Of a stretch of 64,000 nt of DNA, positions 1-64,000 are shown in pieces. Every line of letters starts with the position of its first letter. Position 1 is the first letter of the stretch. The notes beneath the pieces are model-generated. The model was not told the DNA's origin and ran no database searches. It worked only from the letters and a program-made list of their open reading frames with translations. Both the position numbers and the translations under genes were made by a program. The DNA lies in assembly GCA_019352875.1 (NCBI GenBank), contig JAAAFW010000015.1:846056-910055 (forward strand), given 5' to 3'. The DNA comes from Pedobacter cryoconitis (lineage in GTDB: Bacteria > Bacteroidota > Bacteroidia > Sphingobacteriales > Sphingobacteriaceae).

Positions 1-40
1 TTATGTTCTGCGAAGATAGATATTGTTTTGATTTTTCCAT
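1..40 (-). CDS. possible start of a gene leaving the left edge
   Basis: An ATG on the minus strand at position 40 opens a frame of 13 codons (MEKSKQYLSSQNI) with no stop before the window edge. The hydrophilic, lysine-rich start and the lack of any other gene in the first 250 bases make a real gene start plausible, but this is too short to name or to be sure of. Confidence 0.3.
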   Translation of the reverse strand, partial: MEKSKQYLSSQNI

Positions 41-128
41 ACTCTAATTTAAAGAATGTATTAAAGCGTCTGAATTTCAGCTAGTAAATTTTTTATAAAG
101 GTTTGTTTAAAGAGGTTTAAACGTCATT

Positions 129-148
129 CTCTCCATTTTTATGGAGAG
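129..148. other. short perfect hairpin
   Basis: CTCTCCAT and ATGGAGAG form a perfect 8-bp stem around a TTTT loop. No T-run follows on either strand, so it is not a good terminator. It lies between the possible leftward gene and the bestrophin gene and could be an operator or a transcript hairpin. Function unknown. Confidence 0.3.
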
Positions 149-250
149 GCAGTATGGTATTTCACGGTCTTTTCTCCGGAAAATGTCATTAACCGCATGT
201 GTTTTTAATTAAATTGCGCACGTTTTGTAATTATCAGATATGGCAGGTTT

Positions 251-1168
251 ATGATTATCAGAAAAAATGACAACTGGTTCCGGATGCTTTTTATCTGGAA
301 AGGTTCGGTTCTTCCAAAAATATTACCACGTTTACTTTTACTGCTGTTATTATCGATAGCTATCGTTTATTTTAAAGGGACGTTTTTTGACTATAAAATT
401 CCTTTAAACCCTGCGCCATTTACCCTTTTTGGAATCGCACTCGCCCTGTTTCTTGGTTTTAGGAATAGTGCGAGCTATGATCGTTTCTGGGAAGCGAGAA
501 AGATATGGGGTGCCTTATTAAATGATACAAGATCCCTGGCAAGACAGGCGATTACCTTGTCCGGATATGAAAAAGATAGTAAGGAGATTCATGTTTTTAT
601 AAATTATCTGATTAGCTTCACCTATGCTTTGAAACATCAGCTTCGTTTTACAGACGCAGGACCTGATCTGCAAAAACGTCTCGATCCTGCGCTGGCTGAA
701 AAGATAAACTCTGCAGTTTATAAACCGGTCATGTTAATGAAGGCTATGGGAGAATGGGTACAGCAGGCCAGATCAGCGGGGAAAATTGATACCATATTGC
801 AAGCTGCTTTTGATACCAATCTGAGCAATCTGTCAACGATAGTGGGAGGATGTGAGCGAATTGCGTCTACACCAATACCTTATACTTACCGCGTGCTTTT
901 ACACCGCACGGTTTATATCTACTGCTTACTTTTACCTTTTGGTTTTGTGGATAGTCTGGGGTGGTTCACACCGCTGATTGTCGTCTTTATAGCCTACACT
1001 TTTGTAGCTTTAGAAGCGATAGCAGACGAAATAGAGGATCCTTTTGGATTGGAAGATAATGATCTGGCGTTAAATGCAATGTGCCTGATGATTGAAACTA
1101 CATTATTGGAAATGGCCGAATTACCACTTCCTGCGCAGCAGAGAAAAACAACAGGCATCATTGACTAA
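251..1168 (+). CDS. bestrophin-family (UPF0187/YneE-like) membrane channel
   Basis: 305 aa, the usual length of bacterial bestrophin homologues, which form pentameric anion or cation channels in the inner membrane. Hydrophobic segments lie at about 21-43, 55-70 and 220-258. The family block GFRNSASYDRFWEAR (69-83), after the second segment, and the acidic EIEDPFG block (260-266), near the C-terminus, are both clear and are the strongest evidence. The ATG follows a noncoding leader and no ribosome binding site is visible, as is normal here. The next gene is convergent, so this is probably a single-gene unit. Which ion it carries cannot be read from sequence. Confidence 0.85.
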   Translation: MIIRKNDNWFRMLFIWKGSVLPKILPRLLLLLLLSIAIVYFKGTFFDYKIPLNPAPFTLFGIALALFLGFRNSASYDRFWEARKIWGALLNDTRSLARQAITLSGYEKDSKEIHVFINYLISFTYALKHQLRFTDAGPDLQKRLDPALAEKINSAVYKPVMLMKAMGEWVQQARSAGKIDTILQAAFDTNLSNLSTIVGGCERIASTPIPYTYRVLLHRTVYIYCLLLPFGFVDSLGWFTPLIVVFIAYTFVALEAIADEIEDPFGLEDNDLALNAMCLMIETTLLEMAELPLPAQQRKTTGIID

Positions 1169-1171
1169 TAT

Positions 1172-2044
1172 TTACTGCTCTACAATTGCATAAATGGAGC
1201 CGCTTCCAGCGTTCATGGGTGTCCAGTCTCCTATACTTGCTTTTCTGGAATACCCGCCTTTGCCAGTTAAGCTAGCCCGGAAACTTAAAATATTTATATG
1301 TTCCGTGTTTCCTTTAGGAATATATTCAAAAGATACTATACAGTCTTTATCTGTGAAAATTGATTCCCGGTTTAAGTCGAAGCTGATTTCCCGTTCCGCC
1401 ATTGAGAAAGATTTAATCAGATTTTTCTCCAGAATGCGTGGGCCTGGCAGACCATCTTTTACTGCGTAAATATTCAATCTGTAATTTACTGAATCTGTTT
1501 TCTTCTTATTCCCGGCGACCTTTGCTCTGACCTCCAGTAACCTGGTCGGTTCGCTGATCTTAATCAATTGTGCCTGTTCTGCAAAATCATTTTTATTTTT
1601 GAAGCTAATAGAAACCCAGACCATTGGTGTGTAACCGGTCGTGCCTAATTTGCGGATCTTCTTTTTGCGGTTGGTGATGACGACCTCCTGTAGTTGATGT
1701 ATAGATTTTTTTAGGATGATCTTATTTTCTTTCCCGGTTTGAAAAGCAGAAATGGGAATAGCCTGATCATGATATCCGACATAACTGAATAGGAGTGTAT
1801 CTTGAAAATTCGTCGAAGGAATTTGCAGCTCGAACTTTCCATTGTCCTTACTCATAGTACCTATATTTTTCTTTTTAATTCCAATATTTACCCAGGGAAG
1901 AGGGATTGCATTTTCGTCGGTCAGGATACCTTTTGCAGTAATTTCCTGTGCATCCACATTCAAAGTGCAGGTTAGAAGGATGAGAAATACATATCCTGTT
2001 AGAAGGATATGAAAGCTGTTTTTTGTTATTTGCTGGCCATTCAT
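1172..2044 (-). CDS. secreted CarboxypepD_reg-like domain protein
   Basis: 290 aa. Residues 1-32 form a signal peptide ending in VDAQ. Residues 36-115 match the beta-sandwich carboxypeptidase-regulatory-like fold (DUF4480 type), with the diagnostic TMSKDNGKFELQIP turn and the SYVGY strand at 87-91. In Bacteroidota this fold sits at the N-terminus of many outer-membrane and surface proteins. The C-terminal half (130-290) is rich in beta strands and I cannot assign it. It ends three bases from the convergent bestrophin gene. Probably exported to the periplasm or surface; partner unknown. Confidence 0.65.
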   Translation of the reverse strand: MNGQQITKNSFHILLTGYVFLILLTCTLNVDAQEITAKGILTDENAIPLPWVNIGIKKKNIGTMSKDNGKFELQIPSTNFQDTLLFSYVGYHDQAIPISAFQTGKENKIILKKSIHQLQEVVITNRKKKIRKLGTTGYTPMVWVSISFKNKNDFAEQAQLIKISEPTRLLEVRAKVAGNKKKTDSVNYRLNIYAVKDGLPGPRILEKNLIKSFSMAEREISFDLNRESIFTDKDCIVSFEYIPKGNTEHINILSFRASLTGKGGYSRKASIGDWTPMNAGSGSIYAIVEQ

Positions 2045-2215
2045 AACAGCAAGATATATATTTCATTTGTCAGCTAATTCTACGTTAACATACTTTAACA
2101 CCGGGTAATATTCCACGTTGAAATATTTGCCTGATATTCGTTAGTGTAAACATCTGCATCAGATAAAATTATTATCTTTTGGCAAGGAACATCAACACCC
2201 GACCGCAGAATTATT

Positions 2216-3472
2216 ATGGAAAATTATAGTATTATCATTTTTCTTCTGGCTATTATGCTTGGCTTAACTGCACTGGCAGAAAAGATTAAACTCTCTTACC
2301 CCATCTTATTAATTGTTGCAGGGATAGGTATTGGCTTTATACCTGCAATGCCAGAGGTAGAAATAGATCCGGAAGTGATATTTTTGATTTTTCTACCGCC
2401 ACTTTTGTATGATGCAGCGTTTAATATATCTTTTAATACGTTCAAAACACATCTCAGCACAATCAGTTCACTGGCCATTGGGCTCGTCTTTCTGACAGCA
2501 ACTGGAATCGCTGTCATTGTGCATTATATGGTCCCCGGAATGAGCTGGCCGTTGTCTTTTGTGCTGGGTTCTATTCTTGCTGCCACAGATGCTGTCGCCG
2601 CCATCAGTATCACAAAAGGTCTGGGGCTCTCACATACAACTACGACGATTTTGGAAGGTGAAAGCCTGGTCAATGACGCGTCTGCACTGGTAGCTTACCG
2701 GTTTGCGGTCGCTGCAGTAACCGGATCTGCATTTGTATTCTGGAAAGCCTCTCTGGAATTTTTATTGTTAATGGCGGGCGGGTTTATAATCGGTATGGCG
2801 ATGGGCCGGATACTTGCCTTTATATTGAAAAAGGTGCATGACAGCAATATTATCACAATTAGTTTTATGCTGCTGATGCCATTTGTTACTTATAGGGTAG
2901 CGGAGGAATTAAGTGTGTCCGGGGTAATCGCAGTGGTTGTACTCGGGCTTAGTATATCCGGATTCAGTAAAAAGATATTCCCCGAAGAACTTAAGAATGA
3001 ATCGAAAACGATCTGGGATATTATTATATTCTTACTTAACGGTTTGATTTTTATTTTGATAGGTCTTGAGTTTCCCTATATTGCCAGAAGTATTGACCAC
3101 GATAAAATCTGGTTATATGTGGGCTATGCATTGATCATTACAGTAGTCGCATTATTATTGAGAATGGCCAGGGTGTTTTTACAAAAGGTAAACCTCGAGC
3201 GTGCATTCTTGCAGAATCGTGGTAGGGTATCTAAAGAGGCACTTTTAAGTTTTGAAGAAAGTGTAATTATCAGCTGGTCCGGGATGCGGGGAATAGTATC
3301 GCTGGCAATTGCTATCGGATTACCTGCTACATTGGAAGACGGAAGTCCTTTTCCGCACAGAAATGTGATTATATTCATCTCTGTTGTGGTGGTACTTTTT
3401 ACCCTGATAGGGCAGGGATTAACATTACCCTGGATCGTGAAGAAATTGAAAGCATCAGCAGTAACAGTATAA
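2216..3472 (+). CDS. Na+/H+ antiporter, CPA1 (NhaP/YjcE-like)
   Basis: 418 aa with about 12 hydrophobic segments, an inner-membrane monovalent cation/proton antiporter of the CPA1 family. The ATDAVA motif (123-128) and the GESLVNDASA motif (148-157) hold the acidic residues expected in the transport site of this family. The conserved SWSGMRGIVSLAIA helix is near residue 354. There is no long cytoplasmic C-terminal domain, so it is the short form. The methyltransferase gene starts one base after its stop codon, so the two are probably translated from one mRNA. Whether Na+, K+ or Li+ is exchanged cannot be told. Confidence 0.88.
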   Translation: MENYSIIIFLLAIMLGLTALAEKIKLSYPILLIVAGIGIGFIPAMPEVEIDPEVIFLIFLPPLLYDAAFNISFNTFKTHLSTISSLAIGLVFLTATGIAVIVHYMVPGMSWPLSFVLGSILAATDAVAAISITKGLGLSHTTTTILEGESLVNDASALVAYRFAVAAVTGSAFVFWKASLEFLLLMAGGFIIGMAMGRILAFILKKVHDSNIITISFMLLMPFVTYRVAEELSVSGVIAVVVLGLSISGFSKKIFPEELKNESKTIWDIIIFLLNGLIFILIGLEFPYIARSIDHDKIWLYVGYALIITVVALLLRMARVFLQKVNLERAFLQNRGRVSKEALLSFEESVIISWSGMRGIVSLAIAIGLPATLEDGSPFPHRNVIIFISVVVVLFTLIGQGLTLPWIVKKLKASAVTV

Positions 3473-3473
3473 T

Positions 3474-4292
3474 ATGGAGAATAAAACTATTAACAGAGAC
3501 CACCAGACAGCCAACAAGGTGTTTGACGACAGAAGTTTAGAACGTGATTACGCGACCTTAATACCGCTATTGAAAGATGGACTCAGGGTTCTGGATGTAG
3601 GTTGTGGAACGGGCGCTATTTCTAGTGGAATAGCCGAATTGGTAGGTCCTTCCGGCACTGTAACTGCGCTTGATAATACAGAGAAGTTCATAAGCAGCGG
3701 AAAAGAAACCTATAAGGATACGAGTAATCTAAAATTGATTCACAGTGACTTATTCAACTATCAGGTGGATGAAAAATACGACCTTATTGTTTCTGCCAGA
3801 ACATTGCAGTGGTTAAGTAATCCATTGGAAGCACTGAAGAAGATGAAAAGCATGTTAAAACCAGGAGGAGTTGTTTCCATTCTGGATTATAATCATGAGC
3901 AGCTGGAATGGCAGCCTTCACCGCCGGAAAGTATGCAGCATTTTTATTCGGCTTTTCTAAAGTGGCGTGCTGATGCAGGTATGAATAATCATATCGCGGA
4001 TGATCTGGCCGATTATTTCAAAGAAGCCGGTTTTCATGATATCCAGGTCTTCAACTCGGATGAAGTTTACGAGAAAAAGGATCCTGGATTCTCGGCACGC
4101 ATCGGTATCTGGTCAAAAGTTGCCAATTTGAAACAAATTGTCGAAGAGGGTTATCTTACCGAAGAGGAGCGGCTAAAAGCTATCGAAGAGTACGACGAAT
4201 GGGTTGAATATACAGCGGAGAAGATGACCATGAAATTAAATGAAGTCAGGGGTTTTTCTTTCCATCAGGCTCCTGATTCCCATCCTCAGTAA
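3474..4292 (+). CDS. class I SAM-dependent methyltransferase
   Basis: 272 aa. Motif I VLDVGCGTGAIS (39-50) is the glycine-rich S-adenosylmethionine loop, followed by the acidic residue of TALDNTE (D67) at the end of strand 2 and the DLIVSARTLQWL segment typical of UbiE/Methyltransf_11 members. The helical C-terminal 100 residues resemble small-molecule methyltransferases. The start is one base after the antiporter stop, which suggests translational coupling. The substrate is unknown; the antiporter neighbour gives no clear clue. Confidence 0.8.
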   Translation: MENKTINRDHQTANKVFDDRSLERDYATLIPLLKDGLRVLDVGCGTGAISSGIAELVGPSGTVTALDNTEKFISSGKETYKDTSNLKLIHSDLFNYQVDEKYDLIVSARTLQWLSNPLEALKKMKSMLKPGGVVSILDYNHEQLEWQPSPPESMQHFYSAFLKWRADAGMNNHIADDLADYFKEAGFHDIQVFNSDEVYEKKDPGFSARIGIWSKVANLKQIVEEGYLTEEERLKAIEEYDEWVEYTAEKMTMKLNEVRGFSFHQAPDSHPQ

Positions 4293-4520
4293 GGACGGCA
4301 AACCAAATACTGCACCGATCCACCCGTCAAGGATCGTCCCAGGCCTGAGCTACAGCCACAGCTAGCGAAGCATGAATTTGAATCGGCGAAAATAGATTCA
4401 ATTACCTTTTCTTTTATAGCCTGCATTAGTTTGTATGATACAGACAAATTTGTAAGTAATGGATAGGTGGATTTTACATTGCAATTTATTGATGTGTTAC
4501 GCTCAACACAAAGTGCTGGG

Positions 4521-4528
4521 TAGCTTTG
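4521..4528 (+). promoter_or_regulatory. -7 element of the SDR gene
   Basis: TAGCTTTG matches the Bacteroidota -7 consensus TAnnTTTG and lies 19 bases before the SDR start codon. No TTG is present at the usual 19-bp spacing, so the promoter may be weak or need an activator. The rest of the 255-base spacer (4293-4547) shows nothing else. Confidence 0.4.
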
Positions 4529-4547
4529 TTCTGTTAAAAATTTAGTT

Positions 4548-5285
4548 ATGAAAAAAGTACTGATAACAGGAGCGAACAAAAGTATTGGCTTTGAAACAGC
4601 CAGGCAATTACTACAGCAGGGTTACTATGTTTACCTGGGAACCCGAAACCTTGAAAAGGGGAGGGAGGCGGTGAGTATACTGCATTCAGAAGGTTTAAGT
4701 CAGGTGGAACCGATAGAGATTGACGTGGACCGGATAGAATCAATAAAATCTGCGCGCGAGGTACTTGGCGCAAGAACAGAAGTGTTGGATGTGTTAATTA
4801 ATAATGCTGGGATATCGGGGGATATGCCACAGCAGTCGCTGGAAACGGATGTTACTGTATTCAGACAGGTTTTTGAAACCAATTTTTTTGGGGTAATAGA
4901 AGTGACCCAGGCATTTATAGATTTACTCAGGCAGTCCTCAGAACCAAGAATTGTTAACGTTACTTCCGGGTTGGGGTCACTCGGTATGCATAATGACCCT
5001 GAATGGAAATATTACAGCATCAAGCCGGCCTGCTATGTTTCGTCTAAAGCAGCACTGAATGCTTATACTATTGTGCTTGCTGCCGATTTACGTGATACTG
5101 CGTTTAAGGTAAACGCAGTCGATCCAGGTTATACAGCGACTGATTTTAATAATCATACCGGACCGGGATCTGTTCCGGATGCGGCTGCAAGAGTAGTAAA
5201 GGCAGCGGTACTTGGGGCAGATGGTCCTACAGGACAATTTTTTAGTGATGACAATGCTCCGGAAACAGGAATTAGTCCCTGGTAA
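4548..5285 (+). CDS. short-chain dehydrogenase/reductase (SDR)
   Basis: 245 aa Rossmann-fold oxidoreductase. The cofactor loop TGANKSIG (7-14), NNAG (85-88), the catalytic serine in NVTSG (140) and the YVSSK pair (Tyr163, Lys167) are all present, so it should be active. GTRNLEKG after strand 2 fits NADP(H) preference (inference). It resembles carbonyl-reductase-like SDRs often induced with stress regulators. It stands alone, with its own promoter box and a strong terminator six bases after the stop. Substrate unknown. Confidence 0.85.
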   Translation: MKKVLITGANKSIGFETARQLLQQGYYVYLGTRNLEKGREAVSILHSEGLSQVEPIEIDVDRIESIKSAREVLGARTEVLDVLINNAGISGDMPQQSLETDVTVFRQVFETNFFGVIEVTQAFIDLLRQSSEPRIVNVTSGLGSLGMHNDPEWKYYSIKPACYVSSKAALNAYTIVLAADLRDTAFKVNAVDPGYTATDFNNHTGPGSVPDAAARVVKAAVLGADGPTGQFFSDDNAPETGISPW

Positions 5286-5291
5286 AGTTAT

Positions 5292-5323
5292 AAGCCTCTT
5301 TACAATTTGTAAAGAGGCTTTTT
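5292..5323 (+). terminator. intrinsic terminator of the SDR gene
   Basis: AAGCCTCTTTAC and GTAAAGAGGCTT form a 12-bp perfect stem with an AATTT loop, followed by TTTT. It starts six bases after the SDR stop and may also end leftward transcription coming from the barrel gene. Confidence 0.85.
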
Positions 5324-5328
5324 ACTCA

Positions 5329-5356
5329 AGCAAAGCAACCTCTCAGCAAAGCAACC
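5329..5356. repeat. two direct copies of a 12-mer
   Basis: AGCAAAGCAACC occurs at 5329-5340 and again at 5345-5356, a period of 16 bases. The pair lies between the SDR terminator and the small membrane ORF. It is too short to classify. Confidence 0.5.
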
Positions 5357-5401
5357 CAAAATGATTTGAGAGTGTATTGAATGATGTAGAATGTGCTGGA
5401 T

Positions 5402-5506
5402 TTATTCTTCACTATTTGCATTAACCAGAACGCAAAAGGCAATAGCAACTGACAATGCAACAAAAAGTAGTAGTGCCATTAGTACGAGTATAATAATAAG
5501 AATCAT
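5402..5506 (-). CDS. probable 34-aa single-helix membrane peptide
   Basis: A 34-codon frame on the minus strand starts at an ATG at 5506 and ends in TAA. The peptide begins MILIIILVLMALLLF, continues as an unbroken hydrophobic stretch to about residue 28, and ends in the hydrophilic tail NANSEE. This is one transmembrane helix with an acidic tail, the classic shape of real small membrane proteins. It lies 63 bases downstream of the beta-barrel gene on the same strand and could share its transcript. No homologue is recognised. The main doubt is that an A/T-rich spacer can produce hydrophobic codons by chance. Confidence 0.45.
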   Translation of the reverse strand: MILIIILVLMALLLFVALSVAIAFCVLVNANSEE

Positions 5507-5569
5507 CTAATAATTTTTTATAGTTTCCAACGCTTATGTGTCTATAACCAGCCATTTTTGGCTGCGTTT

Positions 5570-6472
5570 TTAAAATCCAACTTGTAACCCTGCTGAAGCA
5601 TAGGGAGATGCCTTGAAAGAATATCCTTTATCCTGAAAAATGGTTTTTAAGCTTCTATTGGTGATTTGTGCTGTACGGGTAGCATTTAATCCAAAAGTGA
5701 GCGGTATTGAAACACGTTTTCCTATCTTTATTTCCGGACGCAATCCCAGAACAACGTATTGATGGGTGAATATTTTATTTTTACCCTCTTGTTCCAATAA
5801 AGCCATCTGCCCATTAATTTCAGTTACAAAACTTAGCCTTAAATTTTTATTGACGTTATAGCCTGCTGACATTTCAAGACCATCCTTCAAGGAAACCTTA
5901 ACTGAGTAACGACCGGATGTTGTCCAGTTAAGGTAAAAAGCGGGGAATAGCATTGGAAATCCGAAGGAGTTATTTATTGCAAGACCACCTCCCAAATCAA
6001 GATTTGGTCTCAAATGGCGGATGAATACAAAACTGGCACTAGCCAATAGATTTCTAAACCTGATTTCAGACAAATCCGAACTTGGCAGGAAAATGCCCCC
6101 ACCTAAGCCCGCTCTCATTGACCACCGGTCATTTAATGGCCGCTGGTAATTAAGACTTAAGCCAAGATTCAGAATCTCATTAATAACCAAAGGTTCTGTG
6201 AAATTCTTATTATTAAGTCTGGCATATGCACCACCCGCACTGATAGACCACATCGTAGGCCGGTTCTTCTCATTTAATTTCATGGACAGCGGAATGTTTA
6301 TTCCGCCCTGATAAACCATTGCGGAACCTTTACTATTTCCTATTGTCTGACTGGAATCACCTTGAGTCATCTGGTACCTGGATGTTCCGAAATATTCAGT
6401 CTTAAAAAAAACTTGCGCATTGACACTTGTATACGCAATACCTATAAAAACACAAATCAATAATAATCTCAT
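5570..6472 (-). CDS. outer-membrane beta-barrel protein, unknown function
   Basis: 300 aa. The N-terminus MRLLLICVFIGIAYTSVNAQ is a clear signal peptide with cleavage near residue 19-20. The rest is alternating polar/hydrophobic strands rich in Gly, Asn, Tyr and Phe, ending in the aromatic C-terminus GLQVGF typical of outer-membrane barrels. I recognise no specific family. It has its own promoter, a near copy of the promoter of the exporter operon upstream (see the two LytTR-like sites), so the two are probably co-regulated. A weak hairpin (5549-5564) lies just after the stop. Confidence 0.65.
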   Translation of the reverse strand: MRLLLICVFIGIAYTSVNAQVFFKTEYFGTSRYQMTQGDSSQTIGNSKGSAMVYQGGINIPLSMKLNEKNRPTMWSISAGGAYARLNNKNFTEPLVINEILNLGLSLNYQRPLNDRWSMRAGLGGGIFLPSSDLSEIRFRNLLASASFVFIRHLRPNLDLGGGLAINNSFGFPMLFPAFYLNWTTSGRYSVKVSLKDGLEMSAGYNVNKNLRLSFVTEINGQMALLEQEGKNKIFTHQYVVLGLRPEIKIGKRVSIPLTFGLNATRTAQITNRSLKTIFQDKGYSFKASPYASAGLQVGF

Positions 6473-6504
6473 AATCTTAAATTAGACAAGACGTTTTTTG
6501 CGTC

Positions 6505-6575
6505 TGTTGAGACAAATATCAAGGGAGCTCCGGTGAGAAGGAAATAGTTTTGACCGCTGGTAATTTAGCTTTGAC
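6505..6575 (-). promoter_or_regulatory. promoter of the barrel gene with LytTR-like direct repeats
   Basis: Read on the minus strand, GTCAAAGCT (6567-6575) and GTCAAAACT (6546-6554) are 9-bp direct repeats with a 12-bp spacer, 21 bp centre to centre. Downstream is a -7-like box GATATTTG (6513-6520) with no TTG at -33. The repeats fall at about -40 and -61 from the predicted start, where an activator would bind. The same layout recurs at 13704-13774, and 26 bases around the -7 box are identical. LytTR response regulators such as AgrA bind 9-bp repeats with 12-13 bp between them. The regulator itself is an inference. Confidence 0.6.
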
Positions 6576-6597
6576 GCCTGGCAGCTGTTATTCTTAT

Positions 6598-9168
6598 TTA
6601 TAGATCAGGATTGAAACTAAACCTGAGACCGATTGAGCCCACCCCGGGATGGTCCAGATAAGTAAAACGCTTGATCGCAGTCACACGAAGGACTTTAAAT
6701 ATATTGCCTATACCAAATCCGGCTTCTATATAGGGTGTATTACTTAGCGCATAAGTAGTAGCCCTCCCGCTTGAATGAACCGGGAATTTATAAGTATCAG
6801 GATTAGTTGCCGGATTATTCTCATTTCGCAGACCACCATAAATTATTTTGAACGATAGATATTCCCTCAGTTTGAGATCCTGAAGAAGTGGAACTTTATT
6901 TAACAGGAAGCCATTAAAGCTATGTGTCATGTTAATACCTACATATTTGTCACTAACAAATTCCATAAAATTCATCATGTTGTAGGACTCCTTCTCATAT
7001 AAATAAGTCTGATTAGCCGGAAGAATGGCTAACAATGGAAATGGCACCCGTCCCAATACGGTTCCGCCGTTAAGTGTTACGTCGGTGAAACCTGCCTGAG
7101 AAAGATAAAATCGCTTAGCAATTGATGTATTAATGTTTAGATAGTTATAAGGGTTATTCATAATCCCTTTCATTCCATAATTCCCGCTAAGTGTGAAAAT
7201 TGGATGTTTGCTTTTAATAATCCTTCTGTTTACGGGCCCCTGAAAGATTTTTTCATGTGGTGCAAACCGAAACATAAAAGTCAGTTCGGTAGTAGAAAGT
7301 TTACTGATCGGGTTGTCCGGGTTAGCTACTGTCTGGAATGTCAGTAATGCAGCCGGCCTTTGTACCAGGTTCCTGATCCCAAAATTATAGGTGAAGTGGT
7401 TTTCCAACTCCCTGGTATATTCCAGTTTGGCAATTCTGTTATATAGCCATAAATTTCTTGGGCCCCGGCTTATAGAAGCTAAAGGATTTTGATTTTTCTC
7501 AATCAAAAAATTCTTTCCGGGAATATCGGTATCATATTGGTAACTGGCCCGCACAAAGTTATTCGGGAATTTATAAGGTGCTGATTTATTAAAGGAATAC
7601 ATTCCACTCATGTAGTATTTGAGCTGTTCATCTTTAAACCCGTAGGCCGCATACCCTTCCAGATAAATAGATTTATTGAATAGAGGAGTTGTTCTTCCAC
7701 CAATCCTTAAACGCAGTCCCTCCACCCGATTGGAAGATATTATCGACTCGATAGGTCCGATCTGAACAGGGCCAAGATCGCCGTATCCACCAACAACAGT
7801 GGAGGTAATCCACATACTTCGCTTAAAAGAGGGCATCTTTTTGAGAGAATCAATGTTCGCATAAATCTTAGACTTTGATAATGAAAGCGTATCACCGCGT
7901 TTCTTAGCCCAAAATCCTATGTCCTTTTGATGTGTACCTGCGTAAATTTGATCGTCTGCACCTCGGTAAAACACTTCTGGCATAACTACCCCAGATTTAT
8001 AGTTGGAATAATTAACTGTACGCTCACCGAGAATGCTCATCCCTTTTTTTTCATTGATTCCGAAGTTAGATTGAGTATAGCTTTTATACAGGTATAATTT
8101 TCCATCGTCAGCACTACGAAATTCCTGATGTACTCTTGCTGATCTGATAAAATTCAGATTAATACCTTTGTTAATGCCAAGGTCAAAACTGTTGACCGCA
8201 TATTTTCCATCCATAGTAACATAAAGCTTCCCCTCAAAAAGGCGGTCGCCTGCATTTCTTGGCATGAAACTGATCTCAATTAGCTTCTTTTCGGTTAATG
8301 TATCAGTAATAAAATATTTATAGAATGCAGGGGAATGATCAGCAATTGGACTCAGAAACTCATTTTTGAGAAAAAATATGTCATTCTGATAGATATCAAA
8401 ATTTTCATAAAGCCTGTTTAGATACATATCGAGACCTGCGCTATCGATATATGCACTGAAATCGACTTCCTTATGTGCCTTCAATATTTTTATTTCCTTT
8501 TCGGGGCTCTTCCTAAAGTAGCGTTCGTAAATCTTTTCACTCATGTACATAGGTAAGGTAGTCTGCTTTTCATTATTCACCAGTGAGGAGGTGTCCAGCA
8601 GAAAACGATACTTGTCAAAAGTCTTTTTATGAAGAAATTTATCGGACATTTCGGTAAGAGAAAACTGAATCCTTTCATATTGATCATATTGCAAATATTC
8701 CGAATTCTGCAGACGGTTGGTGCGCTTGTGGTCTATTACCTTTTGGATAAGTTCCACCGCAGGATTTCCCTTGTTCCGGTATTTGCTTTTTTTGCCTGAA
8801 CTGATTGAAACTTCCTGCAACTGGTTATTGTTGTTCTCCATTAGCACAATAATCTCAGCTGACTTTCCGCTGTTGAGATCGTGTTTTAACGGTGTATAAC
8901 CCACATAACTGATGGTCAGTGCACTGTGTTTTCCCTTTTTACCCAGAGAGAATTTGCCATCATTATCGGTTTTTGTACCAGTCTGTGTACCTGTAAAAAA
9001 TACGCTAACGCCAGAAAGTGGTTCCTGAGTGTCTTTATCTATTATCGTTCCATTGACCACCTTTCCCTCAATAATCTCAGATCTGGCAGAACTATCCTGT
9101 TGAGCAAAGACAAAGTTTGGTATTAAAATTAGGAGAGAGTTGTAAAAAAGGGATTTAAGAATATTCAT
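6598..9168 (-). CDS. DUF5686 family outer-membrane protein with CarboxypepD_reg-like domain
   Basis: 856 aa. Signal peptide 1-22, ending FVFA. Residues 38-118 are a carboxypeptidase-regulatory-like beta-sandwich (SGVSVFFTGTQTGTKTDNDGKFSL, then ISYVGYTP). The rest matches the architecture of DUF5686 proteins: a mixed region to about 450, then a long beta-rich barrel ending GLRFSFNPDL. It starts 14 bases after the ABC ATPase stop, so it is the last gene of the exporter operon. That position suggests that it works in the outer membrane with the exporter, but no function is established from sequence. Confidence 0.75.
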   Translation of the reverse strand: MNILKSLFYNSLLILIPNFVFAQQDSSARSEIIEGKVVNGTIIDKDTQEPLSGVSVFFTGTQTGTKTDNDGKFSLGKKGKHSALTISYVGYTPLKHDLNSGKSAEIIVLMENNNNQLQEVSISSGKKSKYRNKGNPAVELIQKVIDHKRTNRLQNSEYLQYDQYERIQFSLTEMSDKFLHKKTFDKYRFLLDTSSLVNNEKQTTLPMYMSEKIYERYFRKSPEKEIKILKAHKEVDFSAYIDSAGLDMYLNRLYENFDIYQNDIFFLKNEFLSPIADHSPAFYKYFITDTLTEKKLIEISFMPRNAGDRLFEGKLYVTMDGKYAVNSFDLGINKGINLNFIRSARVHQEFRSADDGKLYLYKSYTQSNFGINEKKGMSILGERTVNYSNYKSGVVMPEVFYRGADDQIYAGTHQKDIGFWAKKRGDTLSLSKSKIYANIDSLKKMPSFKRSMWITSTVVGGYGDLGPVQIGPIESIISSNRVEGLRLRIGGRTTPLFNKSIYLEGYAAYGFKDEQLKYYMSGMYSFNKSAPYKFPNNFVRASYQYDTDIPGKNFLIEKNQNPLASISRGPRNLWLYNRIAKLEYTRELENHFTYNFGIRNLVQRPAALLTFQTVANPDNPISKLSTTELTFMFRFAPHEKIFQGPVNRRIIKSKHPIFTLSGNYGMKGIMNNPYNYLNINTSIAKRFYLSQAGFTDVTLNGGTVLGRVPFPLLAILPANQTYLYEKESYNMMNFMEFVSDKYVGINMTHSFNGFLLNKVPLLQDLKLREYLSFKIIYGGLRNENNPATNPDTYKFPVHSSGRATTYALSNTPYIEAGFGIGNIFKVLRVTAIKRFTYLDHPGVGSIGLRFSFNPDL

Positions 9169-9182
9169 GGTCAGTAGGGGTG

Positions 9183-9878
9183 TTAGGGATTGAAATGTGG
9201 GCTGACGATTTGCCCATCCATCATTTCGATGATGCGATCTGATTTATCCGCAAAATCATTATCATGTGTGACAGCAATAATGGTCTGACCAAATTCCTGC
9301 GCTAACTTTTGGAATGCTTCAAAAACAATGTCTGTATTTCTGGAATCCAGATTACCGGTAGGTTCATCCCCCATGATAATAAGTGGGTCGTTAATCAGGG
9401 CGCGTGCAATAGCTACACGTTGCTGCTGCCCACCAGATAGTTTGGCCGATGGTTTTAAGGCCTGATTATGCATACCCAGCATACGCAGTTTTTCATAAGC
9501 CCGGTACTCAATCTCTTTCCTGGAATATCTGCCTAGCCGAAGTGCCGGGATCATTACGTTTTTCAGACAGCTGAATTCATTGAGCAAGTAGTGAAATTGA
9601 AAAACGAATCCGATCTTTTCATTCCTGAGTGCCGCAAGCGCATTTTGTTTCTTGCCCGTGACCAGGTCGCCATCTATTGTTAGCCCGCCCTGATATTCGG
9701 TATCCATTGTTGAAAGAATATAAAGCAATGTCGATTTGCCACTTCCGGATTTGCCGACAAGCGAGACAAATTCACCTTTATTGACTGTGAAGGAGATATT
9801 GTCCAATACTTTAAATTTTTCAGGCGAGTAGAAAAATTTACCGATTTGATCTGCCTTTAAAATGATTTCTGTTTGCAT
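9183..9878 (-). CDS. ABC transporter ATPase, MacB/LolD type
   Basis: 231 aa nucleotide-binding subunit. Walker [10 protein letters not shown] (42-50), signature LSGGQQQR (147-154), Walker B LIIMGDEP (166-173) and switch His205 are intact. The TGNLDSRNT block after Walker B is typical of LolD/MacB/FtsE-type ATPases that power mechanotransmission exporters rather than import. Its stop codon and the DUF5686 start are 14 bases apart, and it begins two bases after the permease stop, so it is tightly coupled in the operon. It energises the FtsX-type permease next door. Confidence 0.9.
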
Positions 9879-9880
9879 GA

Positions 9881-11128
9881 TTATTTTCTGAAAATAGAAA
9901 CGGGATCTACATTGGCTGCTTTCCTGGCAGGCAGGTAACCTGCTAAGAGCGTAATGAACAGTCCGAATAAGCTTCCTTTAATAAAAATGTAAGTGTCAAA
10001 GACGATAGGGAAATAGCCGATGTCGCCGCCCAGATAGATTCTGGAAGTCAGGAATACCAGAAGAATTGCCAGTAAAAGGCCGGCAAGGATGCCCATTAAA
10101 CCGATTAGTGCACCTTGTAGGACAAAAATCCGGATTACATCACTACTCTGAAACCCCATAGCTTTTAATATCGCTATGTCGTTAATTTTTTGACTAATGG
10201 TCATGTTCAGAATATTATAGATGCCAAAGCCAGCCACCAGTAATATCGAAAGCGATATTGCAGATACAAGTACACTACGCATATTAGCAGCACTCACCAG
10301 TGTTTCATTGGCAGCCTTCCAGTCTTCCGCTTTATAGCCTGTCAGCGCAGAAAACCTGGTCGAATAATCTGCTGCTTTGTTAAAATCAACTACATCTACA
10401 TTGATATCGGTTACATAACTTGCCCCTTCACGCATCAATTGCTGCGCGGAATGAATACTGATATAAGATTTCGTCTTATCTGTGAGTGAATTTTTGGTTT
10501 TGAACAGTCCGGCTACTTTCATGACCTTAGTTATGTTTCTCGAAGAGGTAATACTGATATTATCCCCGGTTTTAACGTTCATTTTTGAAGCGACACCTAC
10601 GCCCAGTAGTATTCCGTTGGGGAAGACCTCCAGATCCTCCATTTTACCTTCTACCATTGTTGACCTGATGGCGAACATCTGGTCCGCCTCCATTATCCCG
10701 ACACCTGAAGCGTTTCCCGTAATCAGAGACATTCCGCTGTTATAAAATATATTTACCGCTATTTGGGGTGTAACGATTGTTACTTCCGGCTGGGATTTTA
10801 ATAAAGCAACAATGCGTTCCGGATCAATAATACGGTTGCTCCTGGGAACAATTTTGGGGTTACTGATGAGATTAAGCATATTGGTGTCATTGTTTTTAAA
10901 AAGGGGTTTACTGATCTGGTCCTCCTCATATACGCGGATATGAGGAGTATTATTGAAGATCATAGCATTGGATTTTTGAGTGAAACCGGCAGTCATGCAG
11001 TTCATGAAAATAAAAATGGCTATGCCGATTGTCACACCCAGCGATGCGATGAGCGTTAATCTCTTACTGGTTACGATGTAAGTGATCGAAATATCTGTAT
11101 CGATGTTGTGCTTGTATTGATCTCTCAT
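9881..11128 (-). CDS. ABC transporter permease, FtsX/MacB type
   Basis: 415 aa. One N-terminal helix (about 25-47), a 230-residue periplasmic MacB_PCD-like domain and three C-terminal helices (about 288-312, 335-365, 378-402) give the four-helix topology of MacB/LolC-type permeases. The segment NMTISQKINDIAILKAMGF (cytoplasmic loop) is the classic FtsX coupling helix motif. The permease and ATPase are separate polypeptides here, unlike MacB. It lies between the adaptor and the ATPase with gaps of 8 and 2 bases. Cargo is unknown: peptide, lipoprotein or glycolipid are all possible. Confidence 0.85.
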   Translation of the reverse strand: MRDQYKHNIDTDISITYIVTSKRLTLIASLGVTIGIAIFIFMNCMTAGFTQKSNAMIFNNTPHIRVYEEDQISKPLFKNNDTNMLNLISNPKIVPRSNRIIDPERIVALLKSQPEVTIVTPQIAVNIFYNSGMSLITGNASGVGIMEADQMFAIRSTMVEGKMEDLEVFPNGILLGVGVASKMNVKTGDNISITSSRNITKVMKVAGLFKTKNSLTDKTKSYISIHSAQQLMREGASYVTDINVDVVDFNKAADYSTRFSALTGYKAEDWKAANETLVSAANMRSVLVSAISLSILLVAGFGIYNILNMTISQKINDIAILKAMGFQSSDVIRIFVLQGALIGLMGILAGLLLAILLVFLTSRIYLGGDIGYFPIVFDTYIFIKGSLFGLFITLLAGYLPARKAANVDPVSIFRK

Positions 11129-11136
11129 GATTAATG

Positions 11137-12228
11137 TTAGGGGGCAGTGATAGTTTCGTTCTCCTTAAGGCCGCTGAGGATCTCTACCCAGTCAGTTGAA
11201 ACAATACCAGTCCGGACTGATACCGGTTTTTTTCCGCCCTTTAATGTGACTTTGTTGCCATAACCAAGAAAAAGTGCAGGGATGACCATCGCATTCTTTT
11301 TGGTTCCTGTGATAATGTTAGCTTCCAGCTGTGTACCGATAATATCAAGATCAGGCTTTTCCTTAAAATAGGCTTTAACCAGGAACGATCTGGAGGCTTC
11401 ATCAAAGGCAGGCAGAATCTGCCTGAGTACAGCTTTATAGATTTTATTTTTATTGGTATTTAGCCTCACAACTATTTCCTGGCCTATCTTCAACTTGGAC
11501 ATGTTGTTCTCGTCTACATTTAACCTAGCGTAGATGAGCCCGGGATTACCAATCGTTGCGATCACGTCACCTTTACGGACGTAATCACCTAATTGCTTTT
11601 TCTTTAAAAATATTTTACCGGCGTGAAGCGCTTTTAACTGGTTTTGCTGGCTGATCACCTCATTGACATCACTTGCGTAACGCTGCGTTACTTCGTTTTC
11701 CAATGCTGTCATTTTCTGGTTCTGATATTGTTCCTGTAATGCACTAAGAGTGGCCTGAGAACTAATGAGTGTAAGCCGGGCATTCTCATATTCTGTTTTG
11801 GAAACGCTATTATTTTCATAAAGACGTTTAAATCTCTCTGCCTGTTGCTGATCGAGTTTCAGTTTTGCTACCGCACTTTGCAAATTTGCCTTGATTTGCA
11901 GCAGCGCTGGTGCAGAGGACAATGTGTTTTCATGTGCGATTACATGGAGACTGTTCGCACTTTGTGCGTTGATAATATTTTGGTCGTTATCAATGATAGC
12001 CAGTAACTCGCCATTTTTCACCAGTGTTCCCTCACTAAAATTCATTTTCACCAGGTAGCCGTCAGTTTGTGCGGTTAGCTCATACCTGTCGTCTGATTCA
12101 AGCGTTCCCGGGGCAAATACCAGATCTGAAATATCTTTACGGCTGGCTTGTGTTTCATTTAACTTATTGCCACAAGAGGAGAGGACAAGCAAACTTGCCA
12201 TTATCTTAATTAAATGTGTGTGTTTCAT
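11137..12228 (-). CDS. HlyD/MacA-like periplasmic adaptor lipoprotein
   Basis: 363 aa. Lipoprotein signal LLVLSSC with the acylated Cys19. The order is that of a membrane fusion protein: a lipoyl-like half near 55-85 (DGYLVKMNFSEGTLVKNGELLAII), a long coiled-coil hairpin (about 95-205), the second lipoyl half (KKKQLGDYVRKGDVIATIG) and a beta-barrel. It should bridge the inner-membrane permease to TolC. Its start overlaps the TolC gene end by four bases (ATGA type), so translation is coupled. MacA-like role by context. Confidence 0.85.
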   Translation of the reverse strand: MKHTHLIKIMASLLVLSSCGNKLNETQASRKDISDLVFAPGTLESDDRYELTAQTDGYLVKMNFSEGTLVKNGELLAIIDNDQNIINAQSANSLHVIAHENTLSSAPALLQIKANLQSAVAKLKLDQQQAERFKRLYENNSVSKTEYENARLTLISSQATLSALQEQYQNQKMTALENEVTQRYASDVNEVISQQNQLKALHAGKIFLKKKQLGDYVRKGDVIATIGNPGLIYARLNVDENNMSKLKIGQEIVVRLNTNKNKIYKAVLRQILPAFDEASRSFLVKAYFKEKPDLDIIGTQLEANIITGTKKNAMVIPALFLGYGNKVTLKGGKKPVSVRTGIVSTDWVEILSGLKENETITAP

Positions 12229-13550
12229 CTGATAGTATTGCTGATTGTTATTTTACTTCTTGCATATTTTGCATTAGCCAGTTGTGCCACCGTATTCAGG
12301 CTACTGTTTAGCCAGTCATCAAAAGAGTCTATAAGATCAGTTGCTGATAAAATGCCTTCTCGGTAGATGTCCAGGTTTTTATAATAGGAATCTTTACGCA
12401 GCGCTTCTATCTGAAGTGCAATCCGGTAACTTCTTTCAGCTTTTTGTTCGTCCAGTGTTAACTGATTATTGTTAATCCTATCCTGTAAAATATTATGCTG
12501 CCAGTTATTTCGGGCAACCTGCAGATTGATCCTGTCATATTTAGCAGCAGCGATTTTCGAGACCTCTGGCAATAGTGGTATGCTAAGGCGCAGTCCTATA
12601 TAACTAGTACCAAACCATCTGCTGTTATCAAAAAACTGGTTGTTTGTATTTTGCTGTAGCCCAAATGAACTGAATAGGTTTAGCGTCGGGTAAAACCATC
12701 TTTTATCTGCCCGAAGTGTTGCTTCCTGATATTTAGTCTGCAATTCCGCCTGGCGTTGGAGCAGGTCGCCGCTGGCTGTTATCGTTAAATCGACTTTTGG
12801 AATAGTAACTTCCTTTGCAATAATAGTAACAGGGGTGACAGAATCTATATCAGCCAGGATCTTCAGCATATTGTATTGTTGCTGAAGTTGTACTTCCAGC
12901 TGTTGCAGTTTGTCCTGAACTGTTAAACGGTTGGCTAGTGCAATATTCACGTCTTGTTTCCTTGCTATTCCTTCTTTATGCTTGTTTTGTAAGATGATGC
13001 AAAGTGTATCTGCATTGTCCAGGCTTTTACGGGTAACAAGGATTTGCCCCTGGTAAGACAGAATATTATGGTACGAGGCAGAGATACTTTCATAAACTGC
13101 TTTTTTGTCCAGCAGGTTATTGACCCTGGTCAGTTGTTCATTAGTTTTAGCGGTCTTTATTAATGCTGCAGCATAGGGATTAATGAGATCGATCTGAGGC
13201 GAAAAGATAACATTGCTTTCATACTTTTGTCCAAAGTTGACAGGGCGATAAGTCCCTTCGGGGCCACCAAATAACTCTGCAGGAATAAAACTGGTATTTA
13301 GTTTAGTGTTCGCAGTCATTGTAAAACTAGTACGGCCCTGCAAGTTCCATTTGCCTAGTTTTGCAGCAATTGTCTGATATTTGGCTAACATATTTTGCTG
13401 CACTGCATTTTGAAGGTTATTGTTATGGCTATCTGCATAAGTAAAAACCTCTTCTAAAGATTGAAAAACCAGCTTCTCCTGCGCATTCAGTGATATACTG
13501 GAAATGAAACATAAAACAAGTAGAAAGATAAAGAAAGCTGTCTTCATCAT
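12225..13550 (-). CDS. TolC-family outer-membrane efflux protein
   Basis: 441 aa. Signal peptide 1-23 ending LNAQ, then two long alpha-helical repeat halves with the heptad-rich text expected of outer-membrane factor proteins (for example NNNLQNAVQQNMLAKYQ and the DLIDSFDDWLNSSLN C-terminal helix). First full-length gene of the exporter operon. The start ATG at 13550 overlaps the stop codon (TAATG) of a 35-aa leader frame that is a remnant of another gene, so it may be translated by re-initiation. ATG-ATG at the start leaves one codon of uncertainty. Confidence 0.85.
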   Translation of the reverse strand: MMKTAFFIFLLVLCFISSISLNAQEKLVFQSLEEVFTYADSHNNNLQNAVQQNMLAKYQTIAAKLGKWNLQGRTSFTMTANTKLNTSFIPAELFGGPEGTYRPVNFGQKYESNVIFSPQIDLINPYAAALIKTAKTNEQLTRVNNLLDKKAVYESISASYHNILSYQGQILVTRKSLDNADTLCIILQNKHKEGIARKQDVNIALANRLTVQDKLQQLEVQLQQQYNMLKILADIDSVTPVTIIAKEVTIPKVDLTITASGDLLQRQAELQTKYQEATLRADKRWFYPTLNLFSSFGLQQNTNNQFFDNSRWFGTSYIGLRLSIPLLPEVSKIAAAKYDRINLQVARNNWQHNILQDRINNNQLTLDEQKAERSYRIALQIEALRKDSYYKNLDIYREGILSATDLIDSFDDWLNSSLNTVAQLANAKYARSKITISNTIR

Positions 13551-13657
13551 TAATTTGTAATAGGTATAACTATTAAATACCTGGTCTTGAAGAAAAACTG
13601 CTCAGTGCTCTTTGGCAGAACAATACTTGTGATAAGCACGCAAATCAATAATCTCAT
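13550..13657 (-). pseudogene. 35-aa remnant of a barrel gene N-terminus, now a leader frame of the TolC operon
   Basis: A frame from ATG at 13657 to TAA at 13552-13550 encodes 35 aa beginning MRLLICVLI and later QFFFKTRYLI. The barrel protein encoded at 5570-6472 begins MRLLLICVFI and continues QVFFKTEYFG at the matching position, so this frame is the eroded 5-prime end of a paralogue. Its promoter is also duplicated (13704-13774). The stop overlaps the TolC start by one base. It is either a relic or a working leader that couples translation into TolC. Confidence 0.6.
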
Positions 13658-13703
13658 CTTTTTAAATAAACATTTTCAAATAAATCAACACGTTTTATAC
13701 GGT

Positions 13704-13774
13704 TGTTGAGACAAATATCAAGGGAGCTCTACCGGGATAGAAATAGTTTTGACTGATGGTTGTTTAGCTTTGAC
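13704..13774 (-). promoter_or_regulatory. promoter of the exporter operon with LytTR-like direct repeats
   Basis: On the minus strand GTCAAAGCT (13766-13774) and GTCAAAACT (13745-13753) are separated by exactly 12 bases, followed by the -7-like GATATTTG (13712-13719). The repeats and the 26 bases at 13704-13729 are identical to those at 6505-6575, while the sequence between has diverged, which points to conserved binding sites. TTG at -33 is missing, as expected of an activator-dependent promoter. No LytTR regulator is encoded in the window. Confidence 0.6.
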
Positions 13775-14206
13775 AACCGGTAATTAGGCTATGAATACCA
13801 TTGTCTATAATGGTCAGTTTATAGTCATTTACAACCGACTTAAGCGAAAGCTTGCTGCAAAAAGTAATGCTGCTAGGGGCTTTATTTGTAGATTTTGGAT
13901 TTTGTGGCTTAAGGTTCCATGAGGAGAGTATGAAACTGCATGAAGCTTTGATATCAAAAAAGATTATGTAAATACCGATTTTGGACAAATCCGAACGTTC
14001 AGCATGAAAATTGAAGACATTAAATTCGAATGTTCAGCGTGAAAACAGCGTTTCGGGGTTATGACTGGAGAATGTGAAAAAACGTTTAGCTATTCTTTAT
14101 GCTCATAATTGCTAGCTGAACATAAGAGATGCTGAAACGACTTATTATATTAAAGGGCTTATCAGAATGTAGGAGGTCAATAAACATGAAGTCCGCAGTT
14201 GTGACT
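13775..14206. other. spacer with decayed coding sequence and a repeated 20-mer
   Basis: No convincing gene. CCGAACGTTCAGCATGAAAA (13991-14010) and TCGAATGTTCAGCGTGAAAA (14026-14045) are direct repeats with three mismatches, and GCTGAACAT (14115-14123) is an inverted copy of their core. A minus-strand frame at 13764-13988 ends in DYKLTIIDNG, which recalls the IxDNG box of histidine-kinase ATPase domains, but nothing else supports a kinase. Confidence 0.35.
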
Positions 14207-14569
14207 TCACAGATCATTGATTATCCGGTGCCTGTGTTGCAAGCCCCAATCTGCGATGCTATCCGTTAGGATCTTTAAGGACATGCCATATGATGTTACC
14301 TCGTAGCTGACAGCTAAAGGTTTGGTCGAAGCAACTTTTCTATCGATTATTCCATTCGTTTCCAATTCCTGTAATTCTCTACTTAGCATCTTACCGGAAA
14401 TACCGTTAACGTGTTTCAATAATTCTGAATATCGCATGGGTTTGTATAAGAGACGGGCTAAGATTGATATCTTCCATTTGCCGCTCAGTATATCCATTAC
14501 GTCATCAATAGCCCGTAATCTTTTTGCACAATCCTCAAAAGGAGGGAAATCTGTATTTGAATTTTCCAT
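14207..14569 (-). CDS. HxlR-family transcriptional regulator
   Basis: 120 aa, the usual size. The winged-helix text DVMDILSGKWKISILARLLYKPMRYSELLKHV, then GKMLSRELQELETNGII and a beta wing, is characteristic of HxlR/YodB regulators. A Cys in the N-terminal segment (FEDCAKRLR) matches the redox-sensing Cys position found in many members; whether it senses oxidants or quinones here is inference. It is divergent from a nitroreductase, the usual target of such regulators, with a 110-base shared control region. Confidence 0.88.
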   Translation of the reverse strand: MENSNTDFPPFEDCAKRLRAIDDVMDILSGKWKISILARLLYKPMRYSELLKHVNGISGKMLSRELQELETNGIIDRKVASTKPLAVSYEVTSYGMSLKILTDSIADWGLQHRHRIINDL

Positions 14570-14589
14570 GTTTTTCTGGTTACTATAAT

Positions 14590-14665
14590 GTCACTAAGGT
14601 TACTCAAATGTCACCATTACTTTTTGTCACAAAGTTACTTTTATAAATCAGTTAGTTTAGTTTTG
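14590..14665. promoter_or_regulatory. shared HxlR/nitroreductase control region
   Basis: GTCACTAAGGTTACT (14590-14604) and GTCACAAAGTTACTT (14626-14640) are imperfect direct repeats 36 bases apart, with a third half-match TGTCACCATTACT between them. A rightward -7 box TAGTTTTG (14658-14665) lies 14 bases before the nitroreductase ATG, and a leftward box TAACTTTG (14637-14630) sits inside the second repeat. A protein bound to the repeats would cover both promoters, which fits HxlR control. Confidence 0.5.
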
Positions 14666-14679
14666 GCATAAAAAAAAAG

Positions 14680-15375
14680 ATGAGCTTGTTAGAAAATTTA
14701 CATTGGCGCTATGCCACTAAAAAAATGAATGGTACAAAAATACCGAGAGAAAAATTAGATTATATCTTAGAAGCAGCAAGACTTGCACCATCGTCATCCG
14801 GCCTGCAACAGTATAAAATAATTGTGATCTCTGATAAGGCCCTACTGGAAAAAATAAAAGGTATATCGTACAACCAAAGCCAGATCACAGACTGTTCACA
14901 TCTACTGGTTTTTGCTGCTTGGGATGAATATTATGATGAACGTGTATCAAAAGTGTTCAATTTTATAATGGATGAGCGTGGATTGCCGCATCATACGATG
15001 GATGGTTATAAGCATGTTATTCTCTCCAATTTTGCAACCTACAATAAAGATTGGGAAGCACATCATGCAGCAAAACAAAGTTATATCTCTTTTGCTATGG
15101 CAATTGCAGCGGCTGCAGAACAGCAAATTGATGCCACACCCATAGAAGGATTTCTGAACGAAAAACTGGATGATCTGTTAAGACTAAATGGTACGGGCTA
15201 CAAAAGCACTGTTATCTTGCCCTTAGGTTACCGTGAAGAAGAAAATGACTGGCTGGTTAACATGAAAAAAGTACGTATGCCGCGTGAACAATTTATCCAG
15301 GAGATGACCATTGAAGATGCAGCCGATATAGGCGAGGCAATGACCGAAGATCTAGATGTATTTATTCAAAAGTAA
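14680..15375 (+). CDS. nitroreductase-family NAD(P)H-dependent oxidoreductase
   Basis: 231 aa FMN enzyme of the nitroreductase superfamily. The N-terminal HWRYATKKM, the LAPSSSGLQQYKIIVI FMN-binding segment (about 32-47) and the C-terminal VILPLGYREEENDW block are family hallmarks, closest to NfsB/YfkO-like proteins. These reduce nitroaromatics, quinones or flavins. The HxlR gene is divergent, so induction by electrophiles or quinones is likely by analogy with the YodB-type pairs. The ATG is preceded by an A-rich leader and a good -7 box. Confidence 0.88.
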   Translation: MSLLENLHWRYATKKMNGTKIPREKLDYILEAARLAPSSSGLQQYKIIVISDKALLEKIKGISYNQSQITDCSHLLVFAAWDEYYDERVSKVFNFIMDERGLPHHTMDGYKHVILSNFATYNKDWEAHHAAKQSYISFAMAIAAAAEQQIDATPIEGFLNEKLDDLLRLNGTGYKSTVILPLGYREEENDWLVNMKKVRMPREQFIQEMTIEDAADIGEAMTEDLDVFIQK

Positions 15376-15819
15376 TTTTTTTTTGCCTTTTTGTCCGGTT
15401 TGCTGTTTCCATGGCGCCCGTGAAATTCGCTTGTGTACAGCCCGGACAAACAGCATTCTATTAAATGGCGTGTCACGGATCTCGTAAAGCCATCTTCGTT
15501 ACTAACCCATTCAATCAAGAAATTACCTTATTTCATAATAACTGATATCCACTCTGTTACTAAGCCATGGGGCTTTATTCAGTTTTTGGCTTGGTTTTAC
15601 TATTTATTTATCAAAATAAATTTGCTATTCTAAAATTAACACTTATTTTCGTGTACGTTACCGGTTTTGCTAAATGTTGATATACAGTTATTTATAATTA
15701 TTTAAGCAGCCTTTAATTTCAGCTATTATTATCGAATACTTTACGATTTCCTTAAAATAAGGATAACTATAATAAAACTACGTGTACGTACCCGGTGTAG
15801 ACATTTGCATAACCATATT
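15376..15819. other. 444-base spacer with palindromic operators
   Basis: No gene seen. TTTGTCCGG (15390-15398) and CCGGACAAA (15442-15450) are inverted repeats 43 bases apart, possibly a loose terminator for the nitroreductase transcript. The right half is A/T-rich and contains the two operator-like palindromes listed separately. Confidence 0.5.
15650..15796. promoter_or_regulatory. two LacI-type operator-like palindromes
   Basis: CGTGTACGTTACCGG (15650-15664) and CGTGTACGTACCCGG (15781-15795) share 13 of 15 bases and are near palindromes centred on the TACGTA/TACGTT core. The second ends 24 bases before the acyltransferase ATG. Sequences of this type are typical LacI-family operators in carbohydrate loci. 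The regulator is not in the window, so this is inference from symmetry, repetition and place. Confidence 0.5.
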
Positions 15820-16965
15820 ATGGAAAAACCTCAATTAATTCAAAACACCAGATTATTCTCTCTCGATATTTTTAGAGGGATTACGATTGCAACGATGATT
15901 TTGGTTAACAATATGGGAAGCCACGAGTACGTGTACAGCCAGTTGGCCCATTCTGGCTGGGAGGGTTGTACCATTACAGACCTCGTATTTCCTTTCTTCC
16001 TTTTTATAATAGGGGTATCAATATTCTTTGCTATGGATAGAAAGCGCTTTGCTACACCGCACGTAGAAATCATTTCCTCGGCAGCTAGGCGATCAATAAT
16101 TATGATCAGTCTGAGTTTTATTCTTTTTCTCTTTCCGCAGATATTTACATCACCAGTGGAAGCTATTCTGAATTTGCGTATACAAGGTATTCTGTTTAGG
16201 ATAGCTATAGTGTATTTTGTCAGTATAATAATTTTTATCAAAATCAATTTGAAAACGCAGGTGATACTAGGGGTGGTCCTGCTAATTGGTTACTGGGCAA
16301 TAATGAGTTTTATTCCGGTTCCGGGAATTGGGGCTGCTAATTATGGAAAAGACACCAATTTGGGTGCCTATTTGGACCGAATGCTATTTGGGACTTCTCA
16401 TCTGTTCAATAAAACCTGGGATCCACAGGCACTGTTGGGTACACTGCCTTCTTGCGTTACCGTCATCATAGGGATTATTTCAGGTTACATTTTAAAGAAT
16501 AGCCACTACAATGTTTCTAGAAGATGTTTTCAATTATTTGTAATGGGATTAATCTGTATCGTTTTTGGATTGGCCTGGGGACGGTTTTTTCCTATTAATA
16601 AATCACTTTGGACAAGCTCTTATGTACTTTATACTGGTGGATTAGCCTGTGTGGGGCTTTCTTTGAGTTACTATTTAATTGACATCAGAGGAATTAGGAT
16701 GCCATTCTTTCCATTTCTGGCCTTGGGGAGAAATGCAATAACGATCTATTTCTTGTCTGAGCTTCTACCAAGGATCATGAATTTAATCCAGGTCAGAAAA
16801 GCAGGAGAAAGCGTGGATCTAAGGACATTTATCTACCATTATTTACTTCAACCGCTTTTTGAATCTCCATATCTCGGTTCTCTTGCCAATGGTGTGTTTT
16901 ACACGTTATTTTTTACAGCAGTAGCCTGGTGGATGTTTAAAAAGGACATTATAATCAAAATCTAG
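15820..16965 (+). CDS. DUF5009 / heparan-alpha-glucosaminide N-acetyltransferase-like membrane protein
   Basis: 381 aa from the ATG at 15820; an upstream TTG in the same frame (15805) is an unlikely start. About 10-11 hydrophobic segments. The opening LFSLDIFRGITIATMILVNN and the following HSGWEGCTITDLVFPFFLFIIGVSI are the hallmark of the DUF1624/DUF5009 acyltransferase family related to lysosomal HGSNAT, which moves acetyl groups across a membrane to amino sugars. The His of HSGWEG is the likely catalytic residue by family analogy. It is preceded by LacI-like operators and followed by a GH16 gene, which suggests a role in glycan use. Confidence 0.82.
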   Translation: MEKPQLIQNTRLFSLDIFRGITIATMILVNNMGSHEYVYSQLAHSGWEGCTITDLVFPFFLFIIGVSIFFAMDRKRFATPHVEIISSAARRSIIMISLSFILFLFPQIFTSPVEAILNLRIQGILFRIAIVYFVSIIIFIKINLKTQVILGVVLLIGYWAIMSFIPVPGIGAANYGKDTNLGAYLDRMLFGTSHLFNKTWDPQALLGTLPSCVTVIIGIISGYILKNSHYNVSRRCFQLFVMGLICIVFGLAWGRFFPINKSLWTSSYVLYTGGLACVGLSLSYYLIDIRGIRMPFFPFLALGRNAITIYFLSELLPRIMNLIQVRKAGESVDLRTFIYHYLLQPLFESPYLGSLANGVFYTLFFTAVAWWMFKKDIIIKI

Positions 16966-16998
16966 ACTTGAAGAAAATCAGCCATAATCAAAAACCAA

Positions 16999-17103
16999 AT
17001 GAAAAAAACTATTTATTTATCGGTATTACCGTTGCTAACAGTATCGGCGATGTCAGGATTTATTAATTCACTGAGTAGAGATAAGCGTCCCGCTTTAGTT
17101 TGA
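16999..17103 (+). pseudogene. 34-aa secreted-protein start cut short by a stop
   Basis: ATG at 16999 opens MKKTIYLSVLPLLTVSAMSG, a good signal-peptide-like start, but the frame stops after 34 codons (TGA 17101-17103) following SRDKRPALV. This looks like the 5-prime stub of a lost exported enzyme rather than a complete gene. The distance to the GH16 gene (130 bases) fits a deletion. A real small secreted peptide is the alternative. Confidence 0.35.
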
Positions 17104-17147
17104 CAAGCTTTCAATAATAGAATTTTTTGCAGTGCTTGAATTATATG

Positions 17148-17165
17148 GTGGCTTTTTAAAGCCAC
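17148..17165. other. hairpin between the stub and the GH16 gene
   Basis: GTGGCTTT and AAAGCCAC form a perfect 8-bp stem with a TT loop. The flanks have no strong T-run, so termination would be weak. It may be the end of the upstream transcript or a leader structure of the GH16 gene. Confidence 0.4.
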
Positions 17166-17233
17166 TCAGGCCTTCTTTTGCCCAATTTTTACACACAGTA
17201 CCCATGCAATAAAAAATTAAAAACCTTTTAATT

Positions 17234-18037
17234 ATGAAAAAAAAATCTAATTTAATCTGGATACTTCTGGCATTATTGCCTTTTGTATTCGCTTCCTGTA
17301 AAAAGGAGCAGCAGGTATCGGGCTTACAGCCTGTATCCAAAGGAGGCAGAGCTGATATAGCTGCTGCTGCAACAACAATAAATTTTTCCGGTTATACGTG
17401 GACGGTAAAAGATAGCGGAAATGGCACTGCAGGTCCATGGGCCAATCATTGGAGCAGTTCAAATGTTTTTGTAGATGCGAATGGATTTCTGCATTTGAAA
17501 TTGACCAAAGATGTAAGTACCAATACCTGGAAATCGTCGGAGGTGATTATGAATAAAAGCTTAGGTTATGGAACCTATCAATGGAAAATTGACGGCAGGG
17601 TAGATAATCTGGACCACAACATTGTATTTGGTCTGTTCAATTACTCAGGAACCGATCTTCATGATGAAATGGATATCGAATTTTCTAAATGGGGTTACCC
17701 TGACAATAATAAAAGTCTGAACTATACGGTTTGGCCGGCGGTTGGAGTAACTACACCAAAAAATGTTGAGTATGTCCAGAATTTTACTCTTACTGGTGAC
17801 TGGTCGACGCATCGATTTACGAGAACAGCGAATTCCATTGTTTTCAAAAGTTTGCATGGTCATCAGGACGGGGATACAAACTTATTTGCTACAAAAACAT
17901 GGAATGCACCGGGCACTTCGATTAGTAAAGTATCTATGCCTGTACACATGAATCTTTGGCTGTTCAAAGCAGTACCTCCTTCGAATGGACAAAATGTAGA
18001 AGTAATTATACGTGAATTTAAATTTACACCATTGTAG
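17234..18037 (+). CDS. GH16-family glycoside hydrolase, lipoprotein
   Basis: 267 aa. Lipoprotein signal LLPFVFASC puts the acylated Cys at 22, so it should be anchored in the outer or inner membrane. The GH16 catalytic signature ExDxE is present as EMDIE (145-149): Glu145 nucleophile, Asp147 helper, Glu149 acid/base by family rule. The flanking beta-sandwich text (YGTYQWKIDGR, VHMNLWLF) agrees. GH16 enzymes cleave beta-1,3/1,4-glucans, galactans or xyloglucan; the substrate cannot be fixed here. The domain fills nearly the whole protein and no carbohydrate-binding module is added. Confidence 0.88.
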   Translation: MKKKSNLIWILLALLPFVFASCKKEQQVSGLQPVSKGGRADIAAAATTINFSGYTWTVKDSGNGTAGPWANHWSSSNVFVDANGFLHLKLTKDVSTNTWKSSEVIMNKSLGYGTYQWKIDGRVDNLDHNIVFGLFNYSGTDLHDEMDIEFSKWGYPDNNKSLNYTVWPAVGVTTPKNVEYVQNFTLTGDWSTHRFTRTANSIVFKSLHGHQDGDTNLFATKTWNAPGTSISKVSMPVHMNLWLFKAVPPSNGQNVEVIIREFKFTPL

Positions 18038-18091
18038 TCTTCTTTTATTTAAAGAAAATAGCATGGGTGCTATGTTTAAGGGCGAAGAAAA

Positions 18092-18124
18092 AAAAATGGC
18101 TGCTCTTTTTGAGCAGCCATTTTT
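18092..18124. terminator. bidirectional terminator, GH16 / tRNA unit
   Basis: AAATGGCTGCTC and GAGCAGCCATTT form a 12-bp stem with a TTTTT loop, flanked by an A-run on the left and T-run on the right. It can end the rightward GH16 transcript and the leftward tRNA transcript. Confidence 0.85.
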
Positions 18125-18148
18125 CAGAAATGGGCGGGTTCCCATTTG

Positions 18149-18233
18149 TACTCAGAGCGGGAATCGAACCCGCACGACTTTTAAGGTCACAGGATTTTAA
18201 GTCCTGCGTGTCTACCAGTTCCACCATCTGAGC
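18149..18233 (-). tRNA. tRNA-Leu (anticodon TAA)
   Basis: 85-nt class II tRNA. On the minus strand the acceptor GCTCAGA pairs with TCTGAGT (one G-T pair), the D-arm TGGTGGAACTGGTAGACAC is leucine-like, the anticodon loop reads CTTAAAA giving TAA, a long variable arm follows, and the T-loop is GGTTCGATTCC. The CCA end is not encoded. It is transcribed together with tRNA-Gly upstream, 48 bases away. Confidence 0.95.
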
Positions 18234-18281
18234 AGGTGTTAAACCTTTTAATAAATGATTTCCGGTAGAGAAATCATTTAG

Positions 18282-18354
<73 letters not shown>

Positions 18355-18430
18355 ATGATATAATTCACATGATCCCATGTGACCCTTAAGGTGATAAAGA
18401 TTTGTAAACCTTATTTCCGTTTGGGATTGC

Positions 18431-18460
18431 AAATATAGTCACTTTTATATCAATGACAAG
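18431..18460 (-). promoter_or_regulatory. promoter of the tRNA-Gly/tRNA-Leu unit
   Basis: On the minus strand TTG (18460-18458), 19 bases, then TATATTTG (18438-18431): a perfect Bacteroidota promoter. The predicted start is near 18427, about 73 bases before tRNA-Gly. The same layout, with similar flanking bases, occurs at 34079-34108. Confidence 0.75.
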
Positions 18461-18484
18461 TTATTTTTAATAAAATCTAAAGTT

Positions 18485-18979
18485 TTATATTAACTGGTTG
18501 TCTTTCAGTACTTCTGAAATCACATTAATTTCAAAGCCTCGTCCCATCAGGTACGTGATCAGTTTATTTTTGCGTTTATAGGGGTCTTTTTCGGTTATAG
18601 AGGCTGATTTTTTCTCTGCAGCTGCAAGTATAGCAGCCAGGTAATCGTCGTAATCTATTTTTGATAGCGCTTTGATTATCATTTTTTCCGGAACCTTTTT
18701 AAGCTTCAATCCCTGCTTTATTTTTATTTTCCCCCATCTTTTAATATTAAACTTTCCAGAGACATAGGAGGCGGCAAATCTTTCCTCGTTTAGAAAATTC
18801 GTAAGAATTAATTCTGTGATAATGGATTCTGTATCTTGCTGATGAAGCCCCCATTCATACAACTTATTCCGGACCTCTTGTTGCGCACGTTCCTGATAAG
18901 CACAGTAACTTTCTGCTTTCAGCATTGCACTTCTCTTATCCAGTGCCGGTTTTTGGGGTCTGTTCTCGTTATATTCCAT
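18485..18979 (-). CDS. recX: RecX regulatory protein
   Basis: 164 aa, standard length. RecX binds RecA filaments and limits recombinase activity. The helical repeats (AESYCAYQERAQQEVRNKLYEWG, then ERFAASYVSGKFNIKRWGKIKIKQGLKLKKV, and the C-terminal KNKLITYLMGRGFEINVISEVL) follow the RecX three-helix repeat pattern. recA is not adjacent here. The start at 18979 is supported by the preceding noncoding bases; the gene is divergent from murF-alr with a 66-base gap. Confidence 0.88.
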   Translation of the reverse strand: MEYNENRPQKPALDKRSAMLKAESYCAYQERAQQEVRNKLYEWGLHQQDTESIITELILTNFLNEERFAASYVSGKFNIKRWGKIKIKQGLKLKKVPEKMIIKALSKIDYDDYLAAILAAAEKKSASITEKDPYKRKNKLITYLMGRGFEINVISEVLKDNQLI

Positions 18980-19045
18980 TTCTTACCTGCAAATATCTGC
19001 ATAATCTTTTTATTAACTTTACCAGCCTTTACCTGATCAATAATC

Positions 19046-21505
19046 ATGACTGAGACCAGCTATACTATGCAGCAGTTAGCCGGGATTTTAAATCCCGTGA
19101 ATTTTGTGCCGAAACCTCAATCCCGCGTCAATCAATTGTTAATTGACAGCAGGAAAGTTATGGACCCGGAGCATGCACTGTTCTTTGCTGTAAAAGCACA
19201 GAGAGATGGTCATGAATTTATTGCTGATGCATATGCAGTCGGGGTGAGGAAGTTTGTGATCAGTGATCCGGAATGGCAAAACAGATTTCCGGAAGCAAGC
19301 TTCCTGATTGTCCCTGATGTAATCACTGCACTTCAGCAAATTGCTGCCGCACATCGCAGTGTTTTTAAAATACCGGTTATTGGTATTACAGGTAGTAACG
19401 GGAAAACAATTGTAAAAGAATGGCTTGCACAATTGCTCAATGCTGATTATAAAATTGTCCGAAGCCCGAAAAGTTTTAATTCCCAGATTGGGGTGCCTTT
19501 GTCGGTCTGGCAAATGAACTCTGGACATACACTGGGTATTTTTGAAGCAGGGATTTCCAAAACAGGAGAGATGGCTAAACTTGCCGGTGTCATGCAGCCT
19601 ACGATTGGTATACTGACTAATCTGGGGGAGGCTCATGCAGAAGGGTTCTCTGGAAAGCCGGAAAAACTAAGCGAGAAATTACGTTTGTTTGATCATACCG
19701 ATTTGTTTATTTACAGTCCTGATTATACTTCGGATTTACCGAAAAAAAACCTGCCGGGCAGCACTAAGTTCAGTTGGAGTTTTAACCAGTCCGCTGATCT
19801 GCAGATTATAGATATGCGTCAGGAACGGGCGGGTACTATTCTTGATGCACTATATCAGGGCAAAACTGTCAGTGTTTATCTTCCATTTAAGGATAGGGCA
19901 TCATTGGAAAATGGAGTAATTTGCTGGTCGGTGCTTCTCGCTTTAGGTTACGAGCCTGCTATCGTAAAATCTAAGTTAAGTGAACTAGTACCAGTTAATA
20001 TGCGTCTTTCTTTGAAAAATGGGATAAACCAATGTTCTATTATAGATGATTCTTATAGTGCTGATACATCTTCGCTTGCTATTGCACTGGACTTTCTCAA
20101 ACTGCAGAAGCAGCATACTAAAAAAACAGTCATCTTATCTGATCTTCATGAAACAGGTAGGGCAGACGCTGAACTCTACGCCGAAATAGCAGCTATGCTA
20201 AGCCAGAAAAAAATCAGTAGGTTAATCGGTATTGGTCCACATATTAAGTCTGTTGCTGAGTTATTTGATCTGGAAACTGTGTTCTTTGACTCTACAGCAG
20301 ATTTCATCGCCGCTTTTCCCCAGCTTCACTTTAGCCAGGAAACCATCCTTGTCAAAGGGGCACGCAAATTTGGGTTTGAACAGATTAGCAAACTGTTAAC
20401 GCAGAAAGTCCACGATACAATTATGGAAATCGATCTGAATGCAATTGCGCATAATCTGCGCTATTATCAGACACAGTTGTCACCTGGAGTTAAATTAATG
20501 GCAATGGTGAAAGCCTTTTCCTATGGTAGCGGTAGTTTTGAAATCGCAAATTTATTGCAGTATCATCAGGTTGATTATCTGACTGTCGCTTATGCCGACG
20601 AAGGGATTGCACTCCGTAAAGCTGGAATTACGTTACCAATCATGGTGATGAGTCCGGAGCCGTCTGCTTTTGAGGCCATGCTGCAATATAAGCTCGAACC
20701 CGAGTTATACAGCTTTGAAATATTAAATGCTTTTATCGCCTTTCTTCCACAGGAACAGAAACATTATCCTGTCCATTTGAAAGTCGATACAGGGATGCAT
20801 CGCCTGGGCTTCGAAGAACCAGATCTGCCTGTTTTACTGGAACTGTTAAACGCAACCGGTAAGCTTAGGGTTATTTCAGCTTTTTCTCACCTTGCGGGAA
20901 GTGAAGATGAGCTTCATGAAGAATTTACTCTTGGCCAGATCGAACGTTTTAAAGCTTTTGCTGCTGTCCTGCGGAAGGAGCTCGGTTACGATTTTATCAG
21001 ACATATCTGTAATACTTCGGCGATTACCCGGTATCCGGATGCGCAGTTTGAAATGGTCCGTCTGGGGATTGGGATGTATGGATTTGATTCTGGCAAATCT
21101 GATACTTCAGATCTGCAGATTGTAGCTAAGCTTAAAACTACAGTTACACAGGTGAAACGAATAGCTCCTGGTGAAACTGTAGGGTATGGCCGAAGAGGTA
21201 TTCTACCGCAGGGCGGCCAGATTGCCACAGTTAAAATCGGTTACGCTGATGGTTATCGGAGATCTTTCGGTAACGGTATCGGTATGATGCTGGTCAACGG
21301 TAAACCTGCCAGAACTATCGGAACGATTGCAATGGATATGTGTATGCTCGATGTCACCGGAATTGACGTGCATACGGATGATGAGGTGGTTGTTTTTAAT
21401 GACGAATTAACGATTGCTCATCTGGCAGCACAAATCGGAACCATTCCTTACGAGATTTTAACAAATATTTCTCAAAGAGTTAAACGCATCTATTTTTATG
21501 AGTAA
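19046..21505 (+). CDS. murF-alr: fused MurF ligase and alanine racemase
   Basis: 819 aa bifunctional cell-wall enzyme, a fusion typical of Bacteroidota. Residues 1 to about 455 are MurF (UDP-MurNAc-tripeptide:D-Ala-D-Ala ligase) with the ATP loop GITGSNGKT (113-121). Residues from about 460 are a PLP alanine racemase: MEIDLNAIAHNLRYY, the Schiff-base Lys489 in MVKAFSYGSG and the GYADGYRR and TIGTIAMDMCMLDVT blocks. The enzyme couples D-Ala supply to its use in the muropeptide. The DUF502 gene starts nine bases after the stop and is probably in the same transcript. Confidence 0.93.
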   Translation: MTETSYTMQQLAGILNPVNFVPKPQSRVNQLLIDSRKVMDPEHALFFAVKAQRDGHEFIADAYAVGVRKFVISDPEWQNRFPEASFLIVPDVITALQQIAAAHRSVFKIPVIGITGSNGKTIVKEWLAQLLNADYKIVRSPKSFNSQIGVPLSVWQMNSGHTLGIFEAGISKTGEMAKLAGVMQPTIGILTNLGEAHAEGFSGKPEKLSEKLRLFDHTDLFIYSPDYTSDLPKKNLPGSTKFSWSFNQSADLQIIDMRQERAGTILDALYQGKTVSVYLPFKDRASLENGVICWSVLLALGYEPAIVKSKLSELVPVNMRLSLKNGINQCSIIDDSYSADTSSLAIALDFLKLQKQHTKKTVILSDLHETGRADAELYAEIAAMLSQKKISRLIGIGPHIKSVAELFDLETVFFDSTADFIAAFPQLHFSQETILVKGARKFGFEQISKLLTQKVHDTIMEIDLNAIAHNLRYYQTQLSPGVKLMAMVKAFSYGSGSFEIANLLQYHQVDYLTVAYADEGIALRKAGITLPIMVMSPEPSAFEAMLQYKLEPELYSFEILNAFIAFLPQEQKHYPVHLKVDTGMHRLGFEEPDLPVLLELLNATGKLRVISAFSHLAGSEDELHEEFTLGQIERFKAFAAVLRKELGYDFIRHICNTSAITRYPDAQFEMVRLGIGMYGFDSGKSDTSDLQIVAKLKTTVTQVKRIAPGETVGYGRRGILPQGGQIATVKIGYADGYRRSFGNGIGMMLVNGKPARTIGTIAMDMCMLDVTGIDVHTDDEVVVFNDELTIAHLAAQIGTIPYEILTNISQRVKRIYFYE

Positions 21506-21514
21506 TATTGCGCT

Positions 21515-22105
21515 ATGAACAGGATTGGAAGGGCTTTATTAAATTACCTGATTAAAGGTTTGCTGATTGTATTGCCTATTACACTCAGTATCTATATTGT
21601 TGTATGGTGTGTCACTACCGTTGACAGCTGGTTAAATCTAAACAATATTCTTGGTGTAGATCCGCGTACAGGGGAAAGCAGGAATATTCCTGGTTTCGGA
21701 CTGGCACTGGTATTAGCGCTAATTCTGCTGGCTGGTATTTTTGTTACCAATTTTGTAACTGAACCGATGTACAACTGGTTTAACCGCTGGATGAACAGGT
21801 TACCGGGGCTCAATTTCATCTATTCGTCAATTAAAGATCTGACGGAGGCGTTTGTAGGGGACGAAAAGAAATTTAATCACCCGGTCACAGTTGAGGTCGT
21901 TCCTGGTGTGAAACGCATCGGGTTCTTAACTCAGAATGATCTTGCATCTATAGGATTGCCTGGTGAGTGCGTTGTATATTTTCCTTTTTCTTACTCCTTT
22001 GCGGGGCAGGTTTGTGTCGTGCAAAGGGACAGCGTTAAGGAATTAAATATGAATGCTGCTGAAGCAATGAAACTCGTAGTATCAGGAGGGGTTAGTCATA
22101 TCTAA
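21515..22105 (+). CDS. DUF502 family membrane protein
   Basis: 196 aa with two transmembrane helices (about 10-33 and 66-87) and a C-terminal beta domain with the signature GECVVYFPFSYSFAGQVCVV. It matches the widespread DUF502 family, whose biochemical role is not established. Located nine bases after murF-alr, so probably co-transcribed and convergent with the LOG gene. Confidence 0.8.
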   Translation: MNRIGRALLNYLIKGLLIVLPITLSIYIVVWCVTTVDSWLNLNNILGVDPRTGESRNIPGFGLALVLALILLAGIFVTNFVTEPMYNWFNRWMNRLPGLNFIYSSIKDLTEAFVGDEKKFNHPVTVEVVPGVKRIGFLTQNDLASIGLPGECVVYFPFSYSFAGQVCVVQRDSVKELNMNAAEAMKLVVSGGVSHI

Positions 22106-22130
22106 CCCCACACTAATTCAATGTTTCTTT

Positions 22131-22838
22131 CTAGAAGTTTGGTTTCAGGACATACTTGTCATAGAATCTGAAAATATGTTCGGCAGCTTCTTCTGCAGTA
22201 TCGGCCACTCTGAACAGGTTCAGATCTTCAGCATGTATATTGTGTTCTTTTCCTAACATCGTATTAGTGATCCAGTCTACCAGTCCACCCCAGTAATCTT
22301 TTCCAACCAGGACAATAGGAAAGCGTGCAATCTTACCAGTTTGAATCAAAGTGATTGCTTCAAAAAGTTCATCCATAGTTCCCATACCGCCAGGTAATAC
22401 AATGAAGCCTTGCGAATATTTCATAAACATCACTTTGCGGACGAAGAAATAGTCGAATTCCAATAATTTATTGTGGTCGATATATTTATTGTGAAACTGC
22501 TCAAATGGCAGATCGATGTTTAGTCCTACAGATTTACCGCCGTTCATGTGTGCGCCCTTATTTCCCGCCTCCATAATACCGGGACCTCCGCCTGTAATTA
22601 CGCCATAGCCTCTGTCAGTTAATAGTCTGCCACATTCGACAGCAATCTCATAATATTTATTCGTCTCGGCAGTTCTTGCAGAACCAAAAATGGATACACA
22701 AGGACCGATTTTTGCTAATTTCTCAAAGCCGTCTACAAATTCGGCCATTATTTTAAAGATCGACCAGGAGTCTGTTACTTTAATCTCCTGCCAGTTTTTA
22801 TTTTCAAATGCGCTTCTGATTTTCTCTTCACTTGTCAT
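22131..22838 (-). CDS. LOG-family (TIGR00730) nucleotide phosphoribohydrolase-like protein
   Basis: 235 aa from the ATG at 22838 (MTSEEKIRSAFENK). A longer frame to 22898 would run into the symporter gene and is less likely. The Rossmann fold with FGSARTAETNKYYE, the GGGPGIMEAGNKGA loop and the catalytic PGGMGTMDELFEAITLIQTGK motif define the LOG/YvdD family, which releases free bases from nucleoside monophosphates (cytokinin activation in plants). In bacteria the physiological role is often unclear. It follows the symporter gene on the same strand. Confidence 0.85.
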   Translation of the reverse strand: MTSEEKIRSAFENKNWQEIKVTDSWSIFKIMAEFVDGFEKLAKIGPCVSIFGSARTAETNKYYEIAVECGRLLTDRGYGVITGGGPGIMEAGNKGAHMNGGKSVGLNIDLPFEQFHNKYIDHNKLLEFDYFFVRKVMFMKYSQGFIVLPGGMGTMDELFEAITLIQTGKIARFPIVLVGKDYWGGLVDWITNTMLGKEHNIHAEDLNLFRVADTAEEAAEHIFRFYDKYVLKPNF

Positions 22839-22855
22839 TATATAGGGTATTAATG

Positions 22856-24334
22856 TTAAAATTTTGTCTGGCTTTCGGATGTTTTTCCGGTCAGCCATAG
22901 CAGGGTAAAAGTAATGAGCCCATTTAAAACAATCAGTTCAAAACTCATAGTATACCCGAACCAGTTCATGCTGTTACTGTTAATAATATAACACAGCACG
23001 GGCGAGGCCAGGCAGAGGTAAGGTACTAATTTATCATGAACTGCTCTTTTGGTAAGTAAACCAAAGCTGAAAAGTCCTAGTAATGGACCATAAGTATATC
23101 CGGCTGCTGTAAATATGGAATTAACGACTGAGTCGTTATTGATAACTTTAAAAATCAGGATGACGATAACCATTAGCACCGAAAAACCAATATGTACCAG
23201 ATGCCTTTTTGTAACTAGTTTAGGGTCTTGCTGGTCTGGCTTTCTATCAAAATGCAGGAAGTCAACACAAAAAGACGTCGTCAGCGCAGTTAGAGCAGAA
23301 TCGGTAGTCGCAAATGTCGCAGCGGTCAAACCCATCATAAAAATAATTCCCGGAACAATATTAAGGTGATTTAAAGCAATTTCCGGATATAAATGATCTG
23401 GCGTTTGTAATGCAGCAACTGATATGCCATTTTTAGCGGCGTATAGATAAAGTAGTGCACCTACACTCAGAAAAAAGATATTCATAATTACAAATACGAG
23501 CGTAAAAGTGAACATGTTTTTTTGTGCCTCACCGATGGTTTTCATACTTAGATTCTTCTGCATCAGGTCCTGGTCCAGGCCGGTCATTGCAATGGTTACA
23601 AAAATTCCCCCAACGAACTGTTTAATGAAATGAGACTTGCTGCCCATGAAATCTTCCCAGAAAAATATTGTCGAATAACTGCTGGTTTTAACGGCTTCAA
23701 ATGTTCCTGCAACATCCAGGTGCAGCGATTTTGAAATAAATATAATAGACAAGACCACAGAAAGGAGCAGGAATACAGTCTGCAGGGTGTCGGTGATAAT
23801 TATCGTTTTCAATCCTCCTTTATGTGTATAAAGCCAGATTAGTAAAAGGCAGAGCACGATAGTAAGCCAGAAAGGGACGTTCCAGGCATCAAATATAAAC
23901 CGCTGTAATACAATTGCGACCAGGTATAAACGGAAAGCAGATCCGATAGTCCTGGAAACAAGAAAAATAACGGCGCCTGTTTTATAGCTGTAATGGCCGA
24001 GCCTTTTCTCCAGGTAAGTGTATATGGAAATAAGATTCATCCTGTAATAGAGTGGCAATAACACGGTGGCGACGATCACGAAACCTACCGCATTACCCAG
24101 TATAAACTGAAAATAGCCAAAGCTGTTATTACCTACGGCTCCGGGAACGGAAATGAACGTGACACCCGATAAGGCTGTTCCAATCATTCCAAAAGCAACG
24201 AGATACCATTTGGAGTTTCGGTTAGCTATAAAGAACGAAGCATTGTCGGAAGAATTCCTGGAAGTAAAATAAGCCACACCAATCAGTAGGGCAAAATATC
24301 CTAAAAGAAACGTCAAAAGGATGGCTGGAGTCAT
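22856..24334 (-). CDS. sodium:solute symporter (SSS family)
   Basis: 492 aa with about 13 hydrophobic segments. The N-terminal LLTFLLGYFALLIGVAYFTSR and the SSDNASFFIANRNSKWYLVAFGMIGTALSGVTFISVPG block are hallmarks of SSS transporters (PutP/SGLT type), with the ATFATTDSALTALTTSFCVDF region near 345 as the usual second signature. Solute unknown; sugars, sialic acid or amino acids are all used by the family. The gene is divergent from recR. Confidence 0.85.
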   Translation of the reverse strand: MTPAILLTFLLGYFALLIGVAYFTSRNSSDNASFFIANRNSKWYLVAFGMIGTALSGVTFISVPGAVGNNSFGYFQFILGNAVGFVIVATVLLPLYYRMNLISIYTYLEKRLGHYSYKTGAVIFLVSRTIGSAFRLYLVAIVLQRFIFDAWNVPFWLTIVLCLLLIWLYTHKGGLKTIIITDTLQTVFLLLSVVLSIIFISKSLHLDVAGTFEAVKTSSYSTIFFWEDFMGSKSHFIKQFVGGIFVTIAMTGLDQDLMQKNLSMKTIGEAQKNMFTFTLVFVIMNIFFLSVGALLYLYAAKNGISVAALQTPDHLYPEIALNHLNIVPGIIFMMGLTAATFATTDSALTALTTSFCVDFLHFDRKPDQQDPKLVTKRHLVHIGFSVLMVIVILIFKVINNDSVVNSIFTAAGYTYGPLLGLFSFGLLTKRAVHDKLVPYLCLASPVLCYIINSNSMNWFGYTMSFELIVLNGLITFTLLWLTGKTSESQTKF

Positions 24335-24404
24335 ATTATGGTGTCGTTTTAGGAGCTAAATGTAAGAAAATCAAATTTTAAAAATCAAATCCAGAAGATA
24401 AATA

Positions 24405-24412
24405 TAAATTTG
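24405..24412 (+). promoter_or_regulatory. -7 element of recR close to the start codon
   Basis: TAAATTTG matches TAnnTTTG and ends four bases before the recR ATG. The transcript would start at or just before the start codon, so recR mRNA may be leaderless or nearly so. Confidence 0.45.
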
Positions 24413-24416
24413 CAGA

Positions 24417-25037
24417 ATGAACTTTTCATCAAAGCTTCTTGAAGATGCTGTTAGTGAATTTGCAAAGTTGCCTGGGGTAGGTCAAAAAACTGCCCTTCGT
24501 CTTGTTTTGCATCTGCTGAGTAAGGAACAAGAGGAGGTGGACACCTTCGGAAATACATTAATTAAACTCAGACGAGACATCCGGCATTGTTCTATCTGCC
24601 ATAATATCTCCGATCTGCAGATCTGCAGTATCTGTTCGTCTCCCAGAAGAGATAAAGAAACAATTTGTGTGGTAGAAGATACCAGAGATGTGATGGCTAT
24701 TGAGAACACATCTCAGTTTTTCGGTGTCTATCATGTTCTTGGTGGATTAATTTCCCCTATGGACGGTGTCGGGCCATCCGATCTTTTTATAGATTCACTG
24801 GTGCAGCGTGTCGCGACAACTCCGGTTAAGGAAATCGTAATGGCCCTGAGCGCCACAATGGAGGGTGATACTACTTTATTCTATTTATATAAAAAACTGA
24901 AGGATTTTCAAATTCCTGTCACAACTATTGCCAGGGGGATTGCTTTTGGCGGGGAGCTGGAGTATGCAGACGAGATTACGCTGGGCAGATCTATTGTAAC
25001 CAGGGTGCCTTACGTGAGTTCAATAGTAAAATCATAA
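24417..25037 (+). CDS. recR: recombination protein RecR
   Basis: 206 aa. RecR acts with RecO and RecF to load RecA on single-stranded DNA gaps. Seen here are the N-terminal helix-hairpin-helix (LPGVGQKTALRLVLHLL, about 18-34), the zinc finger C58, C61, C70, C73 (HCSICHN and ICSICSS) and the Toprim domain (TICVVEDTRDVMAIE). The SDR gene starts two bases after the stop. Confidence 0.95.
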   Translation: MNFSSKLLEDAVSEFAKLPGVGQKTALRLVLHLLSKEQEEVDTFGNTLIKLRRDIRHCSICHNISDLQICSICSSPRRDKETICVVEDTRDVMAIENTSQFFGVYHVLGGLISPMDGVGPSDLFIDSLVQRVATTPVKEIVMALSATMEGDTTLFYLYKKLKDFQIPVTTIARGIAFGGELEYADEITLGRSIVTRVPYVSSIVKS

Positions 25038-25038
25038 G

Positions 25039-25854
25039 ATGAGCTTTAAAGATAAAACTGTAATTATTACCGGTGCTTCTTCCGGGATCGGTTATGCCTG
25101 TGCTGTGGAGCTGGCATCAAGAGGGGCAAACCTTGTATTAGGTGCAAGGAAGTTCGCTGCTTTAAGTGAATTCTGTACCACCCTGGAGAAGGATTATGGG
25201 ATACGGGCTTTGCCTGTTCAAACCGACGTTACCCGGGAGCAGGATTGTGAGAAACTAGTTACCCAGGCAGTCGCTGCTTTCGGAAAGGTAGATATATTGG
25301 TTAATAACGCAGGTTTGTCGATGCGTGCTTTATTTAATGACCTCGATCTTTCTGTACTTAAAAACCTGATGGATGTGAATTTCTGGGGCACTGTTTATTG
25401 TACTAAATATGCTTTGCCGGAGATCATGAAAACCGGCGGGAGTATAGTTGGGGTTTCCAGTATCGCAGGATACAGGGGATTACCGGGAAGGACTGGTTAC
25501 TCTGCATCTAAATTTGCAATGAACGGTTTTATGGAGTCATTGAGGACGGAATTGTTGCATAGTGGAGTCCATGTGATGGTAGCCTGTCCGGGGTTTACAG
25601 CGTCCAATATCAGGTCTACCGCTTTATCAGCAGACGGTTCTTCTCATGGCGAGACTAGTATGGATGAAGGGAAGATGATGTCTGCTGAAGACGTGGCTAC
25701 CCGTATCATTGATGGTATCCGCGATAGAAAGAGGACTTTAGTGATGACTGCTCAGGGGAAATTAACAGTCTGGCTGAATAAATTGCTTCCTGCTCTGGCA
25801 GATAAACTGGTGTTTAATCACTTTACCAAAGAGAAAAAAGCACTGATTAAATAG
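25039..25854 (+). CDS. short-chain dehydrogenase/reductase
   Basis: 271 aa. TGASSGIG (11-18), NNAG (89-92) and the YSASK pair (Tyr154, Lys158) give an active SDR, and the long C-terminal tail places it with the classical SDRs related to the DHRS7/YdfG group. The GARKFAA after strand 2 suggests NADP(H). It starts two bases after recR and is likely read from the same promoter. The partner substrate is unknown and has no obvious link to recombination. Confidence 0.85.
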   Translation: MSFKDKTVIITGASSGIGYACAVELASRGANLVLGARKFAALSEFCTTLEKDYGIRALPVQTDVTREQDCEKLVTQAVAAFGKVDILVNNAGLSMRALFNDLDLSVLKNLMDVNFWGTVYCTKYALPEIMKTGGSIVGVSSIAGYRGLPGRTGYSASKFAMNGFMESLRTELLHSGVHVMVACPGFTASNIRSTALSADGSSHGETSMDEGKMMSAEDVATRIIDGIRDRKRTLVMTAQGKLTVWLNKLLPALADKLVFNHFTKEKKALIK

Positions 25855-25902
25855 CTTATTAGTGTCCCTTTGACACTTAGATTCAATTATTTTAAATTAA
25901 TC

Positions 25903-25933
25903 TTGCATTTCTCCAAAAACAAATCCATATTTG
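25903..25933 (+). promoter_or_regulatory. promoter of the trp operon
   Basis: TTG (25903-25905), 20 bases, CATATTTG (25926-25933), one base away from the consensus TAnnTTTG. The predicted start near 25937 gives a leader of about 190 bases that contains the trp leader peptide and the terminator hairpin. Confidence 0.55.
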
Positions 25934-25990
25934 CTTCCGCCTGGTGATAGCCAGACAGATATCAAAGGTCTTCAGAGACAAAATAAAATC

Positions 25991-26050
25991 ATGAAATTAA
26001 CAAACGGACTTAAACAATGGTGGTGGCACAACGCAACAAGCGTAGTGTGA
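25991..26050 (+). CDS. trpL: trp operon leader peptide (attenuator)
   Basis: A 19-aa frame, MKLTNGLKQWWWHNATSVV, with three consecutive Trp codons (26018-26026), sits in the leader of the trp operon, 78 bases before trpD. It is too short for most gene finders. With the terminator at 26091-26120 it forms a classic attenuator: ribosomes stall at the Trp codons when charged tRNA-Trp is scarce. It plays no role as a protein. Confidence 0.85.
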   Translation: MKLTNGLKQWWWHNATSVV

Positions 26051-26120
26051 CCCATTTTTGTGCGTTTATATTTATATAAAAATATGTAAAGGGTTGCTTT
26101 TTAAGCAGCCCTTTTTTTTT
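26049..26120 (+). terminator. trp attenuator terminator with competing antiterminator
   Basis: GGGTTGCTT (26091-26099) and AAGCAGCCC (26103-26111) form the terminator stem with one G-U pair, followed by nine T. Upstream GACCC (26049-26053), starting within the trpL stop codon, can pair with GGGTT (26091-26095), the left arm of the terminator. A ribosome finishing trpL covers GACCC and lets the terminator form; one stalled on the Trp codons leaves GACCC free to block it. The pairing is read from the sequence; the mechanism is known from enteric bacteria. Confidence 0.7.
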
Positions 26121-26128
26121 GATCAATT

Positions 26129-27115
26129 ATGAAAAAGATACTTAACCATCTATTTGAGAACAAGTCATTTAGTAGGGAAGAAGCGAGAAGGATATTAACT
26201 TCTATTACTCAGGGTGAGTTTAACTCTGCCCAGATCGCAGCCTTTATGACTGCGTTAAATATGCGAAACATTACTGTGGCTGAGCTTCAGGGATTCCGTG
26301 ATGCCATGCTGGAACTCTGTGTCAGAGTCGATCTTTCAGGATATGAACTGATAGATTTGTGTGGAACAGGCGGAGATGGAAAAGATACATTTAATATATC
26401 AACGCTTGCTTCCTTCGTCGTAGCAGGAGCTGGATATCCAGTCGCTAAACATGGTAATTATGGTGTGTCATCCGGTTGCGGCTCATCGAATGTGATGGAA
26501 TTTCTTGGCTACCAGTTTACTGCAGATCAGGATGAACTGAAACGCAGTCTGGACCGCGCAGGAATCTGTTTTATTCACGCACCATTATTTAATCCAGCGA
26601 TGAAAATAGTTGCGCCGATCAGAAGGGATTTGGGAGTTAAAACGTTTTTTAATATGCTGGGGCCTATGGTTAATCCCGCGCAGCCGAAACATCAGATGGT
26701 TGGCGTTTTTAGTCTTGAGCTTGCACGCCTGTATGCTTATCTGTATCAGCAAACCCAGATTAATTATACCATTCTTCATGCTGTAGACGGTTTTGATGAG
26801 GTTTCATTATCCTGTGATGTTAAATTATTTAATAAGCAGGGAGAGGCTTTGTTAACTGTAGCTGACCTTGGTTTTGAACAGGTCGATCCTTTCGAAATTG
26901 AGGGCGGAGACAGCGTGGAAAGCTCGGCGAAGATATTTATGCAGGTATTAGAAGGCCATGGTACAGATCCGCAGCAGAACGTGGTGCTTTGTAATGCCGC
27001 ACTGGCTATCCGTACGATAAAACCGGAAAGTAGTTTTGCTGATTGTTATTATGAAGCAGAAAGTTCGCTGGTTGGTGGAAGTGCCTTGAAATCTTTTAAA
27101 CAACTGGTCGGATGA
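26129..27115 (+). CDS. trpD: anthranilate phosphoribosyltransferase
   Basis: 328 aa. Transfers phosphoribose from PRPP to anthranilate, the second step of tryptophan synthesis. The PRPP loop [14 protein letters not shown] (76-89) and [21 protein letters not shown] (about 110-130) are clear. First structural gene after the attenuator, and its last four bases overlap the trpF-trpB start (ATGA), so translation is coupled. trpE and trpG are not upstream here. Confidence 0.95.
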
Positions 27116-28941
27116 AAGCAGGGTTAAAAGTTTGTGGAATGCGGGATGCAATGAATATTCAGGCTGTTACGGCCCTTCATCCTGCTTATATAGGTTTTAT
27201 TTTTTATCCGGGTTCTGCCAGGTATGTAGGTTCTGTTGATCCGGAACTCTTAACTTCAATCCCCGCAACGATTAAAACCACAGGTGTTTTTGTCAATGCT
27301 GCATTGGAAGAAGTAAAGAGGCTGATTGCCTTATATCAACTTAAGGCCGTACAGTTACATGGAGCTGAAAGTCCGGAGTATTGTGCTGCCTTACAGCCAT
27401 ATACTGAGGTGATTAAGGCTTTTGGGATTAATTACTCATTTGATTTTGAAACTCTTACTGCTTATGAAAAGGTAACCAGTTATTTTCTTTTTGATACGCT
27501 GACAGTAAATCATGGCGGATCCGGTAAGCGTTTTGACTGGTCTTTATTAAAACAATACCGGTTAAATCATCCTTATTTCTTAAGCGGTGGAATCGGCCCG
27601 GATGATGTGAATGAATTAGCTTCAATCGATGATAAACGTTTACATTTTATAGATGTTAACAGTAGGTTTGAAAAATCACCGGGGTTAAAAGACATCGAAC
27701 TACTCAGTACATTTTTTACTTTATGGAATGCGGCCCCGGCTGCTAAAAATTATAACGATATGAATTATTTTGTTAATGAAAAAGGCTATTACGGTGATTT
27801 TGGAGGAGCATATATTCCTGAAATGTTATATCCGAATGTAGAGGAACTTCGTCAGCATTACCTTGAAATTATTAATGCGCCCGATTTTCAGCAGGAATTC
27901 AGGGCACTGCTTAAAGATTACGTAGGCAGGCCTTCTCCTTTATATCTGGCAAAACGTTTGTCTGAAAAGTACAATGCCAATATATTTTTGAAGAGGGAAG
28001 ATCTCAATCATACCGGTGCGCATAAAATTAACAATACTATTGGTCAGATCCTGTTAGCTGAAAAACTTGGTAAAAAGCGGATTATTGCTGAAACCGGTGC
28101 CGGACAGCACGGTGTTGCCACGGCGACAGTCTGTGCCTTGCGTGGTTTGGAATGCGTGGTGTATATGGGGGAAATCGATATTCAGCGGCAGGCACCTAAT
28201 GTGGCCAGAATGAAAATGCTGGGTGCTAAAGTTGTATCTGCTGTTTCTGGCAGTAAAACTTTGAAAGATGCAACCAATGAAGCTATGCGTGACTGGATTA
28301 ATAATCCTGTTGATACGCATTATATTATTGGTTCTGTAGTTGGGCCACACCCTTATCCTGATATGGTCGCACTTTTCCAGTCGGTTATATCAGAAGAAAC
28401 TAAAAAACAGTTACTGGAACAGACAGGGAATGATCAGCCTGATTATGTCCTTGCCTGTGTTGGTGGTGGCAGTAATGCAATGGGTATGTTCTATCATTTT
28501 ATAAATGATAAAGATGTGAAGCTTATCGCTGTAGAAGCCGCGGGTAAAGGCGTTCACAGTGGACATTCTGCTGCTACAACTGCTTTGGGTAAAGAAGGAG
28601 TACTTCATGGAAGCAGAAGTATTTTGATGCAGACGGAGGATGGTCAGGTAATCGAACCTTATTCAATTTCCGCCGGACTAGACTACCCGGGAATAGGTCC
28701 GCAACATGCACATTTGTTTAAAACAACCCGTGCAGAATACGTATCAGTGAGCGACGAAGAGTCTCTGGATGCGGGTCTGTTGTTAACACAACTAGAAGGA
28801 ATTATTCCTGCAATTGAAAGTGCGCATGCACTTGCCTATCTCGAAAAAATGGAGTTTACGGGCAAGGAGAATGTTGTTGTTTGCCTTTCTGGCAGAGGAG
28901 ACAAAGACATGGAAACCTATATGAAACATTTTGGATTTTAA
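27112..28941 (+). CDS. trpFB: fused TrpF isomerase and TrpB tryptophan synthase beta
   Basis: 609 aa single frame. Residues 1-205 are phosphoribosylanthranilate isomerase (Cys8 in [24 protein letters not shown]). Residues from 217 are tryptophan synthase beta: [21 protein letters not shown], the PLP Lys305 in [10 protein letters not shown] and [10 protein letters not shown]. No stop separates them; the link [14 protein letters not shown] looks like former spacer. The ATG at 27760 could still serve as an internal start for a free TrpB. A missed frameshift in the sequence would be the alternative explanation. Confidence 0.88.
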
Positions 28942-28962
28942 TTACCGGCAGGCCTTATATAT

Positions 28963-29751
28963 ATGAACAGAATTAATCAATTATTCGAAAAGAAAAAAAA
29001 TAATGTTTTATCCATCTATTATACCGCCGGATACCCTGGTTTAGGCGATACCGTTGCTATTGCTGAAGCCCTGGAAGAATCTGGTGCAGACATGCTGGAA
29101 ATCGGGTTTCCTTATTCTGATCCGGTTGCAGATGGTCCTGTAATTCAGGCTAGCAGCAAACATGCCCTGGATAGCGGAATGACCCTGGATTTATTATTTA
29201 AGCAATTAAAGGAATTAAGAAATAAGGTTACCGTTCCTGTTTTATTAATGGGATATGTTAATCCTGTACTACAGTATGGCGTTGAGAATTTTTGTAAAGC
29301 CTGTGCTGAAGCAGGGGTAGACGGGTGTATCGTGCCGGATCTGCCTATGTATGAGTACGAAGAGTTATATCAGGATGTATTTCTAAAGTATGATATCTGT
29401 AACGTCTTTTTGGTTACTCCACAAACTTCCGAAGAACGGATCAGGAAGATTGACGGCCTGAGTAAAGGGTTTATCTACCTGTTGTCCTCTTCGGCAACGA
29501 CCGGGCAGAACTTACAGGTGTCAGATACGACAAGTGCCTATTTCTCAAGGATCAAAGCAATGGGTTTGAAAAATCCCACCATGATTGGTTTTGGAATCAG
29601 CAGTAAAGAGACTTTTGACAAAGCTTGTTTGTATGCAAACGGAGGCATTATTGGAACTGCATTTGTAAAGTCACTGCAATCTCCCGATCCGGCCAAAGGT
29701 GTTCGCTCTTTTATGGAAGAGTTCACCGGCACTGTTTCCAGTCTGTCTTAA
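28963..29751 (+). CDS. trpA: tryptophan synthase alpha subunit
   Basis: 262 aa TIM barrel that cleaves indole-3-glycerol phosphate and passes indole to TrpB. Catalytic Glu46 (MLEIGFPYSDP) and Asp57 (VADGPVIQ) are present, and the phosphate loop GFGISSKET is near 210. Last gene of the operon, 22 bases after trpFB, followed by a strong terminator. Confidence 0.95.
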   Translation: MNRINQLFEKKKNNVLSIYYTAGYPGLGDTVAIAEALEESGADMLEIGFPYSDPVADGPVIQASSKHALDSGMTLDLLFKQLKELRNKVTVPVLLMGYVNPVLQYGVENFCKACAEAGVDGCIVPDLPMYEYEELYQDVFLKYDICNVFLVTPQTSEERIRKIDGLSKGFIYLLSSSATTGQNLQVSDTTSAYFSRIKAMGLKNPTMIGFGISSKETFDKACLYANGGIIGTAFVKSLQSPDPAKGVRSFMEEFTGTVSSLS

Positions 29752-29771
29752 ACCCGTTTTAGATTAGAACT

Positions 29772-29811
29772 AAAAGCGGCTTTCTCATCACAAGATAAAG
29801 CCGCTTTTTTT
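29772..29811 (+). terminator. terminator of the trp operon
   Basis: AAAGCGGCTTT and AAAGCCGCTTT form the stem, 11 bp, with a loop of about 13 bases, followed by a T-run. It lies 20 bases after trpA and convergent to the Sua5 gene. Confidence 0.8.
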
Positions 29812-29848
29812 ATAAATGAGCTTGTCATATATAAGTAAAGATCGCCTG

Positions 29849-30469
29849 CTATAAATAGAGGTCAAGATTTCCTTTTCCTTCCCTTATGATTTCGAAATCA
29901 CCCTGAGTACAATCAACAACAGTTGAGGCTTCATTATCGCCATATCCACCGTCTATAACAAGGTCGACGAGATTTTCATATTTTTCATGGATTAATTCAG
30001 GGTCGGTTGAATATTCGATAACCTCATCATCATCTTTAATGGAAGTCGATAAGATCGGATTACCGAGTGCCCTTACAATTTCTCTGGCAATTGTGTTATC
30101 TGGTACACGTATACCAACAGTCTTCTTGTTCGAACTAAGCAGTTTGGGTACGTTATTACTCGCGTTAAAGATAAATGTGAAAGGACCTGGAAGTGCTTTT
30201 TTCAATACGCGGAAAGCAGCAGTATCAATAGGTTTGATATAATCTGATATGTGACTGAGATCGGAACAGATAAACGAAAAGTTAGCTTTTTCTGGTTTTA
30301 TCCCTCTGATTTTACAGATCTTTTCGATAGCGCGCTGGTTCGTAATGTCACAGCCCAGACCATAAATAGTGTCAGTAGGGTAGATAATAATACCGCCCTT
30401 TTTCAAGACTTCAACCACTTGTTCGATGGCTTTCTCGTTCGGATTTTCGGGGTAGATTTTGATTAGCAT
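29849..30469 (-). CDS. L-threonylcarbamoyladenylate synthase, Sua5/YciO/YrdC type
   Basis: 206 aa from the ATG at 30469 ([13 protein letters not shown]). A 17-codon upstream extension in frame has no family similarity. The YrdC fold is clear from [42 protein letters not shown], and [11 protein letters not shown]. It makes threonylcarbamoyl-AMP for the t6A37 tRNA modification. It is the short form without the Sua5 C-terminal domain; YciO-type paralogues of unclear function are the alternative, so I give no symbol. Confidence 0.8.
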
Positions 30470-30548
30470 GTGTAAATTTACTGAAAATTTAACTGAGTAA
30501 ATAGATAAATGTCGTAACATTGCTCCTAATTTGTAAAACTGACAAGTA

Positions 30549-32210
30549 ATGAGAAAAGCATTTATTGCGATTGCCGCGTTTTTAGTATCGGCAACTTTGA
30601 TGATTAGCCTTGCATGGCCGCCCTTTTACTGGGCGTTTATTTTTATTGGTCCGGTCATTTTGTTAGGTATCTATGATTTGTACCAACCTAAACATAGTAT
30701 TGTCCGAAACTACCCGGTGGTCGGCCGTTTAAGATATTTTGCGGAAGACCTCCGTCCTAAAGTTTATCAATATTTCGTTGAAAGTGATACTAATGGTAAG
30801 CCTTTCAGTAGGTTAAACAGGTCTTTGATCTATCAGCGTGCAAAAAAAGAGAATGATACTATTCCATTTGGTACCCAGCTGGACGTTTATGAAAATGGGT
30901 ATGAATGGTTGAGCCATAGTATTTCTGCGATCAGTCATCATGAATTAAATGAAGATCCGAGAATCACTGTCGGTGGTCCGGAATGTAAACAACCTTATTC
31001 AGCCAGTATCTTCAATATTTCTGCTATGAGTTTTGGCTCATTAAGTCAAAACGCTATTCTAGCTTTAAATGGCGGTGCTTTTATGGGGAACTTTGCACAT
31101 AATACCGGAGAGGGTGGAATTAGTGATTATCATGCGGCTCCAAAAGGAGATTTGATATGGCAGATTGGTACGGGATATTTTGGTTGCAGAAACCATGATG
31201 GTACCTTTAACTTCGATGCTTTCGCTGAGCGCGCAAAAGGTTCTCAGGTTAAAATGATTGAAATTAAATTATCTCAGGGTGCGAAACCAGGTCACGGGGG
31301 GATACTTCCGGCTGGAAAAGTGACTCCTGAAATAGCGAGAATCAGATTAGTAAAACAAGGTTTTGATATCATATCTCCACCTGCACACTCTGCTTTCAGT
31401 ACCCCGGTAGAGCTAGTGACTTTTGTACAGAAACTGCGTGAATTATCGGATGGTAAACCAGTGGGTATTAAATTATGTATCGGACGTAAAAGTGAGTTTT
31501 TTGCTATTTGTAAAGCTATGGTGGAGACAGGTACTTACGTAGATTTCATTACTGTTGATGGTGGTGAAGGTGGTACAGGAGCGTCTCCTCAGGAGTTCTC
31601 CAATGCAGTGGGTATGCCTTTGAGAGAAGGTGTCGCTTTTGTATACGACGTATTGACAGGATTTGATCTGAAAAAACATATTAAAATTATTGCATCAGGT
31701 AAAGTGTCTTCTGGTTTTGACCTGGTTAAAAACATCGCACTTGGTGCAGATATCTGTAATTCTGCAAGAGGAATGATGTTCGCATTGGGATGTATACAGG
31801 CTTTAGAATGTAATAGCAATACCTGTCCGACTGGTGTAGCTACGCAAGACCAGAGTTTGATGAAAGGATTGGTCGTAGACGATAAGAAAGTACGTGTATT
31901 TAACTATCACAGATTGACGGTCGCCAGTGCTGTGGAATTGCTGGGTGCAGCGGGCTTAAGACAGACTGAGCAATTGACACGTGCTTATATAAACAGAAGG
32001 ATTGCTCCGAATGTAACGCAGTCCTACATGGAAACTTTCCCTTACATTCCTGAAGGTAGTCTGTTAAGCACACCCTATCCTTTAAGATTTGAGTTGGGAA
32101 TGGCCCTGAGTAAGGCCTCTAGCTTTGCACCGACTGACTATAGGGCAACCTCTATGGATTATGCACATGCGAATGCGCCGGGCAATGCACCGCAACCTTT
32201 CGCTGGTTAA
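30549..32210 (+). CDS. FMN-binding glutamate synthase-like protein, membrane anchored
   Basis: 553 aa. Two hydrophobic helices near 4-44 anchor it to the membrane. The remainder is the FMN-binding glutamate synthase central domain ([64 protein letters not shown]), with the Cys cluster [13 protein letters not shown] near 420. It lacks the GltB glutaminase domain, so it is a GltB2-like stand-alone type found across Bacteroidota. Electron donor and product are not known for this type; do not read it as a complete glutamate synthase. Confidence 0.82.
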
Positions 32211-32228
32211 GACATTATAATAAGCTCA

Positions 32229-32266
32229 AAAAAAGACCTGCTGTATTTGACAGCAGGTCTTTTTTA
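32229..32266. terminator. bidirectional terminator, GltS-like / asnS
   Basis: AAAGACCTGCTGT and ACAGCAGGTCTTT form a 13-bp stem with an ATTTG loop, with an A-run to the left and a T-run to the right, between two convergent genes. Confidence 0.88.
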
Positions 32267-32278
32267 TTTTATTGTTTC

Positions 32279-33727
32279 TTAAAATTCAGCATTCTTTGGG
32301 AAACGTGGGAAAGCAATAACGTCTCTGATGTTGGTCATACCCGTCACGAATAGTATCAGGCGCTCGAATCCAAGACCAAATCCTGAATGTGGTGCTGTAC
32401 CGAAACGACGGGTGTCCAGATACCACCATAACTCTTCCTGCGGTATGTTTAACTCGTCCATTCTTTGAGTTAGTTTATCCATGCGTTCCTCTCTCTGTGA
32501 TCCGCCAATCATTTCGCCGATACCAGGGAAAAGAATGTCCATGGCGGCAACAGTTTTTCTGCCTTCAGAGTCCGGTTCATTCTGACGCATATAGAATGAT
32601 TTAATATCTGCAGGGTAATCTGTCAGGATAACTGGTTTTTTAAAGTGTTTCTCAACCAAATAACGTTCGTGTTCCGACTGAAGATCTGCTCCCCATTCGT
32701 CAATTATATATTTAAATTGTTTTTTCTGATTTGGTTTTGATGACTTCAGAATAGCGATAGCCTCTGTATAAGTTAATCTCTGGAAATCATTATTCACACA
32801 AAAATCAAGCTTTTCCAGTAAGGAAAGTTCTGAACGTTCCTGTTGTGGCCTGTTCTTTTCTTCTTCCAGCAAACGGTTGTTAAGGAATTCCAGTTCTTCT
32901 TTACAATGTTCTTTTGCATAAGAGATAACATACTTCATCATGTCTTCTGCCAGTTGCATATTGTCTTCCAGATCGGCGAAAGCAACTTCAGGCTCAATCA
33001 TCCAGAATTCAGCAAGGTGACGCGTTGTATTAGAGTTCTCAGCTCTGAAAGTAGGGCCGAATGTATAGATCTCTCCAAAAGCCATAGCAGCAAGCTCACC
33101 TTCCAGCTGTCCGGATACAGTCAGGTTGGTTGCTCTTCCAAAAAAGTCTTCAGAAAAATCAACTTTTCCATCCTCAGTCCTTGGAGTCTGATCAAAATCT
33201 AAAGTTGTAACGCGGAACATTTCACCGGCACCTTCTGCATCTGAAGCTGTGATGACTGGAGTATGCATATAGACGAAACCACGCTCATTATAAAACTGGT
33301 GAACGGCAAATGCCAATGCATGACGAACTTTAAATACCGCATTAAACGTATTTGTGCGGAAACGCAGATGCGCAATTTCGCGTAAAAATTCTAAACTGTG
33401 TTTTTTGGGTTGTAATGGGAATTTTTCAGGATCACTGTCTCCCAGAATTTCAACTGTAGTTGCTTTAACTTCCACACGCTGACCTTTTCCAAGAGATTCC
33501 ACCAACTGACCTTTAATTGCAATTGCAGCTCCTGTAGTGATTCTTTTTAGTAATTCTTCTGCTGTATTATTAAAGTCTACAACGATCTGAAGGTTTCCCA
33601 TGCAGGAACCGTCATTAAGGGCTATAAACTGGTTGTTGCGGAAGGTTTTTACCCAACCCATAACGCTTACTTCTCTGTTAAAATCAGTAGTGTTTAACAG
33701 GCTTTTTATTTTTTCTCTTTTAATCAT
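32279..33727 (-). CDS. asnS: asparagine--tRNA ligase
   Basis: 482 aa class IIb aminoacyl-tRNA synthetase. N-terminal OB-fold ([20 protein letters not shown]), motif 2 region ([25 protein letters not shown]) and motif 3 ([27 protein letters not shown]) are clear. The asparagine type is favoured over aspartate by the length, the missing insertion domain and the overall text. Upstream is a 520-base T-rich spacer (A-rich in the direction of asnS transcription). Confidence 0.95.
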
Positions 33728-34078
33728 GATTTTATATGGAACGCGTAAAAATAATGATTTTGGTTAAGAGGCTGTTAAATATCATGAATTATTTGAATAA
33801 GATTCCTTTCTGTGTTCCAATTGAATTTTACTTGGTTTTATTCAATTTTTAATTGATTTTGCAGGTTAAAATTAAATTTTCTCTCATTTTTAATTGATTT
33901 TATGCAGATGTTTTTACATTTATGCTGTTAATATGTTTTTTATTGTTGTTTTATTGGTTTTAAATCCATTTAAATACTTATTTAATGAGTTTTATGGTTT
34001 TTTTTAGTCTTTATATGTGTTTTTTATTCATTTTATTTGTCTTTTTTAATTTTTATATGGAAAAAATGAAATTAAAAC
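33728..34078. other. T-rich spacer upstream of asnS
   Basis: No gene. The plus strand is visibly T-rich over about 300 bases, so asnS would have an A-rich leader. The 16-mer ATTTTTAATTGATTTT occurs twice, at 33845-33860 and 33886-33901, in direct orientation 41 bases apart. No asnS promoter box stands out. The skew may be an unstructured leader or a relic. Confidence 0.5.
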
Positions 34079-34108
34079 TTGTTTTTTATCACAAAAAGTC
34101 TATATTTG
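34079..34108 (+). promoter_or_regulatory. strong promoter with no gene behind it
   Basis: TTG (34079-34081), exactly 19 bases, TATATTTG (34101-34108): a perfect Bacteroidota promoter, near-identical in layout to that of the tRNA unit at 18431-18460, including AAAAGT just before the -7 box. It drives the small transcript predicted next. Confidence 0.65.
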
Positions 34109-34112
34109 TATT

Positions 34113-34173
34113 GCTCGTTTAATTTATATTTGGTTAAAGATCCTCGGCTTCAGGGCTGAGGATCTTTTTTTTT
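34113..34173 (+). ncRNA. predicted orphan small RNA of about 60 nt
   Basis: From the predicted start (about 34113) the sequence runs through a short A/T-rich stretch containing a second TATATTTG (34127-34134 region) to a strong terminator hairpin. There is no ATG and no frame of any length. The unit has a promoter, a body and a terminator, and no plus-strand gene lies upstream or downstream within reach. No known RNA family is recognised. Confidence 0.5.
34137..34173 (+). terminator. terminator of the orphan small RNA
   Basis: AAAGATCCTCGGC and GCTGAGGATCTTT form a long stem with a TTCAGG loop, one interruption, followed by nine T. It has no protein gene to terminate on this strand. Confidence 0.85.
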
Positions 34174-34188
34174 GAGAATTTCAGGCAT

Positions 34189-34220
34189 AAAAAAACCGGT
34201 TGCACAAACAACCGGTTTTT
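34189..34220 (-). terminator. terminator of sucC
   Basis: AAAAACCGGTT and AACCGGTTTTT form an 11-bp stem with an 8-base loop GCACAAAC. In sucC orientation it is followed by T-rich sequence and lies 28 bases past the stop. Confidence 0.8.
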
Positions 34221-34247
34221 CATTCTATAAAATTTAGAACTATATGA

Positions 34248-35438
34248 TTAAGCTAAAACTTCAGTAACAAGAGCAGCAGCATCTTTTAATGCAATTGCTG
34301 AATATACTTTTAAGCCAGACTCATCGATTAATTTCTTAGCTTCTTCAGCATTTGTACCTTGAAGACGGCAGATAATTGGCACTGGAATATCACCAATTTC
34401 TTTATAAGCGTCAATAACACCTTGTGCAACACGGTCACAACGAACGATACCACCAAATATGTTAATCAGGATAGCTTTTACATTAGGATCCTTCAGAATA
34501 ATATTAAATCCTGCTTTAACCGTTTGTGCATTAGCTGTCCCACCTACATCCAGAAAGTTTGCTGGTTCACCACCTGCAATTTTAATAATATCCATTGTAG
34601 CCATTGCAAGACCCGCGCCGTTTACCATACAACCTACGTTTCCGTCAAGTTTTACATAGTTCAGGTTAGATTCGCTAGCTTCAACATCTGTAGGATCTTC
34701 TTCCAGTTTATCACGCATTGCTGCATAGTCCGGGTGACGGTATAAAGCATTCTCATCTAAGTCAACCTTAGCGTCCACTGCAATAATTTTATCATCAGAC
34801 GTCTTTAAAACAGGGTTAATCTCAAACATAGCAGAATCTGTGTTGTCATATGCTTTGTAAAGAGCAGTAACAAATTTCACCATTTCTTTGAAAGCACCGC
34901 CGCTTAAGCCCAGGTTAAAAGCGATTTTACGCGCTTGAAAAGCCTGAAGACCAACTTTAGGATCAATTTCTTCTTTGAAAATTAAATGAGGCGTGTGCTC
35001 AGCAACTTCTTCAATATCCATTCCACCTTCAGTAGAATACATAATGATGTTTCTTCCACTGCTACGGTTTAATAATACGCTGATATAAAACTCTTTGGTT
35101 TCAGATGCACCTGGATAATAAACGTCCTGTGCAACCAGAATTTTATTAACCTTTTTACCTTCTGCGCCTGTCTGAGGGGTTACTAGCTGCATACCTAAAA
35201 TATCAGTAGCTCTCTGTGTAACTTCATCAAGATTTTTGGCCAACTTAACGCCTCCACCTTTTCCTCTACCGCCAGCATGGATTTGCGCCTTGATCACTAC
35301 CCAGTCAGAGTTGTAGTCTGCTTTCATTTTTTTTGCAGCTTCTACAGCCTGCTCAACAGTTTCGGCAACGATGCCTTCTTGTACGGCAACACCAAAACTT
35401 TTAAGTATTTCTTTACCTTGATATTCGTGTATATTCAT
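34248..35438 (-). CDS. sucC: succinyl-CoA ligase, ADP-forming, beta subunit
   Basis: 396 aa TCA-cycle enzyme subunit. ATP-grasp N-terminal half (MNIHEYQGKEILKSFGV, IKAQIHAGGRGKGGGVKLAK) and the CoA-ligase C-terminal half (MDIIKIAGGEPANFLDVGG, INIFGGIVRCDRVAQGVI) are complete. sucD is not adjacent, as in many Bacteroidota. A -7 box TAGATTTG (35465-35458) lies 20 bases upstream of the ATG. Confidence 0.95.
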   Translation of the reverse strand: MNIHEYQGKEILKSFGVAVQEGIVAETVEQAVEAAKKMKADYNSDWVVIKAQIHAGGRGKGGGVKLAKNLDEVTQRATDILGMQLVTPQTGAEGKKVNKILVAQDVYYPGASETKEFYISVLLNRSSGRNIIMYSTEGGMDIEEVAEHTPHLIFKEEIDPKVGLQAFQARKIAFNLGLSGGAFKEMVKFVTALYKAYDNTDSAMFEINPVLKTSDDKIIAVDAKVDLDENALYRHPDYAAMRDKLEEDPTDVEASESNLNYVKLDGNVGCMVNGAGLAMATMDIIKIAGGEPANFLDVGGTANAQTVKAGFNIILKDPNVKAILINIFGGIVRCDRVAQGVIDAYKEIGDIPVPIICRLQGTNAEEAKKLIDESGLKVYSAIALKDAAALVTEVLA

Positions 35439-35558
35439 TTGCTGAAAAAATTTGATCCAAATCTACAATTTCAGATTGGTTTTAAAAACTTATTCTCCCT
35501 TTTCTGATGTAGAAAAAAGGCTACAATTCAGCTGTACACAATTATAAAGTCAATTTTG

Positions 35559-35566
35559 TAAGTTTG
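35559..35566 (+). promoter_or_regulatory. -7 element of the LolD-like gene close to the start codon
   Basis: TAAGTTTG matches TAnnTTTG and ends four bases before the ATG at 35571, so the mRNA may be nearly leaderless. No TTG at 19-bp spacing. Confidence 0.4.
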
Positions 35567-35570
35567 CAGG

Positions 35571-36221
35571 ATGCTAAAAGCCGCGGGTATAAAAAAAGCT
35601 TATGGGAATCTCCCAATTCTTAAAGGAGTAGATTTTGAAATCGCTAAAGGAGAGATTGTCAGCATTATCGGTGCTTCAGGTGCAGGTAAAAGTACTTTGC
35701 TGCATATACTGGGTACACTGGATAAGGCAGACGAAGGTACCGTAGAATTAAATGGTACCAGGCTTAATGAACTCAATGGAGAGGAGCTGAGTGTGTTCAG
35801 AAATAAAAATATTGGCTTTGTTTTTCAGTTCCACCACTTGCTACCTGAATTTACCGCTTTGGAAAATATCTGCATTCCGGCCTTTATAGCAAAGAAAAGT
35901 AAAAAAGAAAGTGAAAACTACGCGATGGAGCTATTAAATCTGCTGGGACTTAAAGACCGCGCAAGTCATAAGCCAAGTCAACTTTCAGGAGGAGAGCAGC
36001 AAAGAATCGCAGTGGCCAGGGCATTGATTAACCGTCCGGCTATTATTCTTGCAGACGAACCATCGGGAAATCTGGATTCCGCAAATGCCGATAGCCTGCA
36101 CCACTTTTTTATTACGCTGCGGGATAATTTTCAGCAAACTTTTGTAATTGTTACCCATAATAAAGACCTCGCTGAAATTAGTGACAGGGTTGTCACCATG
36201 AAAGACGGTTTAATCGTATAA
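35571..36221 (+). CDS. ABC transporter ATPase, LolD type
   Basis: 216 aa. Walker [11 protein letters not shown] (33-42), signature LSGGEQQR, Walker [14 protein letters not shown] and the switch His in VTHNKD are intact. The short length, [14 protein letters not shown] and [22 protein letters not shown] put it with LolD, the ATPase of the lipoprotein-release machine. The partner permease (LolCE) is not adjacent; in Bacteroidota it is commonly encoded elsewhere. First gene of a probable three-gene unit with the degenerate ATP-grasp/HAD pair. Confidence 0.85.
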
Positions 36222-36224
36222 AAT

Positions 36225-36731
36225 TTGAAAACATTAATTACAGGCGGAAAATCTGCCCAGGCGTTAAAGGTATCCAAAGCCTTTGCTGCCGATAACCTGA
36301 TACTAGCCGATTACGGCTCAATTCCTGCATTTACATCTGCAAAATACCAGCTGATTAGTCTGGGGGAAAGAAACGACACCGTCATTGCACATAACTTACT
36401 TACACACTGTCTGGATTTGCAGGTAGAATGTCTGGTACCTCTATATGATTTCGAGTCAGATCCACTTTTACGTTCGGCTTTGCTTTTTGAAGAATTTAAC
36501 ATTAAGATATTTCTTCCGGAAAGAACAGTTTCAGGTGAATATATGAAACCGGATGGCGTAGTTCTTGCAATTGCGTGGGCAGTATTTAACGAAAGTCAAC
36601 TCGTCTACTCCTCCGACCCGGAATTAAACTCCAGACTTGAAGTTCTTGGTCTGGAAAGGGGCCTGAACGGCGTATTTCAGTTGGAGAATCAGGAAGGCAA
36701 TCTAGTGCCATATTTGCTGCAGATCGGGTAG
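36225..36731 (+). CDS. truncated ATP-grasp-type (CPSase-like) N-terminal domain protein
   Basis: 168 aa with a TTG start at 36225; no ATG fits. The opening MKTLITGGKSAQALKVSKAF and the following Rossmann-like text (DNLILADYGSIPAF, HCLDLQVECLVPLYDFES) match the pre-ATP-grasp domain that normally precedes an ATP-grasp catalytic domain of a carbamoyl-phosphate-synthase-like protein (about 320 aa). That domain is missing. It starts three bases after the LolD-like gene and is followed by a dead HAD protein. An enzyme activity is unlikely; a binding or scaffold role is possible. Confidence 0.55.
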   Translation: MKTLITGGKSAQALKVSKAFAADNLILADYGSIPAFTSAKYQLISLGERNDTVIAHNLLTHCLDLQVECLVPLYDFESDPLLRSALLFEEFNIKIFLPERTVSGEYMKPDGVVLAIAWAVFNESQLVYSSDPELNSRLEVLGLERGLNGVFQLENQEGNLVPYLLQIG

Positions 36732-36751
36732 TAAAAAACAATAAGCTTAAT

Positions 36752-37357
36752 ATGAAAAGTCATCTGTCAATAGATAATTATAAAGGATTTGTACTGGGTT
36801 TGGATGATGTTATCTATCCCGAAAAAGATTACCTGTTGCAGGTATACTATCTGTTTGCCCAGTTCATGGAATACAACGAACAAATGGATGGTAATGCGAT
36901 AGTCAGCTGGATGAAAGACTCCTATGAGAATGCAGGCCCTGAAAACCTATTTGAGCTTACAGCGACTAAATTTGGTATTCCTCAGACTTATCTGAAGAAT
37001 TATGGTTTGTTGCATCAGACCGCCCGGCTACCATTAAAGTTAATGTTGTTTAAAAAAGTATTGGATTTTATGCAGGAAGTGCATGCCGCAGGGAAACCGC
37101 TTTTTCTCTTACTGCAGGGCGATCCGGTAATGCAGTTAAATAAAGTAAGACAAATGGAATGGCATGGTTTAGAGATGTATCTGAAAGTATACTTCAGTGC
37201 AGATACAGCGCATGGTACGATTCCGGAGACTTTAGCGTTAATTAATTCCGAACATGGATTGCAGGCTGCTGAACTTTTGTGTATTGTAAGGGAAAGTGAC
37301 GTCGTAAATGACAATGATCAGGCTGAAATAAATTTTTTGCCGGCATCTAAACTTTAA
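36752..37357 (+). CDS. catalytically dead HAD-like protein
   Basis: 201 aa. GFVLGLDDVIYPEKDYLLQVYYLF aligns with the HAD motif I DxDxT (usually FDLDDTLYPEKDYL), but the nucleophile Asp is Gly and the Thr is Val. Motif II Thr is replaced (LLLQGDP), the motif III Lys is not visible, and the GDSxxD motif IV reads VRESDVVND. The fold seems kept while every catalytic position is lost, a pseudophosphatase. It is paired with the truncated ATP-grasp gene 20 bases upstream; intact versions of such pairs occur in glycan loci (knowledge of family; context inference). Confidence 0.65.
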   Translation: MKSHLSIDNYKGFVLGLDDVIYPEKDYLLQVYYLFAQFMEYNEQMDGNAIVSWMKDSYENAGPENLFELTATKFGIPQTYLKNYGLLHQTARLPLKLMLFKKVLDFMQEVHAAGKPLFLLLQGDPVMQLNKVRQMEWHGLEMYLKVYFSADTAHGTIPETLALINSEHGLQAAELLCIVRESDVVNDNDQAEINFLPASKL

Positions 37358-37390
37358 CTACCTTAATCCTGTCAACCTATTGAGAATTAT

Positions 37391-39040
37391 ATGGATATGC
37401 AAATCAGGAAAGACCTTAGGTACTTTCCCCGTTACGTTGTGTTGTTGGTTTGTATTTGCTTAGGTACGGCTTGTAAAAAAGACCGTTCAATTGAGGACAG
37501 GGGAGAACCGGATCCGGTTACGCCGTCCGGCAGCAGAACTGAACTCACCCTGGATTCCTTGTATTATTATGCTAAGCAGGTCTATTACTGGAACGATGTG
37601 ATTCCAGATTATCAAACCTTTAATCCCAGGCAGTATCAAGGTAAGACAGATCCTTTGAATAGTTATGACGATGCACTTTATGCACTGACTCAGCTGAAGA
37701 TTGATCCGGAAACCAATAAACCATATGAATATTATGGAGATGGCTTTCCAAAATACTCCTATATAGACGATCTAACCAAAGCAAACCCGGCGTTTGTTGC
37801 AGCGGCTAAAACTGCCAATGTAGACTTGGAAGGAAATGGTTTTGATTTTGGAATAAGACCTATTTTTTTCACATCAGGAACTGAAGAAAGCAGTAGCTAT
37901 TTGCTATTTATCACTGCAGTTTATCCTGGTTCTCCTGCTGCGGTGGCAGGCGTAAAAAGAGGGTGGCAGATAAAAACCGTTAACGGAATGTCGGTAGGGG
38001 CAAGCTACAGTGCAGAAAGAGCCCAGGTGACTACCGCATTGAGCGGGGCTTCTGTCGTCCTGACCGGTGTTAATTTTGAAGATGGTGTGCCATTTTCAGT
38101 GACGCTTCAGAAAAAATCTTATAAAAGCAGCCCGGTTTATACCAGCAAAGTTATTGAGCGATCTGGTAAAAAAATAGGATATCTTGCTTTCGCCAGGTTT
38201 TCAGAAATATCTGATCTTAAGGGAAATAATGACATTAATCTTGATCCCGTTTTTGCCGAATTTAGTACTAAGGGCATCACCGATTTGATTGTAGACCTGA
38301 GGTATAATGGAGGCGGTTATATTAATACCAGTGCTTATCTGGCTAACTTGATTGCTCCTTCGGCTACGAATGGCAAAAAAATGTACACGGAGATTTTTAA
38401 TCAGACTATGCAAAAAGGAGAAGCAAAAATATTAGCTAATCAGCCTTTGTTGGATGAGAATGGAAAAATCCAGACGCAAAACGGAAAAGTTTATACGTAT
38501 GCTAATCTAAATTATCAGCAGGATAGTCCGGATAATAACTTTTATTTCGCTAAGAAGGGAAGTTTAAATACAGTTTCAAATGTTGTTTTCATCGTCAGTC
38601 AAAATACAGCGTCCGCGAGTGAGTTGCTGATCAATAGTTTAAAACCTTATATGAATGTAAAACTGGTTGGAGATGTGACGTTCGGTAAGCCAGTCGGATT
38701 TTTCCCTGTCACCATAGAGAATCGTTATGATATCTATTTTTCAATGTTCGAAACTAAAAATGCACTCAATGAAGGAGGTTATTTTTCCGGTATGAAGCCG
38801 GATGTATTGTCCGAGTTCGATGACCCGAGGTATGACTTTGGAAATGAGAAAGAGAACTACCTTGCCACAGCTTTACAGTTGCTTGCGCCGGTAGCTTCAG
38901 TGAGCAAAAGGAGTGCGACAATGAATATCAGGGGGCGGGAGATTATGACATCGACCTTTAAAGCAGAACAATCAAAACCAGTTAATCCGCACAGCGAGTT
39001 TAACGGGATGATAGACAAACGATATAAGATGGCAAAATAG
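37391..39040 (+). CDS. S41 C-terminal-processing-type peptidase, lipoprotein
   Basis: 549 aa. Lipobox ICLGTAC (Cys28), a tri-helical N-terminal region, a PDZ-like domain around 170-240 (GSPAAVAGVKRGWQIKTVNG) and a peptidase S41 domain with the TASASE motif; Ser408 is the predicted nucleophile. Periplasmic or surface protease that trims or clears proteins with PDZ recognition. Length and layout match the Pedobacter/Bacteroides S41 lipoproteins. Strong terminator 17 bases after the stop. Confidence 0.85.
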   Translation: MDMQIRKDLRYFPRYVVLLVCICLGTACKKDRSIEDRGEPDPVTPSGSRTELTLDSLYYYAKQVYYWNDVIPDYQTFNPRQYQGKTDPLNSYDDALYALTQLKIDPETNKPYEYYGDGFPKYSYIDDLTKANPAFVAAAKTANVDLEGNGFDFGIRPIFFTSGTEESSSYLLFITAVYPGSPAAVAGVKRGWQIKTVNGMSVGASYSAERAQVTTALSGASVVLTGVNFEDGVPFSVTLQKKSYKSSPVYTSKVIERSGKKIGYLAFARFSEISDLKGNNDINLDPVFAEFSTKGITDLIVDLRYNGGGYINTSAYLANLIAPSATNGKKMYTEIFNQTMQKGEAKILANQPLLDENGKIQTQNGKVYTYANLNYQQDSPDNNFYFAKKGSLNTVSNVVFIVSQNTASASELLINSLKPYMNVKLVGDVTFGKPVGFFPVTIENRYDIYFSMFETKNALNEGGYFSGMKPDVLSEFDDPRYDFGNEKENYLATALQLLAPVASVSKRSATMNIRGREIMTSTFKAEQSKPVNPHSEFNGMIDKRYKMAK

Positions 39041-39056
39041 CTGCAGACAAAAGAAA

Positions 39057-39088
39057 TAAAAGGAGAGCATTTGCTCTCCTTTTTTTAT
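39057..39088 (+). terminator. terminator of the S41 peptidase gene
   Basis: AAAAGGAGAGCA and TGCTCTCCTTTT form a 12-bp stem with a short TT loop, followed by T-rich sequence; the M28 gene is convergent. Confidence 0.88.
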
Positions 39089-39104
39089 TGATCAGTTTTA
39101 TTGA

Positions 39105-40040
39105 TCAGAATGACTGTAACTGATCTCTGTAAGTTTTTTCTACCGGCCGGTCTTTATCAAAATTATCCGTTATTTCAAGAATTCCATTAGCTGCATTGAT
39201 GAAGAATTGCTGGTTTATCATTTCGAATTTATCTGAAGCTTTATGATAATCCGGATGATCTTCTACTCCGAAATATATAAATGGGATATTTTTAGCGTTA
39301 AATGCAGCCTGGTCGCTCATGTTTGTCCAGTCGTCGATTCCCAGTTTAGGATTGTCGTGGCCGAACAGGATTTTAAGTTCTGGAATGGTCGAGATAATGT
39401 AATTCTTAAGCTGAGGATATTTGAATGTACCCGAAGCATATAGTTCGCCTTTATCGTTATGGCTAATCATGTCCAGGTTGATGTTTAATTTGATGTCAGA
39501 TAGTTTAACCGGAGCATTGTCAACAAAATATTCCGAACCTTTTTTACCGAATTCCTCCGCATCGAAGGCTACAAATATTAACGTATGATTCGGCTTGGCG
39601 CGGGCATAATGTGCGGCAATTTTGAGCATGCCGGCTACACCTGAAGCATTGTCATCAGCGCCATTGAAAATTCTACCGTTTATTACCCCTAAATGATCGT
39701 AGTGTGCTGTAATTACGATCACCTGATCGGTATTTCCTTTAATATAGCCAACTACGTTTTTTCCTTCAATTTCTGGATTATCGATACCCTTGAAAGTAAA
39801 TGGCTGCTGGAAATTTGTATACTTTGAAAATGGAACAATACCTATTTCCTTGAACCTTTTTATGATATAATTTCTTGCTGATTCTGCACCCTTCGTACCC
39901 GTTTTTCTTCCTTCAAATGCATCCGAAGACAAGACTTTGACGTCCTTCAATAACTGACTGGCATTTGAAGGCTGATTAGATTTTTTAACGGCATTGCAGC
40001 TTAATATAAGGGCTAATGGAAGGATTAAAAATAATTTCAT
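39105..40040 (-). CDS. M28 family zinc aminopeptidase, lipoprotein
   Basis: 311 aa from the ATG at 40040; the longer frame to 40181 adds a non-signal extension and would destroy the lipobox order. Lipoprotein signal LALILSC (Cys15). Zinc ligands of M28 peptidases: His and Asp in ITAHYDHLG and FNGADDNASGV, the EE pair in FVAFDAEEFGKKGS, then NLDMISHND and the final His in GVEDHPDYHKASD. Releases amino acids from exported peptides. Convergent with the S41 protease gene. Confidence 0.85.
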   Translation of the reverse strand: MKLFLILPLALILSCNAVKKSNQPSNASQLLKDVKVLSSDAFEGRKTGTKGAESARNYIIKRFKEIGIVPFSKYTNFQQPFTFKGIDNPEIEGKNVVGYIKGNTDQVIVITAHYDHLGVINGRIFNGADDNASGVAGMLKIAAHYARAKPNHTLIFVAFDAEEFGKKGSEYFVDNAPVKLSDIKLNINLDMISHNDKGELYASGTFKYPQLKNYIISTIPELKILFGHDNPKLGIDDWTNMSDQAAFNAKNIPFIYFGVEDHPDYHKASDKFEMINQQFFINAANGILEITDNFDKDRPVEKTYRDQLQSF

Positions 40041-40146
40041 AAGTAAAGACAGTGTTAATTTCCTTATTCTTTTACCTAATATATTACAAATTAGTGACAG
40101 TATGGTTTTAGTTATAAAAATAAGAAGGAATAAATTATTGCTAACA

Positions 40147-40175
40147 AAAAAGCAGGCTGGAGGCCTGCTTATAAA
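40147..40175 (-). terminator. terminator of the GAPDH gene
   Basis: AGCAGGC and GCCTGCT pair around a short TGGAG loop; on the minus strand a T-run follows. It is 19 bases after the GAPDH stop. Confidence 0.75.
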
Positions 40176-40193
40176 AAACACCTGAATTTAATT

Positions 40194-41642
40194 TTAATAA
40201 TAAGTAAGTCTCACAACACCAGCGAGTTTTTTCGCCAGACGGATTACCTGCCTGGTATATCCGTACTCATTATCATACCATGCATAAATAATTACTGATT
40301 TATTGTCTTTAGCCATAATAGTTGCTGGACCGTCAATAATAGCCGCGTGACTGTTGCCGATCAGATCGGAACTCACCAATTCGTTGGAGATAGAAAATTC
40401 AATCTGCTCACTGAGCTGACCAAATAAAGAGGCTTGCTTGAGCAGGTCAATAACTTCTTCCCGGGAGCTAACCTGGTTTAATGCGATATTGAGAATTGCG
40501 AGTGAAACATTTGGAGTAGGAACCCTAACTGCATTCCCCGTTAATTTCCCGCCAAGCTGAGGAATAACTTTAGCAACTGCTTTATCTGCCCCGGTCTCGG
40601 TAATTACCATATTCAGTGCAGCTGAGCGTCCGCGCCTGTATTTTTTATGGTAATTATCCAGTAGATTCTGGTCATTGGTATAAGAGTGAATCGTTTCGAT
40701 ATGACCTTTTTCTATTCCATACGCATCCTCGATAATTTTAAGTACTGGAACTATAGCATTGGTTGTGCAGGAAGCGTTTGAAAAGATGTTTTCATTCACC
40801 AGATCAAAATCGGTGTCGTTAATTCCGGCAACTATATTGGGTACATCTCCCTTTGCGGGTGCGGTTAATAATACCCGGGAGATGCCACTCGCCGAAAGAT
40901 GTCTGCTAAGCCCTTCCCGGTCTCTGAAGACTCCGGTATTATCAATTAATAGGGCATCTTGAATACCGTATGCTGTATAATCAATATCTTCTGGATTTTT
41001 AGCTTCAATAAAGCAGACTGTCTGGCCGTTAATAATCAGGGCCTTGTTCTGAAAGTCTTCAATTATAATTCCATTAAAGGTGCCATGAACTGAATCTGTT
41101 CTTAAAAGTTCTGCACGCTTAATCAGTTCCTCGTCACTATAACTCCGGGTAACAATCGCCCTCAGGCGTAACTGCTCACCTTTTCCAGCTTGTAAAATAA
41201 GCTCTCTGGCGGCGAGCCTTCCGATACGGCCAAATCCGTAAAGAACTACATCCTTCGGCTTCAGGCTAATCTTATCATGACCGATGTGTGCACTGAGTTT
41301 ACTGATTACGAAATCATGCTGTGTGGCAAACTGATTGTTTTCATCCAGCCATTCCGTAGCCAGGCGTCCAATATCTATTCTGGAGGGTGCAATGCTGCAG
41401 GATGCAATTTCTTTTGCAAGTTCCAGTGTTTCATAGATGTTAATGTCTTTGCCGGAAATTTCTTTGGCATACTGATGACAGGCGAGGATTTCGCTACTGC
41501 CGACATCAAAAAGAGGTTTGCGGAACAGGACAAGTTCGATGGATCTGTCGAACCATAGCTGCCCGACAATTTGGAGAAGCTGGACAGCTTTTTTTTCTTT
41601 TTCAATCCAGTTTTGGAACTCGGACTGGTACTTGTTGAACAT
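40194..41642 (-). CDS. gap: glyceraldehyde-3-phosphate dehydrogenase, long Bacteroidota form
   Basis: 482 aa from the ATG at 41642 (MFNKYQSEFQNWI); 19 upstream codons in frame are not conserved-looking. The first 125 residues are an extra helical domain, then the NAD-binding domain (DVVLYGFGRIGRLAARELILQAG) and the catalytic Cys292 in NASCTTNA. The extended length is known for the long GAPDH of Bacteroidota and some other lineages. The role can be glycolytic or gluconeogenic. Preferred cofactor not judged. Confidence 0.88.
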   Translation of the reverse strand: MFNKYQSEFQNWIEKEKKAVQLLQIVGQLWFDRSIELVLFRKPLFDVGSSEILACHQYAKEISGKDINIYETLELAKEIASCSIAPSRIDIGRLATEWLDENNQFATQHDFVISKLSAHIGHDKISLKPKDVVLYGFGRIGRLAARELILQAGKGEQLRLRAIVTRSYSDEELIKRAELLRTDSVHGTFNGIIIEDFQNKALIINGQTVCFIEAKNPEDIDYTAYGIQDALLIDNTGVFRDREGLSRHLSASGISRVLLTAPAKGDVPNIVAGINDTDFDLVNENIFSNASCTTNAIVPVLKIIEDAYGIEKGHIETIHSYTNDQNLLDNYHKKYRRGRSAALNMVITETGADKAVAKVIPQLGGKLTGNAVRVPTPNVSLAILNIALNQVSSREEVIDLLKQASLFGQLSEQIEFSISNELVSSDLIGNSHAAIIDGPATIMAKDNKSVIIYAWYDNEYGYTRQVIRLAKKLAGVVRLTYY

Positions 41643-41678
41643 AATAAGGCATATTTGGTTAGAATGCCTCAAAAGTAT

Positions 41679-41705
41679 AAAAGATTGGGTGAAACCCAAT
41701 CTTTT
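41679..41705. terminator. bidirectional-looking terminator between sigma factor and gap
   Basis: AAAAGATTGGGT and ACCCAATCTTTT form a 12-bp stem with a GAA loop. In minus-strand direction it closes the sigma factor transcript and precedes gap, which then has its own promoter. Confidence 0.8.
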
Positions 41706-41729
41706 ATATCCGATTATTAGGGTTTAAGA

Positions 41730-42590
41730 TTAACCCAGATATGATTTTAAAATTTTGCTTCTGGAAGTGTGACGAAGACGTTGTAAAGCCTTGTCTTTAA
41801 TCTGACGTACACGCTCGCGGGTCAGGTTAAATTTCTCACCGATCTCTTCAAGTGAGAGCGGATGATTAGTACTCAATCCGAAAAATAATACGATAATTTC
41901 ACGCTCACGTTCGGTTAATGTAGACAGGGAGCGTTTAATTTCTTCAGACAGCGATTCATTAATCAGACTGCTGTCAGTATTAGGTTCATGATTTTCCAGT
42001 ACATCGAGTAAAGTGTTTTCCTCACCCTGAACAAATGGAGCATCCATAGATACGTGACGGCCTGAGTTACTCAGTGTGTCAGAGATTTTATCTACAGTGG
42101 TTTCCAGAATGTCTGCAAGTTCTTCCGGAGAAGGCTCGCGTTCAAATTCCTGCTCAAGTTTAGAGAATGCTTTACTGATTTTACTTAATGAACCAACCTG
42201 ATTTAACGGAAGACGGACAATACGGCTCTGTTCTGCAATAGCCTGCAGAATTGATTGACGAATCCACCATACCGCATAAGAAATGAATTTAAAACCTTTG
42301 GTCTCATCAAAACGTTTTGCAGCTTTAATTAAACCTAAATTTCCCTCATTAATTAAATCACCTAAAGTTAATCCCTGGTTCTGGTATTGCTTGGCTACCG
42401 ATACAACAAAACGTAAATTGGTTTTAGTTAATCGTTCCAAAGCTGCCTGATCACCTTCACGAATTTTTCTGGCTAATATAACTTCTTCTTCGGCTGTAAT
42501 CAGATCTACTTTACCAATCTCATGAAGATATTTGTCCAGCGATTGACTTTCGCGATTGGTTATGGATTGGGTAATTTTGAGTTGTCTCAT
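41730..42590 (-). CDS. rpoD: primary RNA polymerase sigma factor, Bacteroidota type
   Basis: 286 aa, lacking the long 1.1 region and the non-conserved insert of proteobacterial sigma-70, as known for the Bacteroidota primary sigma factor. Region 1.2 ([22 protein letters not shown]), region 2 ([54 protein letters not shown]), region 3, and region 4 with the helix-turn-helix [24 protein letters not shown] are complete. This sigma factor recognises the TTG/TAnnTTTG promoters seen throughout this window. A -7-like TACTTTTG (42634-42627) lies upstream of its own start. Confidence 0.93.
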
Positions 42591-42923
42591 TTATATGCTT
42601 GGTGCTCTTTATGTGTTTTGAACGTGCAAAAGTAAGGATTTAAAGGCAATTTTTAAACATAAATTCCTGAAAATGTTACAGTTTACGAACTTTAATTCTA
42701 CTTGACTTGGATAGCAAAAATTATTCCAAATTCATTTTGTCAGTTATAACACAAAGCGACGGAAAATGTTTCTTAAATATTGATTACCAATGCTTAGAAT
42801 GACATTTTTTACTTGATTTTAATAGTAATGTTATAAATTAATTATATAACTATGACAATTATCTGAGATAATTATATTCAATATTATAATACGCTGTCAT
42901 AGTATGTCAAAATATTAAACAGA
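42591..42923. other. 333-base spacer with nested hairpins
   Basis: A/T-rich and noncoding. ACTATGACA (42849-42857) and TGTCATAGT (42895-42903) are perfect 9-base inverted repeats, and within them ATTATC-TGA-GATAAT forms a second small hairpin. It lies after the 3-prime end of the 42924-43511 gene and may be a terminator or an RNA-stability structure. Confidence 0.4.
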
Positions 42924-43511
42924 TTAAAAATTCATCCTGACGCCGAATCCCATCTGAAAAATATATGGAAGGGGTGTAGTTGTACGGTTTTCAAACCAGC
43001 TAATCAGATAAAGATCGTTTGTATTAGCTTCGGCATACAGACTTATAGATTTAATTTTACTGCTTTTATCACCGAGTATTTTGATCTCGGAACTTAAGGC
43101 AAGGTGCTCTCTTAACGAAGGAGACCAGAAATAGTATCCCTTGGCATAAATATCCCTGTCAAATTTAAATCCGAAGTTTTTACCAAACGTATAAGAAGCG
43201 AAAATTACCGGATTCACCGGGTGAAAGATGATCTTATCACTAATTCTGATAGCGAAAGGTTTATATTCAAACTTAACAGCCGCAATATGTAACTCCCCAC
43301 CCTTGACTTCAGGTACGTAACCATAATGAAAGCTGAGGTTTGTCTTTTCTTTAAAAAGATTATAGCCGACGCCCAGACTCATATAACCAATGCTTCCTGC
43401 GTATTGTATGCCTATATTATCGGGTGTAATAGATTTAAGAAATTTTTCCTGGGCAGATAACCTCCCTGATATGAGTATTAAGAATATACTAAAAAAACAC
43501 AGCCTGTGCAT
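42924..43511 (-). CDS. small secreted protein, probable outer-membrane barrel
   Basis: 195 aa from the second ATG (43511); an ATG four codons upstream (43523) is possible. Signal peptide FLILISGRLSAQ. The body alternates short beta strands and ends FQMGFGVRMNF, an aromatic terminus typical of outer-membrane barrels. Its start overlaps the end of the upstream phosphoesterase gene, so the two are translated together. No family recognised. Confidence 0.6.
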   Translation of the reverse strand: MHRLCFFSIFLILISGRLSAQEKFLKSITPDNIGIQYAGSIGYMSLGVGYNLFKEKTNLSFHYGYVPEVKGGELHIAAVKFEYKPFAIRISDKIIFHPVNPVIFASYTFGKNFGFKFDRDIYAKGYYFWSPSLREHLALSSEIKILGDKSSKIKSISLYAEANTNDLYLISWFENRTTTPLPYIFQMGFGVRMNF

Positions 43512-44292
43512 CGATCTTTCCATTTTCTATAGTGAGTTGAGTATATGCTTTGTTAACAATAGCATTAGTTATAATAAAAGGTATTCCCTGGTCATCTTGT
43601 CTGTATATAATATCAGGAGCATGTTGATGAGAATGTACAGAGGCAAGAACGCCAGGTGTACTGTTCATCAGGTTTTCATAATCTGTGCGTAGTTTCTGGT
43701 CGAAATCTGCATCGGTGGGAGGGACATGTGAGAAAGCGATAATACCGTACTGGCCGGCATCTCTAACCATATTGTTTTTTAGCCAGTTTAGGTCTGGTAT
43801 GGTGCCGTTAAAGGCATGTTCGCGGCTGTTCGAATCATGACAGACAAATTTTATACCTGCATAACTGAAGGTGAAGTCTGTCTGCCCGAACATGCGCTGG
43901 TAGATTTCGAAACCATTAGCTACCTGATCATGGTTGCCGATAACAGAAATGAAAGGGACCTTAAGTTTGCTGTATATATTATACACGCCTTCAAACTCCA
44001 GCAATAAGCCGAAATCGGAAATATCTCCGTTCAGAATTACAAAATCAATGTCATTACGACTATTGATATGATCTACGAATTCCCGTGATTCTTTATATTT
44101 TCTCTGCGTGTCACCGGAAACAGCAATACGTATTCTGCTTCCGGGTTTTCTTTCCGGCAATGCGGCAATTTGAGTATTATTTACCTCTTCAGGAGTCTTA
44201 CTGTTGAACTTCTGATTGGGGCTGAATTCATCATATTCACAGCCGGTAAATATAAAAACGGGTATTAAAAATAGCAATAGTTTTAATTTCAT
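43489..44292 (-). CDS. metallophosphoesterase, lipoprotein
   Basis: 267 aa. Lipobox FIFTGC (Cys18). Calcineurin-like metal ligands are all present: SGDTQ, NGDISD, GNHDQ, and SVHSHQH near 220. A phosphodiesterase or phosphatase facing the periplasm; substrate unknown. The N-terminal 55 residues are a low-complexity linker. The downstream barrel gene overlaps its end by 23 bases, suggesting a two-gene unit. Confidence 0.82.
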   Translation of the reverse strand: MKLKLLLFLIPVFIFTGCEYDEFSPNQKFNSKTPEEVNNTQIAALPERKPGSRIRIAVSGDTQRKYKESREFVDHINSRNDIDFVILNGDISDFGLLLEFEGVYNIYSKLKVPFISVIGNHDQVANGFEIYQRMFGQTDFTFSYAGIKFVCHDSNSREHAFNGTIPDLNWLKNNMVRDAGQYGIIAFSHVPPTDADFDQKLRTDYENLMNSTPGVLASVHSHQHAPDIIYRQDDQGIPFIITNAIVNKAYTQLTIENGKIDAQAVFF

Positions 44293-44347
44293 AACAAGGA
44301 ATTAACCTTGCAAAGGTACTAAAACTATAGCTACATCCTGACCAAAA

Positions 44348-45187
44348 TTATAATTCGGTCAGTTTGAAGCTGTCACTTAGGCGAATACCTTTTTCCGTTT
44401 GTTGTAAAGTACAGCACTCATTTACCGGATCGTGTTCAAGGAAAATAACATGATTTTCTCTGACAACCTCTTCAAGGAAAGCCTGTTTTTCTATTAAAGT
44501 CTGCATCGGAAACATATCATAAGCCATTACATATGGTAAAGGAATATGACCAGTTGACGGAAGCAGATCTGCTGCATAAATAATATTGGTTCCCTTATAA
44601 TTTAAATGCGGAATCATCATCGAATCAGTGTGCCCGAATGCGAACCGAACCTTGAAATTATCAGTAAAACTGACACCTTCCTGCTGATCAATAAATTTCA
44701 GCTGGCCGCTTTCCTGAATCGGCAGAATATTCTCTTTCAGAAAAGAAGCTTTCTCTCTTGCATTCGGATGAACAGCCCATTCCCAATGTTTTTCGTTACT
44801 CCAGTAGACAGCATTTTTAAATACCGGTCTTAGGTTGTCACCAATACGTTCCACAGCGCCGCCACAGTGATCAAAATGCAGATGGGTCAGGAATACATCT
44901 GTAATGTCGTCCCGGTTAAAGCCAAGTTTAGCAAGTGATTTATCCAGAGTATCATCGCCATGAAGGTAGAAATGACTCAGAAATTTAGCATCCTGTTTTT
45001 GTCCTATCCCGGTATCGATCAGAATAAGTCTGTTGCCTTCTTCAATAAGCAGGCAACGCATGGCCCAGGTACACATATTGTTCTGGTCTGCCGGGTTTGT
45101 CTTTTGCCAGATAGATTTTGGTACCACACCAAACATAGCACCTCCGTCGAGTTTAAATAAGCCTGTTTCAATTGTATGTAGTTGCAT
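44348..45187 (-). CDS. MBL-fold metallohydrolase
   Basis: 279 aa. The HLHFDH metal motif (102-107), the preceding ILIDTG and the later FGHTDSMMIP and AADLLPSTGHI segments define a metallo-beta-lactamase-fold hydrolase, with likeness to lactonase/N-acyl-homoserine lactonase-type members. The ATG follows a spacer and is not overlapped. Substrate is not identifiable from sequence; a housekeeping lactonase, sulfur or glyoxalase role is possible. Confidence 0.82.
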   Translation of the reverse strand: MQLHTIETGLFKLDGGAMFGVVPKSIWQKTNPADQNNMCTWAMRCLLIEEGNRLILIDTGIGQKQDAKFLSHFYLHGDDTLDKSLAKLGFNRDDITDVFLTHLHFDHCGGAVERIGDNLRPVFKNAVYWSNEKHWEWAVHPNAREKASFLKENILPIQESGQLKFIDQQEGVSFTDNFKVRFAFGHTDSMMIPHLNYKGTNIIYAADLLPSTGHIPLPYVMAYDMFPMQTLIEKQAFLEEVVRENHVIFLEHDPVNECCTLQQTEKGIRLSDSFKLTEL

Positions 45188-45221
45188 AAGCAGTTAGATT
45201 AGGTCAGGTAAAAATAAAAAA

Positions 45222-45247
45222 AACCTGCTGAACTTAATCAGCAGGTT
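45222..45247 (-). terminator. terminator of lpdA
   Basis: AACCTGCTGA and TCAGCAGGTT form a 10-bp stem with a loop of about six bases; in lpdA direction a T-run follows, 39 bases past the stop. Confidence 0.8.
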
Positions 45248-45285
45248 TCGATAAGGTAAGCTTTAAAAGCTAATGTCTCAATATA

Positions 45286-46674
45286 TTATAAGTGAATAAC
45301 TTCACCGTAAGCATCAGCAGTAGCTTCCATAATTGCTTCACTCATGGTAGGGTGAGGGTGAACTGCTTTTAGCATTTCATGTCCTGTGGTTTCCAGTTTG
45401 CGGGCAACTACGATTTCAGCAATCATCTCAGTTACATTAGCACCAATCATGTGTGCACCTAATAACTCGCCATATTTTGCGTCATAGATCATTTTAATGA
45501 AACCATCTTTGGCACCAGCAGCACTTGCTTTGCCAGAAGCTGAGAATGGGAACTTACCAATCTTCAATTCATATCCGGCAGCTTTTGCTGCTTTTTCAGT
45601 GTAACCTACAGAAGCAATTTCAGGAGTGCAGTATGTACAGCCTGGAATATTGTTATAATCTAAAGGTTCAGGGCTCTGACCAGCAATTTTCTCTACACAA
45701 ATAATGCCTTCTGCAGAAGCAACGTGTGCAAGTGCTTGTCCGCCAACGATATCACCGATTGCGTAATAACCTTTCACTGAAGTGTTGTAGAATTCATCAA
45801 CAACAACCTTTCCTTTTTCAGTTTTAATTCCGGTTTCTTCTAAACCGATATTTTCGATGTTAGCTACAACACCAGCTGCAGAAAGAACGATATCACATTC
45901 TAAAGTCTGCATACCAGAAGCTGTTTTAACCTGAACTTTACAGCCAGCACCGCTCGTGTCTACAGATTCAACGCTAGAAGAAGTCATTACATCAATACCT
46001 ACTTTTTTGAAGCTTCTTAACAGTTGCTTCGAAACGTCTTCGTCTTCTACAGGAACGATATTATCCAGGAACTCAACAACAGTCACCTTAGTGCCCATAG
46101 TTGCATAGAAATAAGCAAACTCTACTCCAATTGCACCAGAACCTACAATAACCATAGATTTTGGTTGCTCAGGAAGAACCATTGCCTGTCTGTATCCAAT
46201 TACTTTTTTACCGTCCTGTTTCAGGCTTGGTAATTCTTTGGAACGTCCACCGGTAGCCAGGATAATATTTTTGGCAGTCAGCTCTTTTTGGGAACCATCA
46301 GCACCTTTGACCTCAACTTTATTTCCTGGTTTTACTTTACCAGTACCCATGATGACATCAATTTTATTTTTTTTCATTAAAAACTGAACGCCTTTACTCA
46401 TTCCGTCAGCAACACCGCGGCTGCGTTTAACGACAGCAGCAAAATCAGCTTCCGGAGCAGCAGTTTTAATACCATAATCAGCTGCATGGTTAATATATTC
46501 AAATACCTGGGCACTTTTTAACAGCGCTTTAGTTGGAATACAACCCCAGTTCAGGCAAATGCCTCCCAGGGATTCACGTTCTACAACAGCAGTTTTTAAA
46601 CCCAGTTGTGAAGCTCTGATCGCTGCAACGTATCCGCCAGGACCGCTACCTATTATAATTACATCGTAGTTCAT
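45286..46674 (-). CDS. lpdA: dihydrolipoyl dehydrogenase
   Basis: 462 aa flavoprotein, E3 of 2-oxo-acid dehydrogenase complexes. FAD loop VIIGSGPGGYVAAIRA, redox disulfide GGICLNWGCIPTK (Cys at 40 and 45), NAD loop VIVGSGAIGVEFAYF and the catalytic His-Glu HPHPTMSEAIMEA are intact. It stands alone, without E1/E2 genes beside it, as is common when E3 serves several complexes. Its 5-prime side is a 366-base spacer shared with the TonB-dependent protein gene. Confidence 0.94.
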   Translation of the reverse strand: MNYDVIIIGSGPGGYVAAIRASQLGLKTAVVERESLGGICLNWGCIPTKALLKSAQVFEYINHAADYGIKTAAPEADFAAVVKRSRGVADGMSKGVQFLMKKNKIDVIMGTGKVKPGNKVEVKGADGSQKELTAKNIILATGGRSKELPSLKQDGKKVIGYRQAMVLPEQPKSMVIVGSGAIGVEFAYFYATMGTKVTVVEFLDNIVPVEDEDVSKQLLRSFKKVGIDVMTSSSVESVDTSGAGCKVQVKTASGMQTLECDIVLSAAGVVANIENIGLEETGIKTEKGKVVVDEFYNTSVKGYYAIGDIVGGQALAHVASAEGIICVEKIAGQSPEPLDYNNIPGCTYCTPEIASVGYTEKAAKAAGYELKIGKFPFSASGKASAAGAKDGFIKMIYDAKYGELLGAHMIGANVTEMIAEIVVARKLETTGHEMLKAVHPHPTMSEAIMEATADAYGEVIHL

Positions 46675-47040
46675 ATCTTTCTAAGGGAAATTAAATAGTA
46701 AACGCCCAAAAATAAAAAAAATGTTGATTAAGCACGTCTTTTAATTTTGGCAGGGAAATTCCTGACAATTTATTTGATTGCGCGCTTCTGCAAGTACAGG
46801 TTGTTATGCAATTTCCGGCATGCAATTTATAGGTAATATCTGATATTGTGATCAAGACACTGATTAAGTGTTTGTTAACTCTGTATAATTCATGTTAAAT
46901 GTTGATAAAATTCTGACAGACTTAATAATAAATTAACATTGAAAGCTAAATCGTTGTAAAATTAATATCTACTTTTGCCGGCATAACTAATATTACATCA
47001 AAACAAAACATTTCAAAACAAATTCTTTCAATCAAAAGGT
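46675..47040. other. 366-base intergenic control region
   Basis: Noncoding, between divergent lpdA and the TonB-dependent protein gene. A good -7 box TACTTTTG (46970-46977) for the rightward gene gives a leader of about 60 bases. No riboswitch or repeat is visible in the rest. Confidence 0.5.
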
Positions 47041-50000
47041 ATGAAGAAATCTCTACTATTTAAGTTTGTAGTACTCCTTCTCGCGTTAACAAGTACTGTG
47101 TTTACGGTTAATGCGCAAGTGACTACATCTGCAATGAACGGTCTTATTAAAGATCAGAAAGGTGCATTGCCAGGGGCAAGCGTAAAGGCTACGCACACGC
47201 CCTCAGGTACTGTTTACCTGGTGTCAACAAATAACGATGGTCGTTTCTCGATCAGTAACATGAGAATTGGCGGACCGTATACAGTTGAAATCAGCTATAT
47301 TGGTTATGAAGCTGGAAAAGTTACAGGAGTATTCCTGAAGCTTGGTGAAACTTACAATGTTGATTATGTCCTGGATGATTCGGGCAAGACCCTAAGCGAA
47401 GTAACTGTCACAGGTACAAAAAACAAGATTAATGCGGTTAAAACAGGTGCAAGTACTAATGTTTCCAGCAGAGACCTTGCGTCCCTGCCGACAATTAGCA
47501 GAAGTATCTCTGATTTTACGAGATTAACTCCACAGGCGAGCGGTAATAGTTTTGGTGGACGTGATGCACGTTATAATAATATTCAAGTTGATGGTGCTAA
47601 CCTGAATAATAACTTTGGATTGAGTACTGATCCACTCCCAGGTGGTGGTGCACAACCTATTTCTTTGGATTCTTATGATCAGATCTCAGTTAATATTGCG
47701 CCATTTGATGTAAGACAAGCAGGTTTTACCGGAGCTAGTATCAACGCTGTAACTAAGAGTGGAACAAATGAATTCCATGGTACAGCATATGGATTCTATC
47801 GTGATCAGAGCTTTTTGGGAACTAAGGTTGGAAATAACGACATCAGCTCTACAATTTCTGACTCAAAAGCTAAAACTTATGGGTTCAGCTTAGGAGGACC
47901 AATTATTAAAAATAAATTATTCTTCTTTGTGAATGCAGAGAAAGAAACAAGCACTAAACCTGGAATCAGTTATGCTGCTGCCGGATCAAATGGAGCTGGC
48001 ACACCGTCTTCAACCAATGTTAACGATTTAAAAAGGGTTTCAGACTACTTATATAACAAATTTGGGTACGAGACAGGATCTTATACAGATTTCCCACAAT
48101 TTGCAGCAGAAAATCATAAGATTTTAGCCAAAATTGACTGGAATATTAACAATAACCACAAATTAACGGTAAAGTACAGTGATTTCGTTGGTACGGATGA
48201 CCAATCGTTAAATAATACAAGTATTCCTAATGGTGGTGGATTCAGAGTAGGAACAGGTTCAGGAACACTATCCAGACTACCTAACTTCCGTTTTGGGCCA
48301 AACTCTTTCTCTTACGCTAATTCCAACTACGGATTTAAGAATACAACGAGATCAGGGACTGTTGAATTGAACAGCAGATTTAGTAATAAATTTTCTAACC
48401 AGCTCCTGTTAGCAGTAACCAAAAACCAGGCAACACGTGATTATCCAGGTAGTATCTTCCCGACTATAGATATTTTTGATGCAAGTGGAAATAACTACAT
48501 CACTGCTGGTATGGACCCTTATACCCTAAATAATGATGTGGTCAATAATGTCTATAGTTTTACTGATAATGTGACTTATTATGCAGGCAAACACACGTTA
48601 ACTGCAGGATTAACTTATGAGTATCAGAAAACAGGTAATATGTTCATGGCTCCGGCAAACAGCTATTATGCATTTAATTCAATCGATGATTTATTAAATG
48701 ACAAGTCTCCTGCCTATTACGCTTATACTTATTCACTGATCCCGAACCAAAGTGCGGTATATTCTGCAGAATTGAAATTAGGTCAGGCTGGTGCCTATAT
48801 TCAGGATGAATGGAATGTAACAGATAATGTGAAATTTACTTTTGGTCTGCGTGCAGATATGCCAATTTATCATGAGAACCCTTTGAATAATCCGGCAACC
48901 TCTAAGTTGAATTTCTATGATAGCGATAATTTTAGCCTGAGAAACTATACAACAGATCATTGGGCTAAAAGCAAAGTGATGTTATCTCCGAGATTTGGTT
49001 TTAGAATGACTTCTGAAGATAAGTCCACAGTTCTACGTGGAGGAATGGGCGTATTCACGGGGAAAATTCCTTTTGTTTTCTTGACAAACATTCCAACTAA
49101 TACTGGTATGTATCAATATGGCGGCTCATTTAATAATGTAAGTAATGCTGCGATATTACAAAATATAAAGCTTAGCAGTGATCCTGCAGCGTATGCAAAT
49201 TTATTCCCGACATCTGCGGGAACAGCATCTCCGGCTAATGTTGTTTTCATGAATGATAACTTTAAATTTCCTAAAGTTTTCAGGGTTAACCTGGGAGTGG
49301 ATAAAAACTTAGGTAATGGTTTCATGGCTACATTCGACGGTATCTTTACGAAGGATGTAAATGCAGTAAGAATGCGTAATGCCAATATGCTTAATCCTAA
49401 TGGTGTTATTATTGAAGGCGGTATGGAACGTCCTAGAATAGTTGGTTCAAATAGATTAAACAATAATATTACTTCCGCCATTGTTCTGGAAAACTCATCA
49501 AGAGGTTACTCAACTTCATTGACCGGTCAGTTAAGTAAAGCTTTCTCTGGTGGTTTCTCGGGATCTGTTGCCTATACTTACTCAGCAGCGCAAGAAGTAA
49601 CTGCGAATCCAGGCAGCCAGGCAAGTTCCGTTTGGAATACTAATCCAATGGTTGGAACTTCTAATTTTGAGGAAATGGGTAATTCAGCTTTTGCAATTCC
49701 TCATAGAGTTGTTGCAAATCTGTCATACCGTTTCGAGTACTTAAAACATCTGGCAACTACAATCTCTGTTTTCTATGAAGGCGCTAATCAGGGTGTATTT
49801 AGTTACGTAGTTAATGGTGATTTGAACGGAGATGGAAACAGCTCTGCCGATTTGATGTATATCCCTAGAAAAGGAGAAACTAATTTCGTTCCTTTATCTG
49901 TAAAGGATAGCAAAGGTAATACAGTGAACTTTACACCTGCACAACAAGAAGCAGCTTTAAATCAGTTTATTGAAGATTCTCCATACCTGAGTAAAAATAG

Positions 50001-50346
50001 AGGTGAATTTGCAAAAAGAAATGCAGCCCTATTACCTTGGTTTAATAAGGTTGATGTTAGATTCTTACAAGATATCTTCATCAGAACCGGACAAAATGGA
50101 AAACAGACTTTACAGTTCAGTGCAGACATCACGAATTTCACTAATTTACTGAACAAGAAATGGGGAACGTACCAACGTTATATCATTAATAATCCATTAG
50201 CGATTAAAAGTATAGATCCGGTAACTAATAGACCGAATTATACTATGGCTCAATCTAATGGTGAACTGACTACAAAAACGGTACAGGATGATATTTCTGT
50301 GAAGAGTACATATAGCATTCAGTTAGGACTAAGATATATTTTTTAA
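47041..50346 (+). CDS. TonB-dependent Oar-like outer-membrane protein
   Basis: 1101 aa. Signal peptide ending VNAQ (about 26). Residues 30-110 are a carboxypeptidase-regulatory-like domain (SISNMRIGGPYTVEISYIGY). A plug domain follows (SISDFTRLTPQASGNSFGGRDARYNNIQVDG), then a large barrel of beta strands with the usual C-terminal aromatic end QLGLRYIF. It matches the Oar family linked to surface adhesion or protein export, or uptake of an unknown ligand; SusD partners are not next to it. Cytosine-poor, standard codon use, nothing suggests transfer. Confidence 0.88.
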   Translation: MKKSLLFKFVVLLLALTSTVFTVNAQVTTSAMNGLIKDQKGALPGASVKATHTPSGTVYLVSTNNDGRFSISNMRIGGPYTVEISYIGYEAGKVTGVFLKLGETYNVDYVLDDSGKTLSEVTVTGTKNKINAVKTGASTNVSSRDLASLPTISRSISDFTRLTPQASGNSFGGRDARYNNIQVDGANLNNNFGLSTDPLPGGGAQPISLDSYDQISVNIAPFDVRQAGFTGASINAVTKSGTNEFHGTAYGFYRDQSFLGTKVGNNDISSTISDSKAKTYGFSLGGPIIKNKLFFFVNAEKETSTKPGISYAAAGSNGAGTPSSTNVNDLKRVSDYLYNKFGYETGSYTDFPQFAAENHKILAKIDWNINNNHKLTVKYSDFVGTDDQSLNNTSIPNGGGFRVGTGSGTLSRLPNFRFGPNSFSYANSNYGFKNTTRSGTVELNSRFSNKFSNQLLLAVTKNQATRDYPGSIFPTIDIFDASGNNYITAGMDPYTLNNDVVNNVYSFTDNVTYYAGKHTLTAGLTYEYQKTGNMFMAPANSYYAFNSIDDLLNDKSPAYYAYTYSLIPNQSAVYSAELKLGQAGAYIQDEWNVTDNVKFTFGLRADMPIYHENPLNNPATSKLNFYDSDNFSLRNYTTDHWAKSKVMLSPRFGFRMTSEDKSTVLRGGMGVFTGKIPFVFLTNIPTNTGMYQYGGSFNNVSNAAILQNIKLSSDPAAYANLFPTSAGTASPANVVFMNDNFKFPKVFRVNLGVDKNLGNGFMATFDGIFTKDVNAVRMRNANMLNPNGVIIEGGMERPRIVGSNRLNNNITSAIVLENSSRGYSTSLTGQLSKAFSGGFSGSVAYTYSAAQEVTANPGSQASSVWNTNPMVGTSNFEEMGNSAFAIPHRVVANLSYRFEYLKHLATTISVFYEGANQGVFSYVVNGDLNGDGNSSADLMYIPRKGETNFVPLSVKDSKGNTVNFTPAQQEAALNQFIEDSPYLSKNRGEFAKRNAALLPWFNKVDVRFLQDIFIRTGQNGKQTLQFSADITNFTNLLNKKWGTYQRYIINNPLAIKSIDPVTNRPNYTMAQSNGELTTKTVQDDISVKSTYSIQLGLRYIF

Positions 50347-50366
50347 TCGACGGTCTATTAAATATC

Positions 50367-50400
50367 AAAACCCGCTTTGTTCATCAAAGCGGGTTTTTTT
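50367..50400 (+). terminator. terminator of the TonB-dependent protein gene
   Basis: AACCCGCTTTG and CAAAGCGGGTT pair with a TTCAT loop and are followed by seven T. Confidence 0.9.
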
Positions 50401-50603
50401 ATGTCTTTTATTTTTTTTGGAAAGATTTTTTTAAACTAATTGACGATCGGGTTTAGATAGTCAAAACAAAACTTTAGTGTATTTGTATACTGCGTTTCCT
50501 ATTTAAGACAATTATGACCAGAAAAAGTGACGCTAATCATACGTTTGTCATAATTAATTTAAACAATATTTTAACTTAATTATATTTTGTTCATTTGTAC
50601 CGA

Positions 50604-51188
50604 ATGAACGTTCAATTACATGATTGTTTTGGAAAAAGAGAGGCCGTACTGAACAGTACACTCTCACTGGTGGGGAAACAAGGTTTCCATGGAACACCAA
50701 TGAGTCAGATTGCGAAAAATGCGGGTGTCGCTGCTGGAACGATCTATCATTATTTCCCGTCTAAAGGTGCTTTAATCTCTGAATTATATGTCTATGTTAA
50801 AGATCAGCTCGCCAAGGCTATAATTAAAGGTGACGATCCTTCTAAAAGCTACAAGGAGCGGTTTTTTGCGGTTATGGTTAGCCAATACAGATTCTATATT
50901 GAAAATCCCGATTCTATGAATTTTCTTGAACAGTATGTCACCTCACCTTATGCTCAGGAATATGCAAATTGTGATAGTCAACTATTTGTAGAAAAGGTCA
51001 TTACGTTCTTTAAATATGGCATAGAAAATGCTTACTTCAAAAATATTGACCCGAGACTTCTTGCACCGACCATTAGAGGTACCCTCGTTGCTGCCGCTAA
51101 TTTTCAGTTATCACAACATATGCTGTTTTCTGATGAAGATATAAATGAAGTCATCAGTATAATTTGGGACGGCATTAAACGACAGTAA
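50604..51188 (+). CDS. TetR/AcrR-family repressor of the RND operon
   Basis: 194 aa from the ATG at 50604; a TTG 9 bases earlier also lies in frame. Helix-turn-helix in the N-terminal 50 residues: LVGKQGFHGTPMSQIAKNAGVAAGTIYHYFPSKGALISELY, a textbook TetR/AcrR DNA-binding domain. The C-terminal domain should bind a toxic ligand. It starts the three-gene efflux operon; the pump genes follow after 32 bases. A palindromic operator overlaps its own start codon. Confidence 0.88.
   Translation: MNVQLHDCFGKREAVLNSTLSLVGKQGFHGTPMSQIAKNAGVAAGTIYHYFPSKGALISELYVYVKDQLAKAIIKGDDPSKSYKERFFAVMVSQYRFYIENPDSMNFLEQYVTSPYAQEYANCDSQLFVEKVITFFKYGIENAYFKNIDPRLLAPTIRGTLVAAANFQLSQHMLFSDEDINEVISIIWDGIKRQ
50605..50614. 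promoter_or_regulatory. palindromic operator over the TetR start codon
   Basis: TGAACGTTCA is a perfect 10-base palindrome that begins inside the TetR start codon. TetR-family repressors bind palindromes of this size, so the gene probably represses itself and the pump genes behind it. The bases GAACGTTCA recur at 13993-14001. Confidence 0.55.
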
Positions 51189-51220
51189 CAAATACTTGAA
51201 CAATACCCTTTATAATAAAT

Positions 51221-52579
51221 ATGAAATCTCAAAATTTAGTTTTAATGATGCTCTCCTGCGTGCCACTGTTCTTCACGGGCAGTCTTCACGCACAAACGCC
51301 GGCTACGGTCAGAGAGCAACTTACACTCAAGAATGCGACGCTCCAGCAGTGTATTGATTACGCCCTTAGCAACAGACCAGGAATTCAGCAATCAGTGCTG
51401 GATGAAGAAATCGGGGAAAGGGATATTAAGTCGGCACTCTCCGGATGGTTGCCACAGATTAATGGTACCGGAACTGCCAATCACAATTTCAAGCAGCAAA
51501 GTCAGATCCTGACCACAAATGGAGAAAGCTCTTTGCTTACTTTCGGTGGTAAGAATACTTCTGCATTCGTGTTACAGGCTGATCAGCAATTTTTGAATGC
51601 TGGTTTAATTCAGGCGTCTAAATCCGCGAAGTATTTCAGACAGCAATACAAACAAAATACAGAGAACACCCGCATCAATACAGTTGTAGATGTAAGTAAA
51701 GGTTTCTATGATATTCTGACCAGCAGAGAGCAGTTGAATATTATTGCTGAAAATATTGCCCGTCTGGAAAAACAATTGAAAGATGCAAGTTCTCAATACG
51801 AGGCAGGTCTGGTAGATAAGACAGATTATCAGCGTGCGCAAATTAGTTTGAGCAATTCCAAAGCAGACAGAAAGAGAACAGAAGAATTATTAAAATACAA
51901 ATATGTTTACCTGAAAGAACTGATAGGTTATAAAGGTGAAGAAGAATTCAGTCTGTCATTTGCATCTGCAGATATGGAGAAAGAAGTCTTACTGGATACG
52001 AACCAGACACTGGATTATCAGGGAAGAGTGGAGTACCGTTTACTGGAAACACAGAAGGCATTGCAAAAGATCAATACTTCCTATAATAAGTTAGCTTATA
52101 TGCCAACCTTATCTGGTTTTATCAACTATGGCTGGAATTACCAAAATCAGGAAATCAGTAATTTATACGATAAAGTTTACCCAAGTTCACTGGTAGGCCT
52201 AAAACTGACAGTTCCGGTATTCCTTGGTGGAAAAAGAACACAGGAGATTAAAAAGTCACAGTTACAGGAACGAAAAATTGACCTTGATCTGATCAATACG
52301 AAGAACCAGATCAATACGCAGTATGAGCAGGCGATTGCCACTTATAAAGCTAACCTCAATGATTTAAAGACTAACCGTGAGAATGTTGATATCTCGAAAC
52401 AGGTTTACAATACGATCAAATTACAATACGATGAGGGGATTAAAACTTATCTGGATCTGATGACCTCAGAAACAGATCTGCGTACAGCTCAACTCAATTA
52501 CTTAAATTCATTATACAGTCTGCTTTCATCGAAATTCGACGTAAAACAAGCATTAGGAACAATCACAGTAAACCAATAA
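51221..52579 (+). CDS. TolC-family outer-membrane factor of the RND pump
   Basis: 452 aa. Signal peptide ending SLHAQ (about 25), then two helical repeat halves (LQQCIDYALSNRPGIQQSVLDEEI and its later match), the periplasmic tunnel-forming text and a C-terminal EGIKTYLDLMTSETDLRTAQLNYLNSLYSLLSS. Outer-membrane duct for the pump encoded downstream. It lies eight bases before the adaptor gene, 32 bases after the repressor gene; distinct from the TolC of the ABC exporter at 12-13 kb. Confidence 0.88.
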   Translation: MKSQNLVLMMLSCVPLFFTGSLHAQTPATVREQLTLKNATLQQCIDYALSNRPGIQQSVLDEEIGERDIKSALSGWLPQINGTGTANHNFKQQSQILTTNGESSLLTFGGKNTSAFVLQADQQFLNAGLIQASKSAKYFRQQYKQNTENTRINTVVDVSKGFYDILTSREQLNIIAENIARLEKQLKDASSQYEAGLVDKTDYQRAQISLSNSKADRKRTEELLKYKYVYLKELIGYKGEEEFSLSFASADMEKEVLLDTNQTLDYQGRVEYRLLETQKALQKINTSYNKLAYMPTLSGFINYGWNYQNQEISNLYDKVYPSSLVGLKLTVPVFLGGKRTQEIKKSQLQERKIDLDLINTKNQINTQYEQAIATYKANLNDLKTNRENVDISKQVYNTIKLQYDEGIKTYLDLMTSETDLRTAQLNYLNSLYSLLSSKFDVKQALGTITVNQ

Positions 52580-52586
52580 TACAGAC

Positions 52587-53756
52587 ATGAACACAAATTA
52601 CATAAAATTAGGTATCGCTTTAATAAGCTCTATTACATTAGTGTCCTGTGGCGGTGGCGATAAATCAGCACAGCAACAACAAGGACCTCCTCCTGCAACT
52701 CCGGTAAGTTTATTTACCGTAGAATCTAAGCCTGTCACTACAGTTGATACGTATCCTGGAAATGTCGTTGCGTTGGATGAAGTGGAACTCCGTGCACAGG
52801 TTGGTGGTTATATCACCGGCATTTTCGTGAAAGACGGACAGAAAGTTTCTAAAGGTCAAAGACTGTATGAAATTGACCGTACAAAATATCAGGCGGCTTA
52901 TAACTCTGCAAAAGCGAACGTTGCAGTAGCAAAAGCCAACAGAGATAAAGCAAAAAAAGATGCAGAAAGATATACTAAACTAGCAGAACAGGATGCGGTT
53001 GCAAAACAACGTGTTGATTATGCGCTGACCGATCTTGCAAATGCAGAATCTCAGGTAGCAGCAGCAGAAGCAGAACTTGCTTCAGCTAATTCAGACTTGC
53101 AGCGTTCAATTATAGTGTCGCCTTTAAATGGTACTATTGGAATTTCACAAGTGAAATTAGGAGCTTTTGCTTCTCCAGGTACAACGTTATTGAATACAGT
53201 TTCTACAAATGATCCGATTGCTGTGGATATTGCTGTTAACCAGGCTGAGATTCCACGTTTCAGAGCATTACAAAGTGCATCAGCTGTTAAAGATTCATTA
53301 TTCAATATCCAGTTACAGGATGGTAGTATCTATACAGCTCAGGGACATATTACTGCAATAGATCGTGCTGTAGATCCACAGACAGGAACTATCAAAGTTA
53401 GAATCAGCTATCCGAATGCATCAGGTAAACTGTATGTAGGTATGACGGTAAACATGAGAGTTCTGAATAAAGCGGCGGATAACCAGTTGGTGATTCCATT
53501 CAAAGCAGTGGTTGAGCAATTAGGAGAATACAACGTATTTGTGGTTGGAGACAGTAGCAAAGCCGTACCACGTATGGTTAAACTAGGAAAGCAATTTGAT
53601 AAAGAAGTTGTCATCAGAGAAGGATTGAAGCAAGGTGAAGTTATTGTTGTGGATGGCGTGCAAAATGTAAGACCTGGCGCAGTAGTTCAGGACAATACTG
53701 CAGCAGCAGCTAACGGTCAGCAACCTGCAGCAGCGGCTCCGGCAGCTAAAAAATAG
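52587..53756 (+). CDS. RND efflux adaptor (membrane fusion) lipoprotein
   Basis: 389 aa. Lipobox TLVSCGGG (Cys near 21), lipoyl halves (VELRAQVGGYITGIFVKDGQKVSKGQRLYEI, near 65-95, and RSIIVSPLNGTIGISQVKLG), a coiled-coil hairpin (NRDKAKKDAERYTKLAEQD) and a barrel domain. The C-terminal tail is Ala/Gln/Pro-rich low complexity. It links the AcrB-type pump to TolC. The pump starts 24 bases downstream. Confidence 0.9.
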   Translation: MNTNYIKLGIALISSITLVSCGGGDKSAQQQQGPPPATPVSLFTVESKPVTTVDTYPGNVVALDEVELRAQVGGYITGIFVKDGQKVSKGQRLYEIDRTKYQAAYNSAKANVAVAKANRDKAKKDAERYTKLAEQDAVAKQRVDYALTDLANAESQVAAAEAELASANSDLQRSIIVSPLNGTIGISQVKLGAFASPGTTLLNTVSTNDPIAVDIAVNQAEIPRFRALQSASAVKDSLFNIQLQDGSIYTAQGHITAIDRAVDPQTGTIKVRISYPNASGKLYVGMTVNMRVLNKAADNQLVIPFKAVVEQLGEYNVFVVGDSSKAVPRMVKLGKQFDKEVVIREGLKQGEVIVVDGVQNVRPGAVVQDNTAAAANGQQPAAAAPAAKK

Positions 53757-53780
53757 GTTTTTACAAAGAATTTCAGCAAT

Positions 53781-56700
53781 ATGATCTCAGAAGTATTTAT
53801 AAAACGACCCGTCACGGCAATCGTTATTTCCATTTTAATCGTGCTGATCGGTACGATTGTGATCACTACACTCCCGATCAGTCAGTATCCGAATATCGCA
53901 CCACCAACAGTTACGGTGACTGCGACCTATACCGGAGCGGATGCAGAAACTGTAGAACAAACAGTTACAACACCAATAGAAAGTCAGATCAACGGTACAC
54001 CAGGTATGAAATATCTTTCATCCAACAGTACCTCTGACGGACGTTCAGCTATCACAGTAACCTTTGATGTAGGGACAGACATTGATATCGCGGCCCTTGA
54101 CGTACAGAATAGGGTAGGTATCGCTGAACCTTCCCTGCCCGAAGCCGTAAGAAGGCTGGGGGTTACGACCAAGAAAGCAAATAATGATATCTTAATGGTG
54201 GTAGGTCTATATTCCCCTAAAGGAACATATGACCAGAAGTTTATTTCCAACTATGTTAACCTTTATGTGAAAGACGCTTTACTTCGTATCCCTGGTGTGG
54301 GTGATGTGCAGGCCTTTGGTCAGCCATTTAGTATGCGTGTCTGGCTGGACGCCAATAAAATGGCGCGTCTTGGTTTAACGCCGGCTGAAGTTTCTGCAGC
54401 AATTCAGGAACAGAATACCCGTGTTCCGGGAGGTAGTGTCGGTGGCGCTCCACAACATAGTAACCAGACTTTTGAATTCTCAGTTGTACTTGACGGAGAT
54501 CTGAATACAGAAGACCAGTTCCGTAACATTGTAATTAAAAGTGGTGCTGACGGATCTCCTGTTTATCTGAAAGATGTTGCACGTGTGGAACTAGGTGAGT
54601 TCATGTACTCTACAAGTTCAAAAGTTAACGGTCAGGTTGCATCCATGATGGCCATTAACCAGACACCAGGTGGTAATGCTGTACAAACGGCAGACGGTAT
54701 CGATAAAACGCTGGTTGAATTGAAAAAGTCATTTCCTAATGACCTGGATTATAAAATCAGTTATGAAACTGTATCTATTATTAAAGTATCCATCAGTGAG
54801 GTAATTCACACGTTGGTAGAAGCGTTGATCCTGGTTACAATCGTTGTGTTCTTCTTCCTGCAAAGCTGGAGAGCAACATTAATTCCTGTATTAGCTATTC
54901 CGGTTTCCATTATCGGTACATTTATCTTCTTTACGCTTTTAGGATTCTCTATCAACGTACTGACGATGTTTGGATTCGTACTCGCCATCGGTATTGTGGT
55001 GGATGATGCGATTGTAGTGGTAGAGGCCGTCCAGCATTATATGGACCATGAAGGTCTTTCAGCTCCAGATGCGACCAGAAAAGCGATGAAGGATATTACC
55101 GCTCCGGTAATTGCAATTGCCTTAATTCTGGCTGCGGTATTTATACCGGTAGGATTTATACCAGGTATGGTTGGACAACTTTATCAACAGTTCGCAATTA
55201 CCATTGCAGTATCTGTATTGTTATCTGCATTTATCGCGCTTTCACTGACTCCTGCATTATGTTCATTAATGTTAACACCAATGAACCTGACAGAAGATTC
55301 AAGAGGATTAAATAAATTCTTCTTTAAATTCAATGGTTGGTTTGCACGTGTAACGAACAGATATTCAAATGGCGTGAAATGGGCTTTGAAAAAAGCACCT
55401 TTAGTCATGGTAATTCTTGCATGTATCTATGTAGGTACCGTAGGAATGTTCATGAAAAAGCCGAGTGGATTTATTCCAAATGAGGATGCGGGTGTATTCC
55501 TGATGGGGGTTACCCTTCCTGAAGGAGCTTCGGCAGCACGTACCGATGCATTTGTGAATAGAATTACAGAAACGATCCAGAAGAAATATCCTGAAGTAAA
55601 GAACATTACTTCGATTACAGGTATTAACATTCTGAACCGTTCCTTCAAATCCAATGCGGCGACATTTTTTGTTCAGTTAAAAGACTGGAATGATCGTCCT
55701 AATACAGTAAATGAAACTATTGCTGGGGTAACTCAGGATTTTGCCGGTGATAAAGACGGTAGTGTGCTGGTTGTATCACCTCCGGCGATTCCGGGTCTGG
55801 GTATCAGTGGTGGATTTAGTTTACAGATTCAGGAAAAACAAACCGGAGATATTAAAGAGTTTGAAGCCAACGTAGGTAAATTCCTGATGGCAGCAAATCA
55901 GCGTCCAGAGATTGGTATGGCTTATACGCTGTTTAATGCGAGAACACCAAACTATAAAGTCAATGTAGACCGCGACCAGGCTAAGAAAATGGGTGTTTCT
56001 ATCGGTGCTGTTTATAGTACCATCTCTGCTTATCTGGGTAGTAATTATATCAATGATTTCACCAAATACGGACGTAACTTCCGTGTAGTAACGCAGGCAG
56101 ATACTAACTTCAGAAGAGGTATAGAAAACCTGGGTCAATTATACGTAAGAAATGCAGCAGGAACTCCTGTACCATTAAGTTCTATGGTGTCCTATAAAAC
56201 GATAGAAAATGCCTCAATTATCAATCACTACAATCTTTTCAGATCGATTGAGATTGGTGGTGCTTCTAAACCAGGTTACAGTTCAGGTGATGCATTAAAT
56301 GCACTTCGTGAAGTTGCAGCACAAACTTTACCATCAAATTATGATTATGATTTCTCTGGTCTAAGTTTGGAGGAAACAGAAGCTGGTAACAGTACAACAT
56401 TGATCTTTGGATTAATCGTAGTGTTCGTATTCCTGCTTCTTGCAGCACTTTATGAAAGCTGGTCTGTTCCGTTCTCTATTCTGTTAGCTGTACCACTAGG
56501 TTTATTCGGTGCGATCCTTGCGCTGATGTTCCTGCCGAAATTAGATAACAATATCTATGCACAGGTAGGTTTAATTACCCTGATTGGTCTGTCGGCGAAG
56601 AATGCGATTCTGATCGTAGAGTTTGCCAAGGAACGTGTAGACTGGGGTATGCCATTAATTGCGGCGACAATTGAAGCTGTTAAATTGAGGTTAAGACCAA

Positions 56701-56954
56701 TTGTGATGACATCCCTTGCCTTTATCTTAGGGGTAATTCCACTGATTATTTCTCATGGTGCAGGTGCTGTATCCAGGATGACTATCGGTTGGACAGTGGC
56801 AGCGGGTATGATCTCGGCAACCATTCTGGCGATCTTTATCGTTCCGGTATTGTTTGTACTGATTACCAAAGTAGCTTATGGTAAGAAGAAACTTGCTGAA
56901 CTGGAAGCGAATTATAAACCAGAAGAACACGCGGATGTACTGCATGCAGATTAG
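53781..56954 (+). CDS. RND multidrug efflux pump, AcrB/HAE1 type
   Basis: 1057 aa inner-membrane pump. Starts MISEVFIKRPVTAIVISILIVLIG. Twelve helices, two large periplasmic loops. Proton-relay residues: Asp-Asp in IGIVVDDAIVVVEA (near 408) and the Lys of GLSAKNAILIVEFAKE, both as in AcrB. Third gene of the TetR-TolC-adaptor-pump operon; substrates unknown, probably amphipathic drugs or bile-like compounds. A long terminator palindrome follows 26 bases after the stop. Confidence 0.94.
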   Translation: MISEVFIKRPVTAIVISILIVLIGTIVITTLPISQYPNIAPPTVTVTATYTGADAETVEQTVTTPIESQINGTPGMKYLSSNSTSDGRSAITVTFDVGTDIDIAALDVQNRVGIAEPSLPEAVRRLGVTTKKANNDILMVVGLYSPKGTYDQKFISNYVNLYVKDALLRIPGVGDVQAFGQPFSMRVWLDANKMARLGLTPAEVSAAIQEQNTRVPGGSVGGAPQHSNQTFEFSVVLDGDLNTEDQFRNIVIKSGADGSPVYLKDVARVELGEFMYSTSSKVNGQVASMMAINQTPGGNAVQTADGIDKTLVELKKSFPNDLDYKISYETVSIIKVSISEVIHTLVEALILVTIVVFFFLQSWRATLIPVLAIPVSIIGTFIFFTLLGFSINVLTMFGFVLAIGIVVDDAIVVVEAVQHYMDHEGLSAPDATRKAMKDITAPVIAIALILAAVFIPVGFIPGMVGQLYQQFAITIAVSVLLSAFIALSLTPALCSLMLTPMNLTEDSRGLNKFFFKFNGWFARVTNRYSNGVKWALKKAPLVMVILACIYVGTVGMFMKKPSGFIPNEDAGVFLMGVTLPEGASAARTDAFVNRITETIQKKYPEVKNITSITGINILNRSFKSNAATFFVQLKDWNDRPNTVNETIAGVTQDFAGDKDGSVLVVSPPAIPGLGISGGFSLQIQEKQTGDIKEFEANVGKFLMAANQRPEIGMAYTLFNARTPNYKVNVDRDQAKKMGVSIGAVYSTISAYLGSNYINDFTKYGRNFRVVTQADTNFRRGIENLGQLYVRNAAGTPVPLSSMVSYKTIENASIINHYNLFRSIEIGGASKPGYSSGDALNALREVAAQTLPSNYDYDFSGLSLEETEAGNSTTLIFGLIVVFVFLLLAALYESWSVPFSILLAVPLGLFGAILALMFLPKLDNNIYAQVGLITLIGLSAKNAILIVEFAKERVDWGMPLIAATIEAVKLRLRPIVMTSLAFILGVIPLIISHGAGAVSRMTIGWTVAAGMISATILAIFIVPVLFVLITKVAYGKKKLAELEANYKPEEHADVLHAD

Positions 56955-56976
56955 TCCCTGTTCAAATAAAGATTTC

Positions 56977-57026
56977 ATATAAACAAAAGAGCCGCAGGAA
57001 ATTTCCTGCGGCTCTTTTGTTTATAT
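56977..57026. terminator. 50-base perfect palindromic terminator
   Basis: The 42 bases 56981-57022 are a perfect palindrome (AAACAAAAGAGCCGCAGGAAA and its reverse complement), extended to 50 bases by ATAT on each side. No loop is left, so the hairpin forms with about four unpaired bases at the tip. It serves the rightward RND operon and the leftward PurM-like gene. Confidence 0.9.
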
Positions 57027-57045
57027 TTTATTTATCTGTTAATTA

Positions 57046-58230
57046 CTAACCTTCGTAATTGAATGTTCCTTTGTCGGAATGGATCGTTACCTGTTTACCG
57101 TCACCAGCTTCAACGCGGCCAATGATCTGTCCGTCTATACCGAAACCAGCTGCGATAGCTATAATATCTGCTGCAATCTCTTCAGGAACGTAAAGCTCCA
57201 TCCGGTGACCCATATTAAATACCTTATACATTTCTTTCCAGTCTGTTCCGGATTGCTCCTGGATTAACTGAAATAAAGGAGGTACAGGGAATAAATTGTC
57301 TTTAATCACATGGATGCCTTCATTTATGAAATGAAGAACCTTCGTTTGAGCACCACCGCTGCAATGAACCAATCCATCGATCTGACTTCTGTATTTATCC
57401 AGAATCTGGCTAATTACAGGCGCATATGTGCGGGTAGGGGAAAGCACCAGTTTACCAATAGTGGTGGTCGTTTCTGAATCGATCTGAATGGTGTCCGTTA
57501 ATTTCTTTCCACCGGAAAATACCAGTTCTTCAGGAACAGAAGGATCGAAGCTTTCAGGATAGGCTGCAGCGACTGTTTTACTGAATACATCATGTCTGGC
57601 AGAAGTTAATCCGTTTGAACCCATTCCACCATTATATTCCTGTTCGTAGTTTGCTTTACCTGAAGAAGATAATCCTACGATTACATTTCCAGGTTGTATT
57701 TTGTGATTACTGATCACATCTGCTCTTTTCATTCTGCAGGTTACAGTAGAATCTACAATAATAGTTCTGACAAGATCGCCAACATCTGCGGTTTCACCTC
57801 CGGTAGAATAGATAGAAATACCCATCTCACGTAATTCAGCAAGAATTTCCTCAGTTCCATTGATGATAGCAGCAATGACTTCACCCGGGATCAGATTTTT
57901 ATTTCTGCCGATTGTAGATGATAACAAGATATGGTCAGTTGCGCCCACACAGATCAGGTCATCCAGATTCATAATAATTGCATCCTGTGCAATACCTTTC
58001 CAAACTGAAAGGTCACCGGTTTCTTTCCAGTATACATAAGCTAAAGATGATTTTGTACCTGCACCGTCCGCATGCATGATGTTACAGAAATCGGGATCAT
58101 TTCCCAGGATATCCGGAATGATTTTACAAAATGCCTGTGGAAAAATTCCTTTATCTATGTTCTTGATGGCTTGGTGCACATCTTCTTTCGAGGCTGAAAC
58201 GCCACGCTGGTTGTACCTGTTATCACTCAT
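57046..58230 (-). CDS. AIR synthase (PurM) or PurM-like protein
   Basis: 394 aa, longer than most bacterial PurM (about 345). The PurM-like fold shows NIDKGIFPQAFCKII, the ATP-phosphate segment HADGAGTKSSLAYVYW, VWKGIAQDAIIMNLDDLICVGA and a GSNGLTSARHDVFS block, with the C-terminal MGHRMELYVPEEIAADIIAIA. In Bacteroidota this longer type is annotated as AIR synthase or AIR-synthase-related, acting in purine synthesis. A near-leaderless promoter (58245-58238) precedes it. Confidence 0.8.
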   Translation of the reverse strand: MSDNRYNQRGVSASKEDVHQAIKNIDKGIFPQAFCKIIPDILGNDPDFCNIMHADGAGTKSSLAYVYWKETGDLSVWKGIAQDAIIMNLDDLICVGATDHILLSSTIGRNKNLIPGEVIAAIINGTEEILAELREMGISIYSTGGETADVGDLVRTIIVDSTVTCRMKRADVISNHKIQPGNVIVGLSSSGKANYEQEYNGGMGSNGLTSARHDVFSKTVAAAYPESFDPSVPEELVFSGGKKLTDTIQIDSETTTTIGKLVLSPTRTYAPVISQILDKYRSQIDGLVHCSGGAQTKVLHFINEGIHVIKDNLFPVPPLFQLIQEQSGTDWKEMYKVFNMGHRMELYVPEEIAADIIAIAAGFGIDGQIIGRVEAGDGKQVTIHSDKGTFNYEG

Positions 58231-58237
58231 ATTGTTG

Positions 58238-58245
58238 CAAAGATA
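58238..58245 (-). promoter_or_regulatory. -7 element of the PurM-like gene close to the start codon
   Basis: TATCTTTG on the minus strand matches TAnnTTTG and ends 7 bases before the ATG at 58230; the transcript is probably almost leaderless. Confidence 0.4.
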
Positions 58246-58284
58246 GAGAAACGCCCGGATGTGGACGATTCTAACATAAAAAAA

Positions 58285-58313
58285 TAACCTCTGCCTGTAT
58301 AGGGCAGAGGTTA
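58285..58313 (-). terminator. terminator of the glutamine synthetase gene
   Basis: TAACCTCTGCC and GGCAGAGGTTA pair with a TGTATAG loop; in glnN direction an A/T-rich, T-rich tail follows. About 25 bases past the stop. Confidence 0.8.
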
Positions 58314-58337
58314 GAAAGCTGAGTTTGTGTTAAGCTC

Positions 58338-60521
58338 TTATTTTAAAAATAATAATTCTCTGAATTTTGGAAGAGGCCAAACACTATCATCAACGATTTG
58401 CTCCAGTTTATCTGCATGGTAGCGGATCGCATCAAAGTGAGATTTAACGTTCTGATCGTAAGCAATTGCTTTTTCTCTTGAATCTTCGATTGCATTCGTA
58501 CGTTTACGTTCTTCCAGCATTTCATCAATAGAGTTTTTAACGATACCCAGGTGCAGGGAAAGTTTATTGATGATAGAAAGTGGAGTTTCCAGGCTTTCTT
58601 TAGAAAGACCGGCATCTTTTAATCCTTTAACATTCTCCAGTAAAGCATTCTGATATTCGATACAGGCAGGAATAACCATTGTATTGGCAACCTCACCCAT
58701 TACTCGTGCCTCGATCTGCAGTTTTTTGTAGTAATCTTCCAGCAGGATCTCGTGACGTGCATGTAGTTCACGTTTGGTGAATACATTGTTTTTTTCGAAT
58801 AGCTCAGTTGTTTTATCTGAGATATAAGCATCAAGTGCAACCGGAGTTGTTTTGACATTTGCCAAACCACGGTTTAAAGCTTCATTTTCCCAGTCCTGGC
58901 TGTAACCATTACCTTCGAAACGGATATCTTTTGACTCTTTAATGTATTTTTTGATGATCGTTAAAAGAGCGATATCTTTTTTCTCGCCTTTTTTGATCAG
59001 TTTATCTACTTCAATTTTGAATTTTACTAACTGATCGGCCATGATTGTATTTAATACAGTCATTGGTGCAGAAGAGTTTGCAGAAGAACCTACAGCGCGT
59101 AATTCAAATTTATTACCAGTGAAAGCAAAAGGAGAAGTACGGTTACGGTCTGTATTATCCAACAGGATTTGCGGGATTTTAGGAATTCCTAACCATAATG
59201 CGTTATCTTCTTTGATTTTTTTGCTGATACGGGAGTGTTCAATCTCATCCAGTACTTCATTCAGCTGCTGACCAAGGAAAATAGAGATAATCGCAGGAGG
59301 CGCTTCATTTGCACCTAAGCGGTGATCATTACTTACAGATGCGATACTTGCTCTTAATAGATCTGCATGTTCGTGAACGGCTTTAATTGTATTCACAAAG
59401 AAAGCAAGGAACATCAGGTTGTTTTTTGGTGTTTTACCAGGAGCAAGCAGGTTTTTACCAGTATCTGTAATTAAAGACCAGTTATTGTGTTTACCTGAGC
59501 CATTGATTCCGGCGTAAGGTTTCTCATGTAATAATACTTTGAAATGGTGTCTGCGGGCAACTTTCTCCATCACGTCCATTAATAATTGGTTGTGATCGAT
59601 AGCCAGGTTGATCTCTTCGAAAATCGGTGCACATTCAAATTGTAAAGGTGCAACCTCATTGTGACGGGTTTTCAAAGGAATACCCAATTTTAACGCTTCG
59701 TTTTCGAAATCTACCATATAAGAATAAACACGCTCAGGAATCGATCCGAAATAATGGTCATCCAATTGTTGTCCTTTTGCAGACATATGGCCGAATAGAG
59801 TTCTGCCGGTTAAAGCTAAATCCGGACGTGCATTATATAAAGCAAGGTCAACCAGGAAATACTCCTGCTCAATACCAAGGGATGCAGTTACTTTGGTAAT
59901 TCCTTTATCAAAAAACTGACAAACCTCAACAGCTGCTTTATCCAAAGCATTTAATGCTTTCAATAATGGAGCTTTGTAATCCAGTGCTTCACCAGTATAA
60001 GCTACAAATACTGTAGGGATACATAAGGTTTTACCTGCTTTGCTTTCCATAATGAAAGCCGGTGAAGAAGGATCCCATGCAGTATAACCGCGAGCTTCAA
60101 AAGTGTTTCTGATACCACCGTTAGGGAAGCTGGAAGCATCAGGTTCTTGTTGAACCAGTGCGCTGCCTGCAAATTTCTCGATTGGTCCGTCTTTACTTGG
60201 TTCAAAGAATGAATCGTGTTTTTCTGCAGTGGAACCAGTTAATGGCTGAAACCAATGGGTATAGTGTGTGGCGCCTTTGGACATTGACCACTGTTTCATT
60301 GCACTTGCAATATGGTTAGCTTCATCCTGGTTGATGAGCTCTCCACGGTCAATAGCAGCAATTAATTTTTCGTAGACATCTTTAGATAAGAAGTCTTTCA
60401 TTTTTTTAGTATCGAACACATTTGACCCGAAAAACTCAGAAATTTTAGGCGATGGTGCCTTTACTTCTGGTGAAACTCTGGTTTGTGCTTCTTTTAGTGC
60501 GGTTGTCCTTAAGCTTTTCAT
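58338..60521 (-). CDS. glnN: glutamine synthetase, type III
   Basis: 727 aa, the length of GSIII rather than GSI (about 470). The N-terminus (RTTALKEAQTRVSPEVKAPSP), catalytic-core text (SLGIEQEYFLVD, KTRHNEVAPLQFECAPIFEEINLAIDHNQLLMDVMEKVARRHHFKVLLHEKPYAGINGSGKHNNWSL) and helical C-terminus match GSIII, common in Bacteroidota. It assimilates ammonium into glutamine using ATP. A promoter box TATTTTTG (60549-60542) lies 21 bases upstream of the start. Confidence 0.93.
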   Translation of the reverse strand: MKSLRTTALKEAQTRVSPEVKAPSPKISEFFGSNVFDTKKMKDFLSKDVYEKLIAAIDRGELINQDEANHIASAMKQWSMSKGATHYTHWFQPLTGSTAEKHDSFFEPSKDGPIEKFAGSALVQQEPDASSFPNGGIRNTFEARGYTAWDPSSPAFIMESKAGKTLCIPTVFVAYTGEALDYKAPLLKALNALDKAAVEVCQFFDKGITKVTASLGIEQEYFLVDLALYNARPDLALTGRTLFGHMSAKGQQLDDHYFGSIPERVYSYMVDFENEALKLGIPLKTRHNEVAPLQFECAPIFEEINLAIDHNQLLMDVMEKVARRHHFKVLLHEKPYAGINGSGKHNNWSLITDTGKNLLAPGKTPKNNLMFLAFFVNTIKAVHEHADLLRASIASVSNDHRLGANEAPPAIISIFLGQQLNEVLDEIEHSRISKKIKEDNALWLGIPKIPQILLDNTDRNRTSPFAFTGNKFELRAVGSSANSSAPMTVLNTIMADQLVKFKIEVDKLIKKGEKKDIALLTIIKKYIKESKDIRFEGNGYSQDWENEALNRGLANVKTTPVALDAYISDKTTELFEKNNVFTKRELHARHEILLEDYYKKLQIEARVMGEVANTMVIPACIEYQNALLENVKGLKDAGLSKESLETPLSIINKLSLHLGIVKNSIDEMLEERKRTNAIEDSREKAIAYDQNVKSHFDAIRYHADKLEQIVDDSVWPLPKFRELLFLK

Positions 60522-60541
60522 TCGTTTCTTTAAAATTTTAT

Positions 60542-60573
60542 CAAAAATAGAATATTTAGAATTAAAAATTCAA
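60542..60573 (-). promoter_or_regulatory. promoter of glnN
   Basis: On the minus strand TTG (60573-60571), then TATTTTTG (60549-60542) with a 21-base spacer instead of 19. The transcript would start about 17 bases before the ATG. Confidence 0.45.
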
Positions 60574-60782
60574 GCTTTTTTTTAAAAAATAAGATGAATA
60601 CAGCTGTTTGTGTGTTAAAAATCTGTAGGGTTAGGCTTTGTTTGTAAAGTGTGTTGGAAATATGTGCCTTTTTAAGAATGTTAAGGCGGTTTTTATAGAA
60701 GCCTGTCTTTTGCGGTCAAATCGAATGAATTATGGAAAACTTATTCTTTTTACATCATAACGTTGAATTAAACCTGAATATT

Positions 60783-61619
60783 ATGCTGAATTTCAATGCT
60801 AACCTCAACAAAAGTACCTGGACTGCGCTTGTTTTCAAAGGCAGGAACAAAAATTACGGCGCGTATGTATTACGTGCAGAGTCCGGGTCAAACACACTGA
60901 AAGCATTTATGCTTACCGTTCCGGTATTCGTTTTATTATTTGCCGGGCCGGCACTTTACAGTCGGTTTAATCCAGTACAGGAAATTAAGGAAGAAGTGCA
61001 GATTCCTGTCGAGCTGAATACATTGGTTCCACAGAAACCTTTGGAGAGAAAGGCGCCCGAACCTGTGAAAGCTAAGGTTGAAGCTGCGGCTCCGCGTCAG
61101 GAAATAAAGAAATTCAGCTCAAATATTAAAGTCGTAGACCGGCCGGATCTAACTGAAGAACCTCCCAGACTGGATGAGTTGAAAAATGCAGATCCCGGTC
61201 AGCTGACCCAGAGTGGTGTTCCAGCCACAGGGAGTGCGACATTAAAAACAGGAGATGGCGGAGGAAATGCGGCTGTGACTACTACCGGCGATAACACAAT
61301 TTATGATGCAGCAGCGATAGATAAATACCCTGAATTTGACGGAGGAGCAGAAGGCTGGACGAAATTTATCCGTAGAAACCTGCGGTACCCGGCTGCTGCG
61401 CAGGAGCAGGACATTCAGGGGAAGGTATTTATCAGTTTCGTTGTCGAACCAGATGGATCAGTAACTGATGTGAAGATTTTAAAGGGTATCGGTGGTGGAT
61501 GTGACGAAGAAGCTATGCGGGTGATTCGTAAATCACCGAAATGGACACCTGGCAGACAGTATAATCAATCTGTACGTGTGCGTTATACTATGCCGCTTTC
61601 TTTTACACTGGCACAATAG
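60783..61619 (+). CDS. TonB energy transducer
   Basis: 278 aa from the ATG at 60783 (MLNFNANLNKSTWTALVFKGRNKNYGAYVLR); 17 upstream codons in frame are less likely. One N-terminal transmembrane helix (about 38-57), a Pro/Glu/Lys-rich periplasmic linker (about 60-170) and a C-terminal TonB domain (GGAEGWTKFIRRNLRYPAAAQEQDIQGKVFISFVVEPDGSVTDVKILKGIGGGCDEEAMRVIRKSPKW) ending SFTLAQ. It transfers proton-motive force to outer-membrane receptors such as the one at 47 kb. ExbBD genes are not adjacent. Confidence 0.85.
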   Translation: MLNFNANLNKSTWTALVFKGRNKNYGAYVLRAESGSNTLKAFMLTVPVFVLLFAGPALYSRFNPVQEIKEEVQIPVELNTLVPQKPLERKAPEPVKAKVEAAAPRQEIKKFSSNIKVVDRPDLTEEPPRLDELKNADPGQLTQSGVPATGSATLKTGDGGGNAAVTTTGDNTIYDAAAIDKYPEFDGGAEGWTKFIRRNLRYPAAAQEQDIQGKVFISFVVEPDGSVTDVKILKGIGGGCDEEAMRVIRKSPKWTPGRQYNQSVRVRYTMPLSFTLAQ

Positions 61620-61758
61620 ATTTATATTCCGGACCGGGAGAGAATAAAAGGGCAGGCAATCTTCCGGTTCCGGGATTTCTTTACATTTGTATTTATGCTT
61701 TGGCAGCAGTGGTGCAGGGCGAAACCACTCGGCTCCGGAAAAACTAAATTATATACAA

Positions 61759-62154
61759 ATGTCAGTTGGAATTTTAAAACGGGTACATCATATTGCAATT
61801 ATTTGTACCGATTATGATAGGAGTAAGGCTTTTTATACCGAAATACTTGGTTTGGAAATTATCAGGGAAGTATATCGGGAAACCAGAAAATCCTATAAAC
61901 TGGACCTGGCTTTAAACGGCACATATATTATTGAATTGTTTTCTTTTGAAAATCCTCCTGAACGTCCCTCCAGACCTGAGGCGGCAGGTTTAAGACATCT
62001 GGCTTTTGAAGTAGATGATATCGAAATGTGTGTTCGCGTTCTGAACGAAAAAGGTGTGCTAACCGAGCCTATTCGGACGGATGAATATACCGGTAAAAGA
62101 TTTACTTTTTTTGCAGATCCGGACGGATTACCTCTTGAACTCTATGCAGTTTAA
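61759..62154 (+). CDS. glyoxalase/VOC family protein, YaeR-like
   Basis: 131 aa from the ATG at 61759 (MSVGILKRVHHIAII); 24 upstream codons in frame look like noncoding extension. One VOC half-barrel pair: metal ligands at His10/11, Glu in the TYIIELFSFENPP strand, His in AGLRHLAFEVDD, and Glu in LPLELYAV, the layout of small Glo/VOC enzymes such as YaeR/GloA2. The substrate is unknown. It begins the transcript that continues with TrmN6 two bases on. Confidence 0.82.
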   Translation: MSVGILKRVHHIAIICTDYDRSKAFYTEILGLEIIREVYRETRKSYKLDLALNGTYIIELFSFENPPERPSRPEAAGLRHLAFEVDDIEMCVRVLNEKGVLTEPIRTDEYTGKRFTFFADPDGLPLELYAV

Positions 62155-62156
62155 AT

Positions 62157-62861
62157 ATGGGAAGTGTTTTTCGTTTTAAACAGTTCAGTTTAGATCAGCA
62201 GGGTTGTGCGATGAAGATCAATACGGACGGCGTATTGCTTGGTGCGGTAGCTTGCCATGATAATCCTTTGAGAATTTTGGATATCGGGACCGGGACCGGA
62301 GTAATAGCAATGATGCTTGCACAGCGTTTTCCGTTGTCGGCGGTAGATGCAGTAGAAATTGATCCCTCTGCGGCTGCGGCGGCTGAAAAGAATTTTGTCC
62401 AATCCCCGTTTGCAGATCGGGTGAAGCTATCCGGCTATGATTTTCTTCATTTTAAAACAGCAGATAAATATGATCTTATAGTTTCTAATCCACCTTTTTT
62501 TGTAAATGACCTTAAGAATCCGGAAAAACGGAAGGAATTGGCGAGGCACGCAGATCCCGATTTTTTTGAGCTTATGCTCCGGCATGCTGCAGAAATGATG
62601 AGCCCAAAGGGTTTATTATGGCTTATTTTGCCGGTAAAGCAAGCCGATTTTGTTATCCAGCAAGCTGTTCGCTGGAAACTTTATCCGGGTTACCAGTTTC
62701 AGATTTGTTCCGATGTACAGAAACCGGCATTCCGGCAATTAATCTGTCTGGGGTTTGAAGATGTTCCTGTCAGGCAGGATAATATATATATCTATGCCGC
62801 GCAGGGCGTTTATACCGCGCAGTATCAGACGCTGCTTAAAGAGTTCTTTCTGGCGTTCTAA
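62157..62861 (+). CDS. trmN6: tRNA1(Val) (adenine-37-N6)-methyltransferase, TrmN6
   Basis: 234 aa. SAM loop LDIGTGTGVIAMML (41-54), acidic residue in AVEIDPSAAAAAEKNF and the N6-adenine motif NPPF (111-114), all as in YfiC/TrmN6. It methylates A37 of tRNA-Val. The ATG starts two bases after the VOC gene stop. Related HemK/PrmC-type enzymes also have NPPY, but the short length and FRFKQFSLDQQGCAMKINTDGVLLGA start are specific to this family. Confidence 0.85.
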   Translation: MGSVFRFKQFSLDQQGCAMKINTDGVLLGAVACHDNPLRILDIGTGTGVIAMMLAQRFPLSAVDAVEIDPSAAAAAEKNFVQSPFADRVKLSGYDFLHFKTADKYDLIVSNPPFFVNDLKNPEKRKELARHADPDFFELMLRHAAEMMSPKGLLWLILPVKQADFVIQQAVRWKLYPGYQFQICSDVQKPAFRQLICLGFEDVPVRQDNIYIYAAQGVYTAQYQTLLKEFFLAF

Positions 62862-62891
62862 GACAGCGCAAATTTTCTTTAATTGAATGAA

Positions 62892-63383
62892 ATGAAAAAA
62901 ATTGGTTTAATATCCGATACACATGGTTATCTGGATGATGCAGTTTATAAATATTTTGATAGTTGTGATGAGATCTGGCATGCCGGAGATTTTGGTCCTG
63001 ATGTAGCGCCAAAGCTGGCAGATTTTAAGCCGCTGCGTGGCGTGTATGGAAATATCGACGATAAAATTATCCGGGAAGAGTTTCCTGAGCATTTACGATT
63101 TAGCTGCGAGGAATTGGATGTTTGGATGACGCATATTGGCGGGTATCCCGGAAAATATGCGCCAAATGTAAAGAGTATAATATACACTAAGCCTCCAGGT
63201 CTATTCATTAGTGGACATTCACATATACTCAAGGTGATGTTCGATCCAAAAATCAATTGTATGCATATTAACCCCGGTGCAGCCGGTAAATCGGGGTGGC
63301 ATCAGAAGAAAACCTTAATTCGATTTTGTGTTACGGAGAAAAAAATACATACCTTAGAGGCCATAGAAATAGGTCTAAGATAA
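62892..63383 (+). CDS. YfcE-like metallophosphoesterase
   Basis: 163 aa from the ATG at 62892 ([13 protein letters not shown]); a TTG three codons upstream is less likely. Metal ligands Asp9 and His11 (ISDTHG), HAGD near 37-40, GNIDD near 55-59, and SGHSH with the final His near 118: a complete YfcE/MJ0936-type phosphodiesterase. Substrate unknown. It lies 30 bases after trmN6 and 22 bases before the fructose-bisphosphatase gene and may be co-transcribed with both. Confidence 0.85.
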
Positions 63384-63405
63384 CGTATTTAATACACTAA
63401 GTAGA

Positions 63406-64000
63406 ATGTCTGGTATCAAAACATTAGGGCAATTCATTATTGAGAAACAAGCTGATTTCTCTTACGCCAAAGGCGAACTCTCCAGGTTATTGAGGGATAT
63501 CGGTATAGCAGCCAAAATTGTAAACAGGGAGGTTAATAAAGCCGGCCTTGTAGATATTCTGGGAGATGCCGGTACGATGAATATTCAGGGGGAGGGACAA
63601 AAAAAACTGGATATTTATGCGAATACCCAGTTTATCTCAGCGCTCACCAGCGGTGGGGAATGTTGTATTGTAGCTACAGAAGAGGAAGATGATTTCGTCA
63701 GGATTGAATCTCCGGTTTCTAAAAATGCTAAATATATCGTTTGTATCGATCCACTGGACGGTTCCAGTAACATTGATGTAAACGTCGCCGTTGGAACTAT
63801 TTTCTCTATTTTCCGCAGGAAATCTACTGAAGGCACTGCTACCCTGGCAGATGTGCTCCAAAAGGGGACGGAGCAGGTCGCGGCTGGTTATGTTATTTAT
63901 GGCTCTTCTACCATGCTGGTATATACCACAGGTAAAGGAGTAAATGGTTTTACCCTCGATCCTTCAATCGGTGAATTCTGCCTGTCACATCCGGATATGA
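63406..64000 (+). CDS. fbp: fructose-1,6-bisphosphatase class 1, cut by the window edge
   Basis: The frame from ATG 63406 runs to the window end (198 codons) without a stop. [18 protein letters not shown] and the metal site [16 protein letters not shown] (115-130), with Glu-rich EEEDDF near 92-97, identify class I FBPase, the gluconeogenic phosphatase. About 130 residues remain outside. The gene starts 23 bases after the phosphoesterase gene. Confidence 0.92.

Follow-up and report, generated by a model that had tools for sequence, protein, structure and literature searches.

A candidate LytTR regulator site and a probable duplicate of its control region ahead of an ABC exporter operon in Pedobacter cryoconitis

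The window (the whole 64,000-nucleotide stretch of Pedobacter cryoconitis DNA that was analysed, lying inside a genome of 4.93 Mb) carries an ABC exporter operon and, directly behind it, a gene for a DUF6268 protein. Promoter B precedes the exporter operon, in which the gene order is TolC, adaptor, permease, ATPase and DUF5686, and the DUF6268 gene stands downstream of promoter A. The features are:

5570..6472, minus strand: DUF6268 protein, 300 aa, likely an outer-membrane barrel (PF19783, 353.6 bits)
6505..6520, minus strand: -7 box GATATTTG of promoter A (6513-6520) and the conserved bases after it, with TTTC where the -33 box is expected
6546..6575, minus strand: site A, direct repeats GTCAAAGCT-N12-GTCAAAACT, candidate LytTR regulator site
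6598..9168, minus strand: DUF5686 protein with a carboxypeptidase-regulatory-like domain
9183..9878, minus strand: LolD-like ABC ATPase
9881..11128, minus strand: FtsX/MacB/LolCE-type ABC permease
11137..12228, minus strand: HlyD/RND-type periplasmic adaptor (PF16576, PF13437)
12225..13550, minus strand: TolC-type outer membrane efflux protein (PF02321)
13550..13657, minus strand: remnant of a DUF6268 gene start, 35 codons (MRLLICVL...QFFFKTRY; protein alignment)
13704..13729, minus strand: 26-base block common to promoters A and B, with the -7 box GATATTTG at 13712-13719
13745..13774, minus strand: site B, the same direct repeats as site A, ahead of the exporter operon
13870..14169, plus strand: histidine-kinase gene remnants (aa 121-152 at 13870-13965, aa 293-338 at 14032-14169)

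As all genes of the exporter operon and the DUF6268 gene run in the same direction and A lies directly behind the operon, promoter A may double as an internal promoter of one cluster. A sequence search for solved structures found no relative of the DUF6268 protein (best E 0.73).

Promoters A (6505-6575) and B (13704-13774), both on the minus strand, share two repeats with a 12-bp spacer and 26 identical bases, as the sequence-only reading had reported. GTCAAAGCT lies at 6567-6575 in A and 13766-13774 in B, GTCAAAACT at 6546-6554 and 13745-13753, giving a period of 21 at both sites, and the common block GAGCTCCCTTGATATTTGTCTCAACA covers 6505-6530 and 13704-13729. With the -7 box set at -12 to -5, the repeats occupy -67 to -59 and -46 to -38; their centres, -63 and -42, are near the -61 and -40 first proposed. 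The box has one mismatch from TAnnTTTG, given in PMC9723704 as the sigma-A -7 consensus at -12 to -5 from Flavobacterium, and the position-matched boxes in relatives, assigned by position only, are GTTCTTCG, GTAATTCG or TTTCTTCG. Both promoters had been described as lacking the -33 TTG, and TTTC indeed stands at -36 to -33 in each, although a degenerate -33 box is possible. The proximal repeat adjoins this TTTC, which suggests that a bound regulator may activate transcription via sigma factor contact. Repeats of 9 to 11 nt spaced by 11 to 13 nt are described for LytTR regulators in PMC4847170, and 12 bp is the usual spacer in the cases covered by PMC6193735.

The short pattern proves little by itself, since GTCAAANNT-N12-GTCAAANNT has three matches genome-wide and its reversed control has two; with two mismatches allowed it gave 12 matches in the window where 9.9 were expected, which is noise level. 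The extended pattern GTCAA-N16-GTCAA-WWMWWTTT has four copies in the genome and none in the reversed control. The implication of the sequence-only reading that the pattern would not recur at random positions therefore stands for the extended form, whereas the short form stays near its control. Together with site homology over 108 to 142 bp and conservation in relatives, the extended pattern excludes chance. Weaker matches were rejected as extensions of the regulon: 22 were found with up to two mismatches (32 in the reversed control), and a shorter pattern with up to three mismatches gave 77 (91 in the control). The four copies are promoters A and B, a site C at a regulator locus and an orphan site D on another contig; the 9-12-9 geometry is found at A, B and C, and at D with one changed base.

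L062:9705-9738 (G000:C22:711704-711737): site D, orphan fourth copy, 75% identical to the kinase/DUF6268 control region

Site C adjoins a kinase and a LytTR regulator, about 127 kb from A on the same contig. The sequence-only reading had placed the regulator of a small LytTR-type regulon outside the window and suggested searching the genome for the pattern and for such regulators; that search led to site C and this pair. The kinase (338 aa, LytS-type; PF06580, 72 bits) starts 53 bp from site C and is followed on the same strand by the adjoining regulator gene (250 aa; PF04397, 68.1 bits; PF00072, 70.5 bits). Site C lies between the kinase gene and a DUF6268 gene whose first 10 codons equal those of the window copy, after which the assembly has a 10-N gap. 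An 80-base stretch that begins at the -7 region and runs up to the gap is identical in promoter A and C, which suggests gene conversion or recent duplication among the copies. Gaps of 10 N at L033:5810-5819 and L034:3047-3056 (the latter just left of the window) interrupt DUF6268 copies, and the visible ends of both broken copies are identical to the window copy, again fitting recent duplication or gene conversion. Past the assembly gap near the regulator locus, a 1014-aa enzyme with adenylation, carrier and NAD-binding reductase domains is encoded (L033:6402-9446).

The repeats are tied to the linked regulator by neighbourhood and by co-occurrence in relatives, which makes the connection a predicted one. 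A search of 148 genomes gave 20 regulator matches at E 1e-60 or better, and 16 relatives among the 147 other genomes, with 57 to 87% identity, were counted as orthologues besides the window genome; G018, G102 and G128 (38 to 41%) and a second copy in G058 (40%) were left out. All 16 relatives belong to the same genus, and DUF6268 adjoins the kinase/regulator pair in every one except G029 (15 of 16). DUF6268 matches numbered 38, and the upstream regions of 30 were examined: 15 regulator-adjacent genes, the window copy and 14 others, two of them in regulator-bearing genomes (G029, G086). The remaining eight were covered by the strict genome-wide pattern only. GTCA[A/T]-N16-GTCAA precedes 15 of 15 regulator-adjacent genes (12 GTCAA/GTCAA, three GTCAT/GTCAA) and 0 of 14 non-adjacent genes outside the window genome (Fisher p 1.3e-8, which overstates the case and is indicative only, as same-genus genomes are not independent). 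The one non-adjacent gene in 15 that has the repeat is the window copy, where site A lies 127 kb from the regulator.

Spacing is similarly fixed. The -7-like box stands 29 bases after the proximal GTCAA in 14 of 15 relatives and in A, B and C, and 30 bases after it in G041 and D. Wherever a locus has a DUF6268 site (16 loci), a leave-one-out matrix ranked it top, with 21 to 44 bits. Setting G041 apart, 15 relatives have the usual layout, and in 13 of them the matrix placed a second site (9 to 30 bits) ahead of the barrel/kinase/regulator operon; in L096 the corresponding site scored only 2.1 bits and in L090 there was none. This second site makes it likely that the kinase/regulator pair is autoregulated. 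The window genome and G041 have one site, between kinase and DUF6268 and pointing to DUF6268, and for these two genomes control of the kinase is therefore a prediction. A homologue of the PF13568 barrel gene of G029 stands upstream of the kinase in 13 of 17 regulator loci, and a consistent picture would be an autoregulated pair that controls outer-membrane barrels. Among the four best matrix matches per locus, no other exceeded 3.7 bits apart from one of 6.0 bits in G029, which points towards a gene of 313 aa that has no Pfam match (L088:3690-4693), a possible change of target. At L094:5107, L095:5079 and L097:5080 there is a seeming third GTCA repeat, 21 bp further upstream of the kinase operon.

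Of the 17 genus members with the regulator, 10 had the strict pattern, against one of the 72 without it (Fisher p 4e-8, indicative in the same sense because these genomes are related), and in the other seven regulator-bearing genomes the matrix finds looser forms. Over all 148 genomes the strict pattern matched 16 times, two of these outside the genus and in other families (G095, G121), and the reversed control matched four times, so that a few chance matches are expected. The genus member with a strict site and no regulator at the threshold used is G055, in which the site adjoins a short frame that resembles, with 42% over 50 aa, the barrel gene of the kinase/regulator operon; this locus has perhaps decayed.

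Judged by its flanking sequence, promoter B derives from a duplicate of the kinase/site/DUF6268 control region that has since decayed, and the exporter operon now stands behind it. Region C shares 81% identity with B over 108 bp and 75% with D over 142 bp. On one side of B are kinase remnants, divergent from the site as the kinase is at the regulator locus, in the form of colinear fragments with stops and gaps (72% identity over 32 aa, 54% over 46 aa). Within a set of 36 sequences the kinases of the window genome and of G041 matched them best, and an exporter-type kinase was rejected as their source (the best exporter-linked match among those listed, L181, had E 0.014). On the other side is the DUF6268 start remnant, which aligned with a score of 50 where 2000 shuffles reached at most 35. 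The resemblance of the two promoters, as first noticed, was borne out, and its interpretation changes: B resembles A as a duplicated control region and not as a site that arose twice, an independent origin being rejected on the homology with C and the remnants of both flanking genes. The repeats, spacing and -7 box of B are unbroken between two dead gene copies, as expected if promoter B is still used. Since the stop codon of the remnant overlaps the TolC start codon as TAATG, the remnant may form a leader ORF translationally coupled to TolC.

Site D is possibly a second capture of the same control region. Downstream of it there is no forward ORF of at least 70 aa within about 280 bp, and the first such ORF lies over an N-run, inside a gene on the opposite strand. 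A nucleotidyltransferase gene starts 91 bp from D in the divergent direction; the operon on this side encodes the nucleotidyltransferase, a CDP-alcohol phosphatidyltransferase and an LPG-synthase-like membrane protein.

TolC matches at E 1e-40 or better occur in four of the 147 other genomes, with 32 to 41% identity: two (G009, G136) have a PF06580 kinase and a LytTR regulator of their own next to them, one (G005) is beside a TetR gene and one (G139) is at a contig start. Pfam confirmed the regulators next to these exporters. At the thresholds used for TolC and regulator, exporter and linked regulator occur together in none of the relatives examined, including the 16 with regulator orthologues, and the predicted link between them is known from one genome only. 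The permease survey covered the best 80 of 536 confirmed loci, of which 55 had at least 3 kb of flank on both sides; the other 25 had too little flank and were left out of the neighbour count. A LytTR gene within 4.5 kb was found in 24 of the 55, a TetR gene in nine (a lower bound, TetR having been sought with one query) and neither in 22, so that one or the other is near 33 of the 55. Four further Flavobacterium loci show TetR outside the position rule of the count. The four most similar exporters (60 to 64%) in the best 80 of 536 loci all have LytTR neighbours, and no DUF6268 match was found in those 80 as far as their flanks reach. In a lag test on 17 exporters with their own LytTR gene, repeats matching in at least eight of nine positions occurred in four at lag 21 and in none to three at 28 other lags, which is only suggestive of 21-bp repeats ahead of such exporters. 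Exporters of this type thus appear often to be run by a local regulator. At the window locus no trace was seen of a local regulator once present and then lost; its exporter may have come under another LytTR system by promoter capture, in a direction that we infer.

Taken together, it is probable that one LytTR regulator acts at both sites and that B is a captured, duplicated control region. The kinase would sense a signal and phosphorylate the LytTR regulator, two molecules of which would bind the repeats of 21-bp period, centred near -42 and -63, and bring RNA polymerase to a promoter that has a -7 box and no more than a degenerate -33 box. Ancestrally, the pair would have controlled the DUF6268 barrel gene and its own kinase operon. 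In the window strain the kinase/DUF6268 control region would have been duplicated, the flanking genes of the copy would have decayed, and the copied region would have become the promoter of the ABC exporter operon, leaving a 35-codon DUF6268 relic that ends on the first start codon of the exporter. Conservation of the site, its linkage to the regulator, fixed spacing and decayed flanks are seen directly in the genomes compared. Regulator binding, activation, the signal and translational coupling are what we infer from them.

The weakest step of this account is that B is active today. It is unlikely, though the most plausible of the alternatives, that duplication left the repeats at B (and D) as inert relics, with only the DUF6268 and kinase promoters regulated and the exporter transcribed from another promoter or barely expressed. 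Homology of B, C and D over 108 to 142 bp, the fragmentary state of the kinase and DUF6268 copies at B, and the survival of the repeats at D, where no forward ORF of at least 70 aa follows within 280 bp, would all fit inert copies, and with flanks about 80% identical site B may not yet have had time to decay. Against this, most of the length of the flanking copies is gone, but the repeats, spacing and -7 box at B are whole, and the stop of the remnant frame falls exactly on the first start codon of an intact operon, although a stop-free frame of 35 codons is not rare by chance.

Activation by the linked regulator could also be questioned on other grounds. That the regulator acts as a repressor, or with a different sign at different promoters, seems improbable; the sign of control is unreadable from sequence, but the arrangement, with sites at a fixed distance upstream of a promoter that looks weak, is that of the LytTR-activated examples in PMC6193735. 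Still less probable is a different regulator, another LytTR or a non-LytTR protein, with the linked pair merely sharing the regulon. The genome does hold 29 LytTR domains and G055 has the site without the linked regulator, but the site follows the linked regulator through the genus, it is present at both promoters of most regulator loci, and the barrel-like frame beside the G055 site is what a decayed locus might leave.

Tentatively, and with slightly less than even confidence, the whole divergent control region between kinase and target may have been duplicated and captured by the exporter operon, where it would have taken the place of a local LytTR or TetR regulator such as is common near related exporters; sensor-linked intergenic regions could then be portable regulatory cassettes in Bacteroidota, and D would be a further capture, next to an operon of envelope-lipid type. 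For Pedobacter, the analysis names the site, regulator and targets of a candidate LytTR system, all open to test, and it places the uncharacterised DUF6268 family in a regulatory context. Regulon growth would here be caught in the act, with a copied promoter, a dead kinase fragment and a dead target start beside the recruited operon. In the literature searched (most subscription papers lie outside it), neither the site nor its targets nor the capture was found described, no paper treated LytTR together with Pedobacter, and DUF5686 was not mentioned; DUF6268 is barely mentioned there. For Bacteroidetes LytTR, ABC transporters and two-component systems, no title among the matches listed concerned such a circuit.

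LytTR two-component regulons with direct-repeat sites are of an already known kind. The HdrR, BrsR, AgrA and YpdB systems have like repeat geometry upstream of the promoter, as described in PMC6193735, PMC4847170 and PMC4227749, and LytS/LytTR systems pair a PF06580 kinase with a PF00072+PF04397 regulator as the window genome does. Unlike the sites of these systems, those described here have a GTCAA core and a proximal repeat that abuts the -33 position, and the predicted targets (DUF6268, a PF13568-type barrel and, in the window genome, an exporter) are different ones. The regulator falls below the BtsR profile cut-off (100.3 of 246 bits). In the same phylum, the LRS-like LytTR operons of Bacteroides have predicted repeats upstream of TATCTTTG -7 boxes (PMC6193735, Table 3). 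These are 11 bp long with an 11-bp spacer and differ from the window repeats in sequence and period (22 instead of 21); according to PMC6193735 their regulators, unlike the one here, contain transmembrane segments, and their partners are NfeD/DUF2154 membrane proteins.

The exporter has the TolC, adaptor, FtsX/MacB-type permease and LolD-like ATPase seen in MacAB-TolC, LolCDE and darobactin-type exporters. MacB fuses ATPase to permease, whereas these are separate genes here (9183-9878 and 9881-11128). Among the matches listed (for the ATPase, 25 of 189), no NCBIfam equivalog cut-off was reached, be it for LolCE (163.3 of 362.45), LolD (238.4 of 307.75) or DarD of the darobactin exporter (182.3 of 375). 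The operon also differs from all three in ending with DUF5686. At that position, after the exporter, several genomes (loci L174, L175, L179, L180, L218 and L223) have TonB-receptor-like and DUF4249 proteins, identified by Pfam in L174 and L175 and by tblastn in the others.
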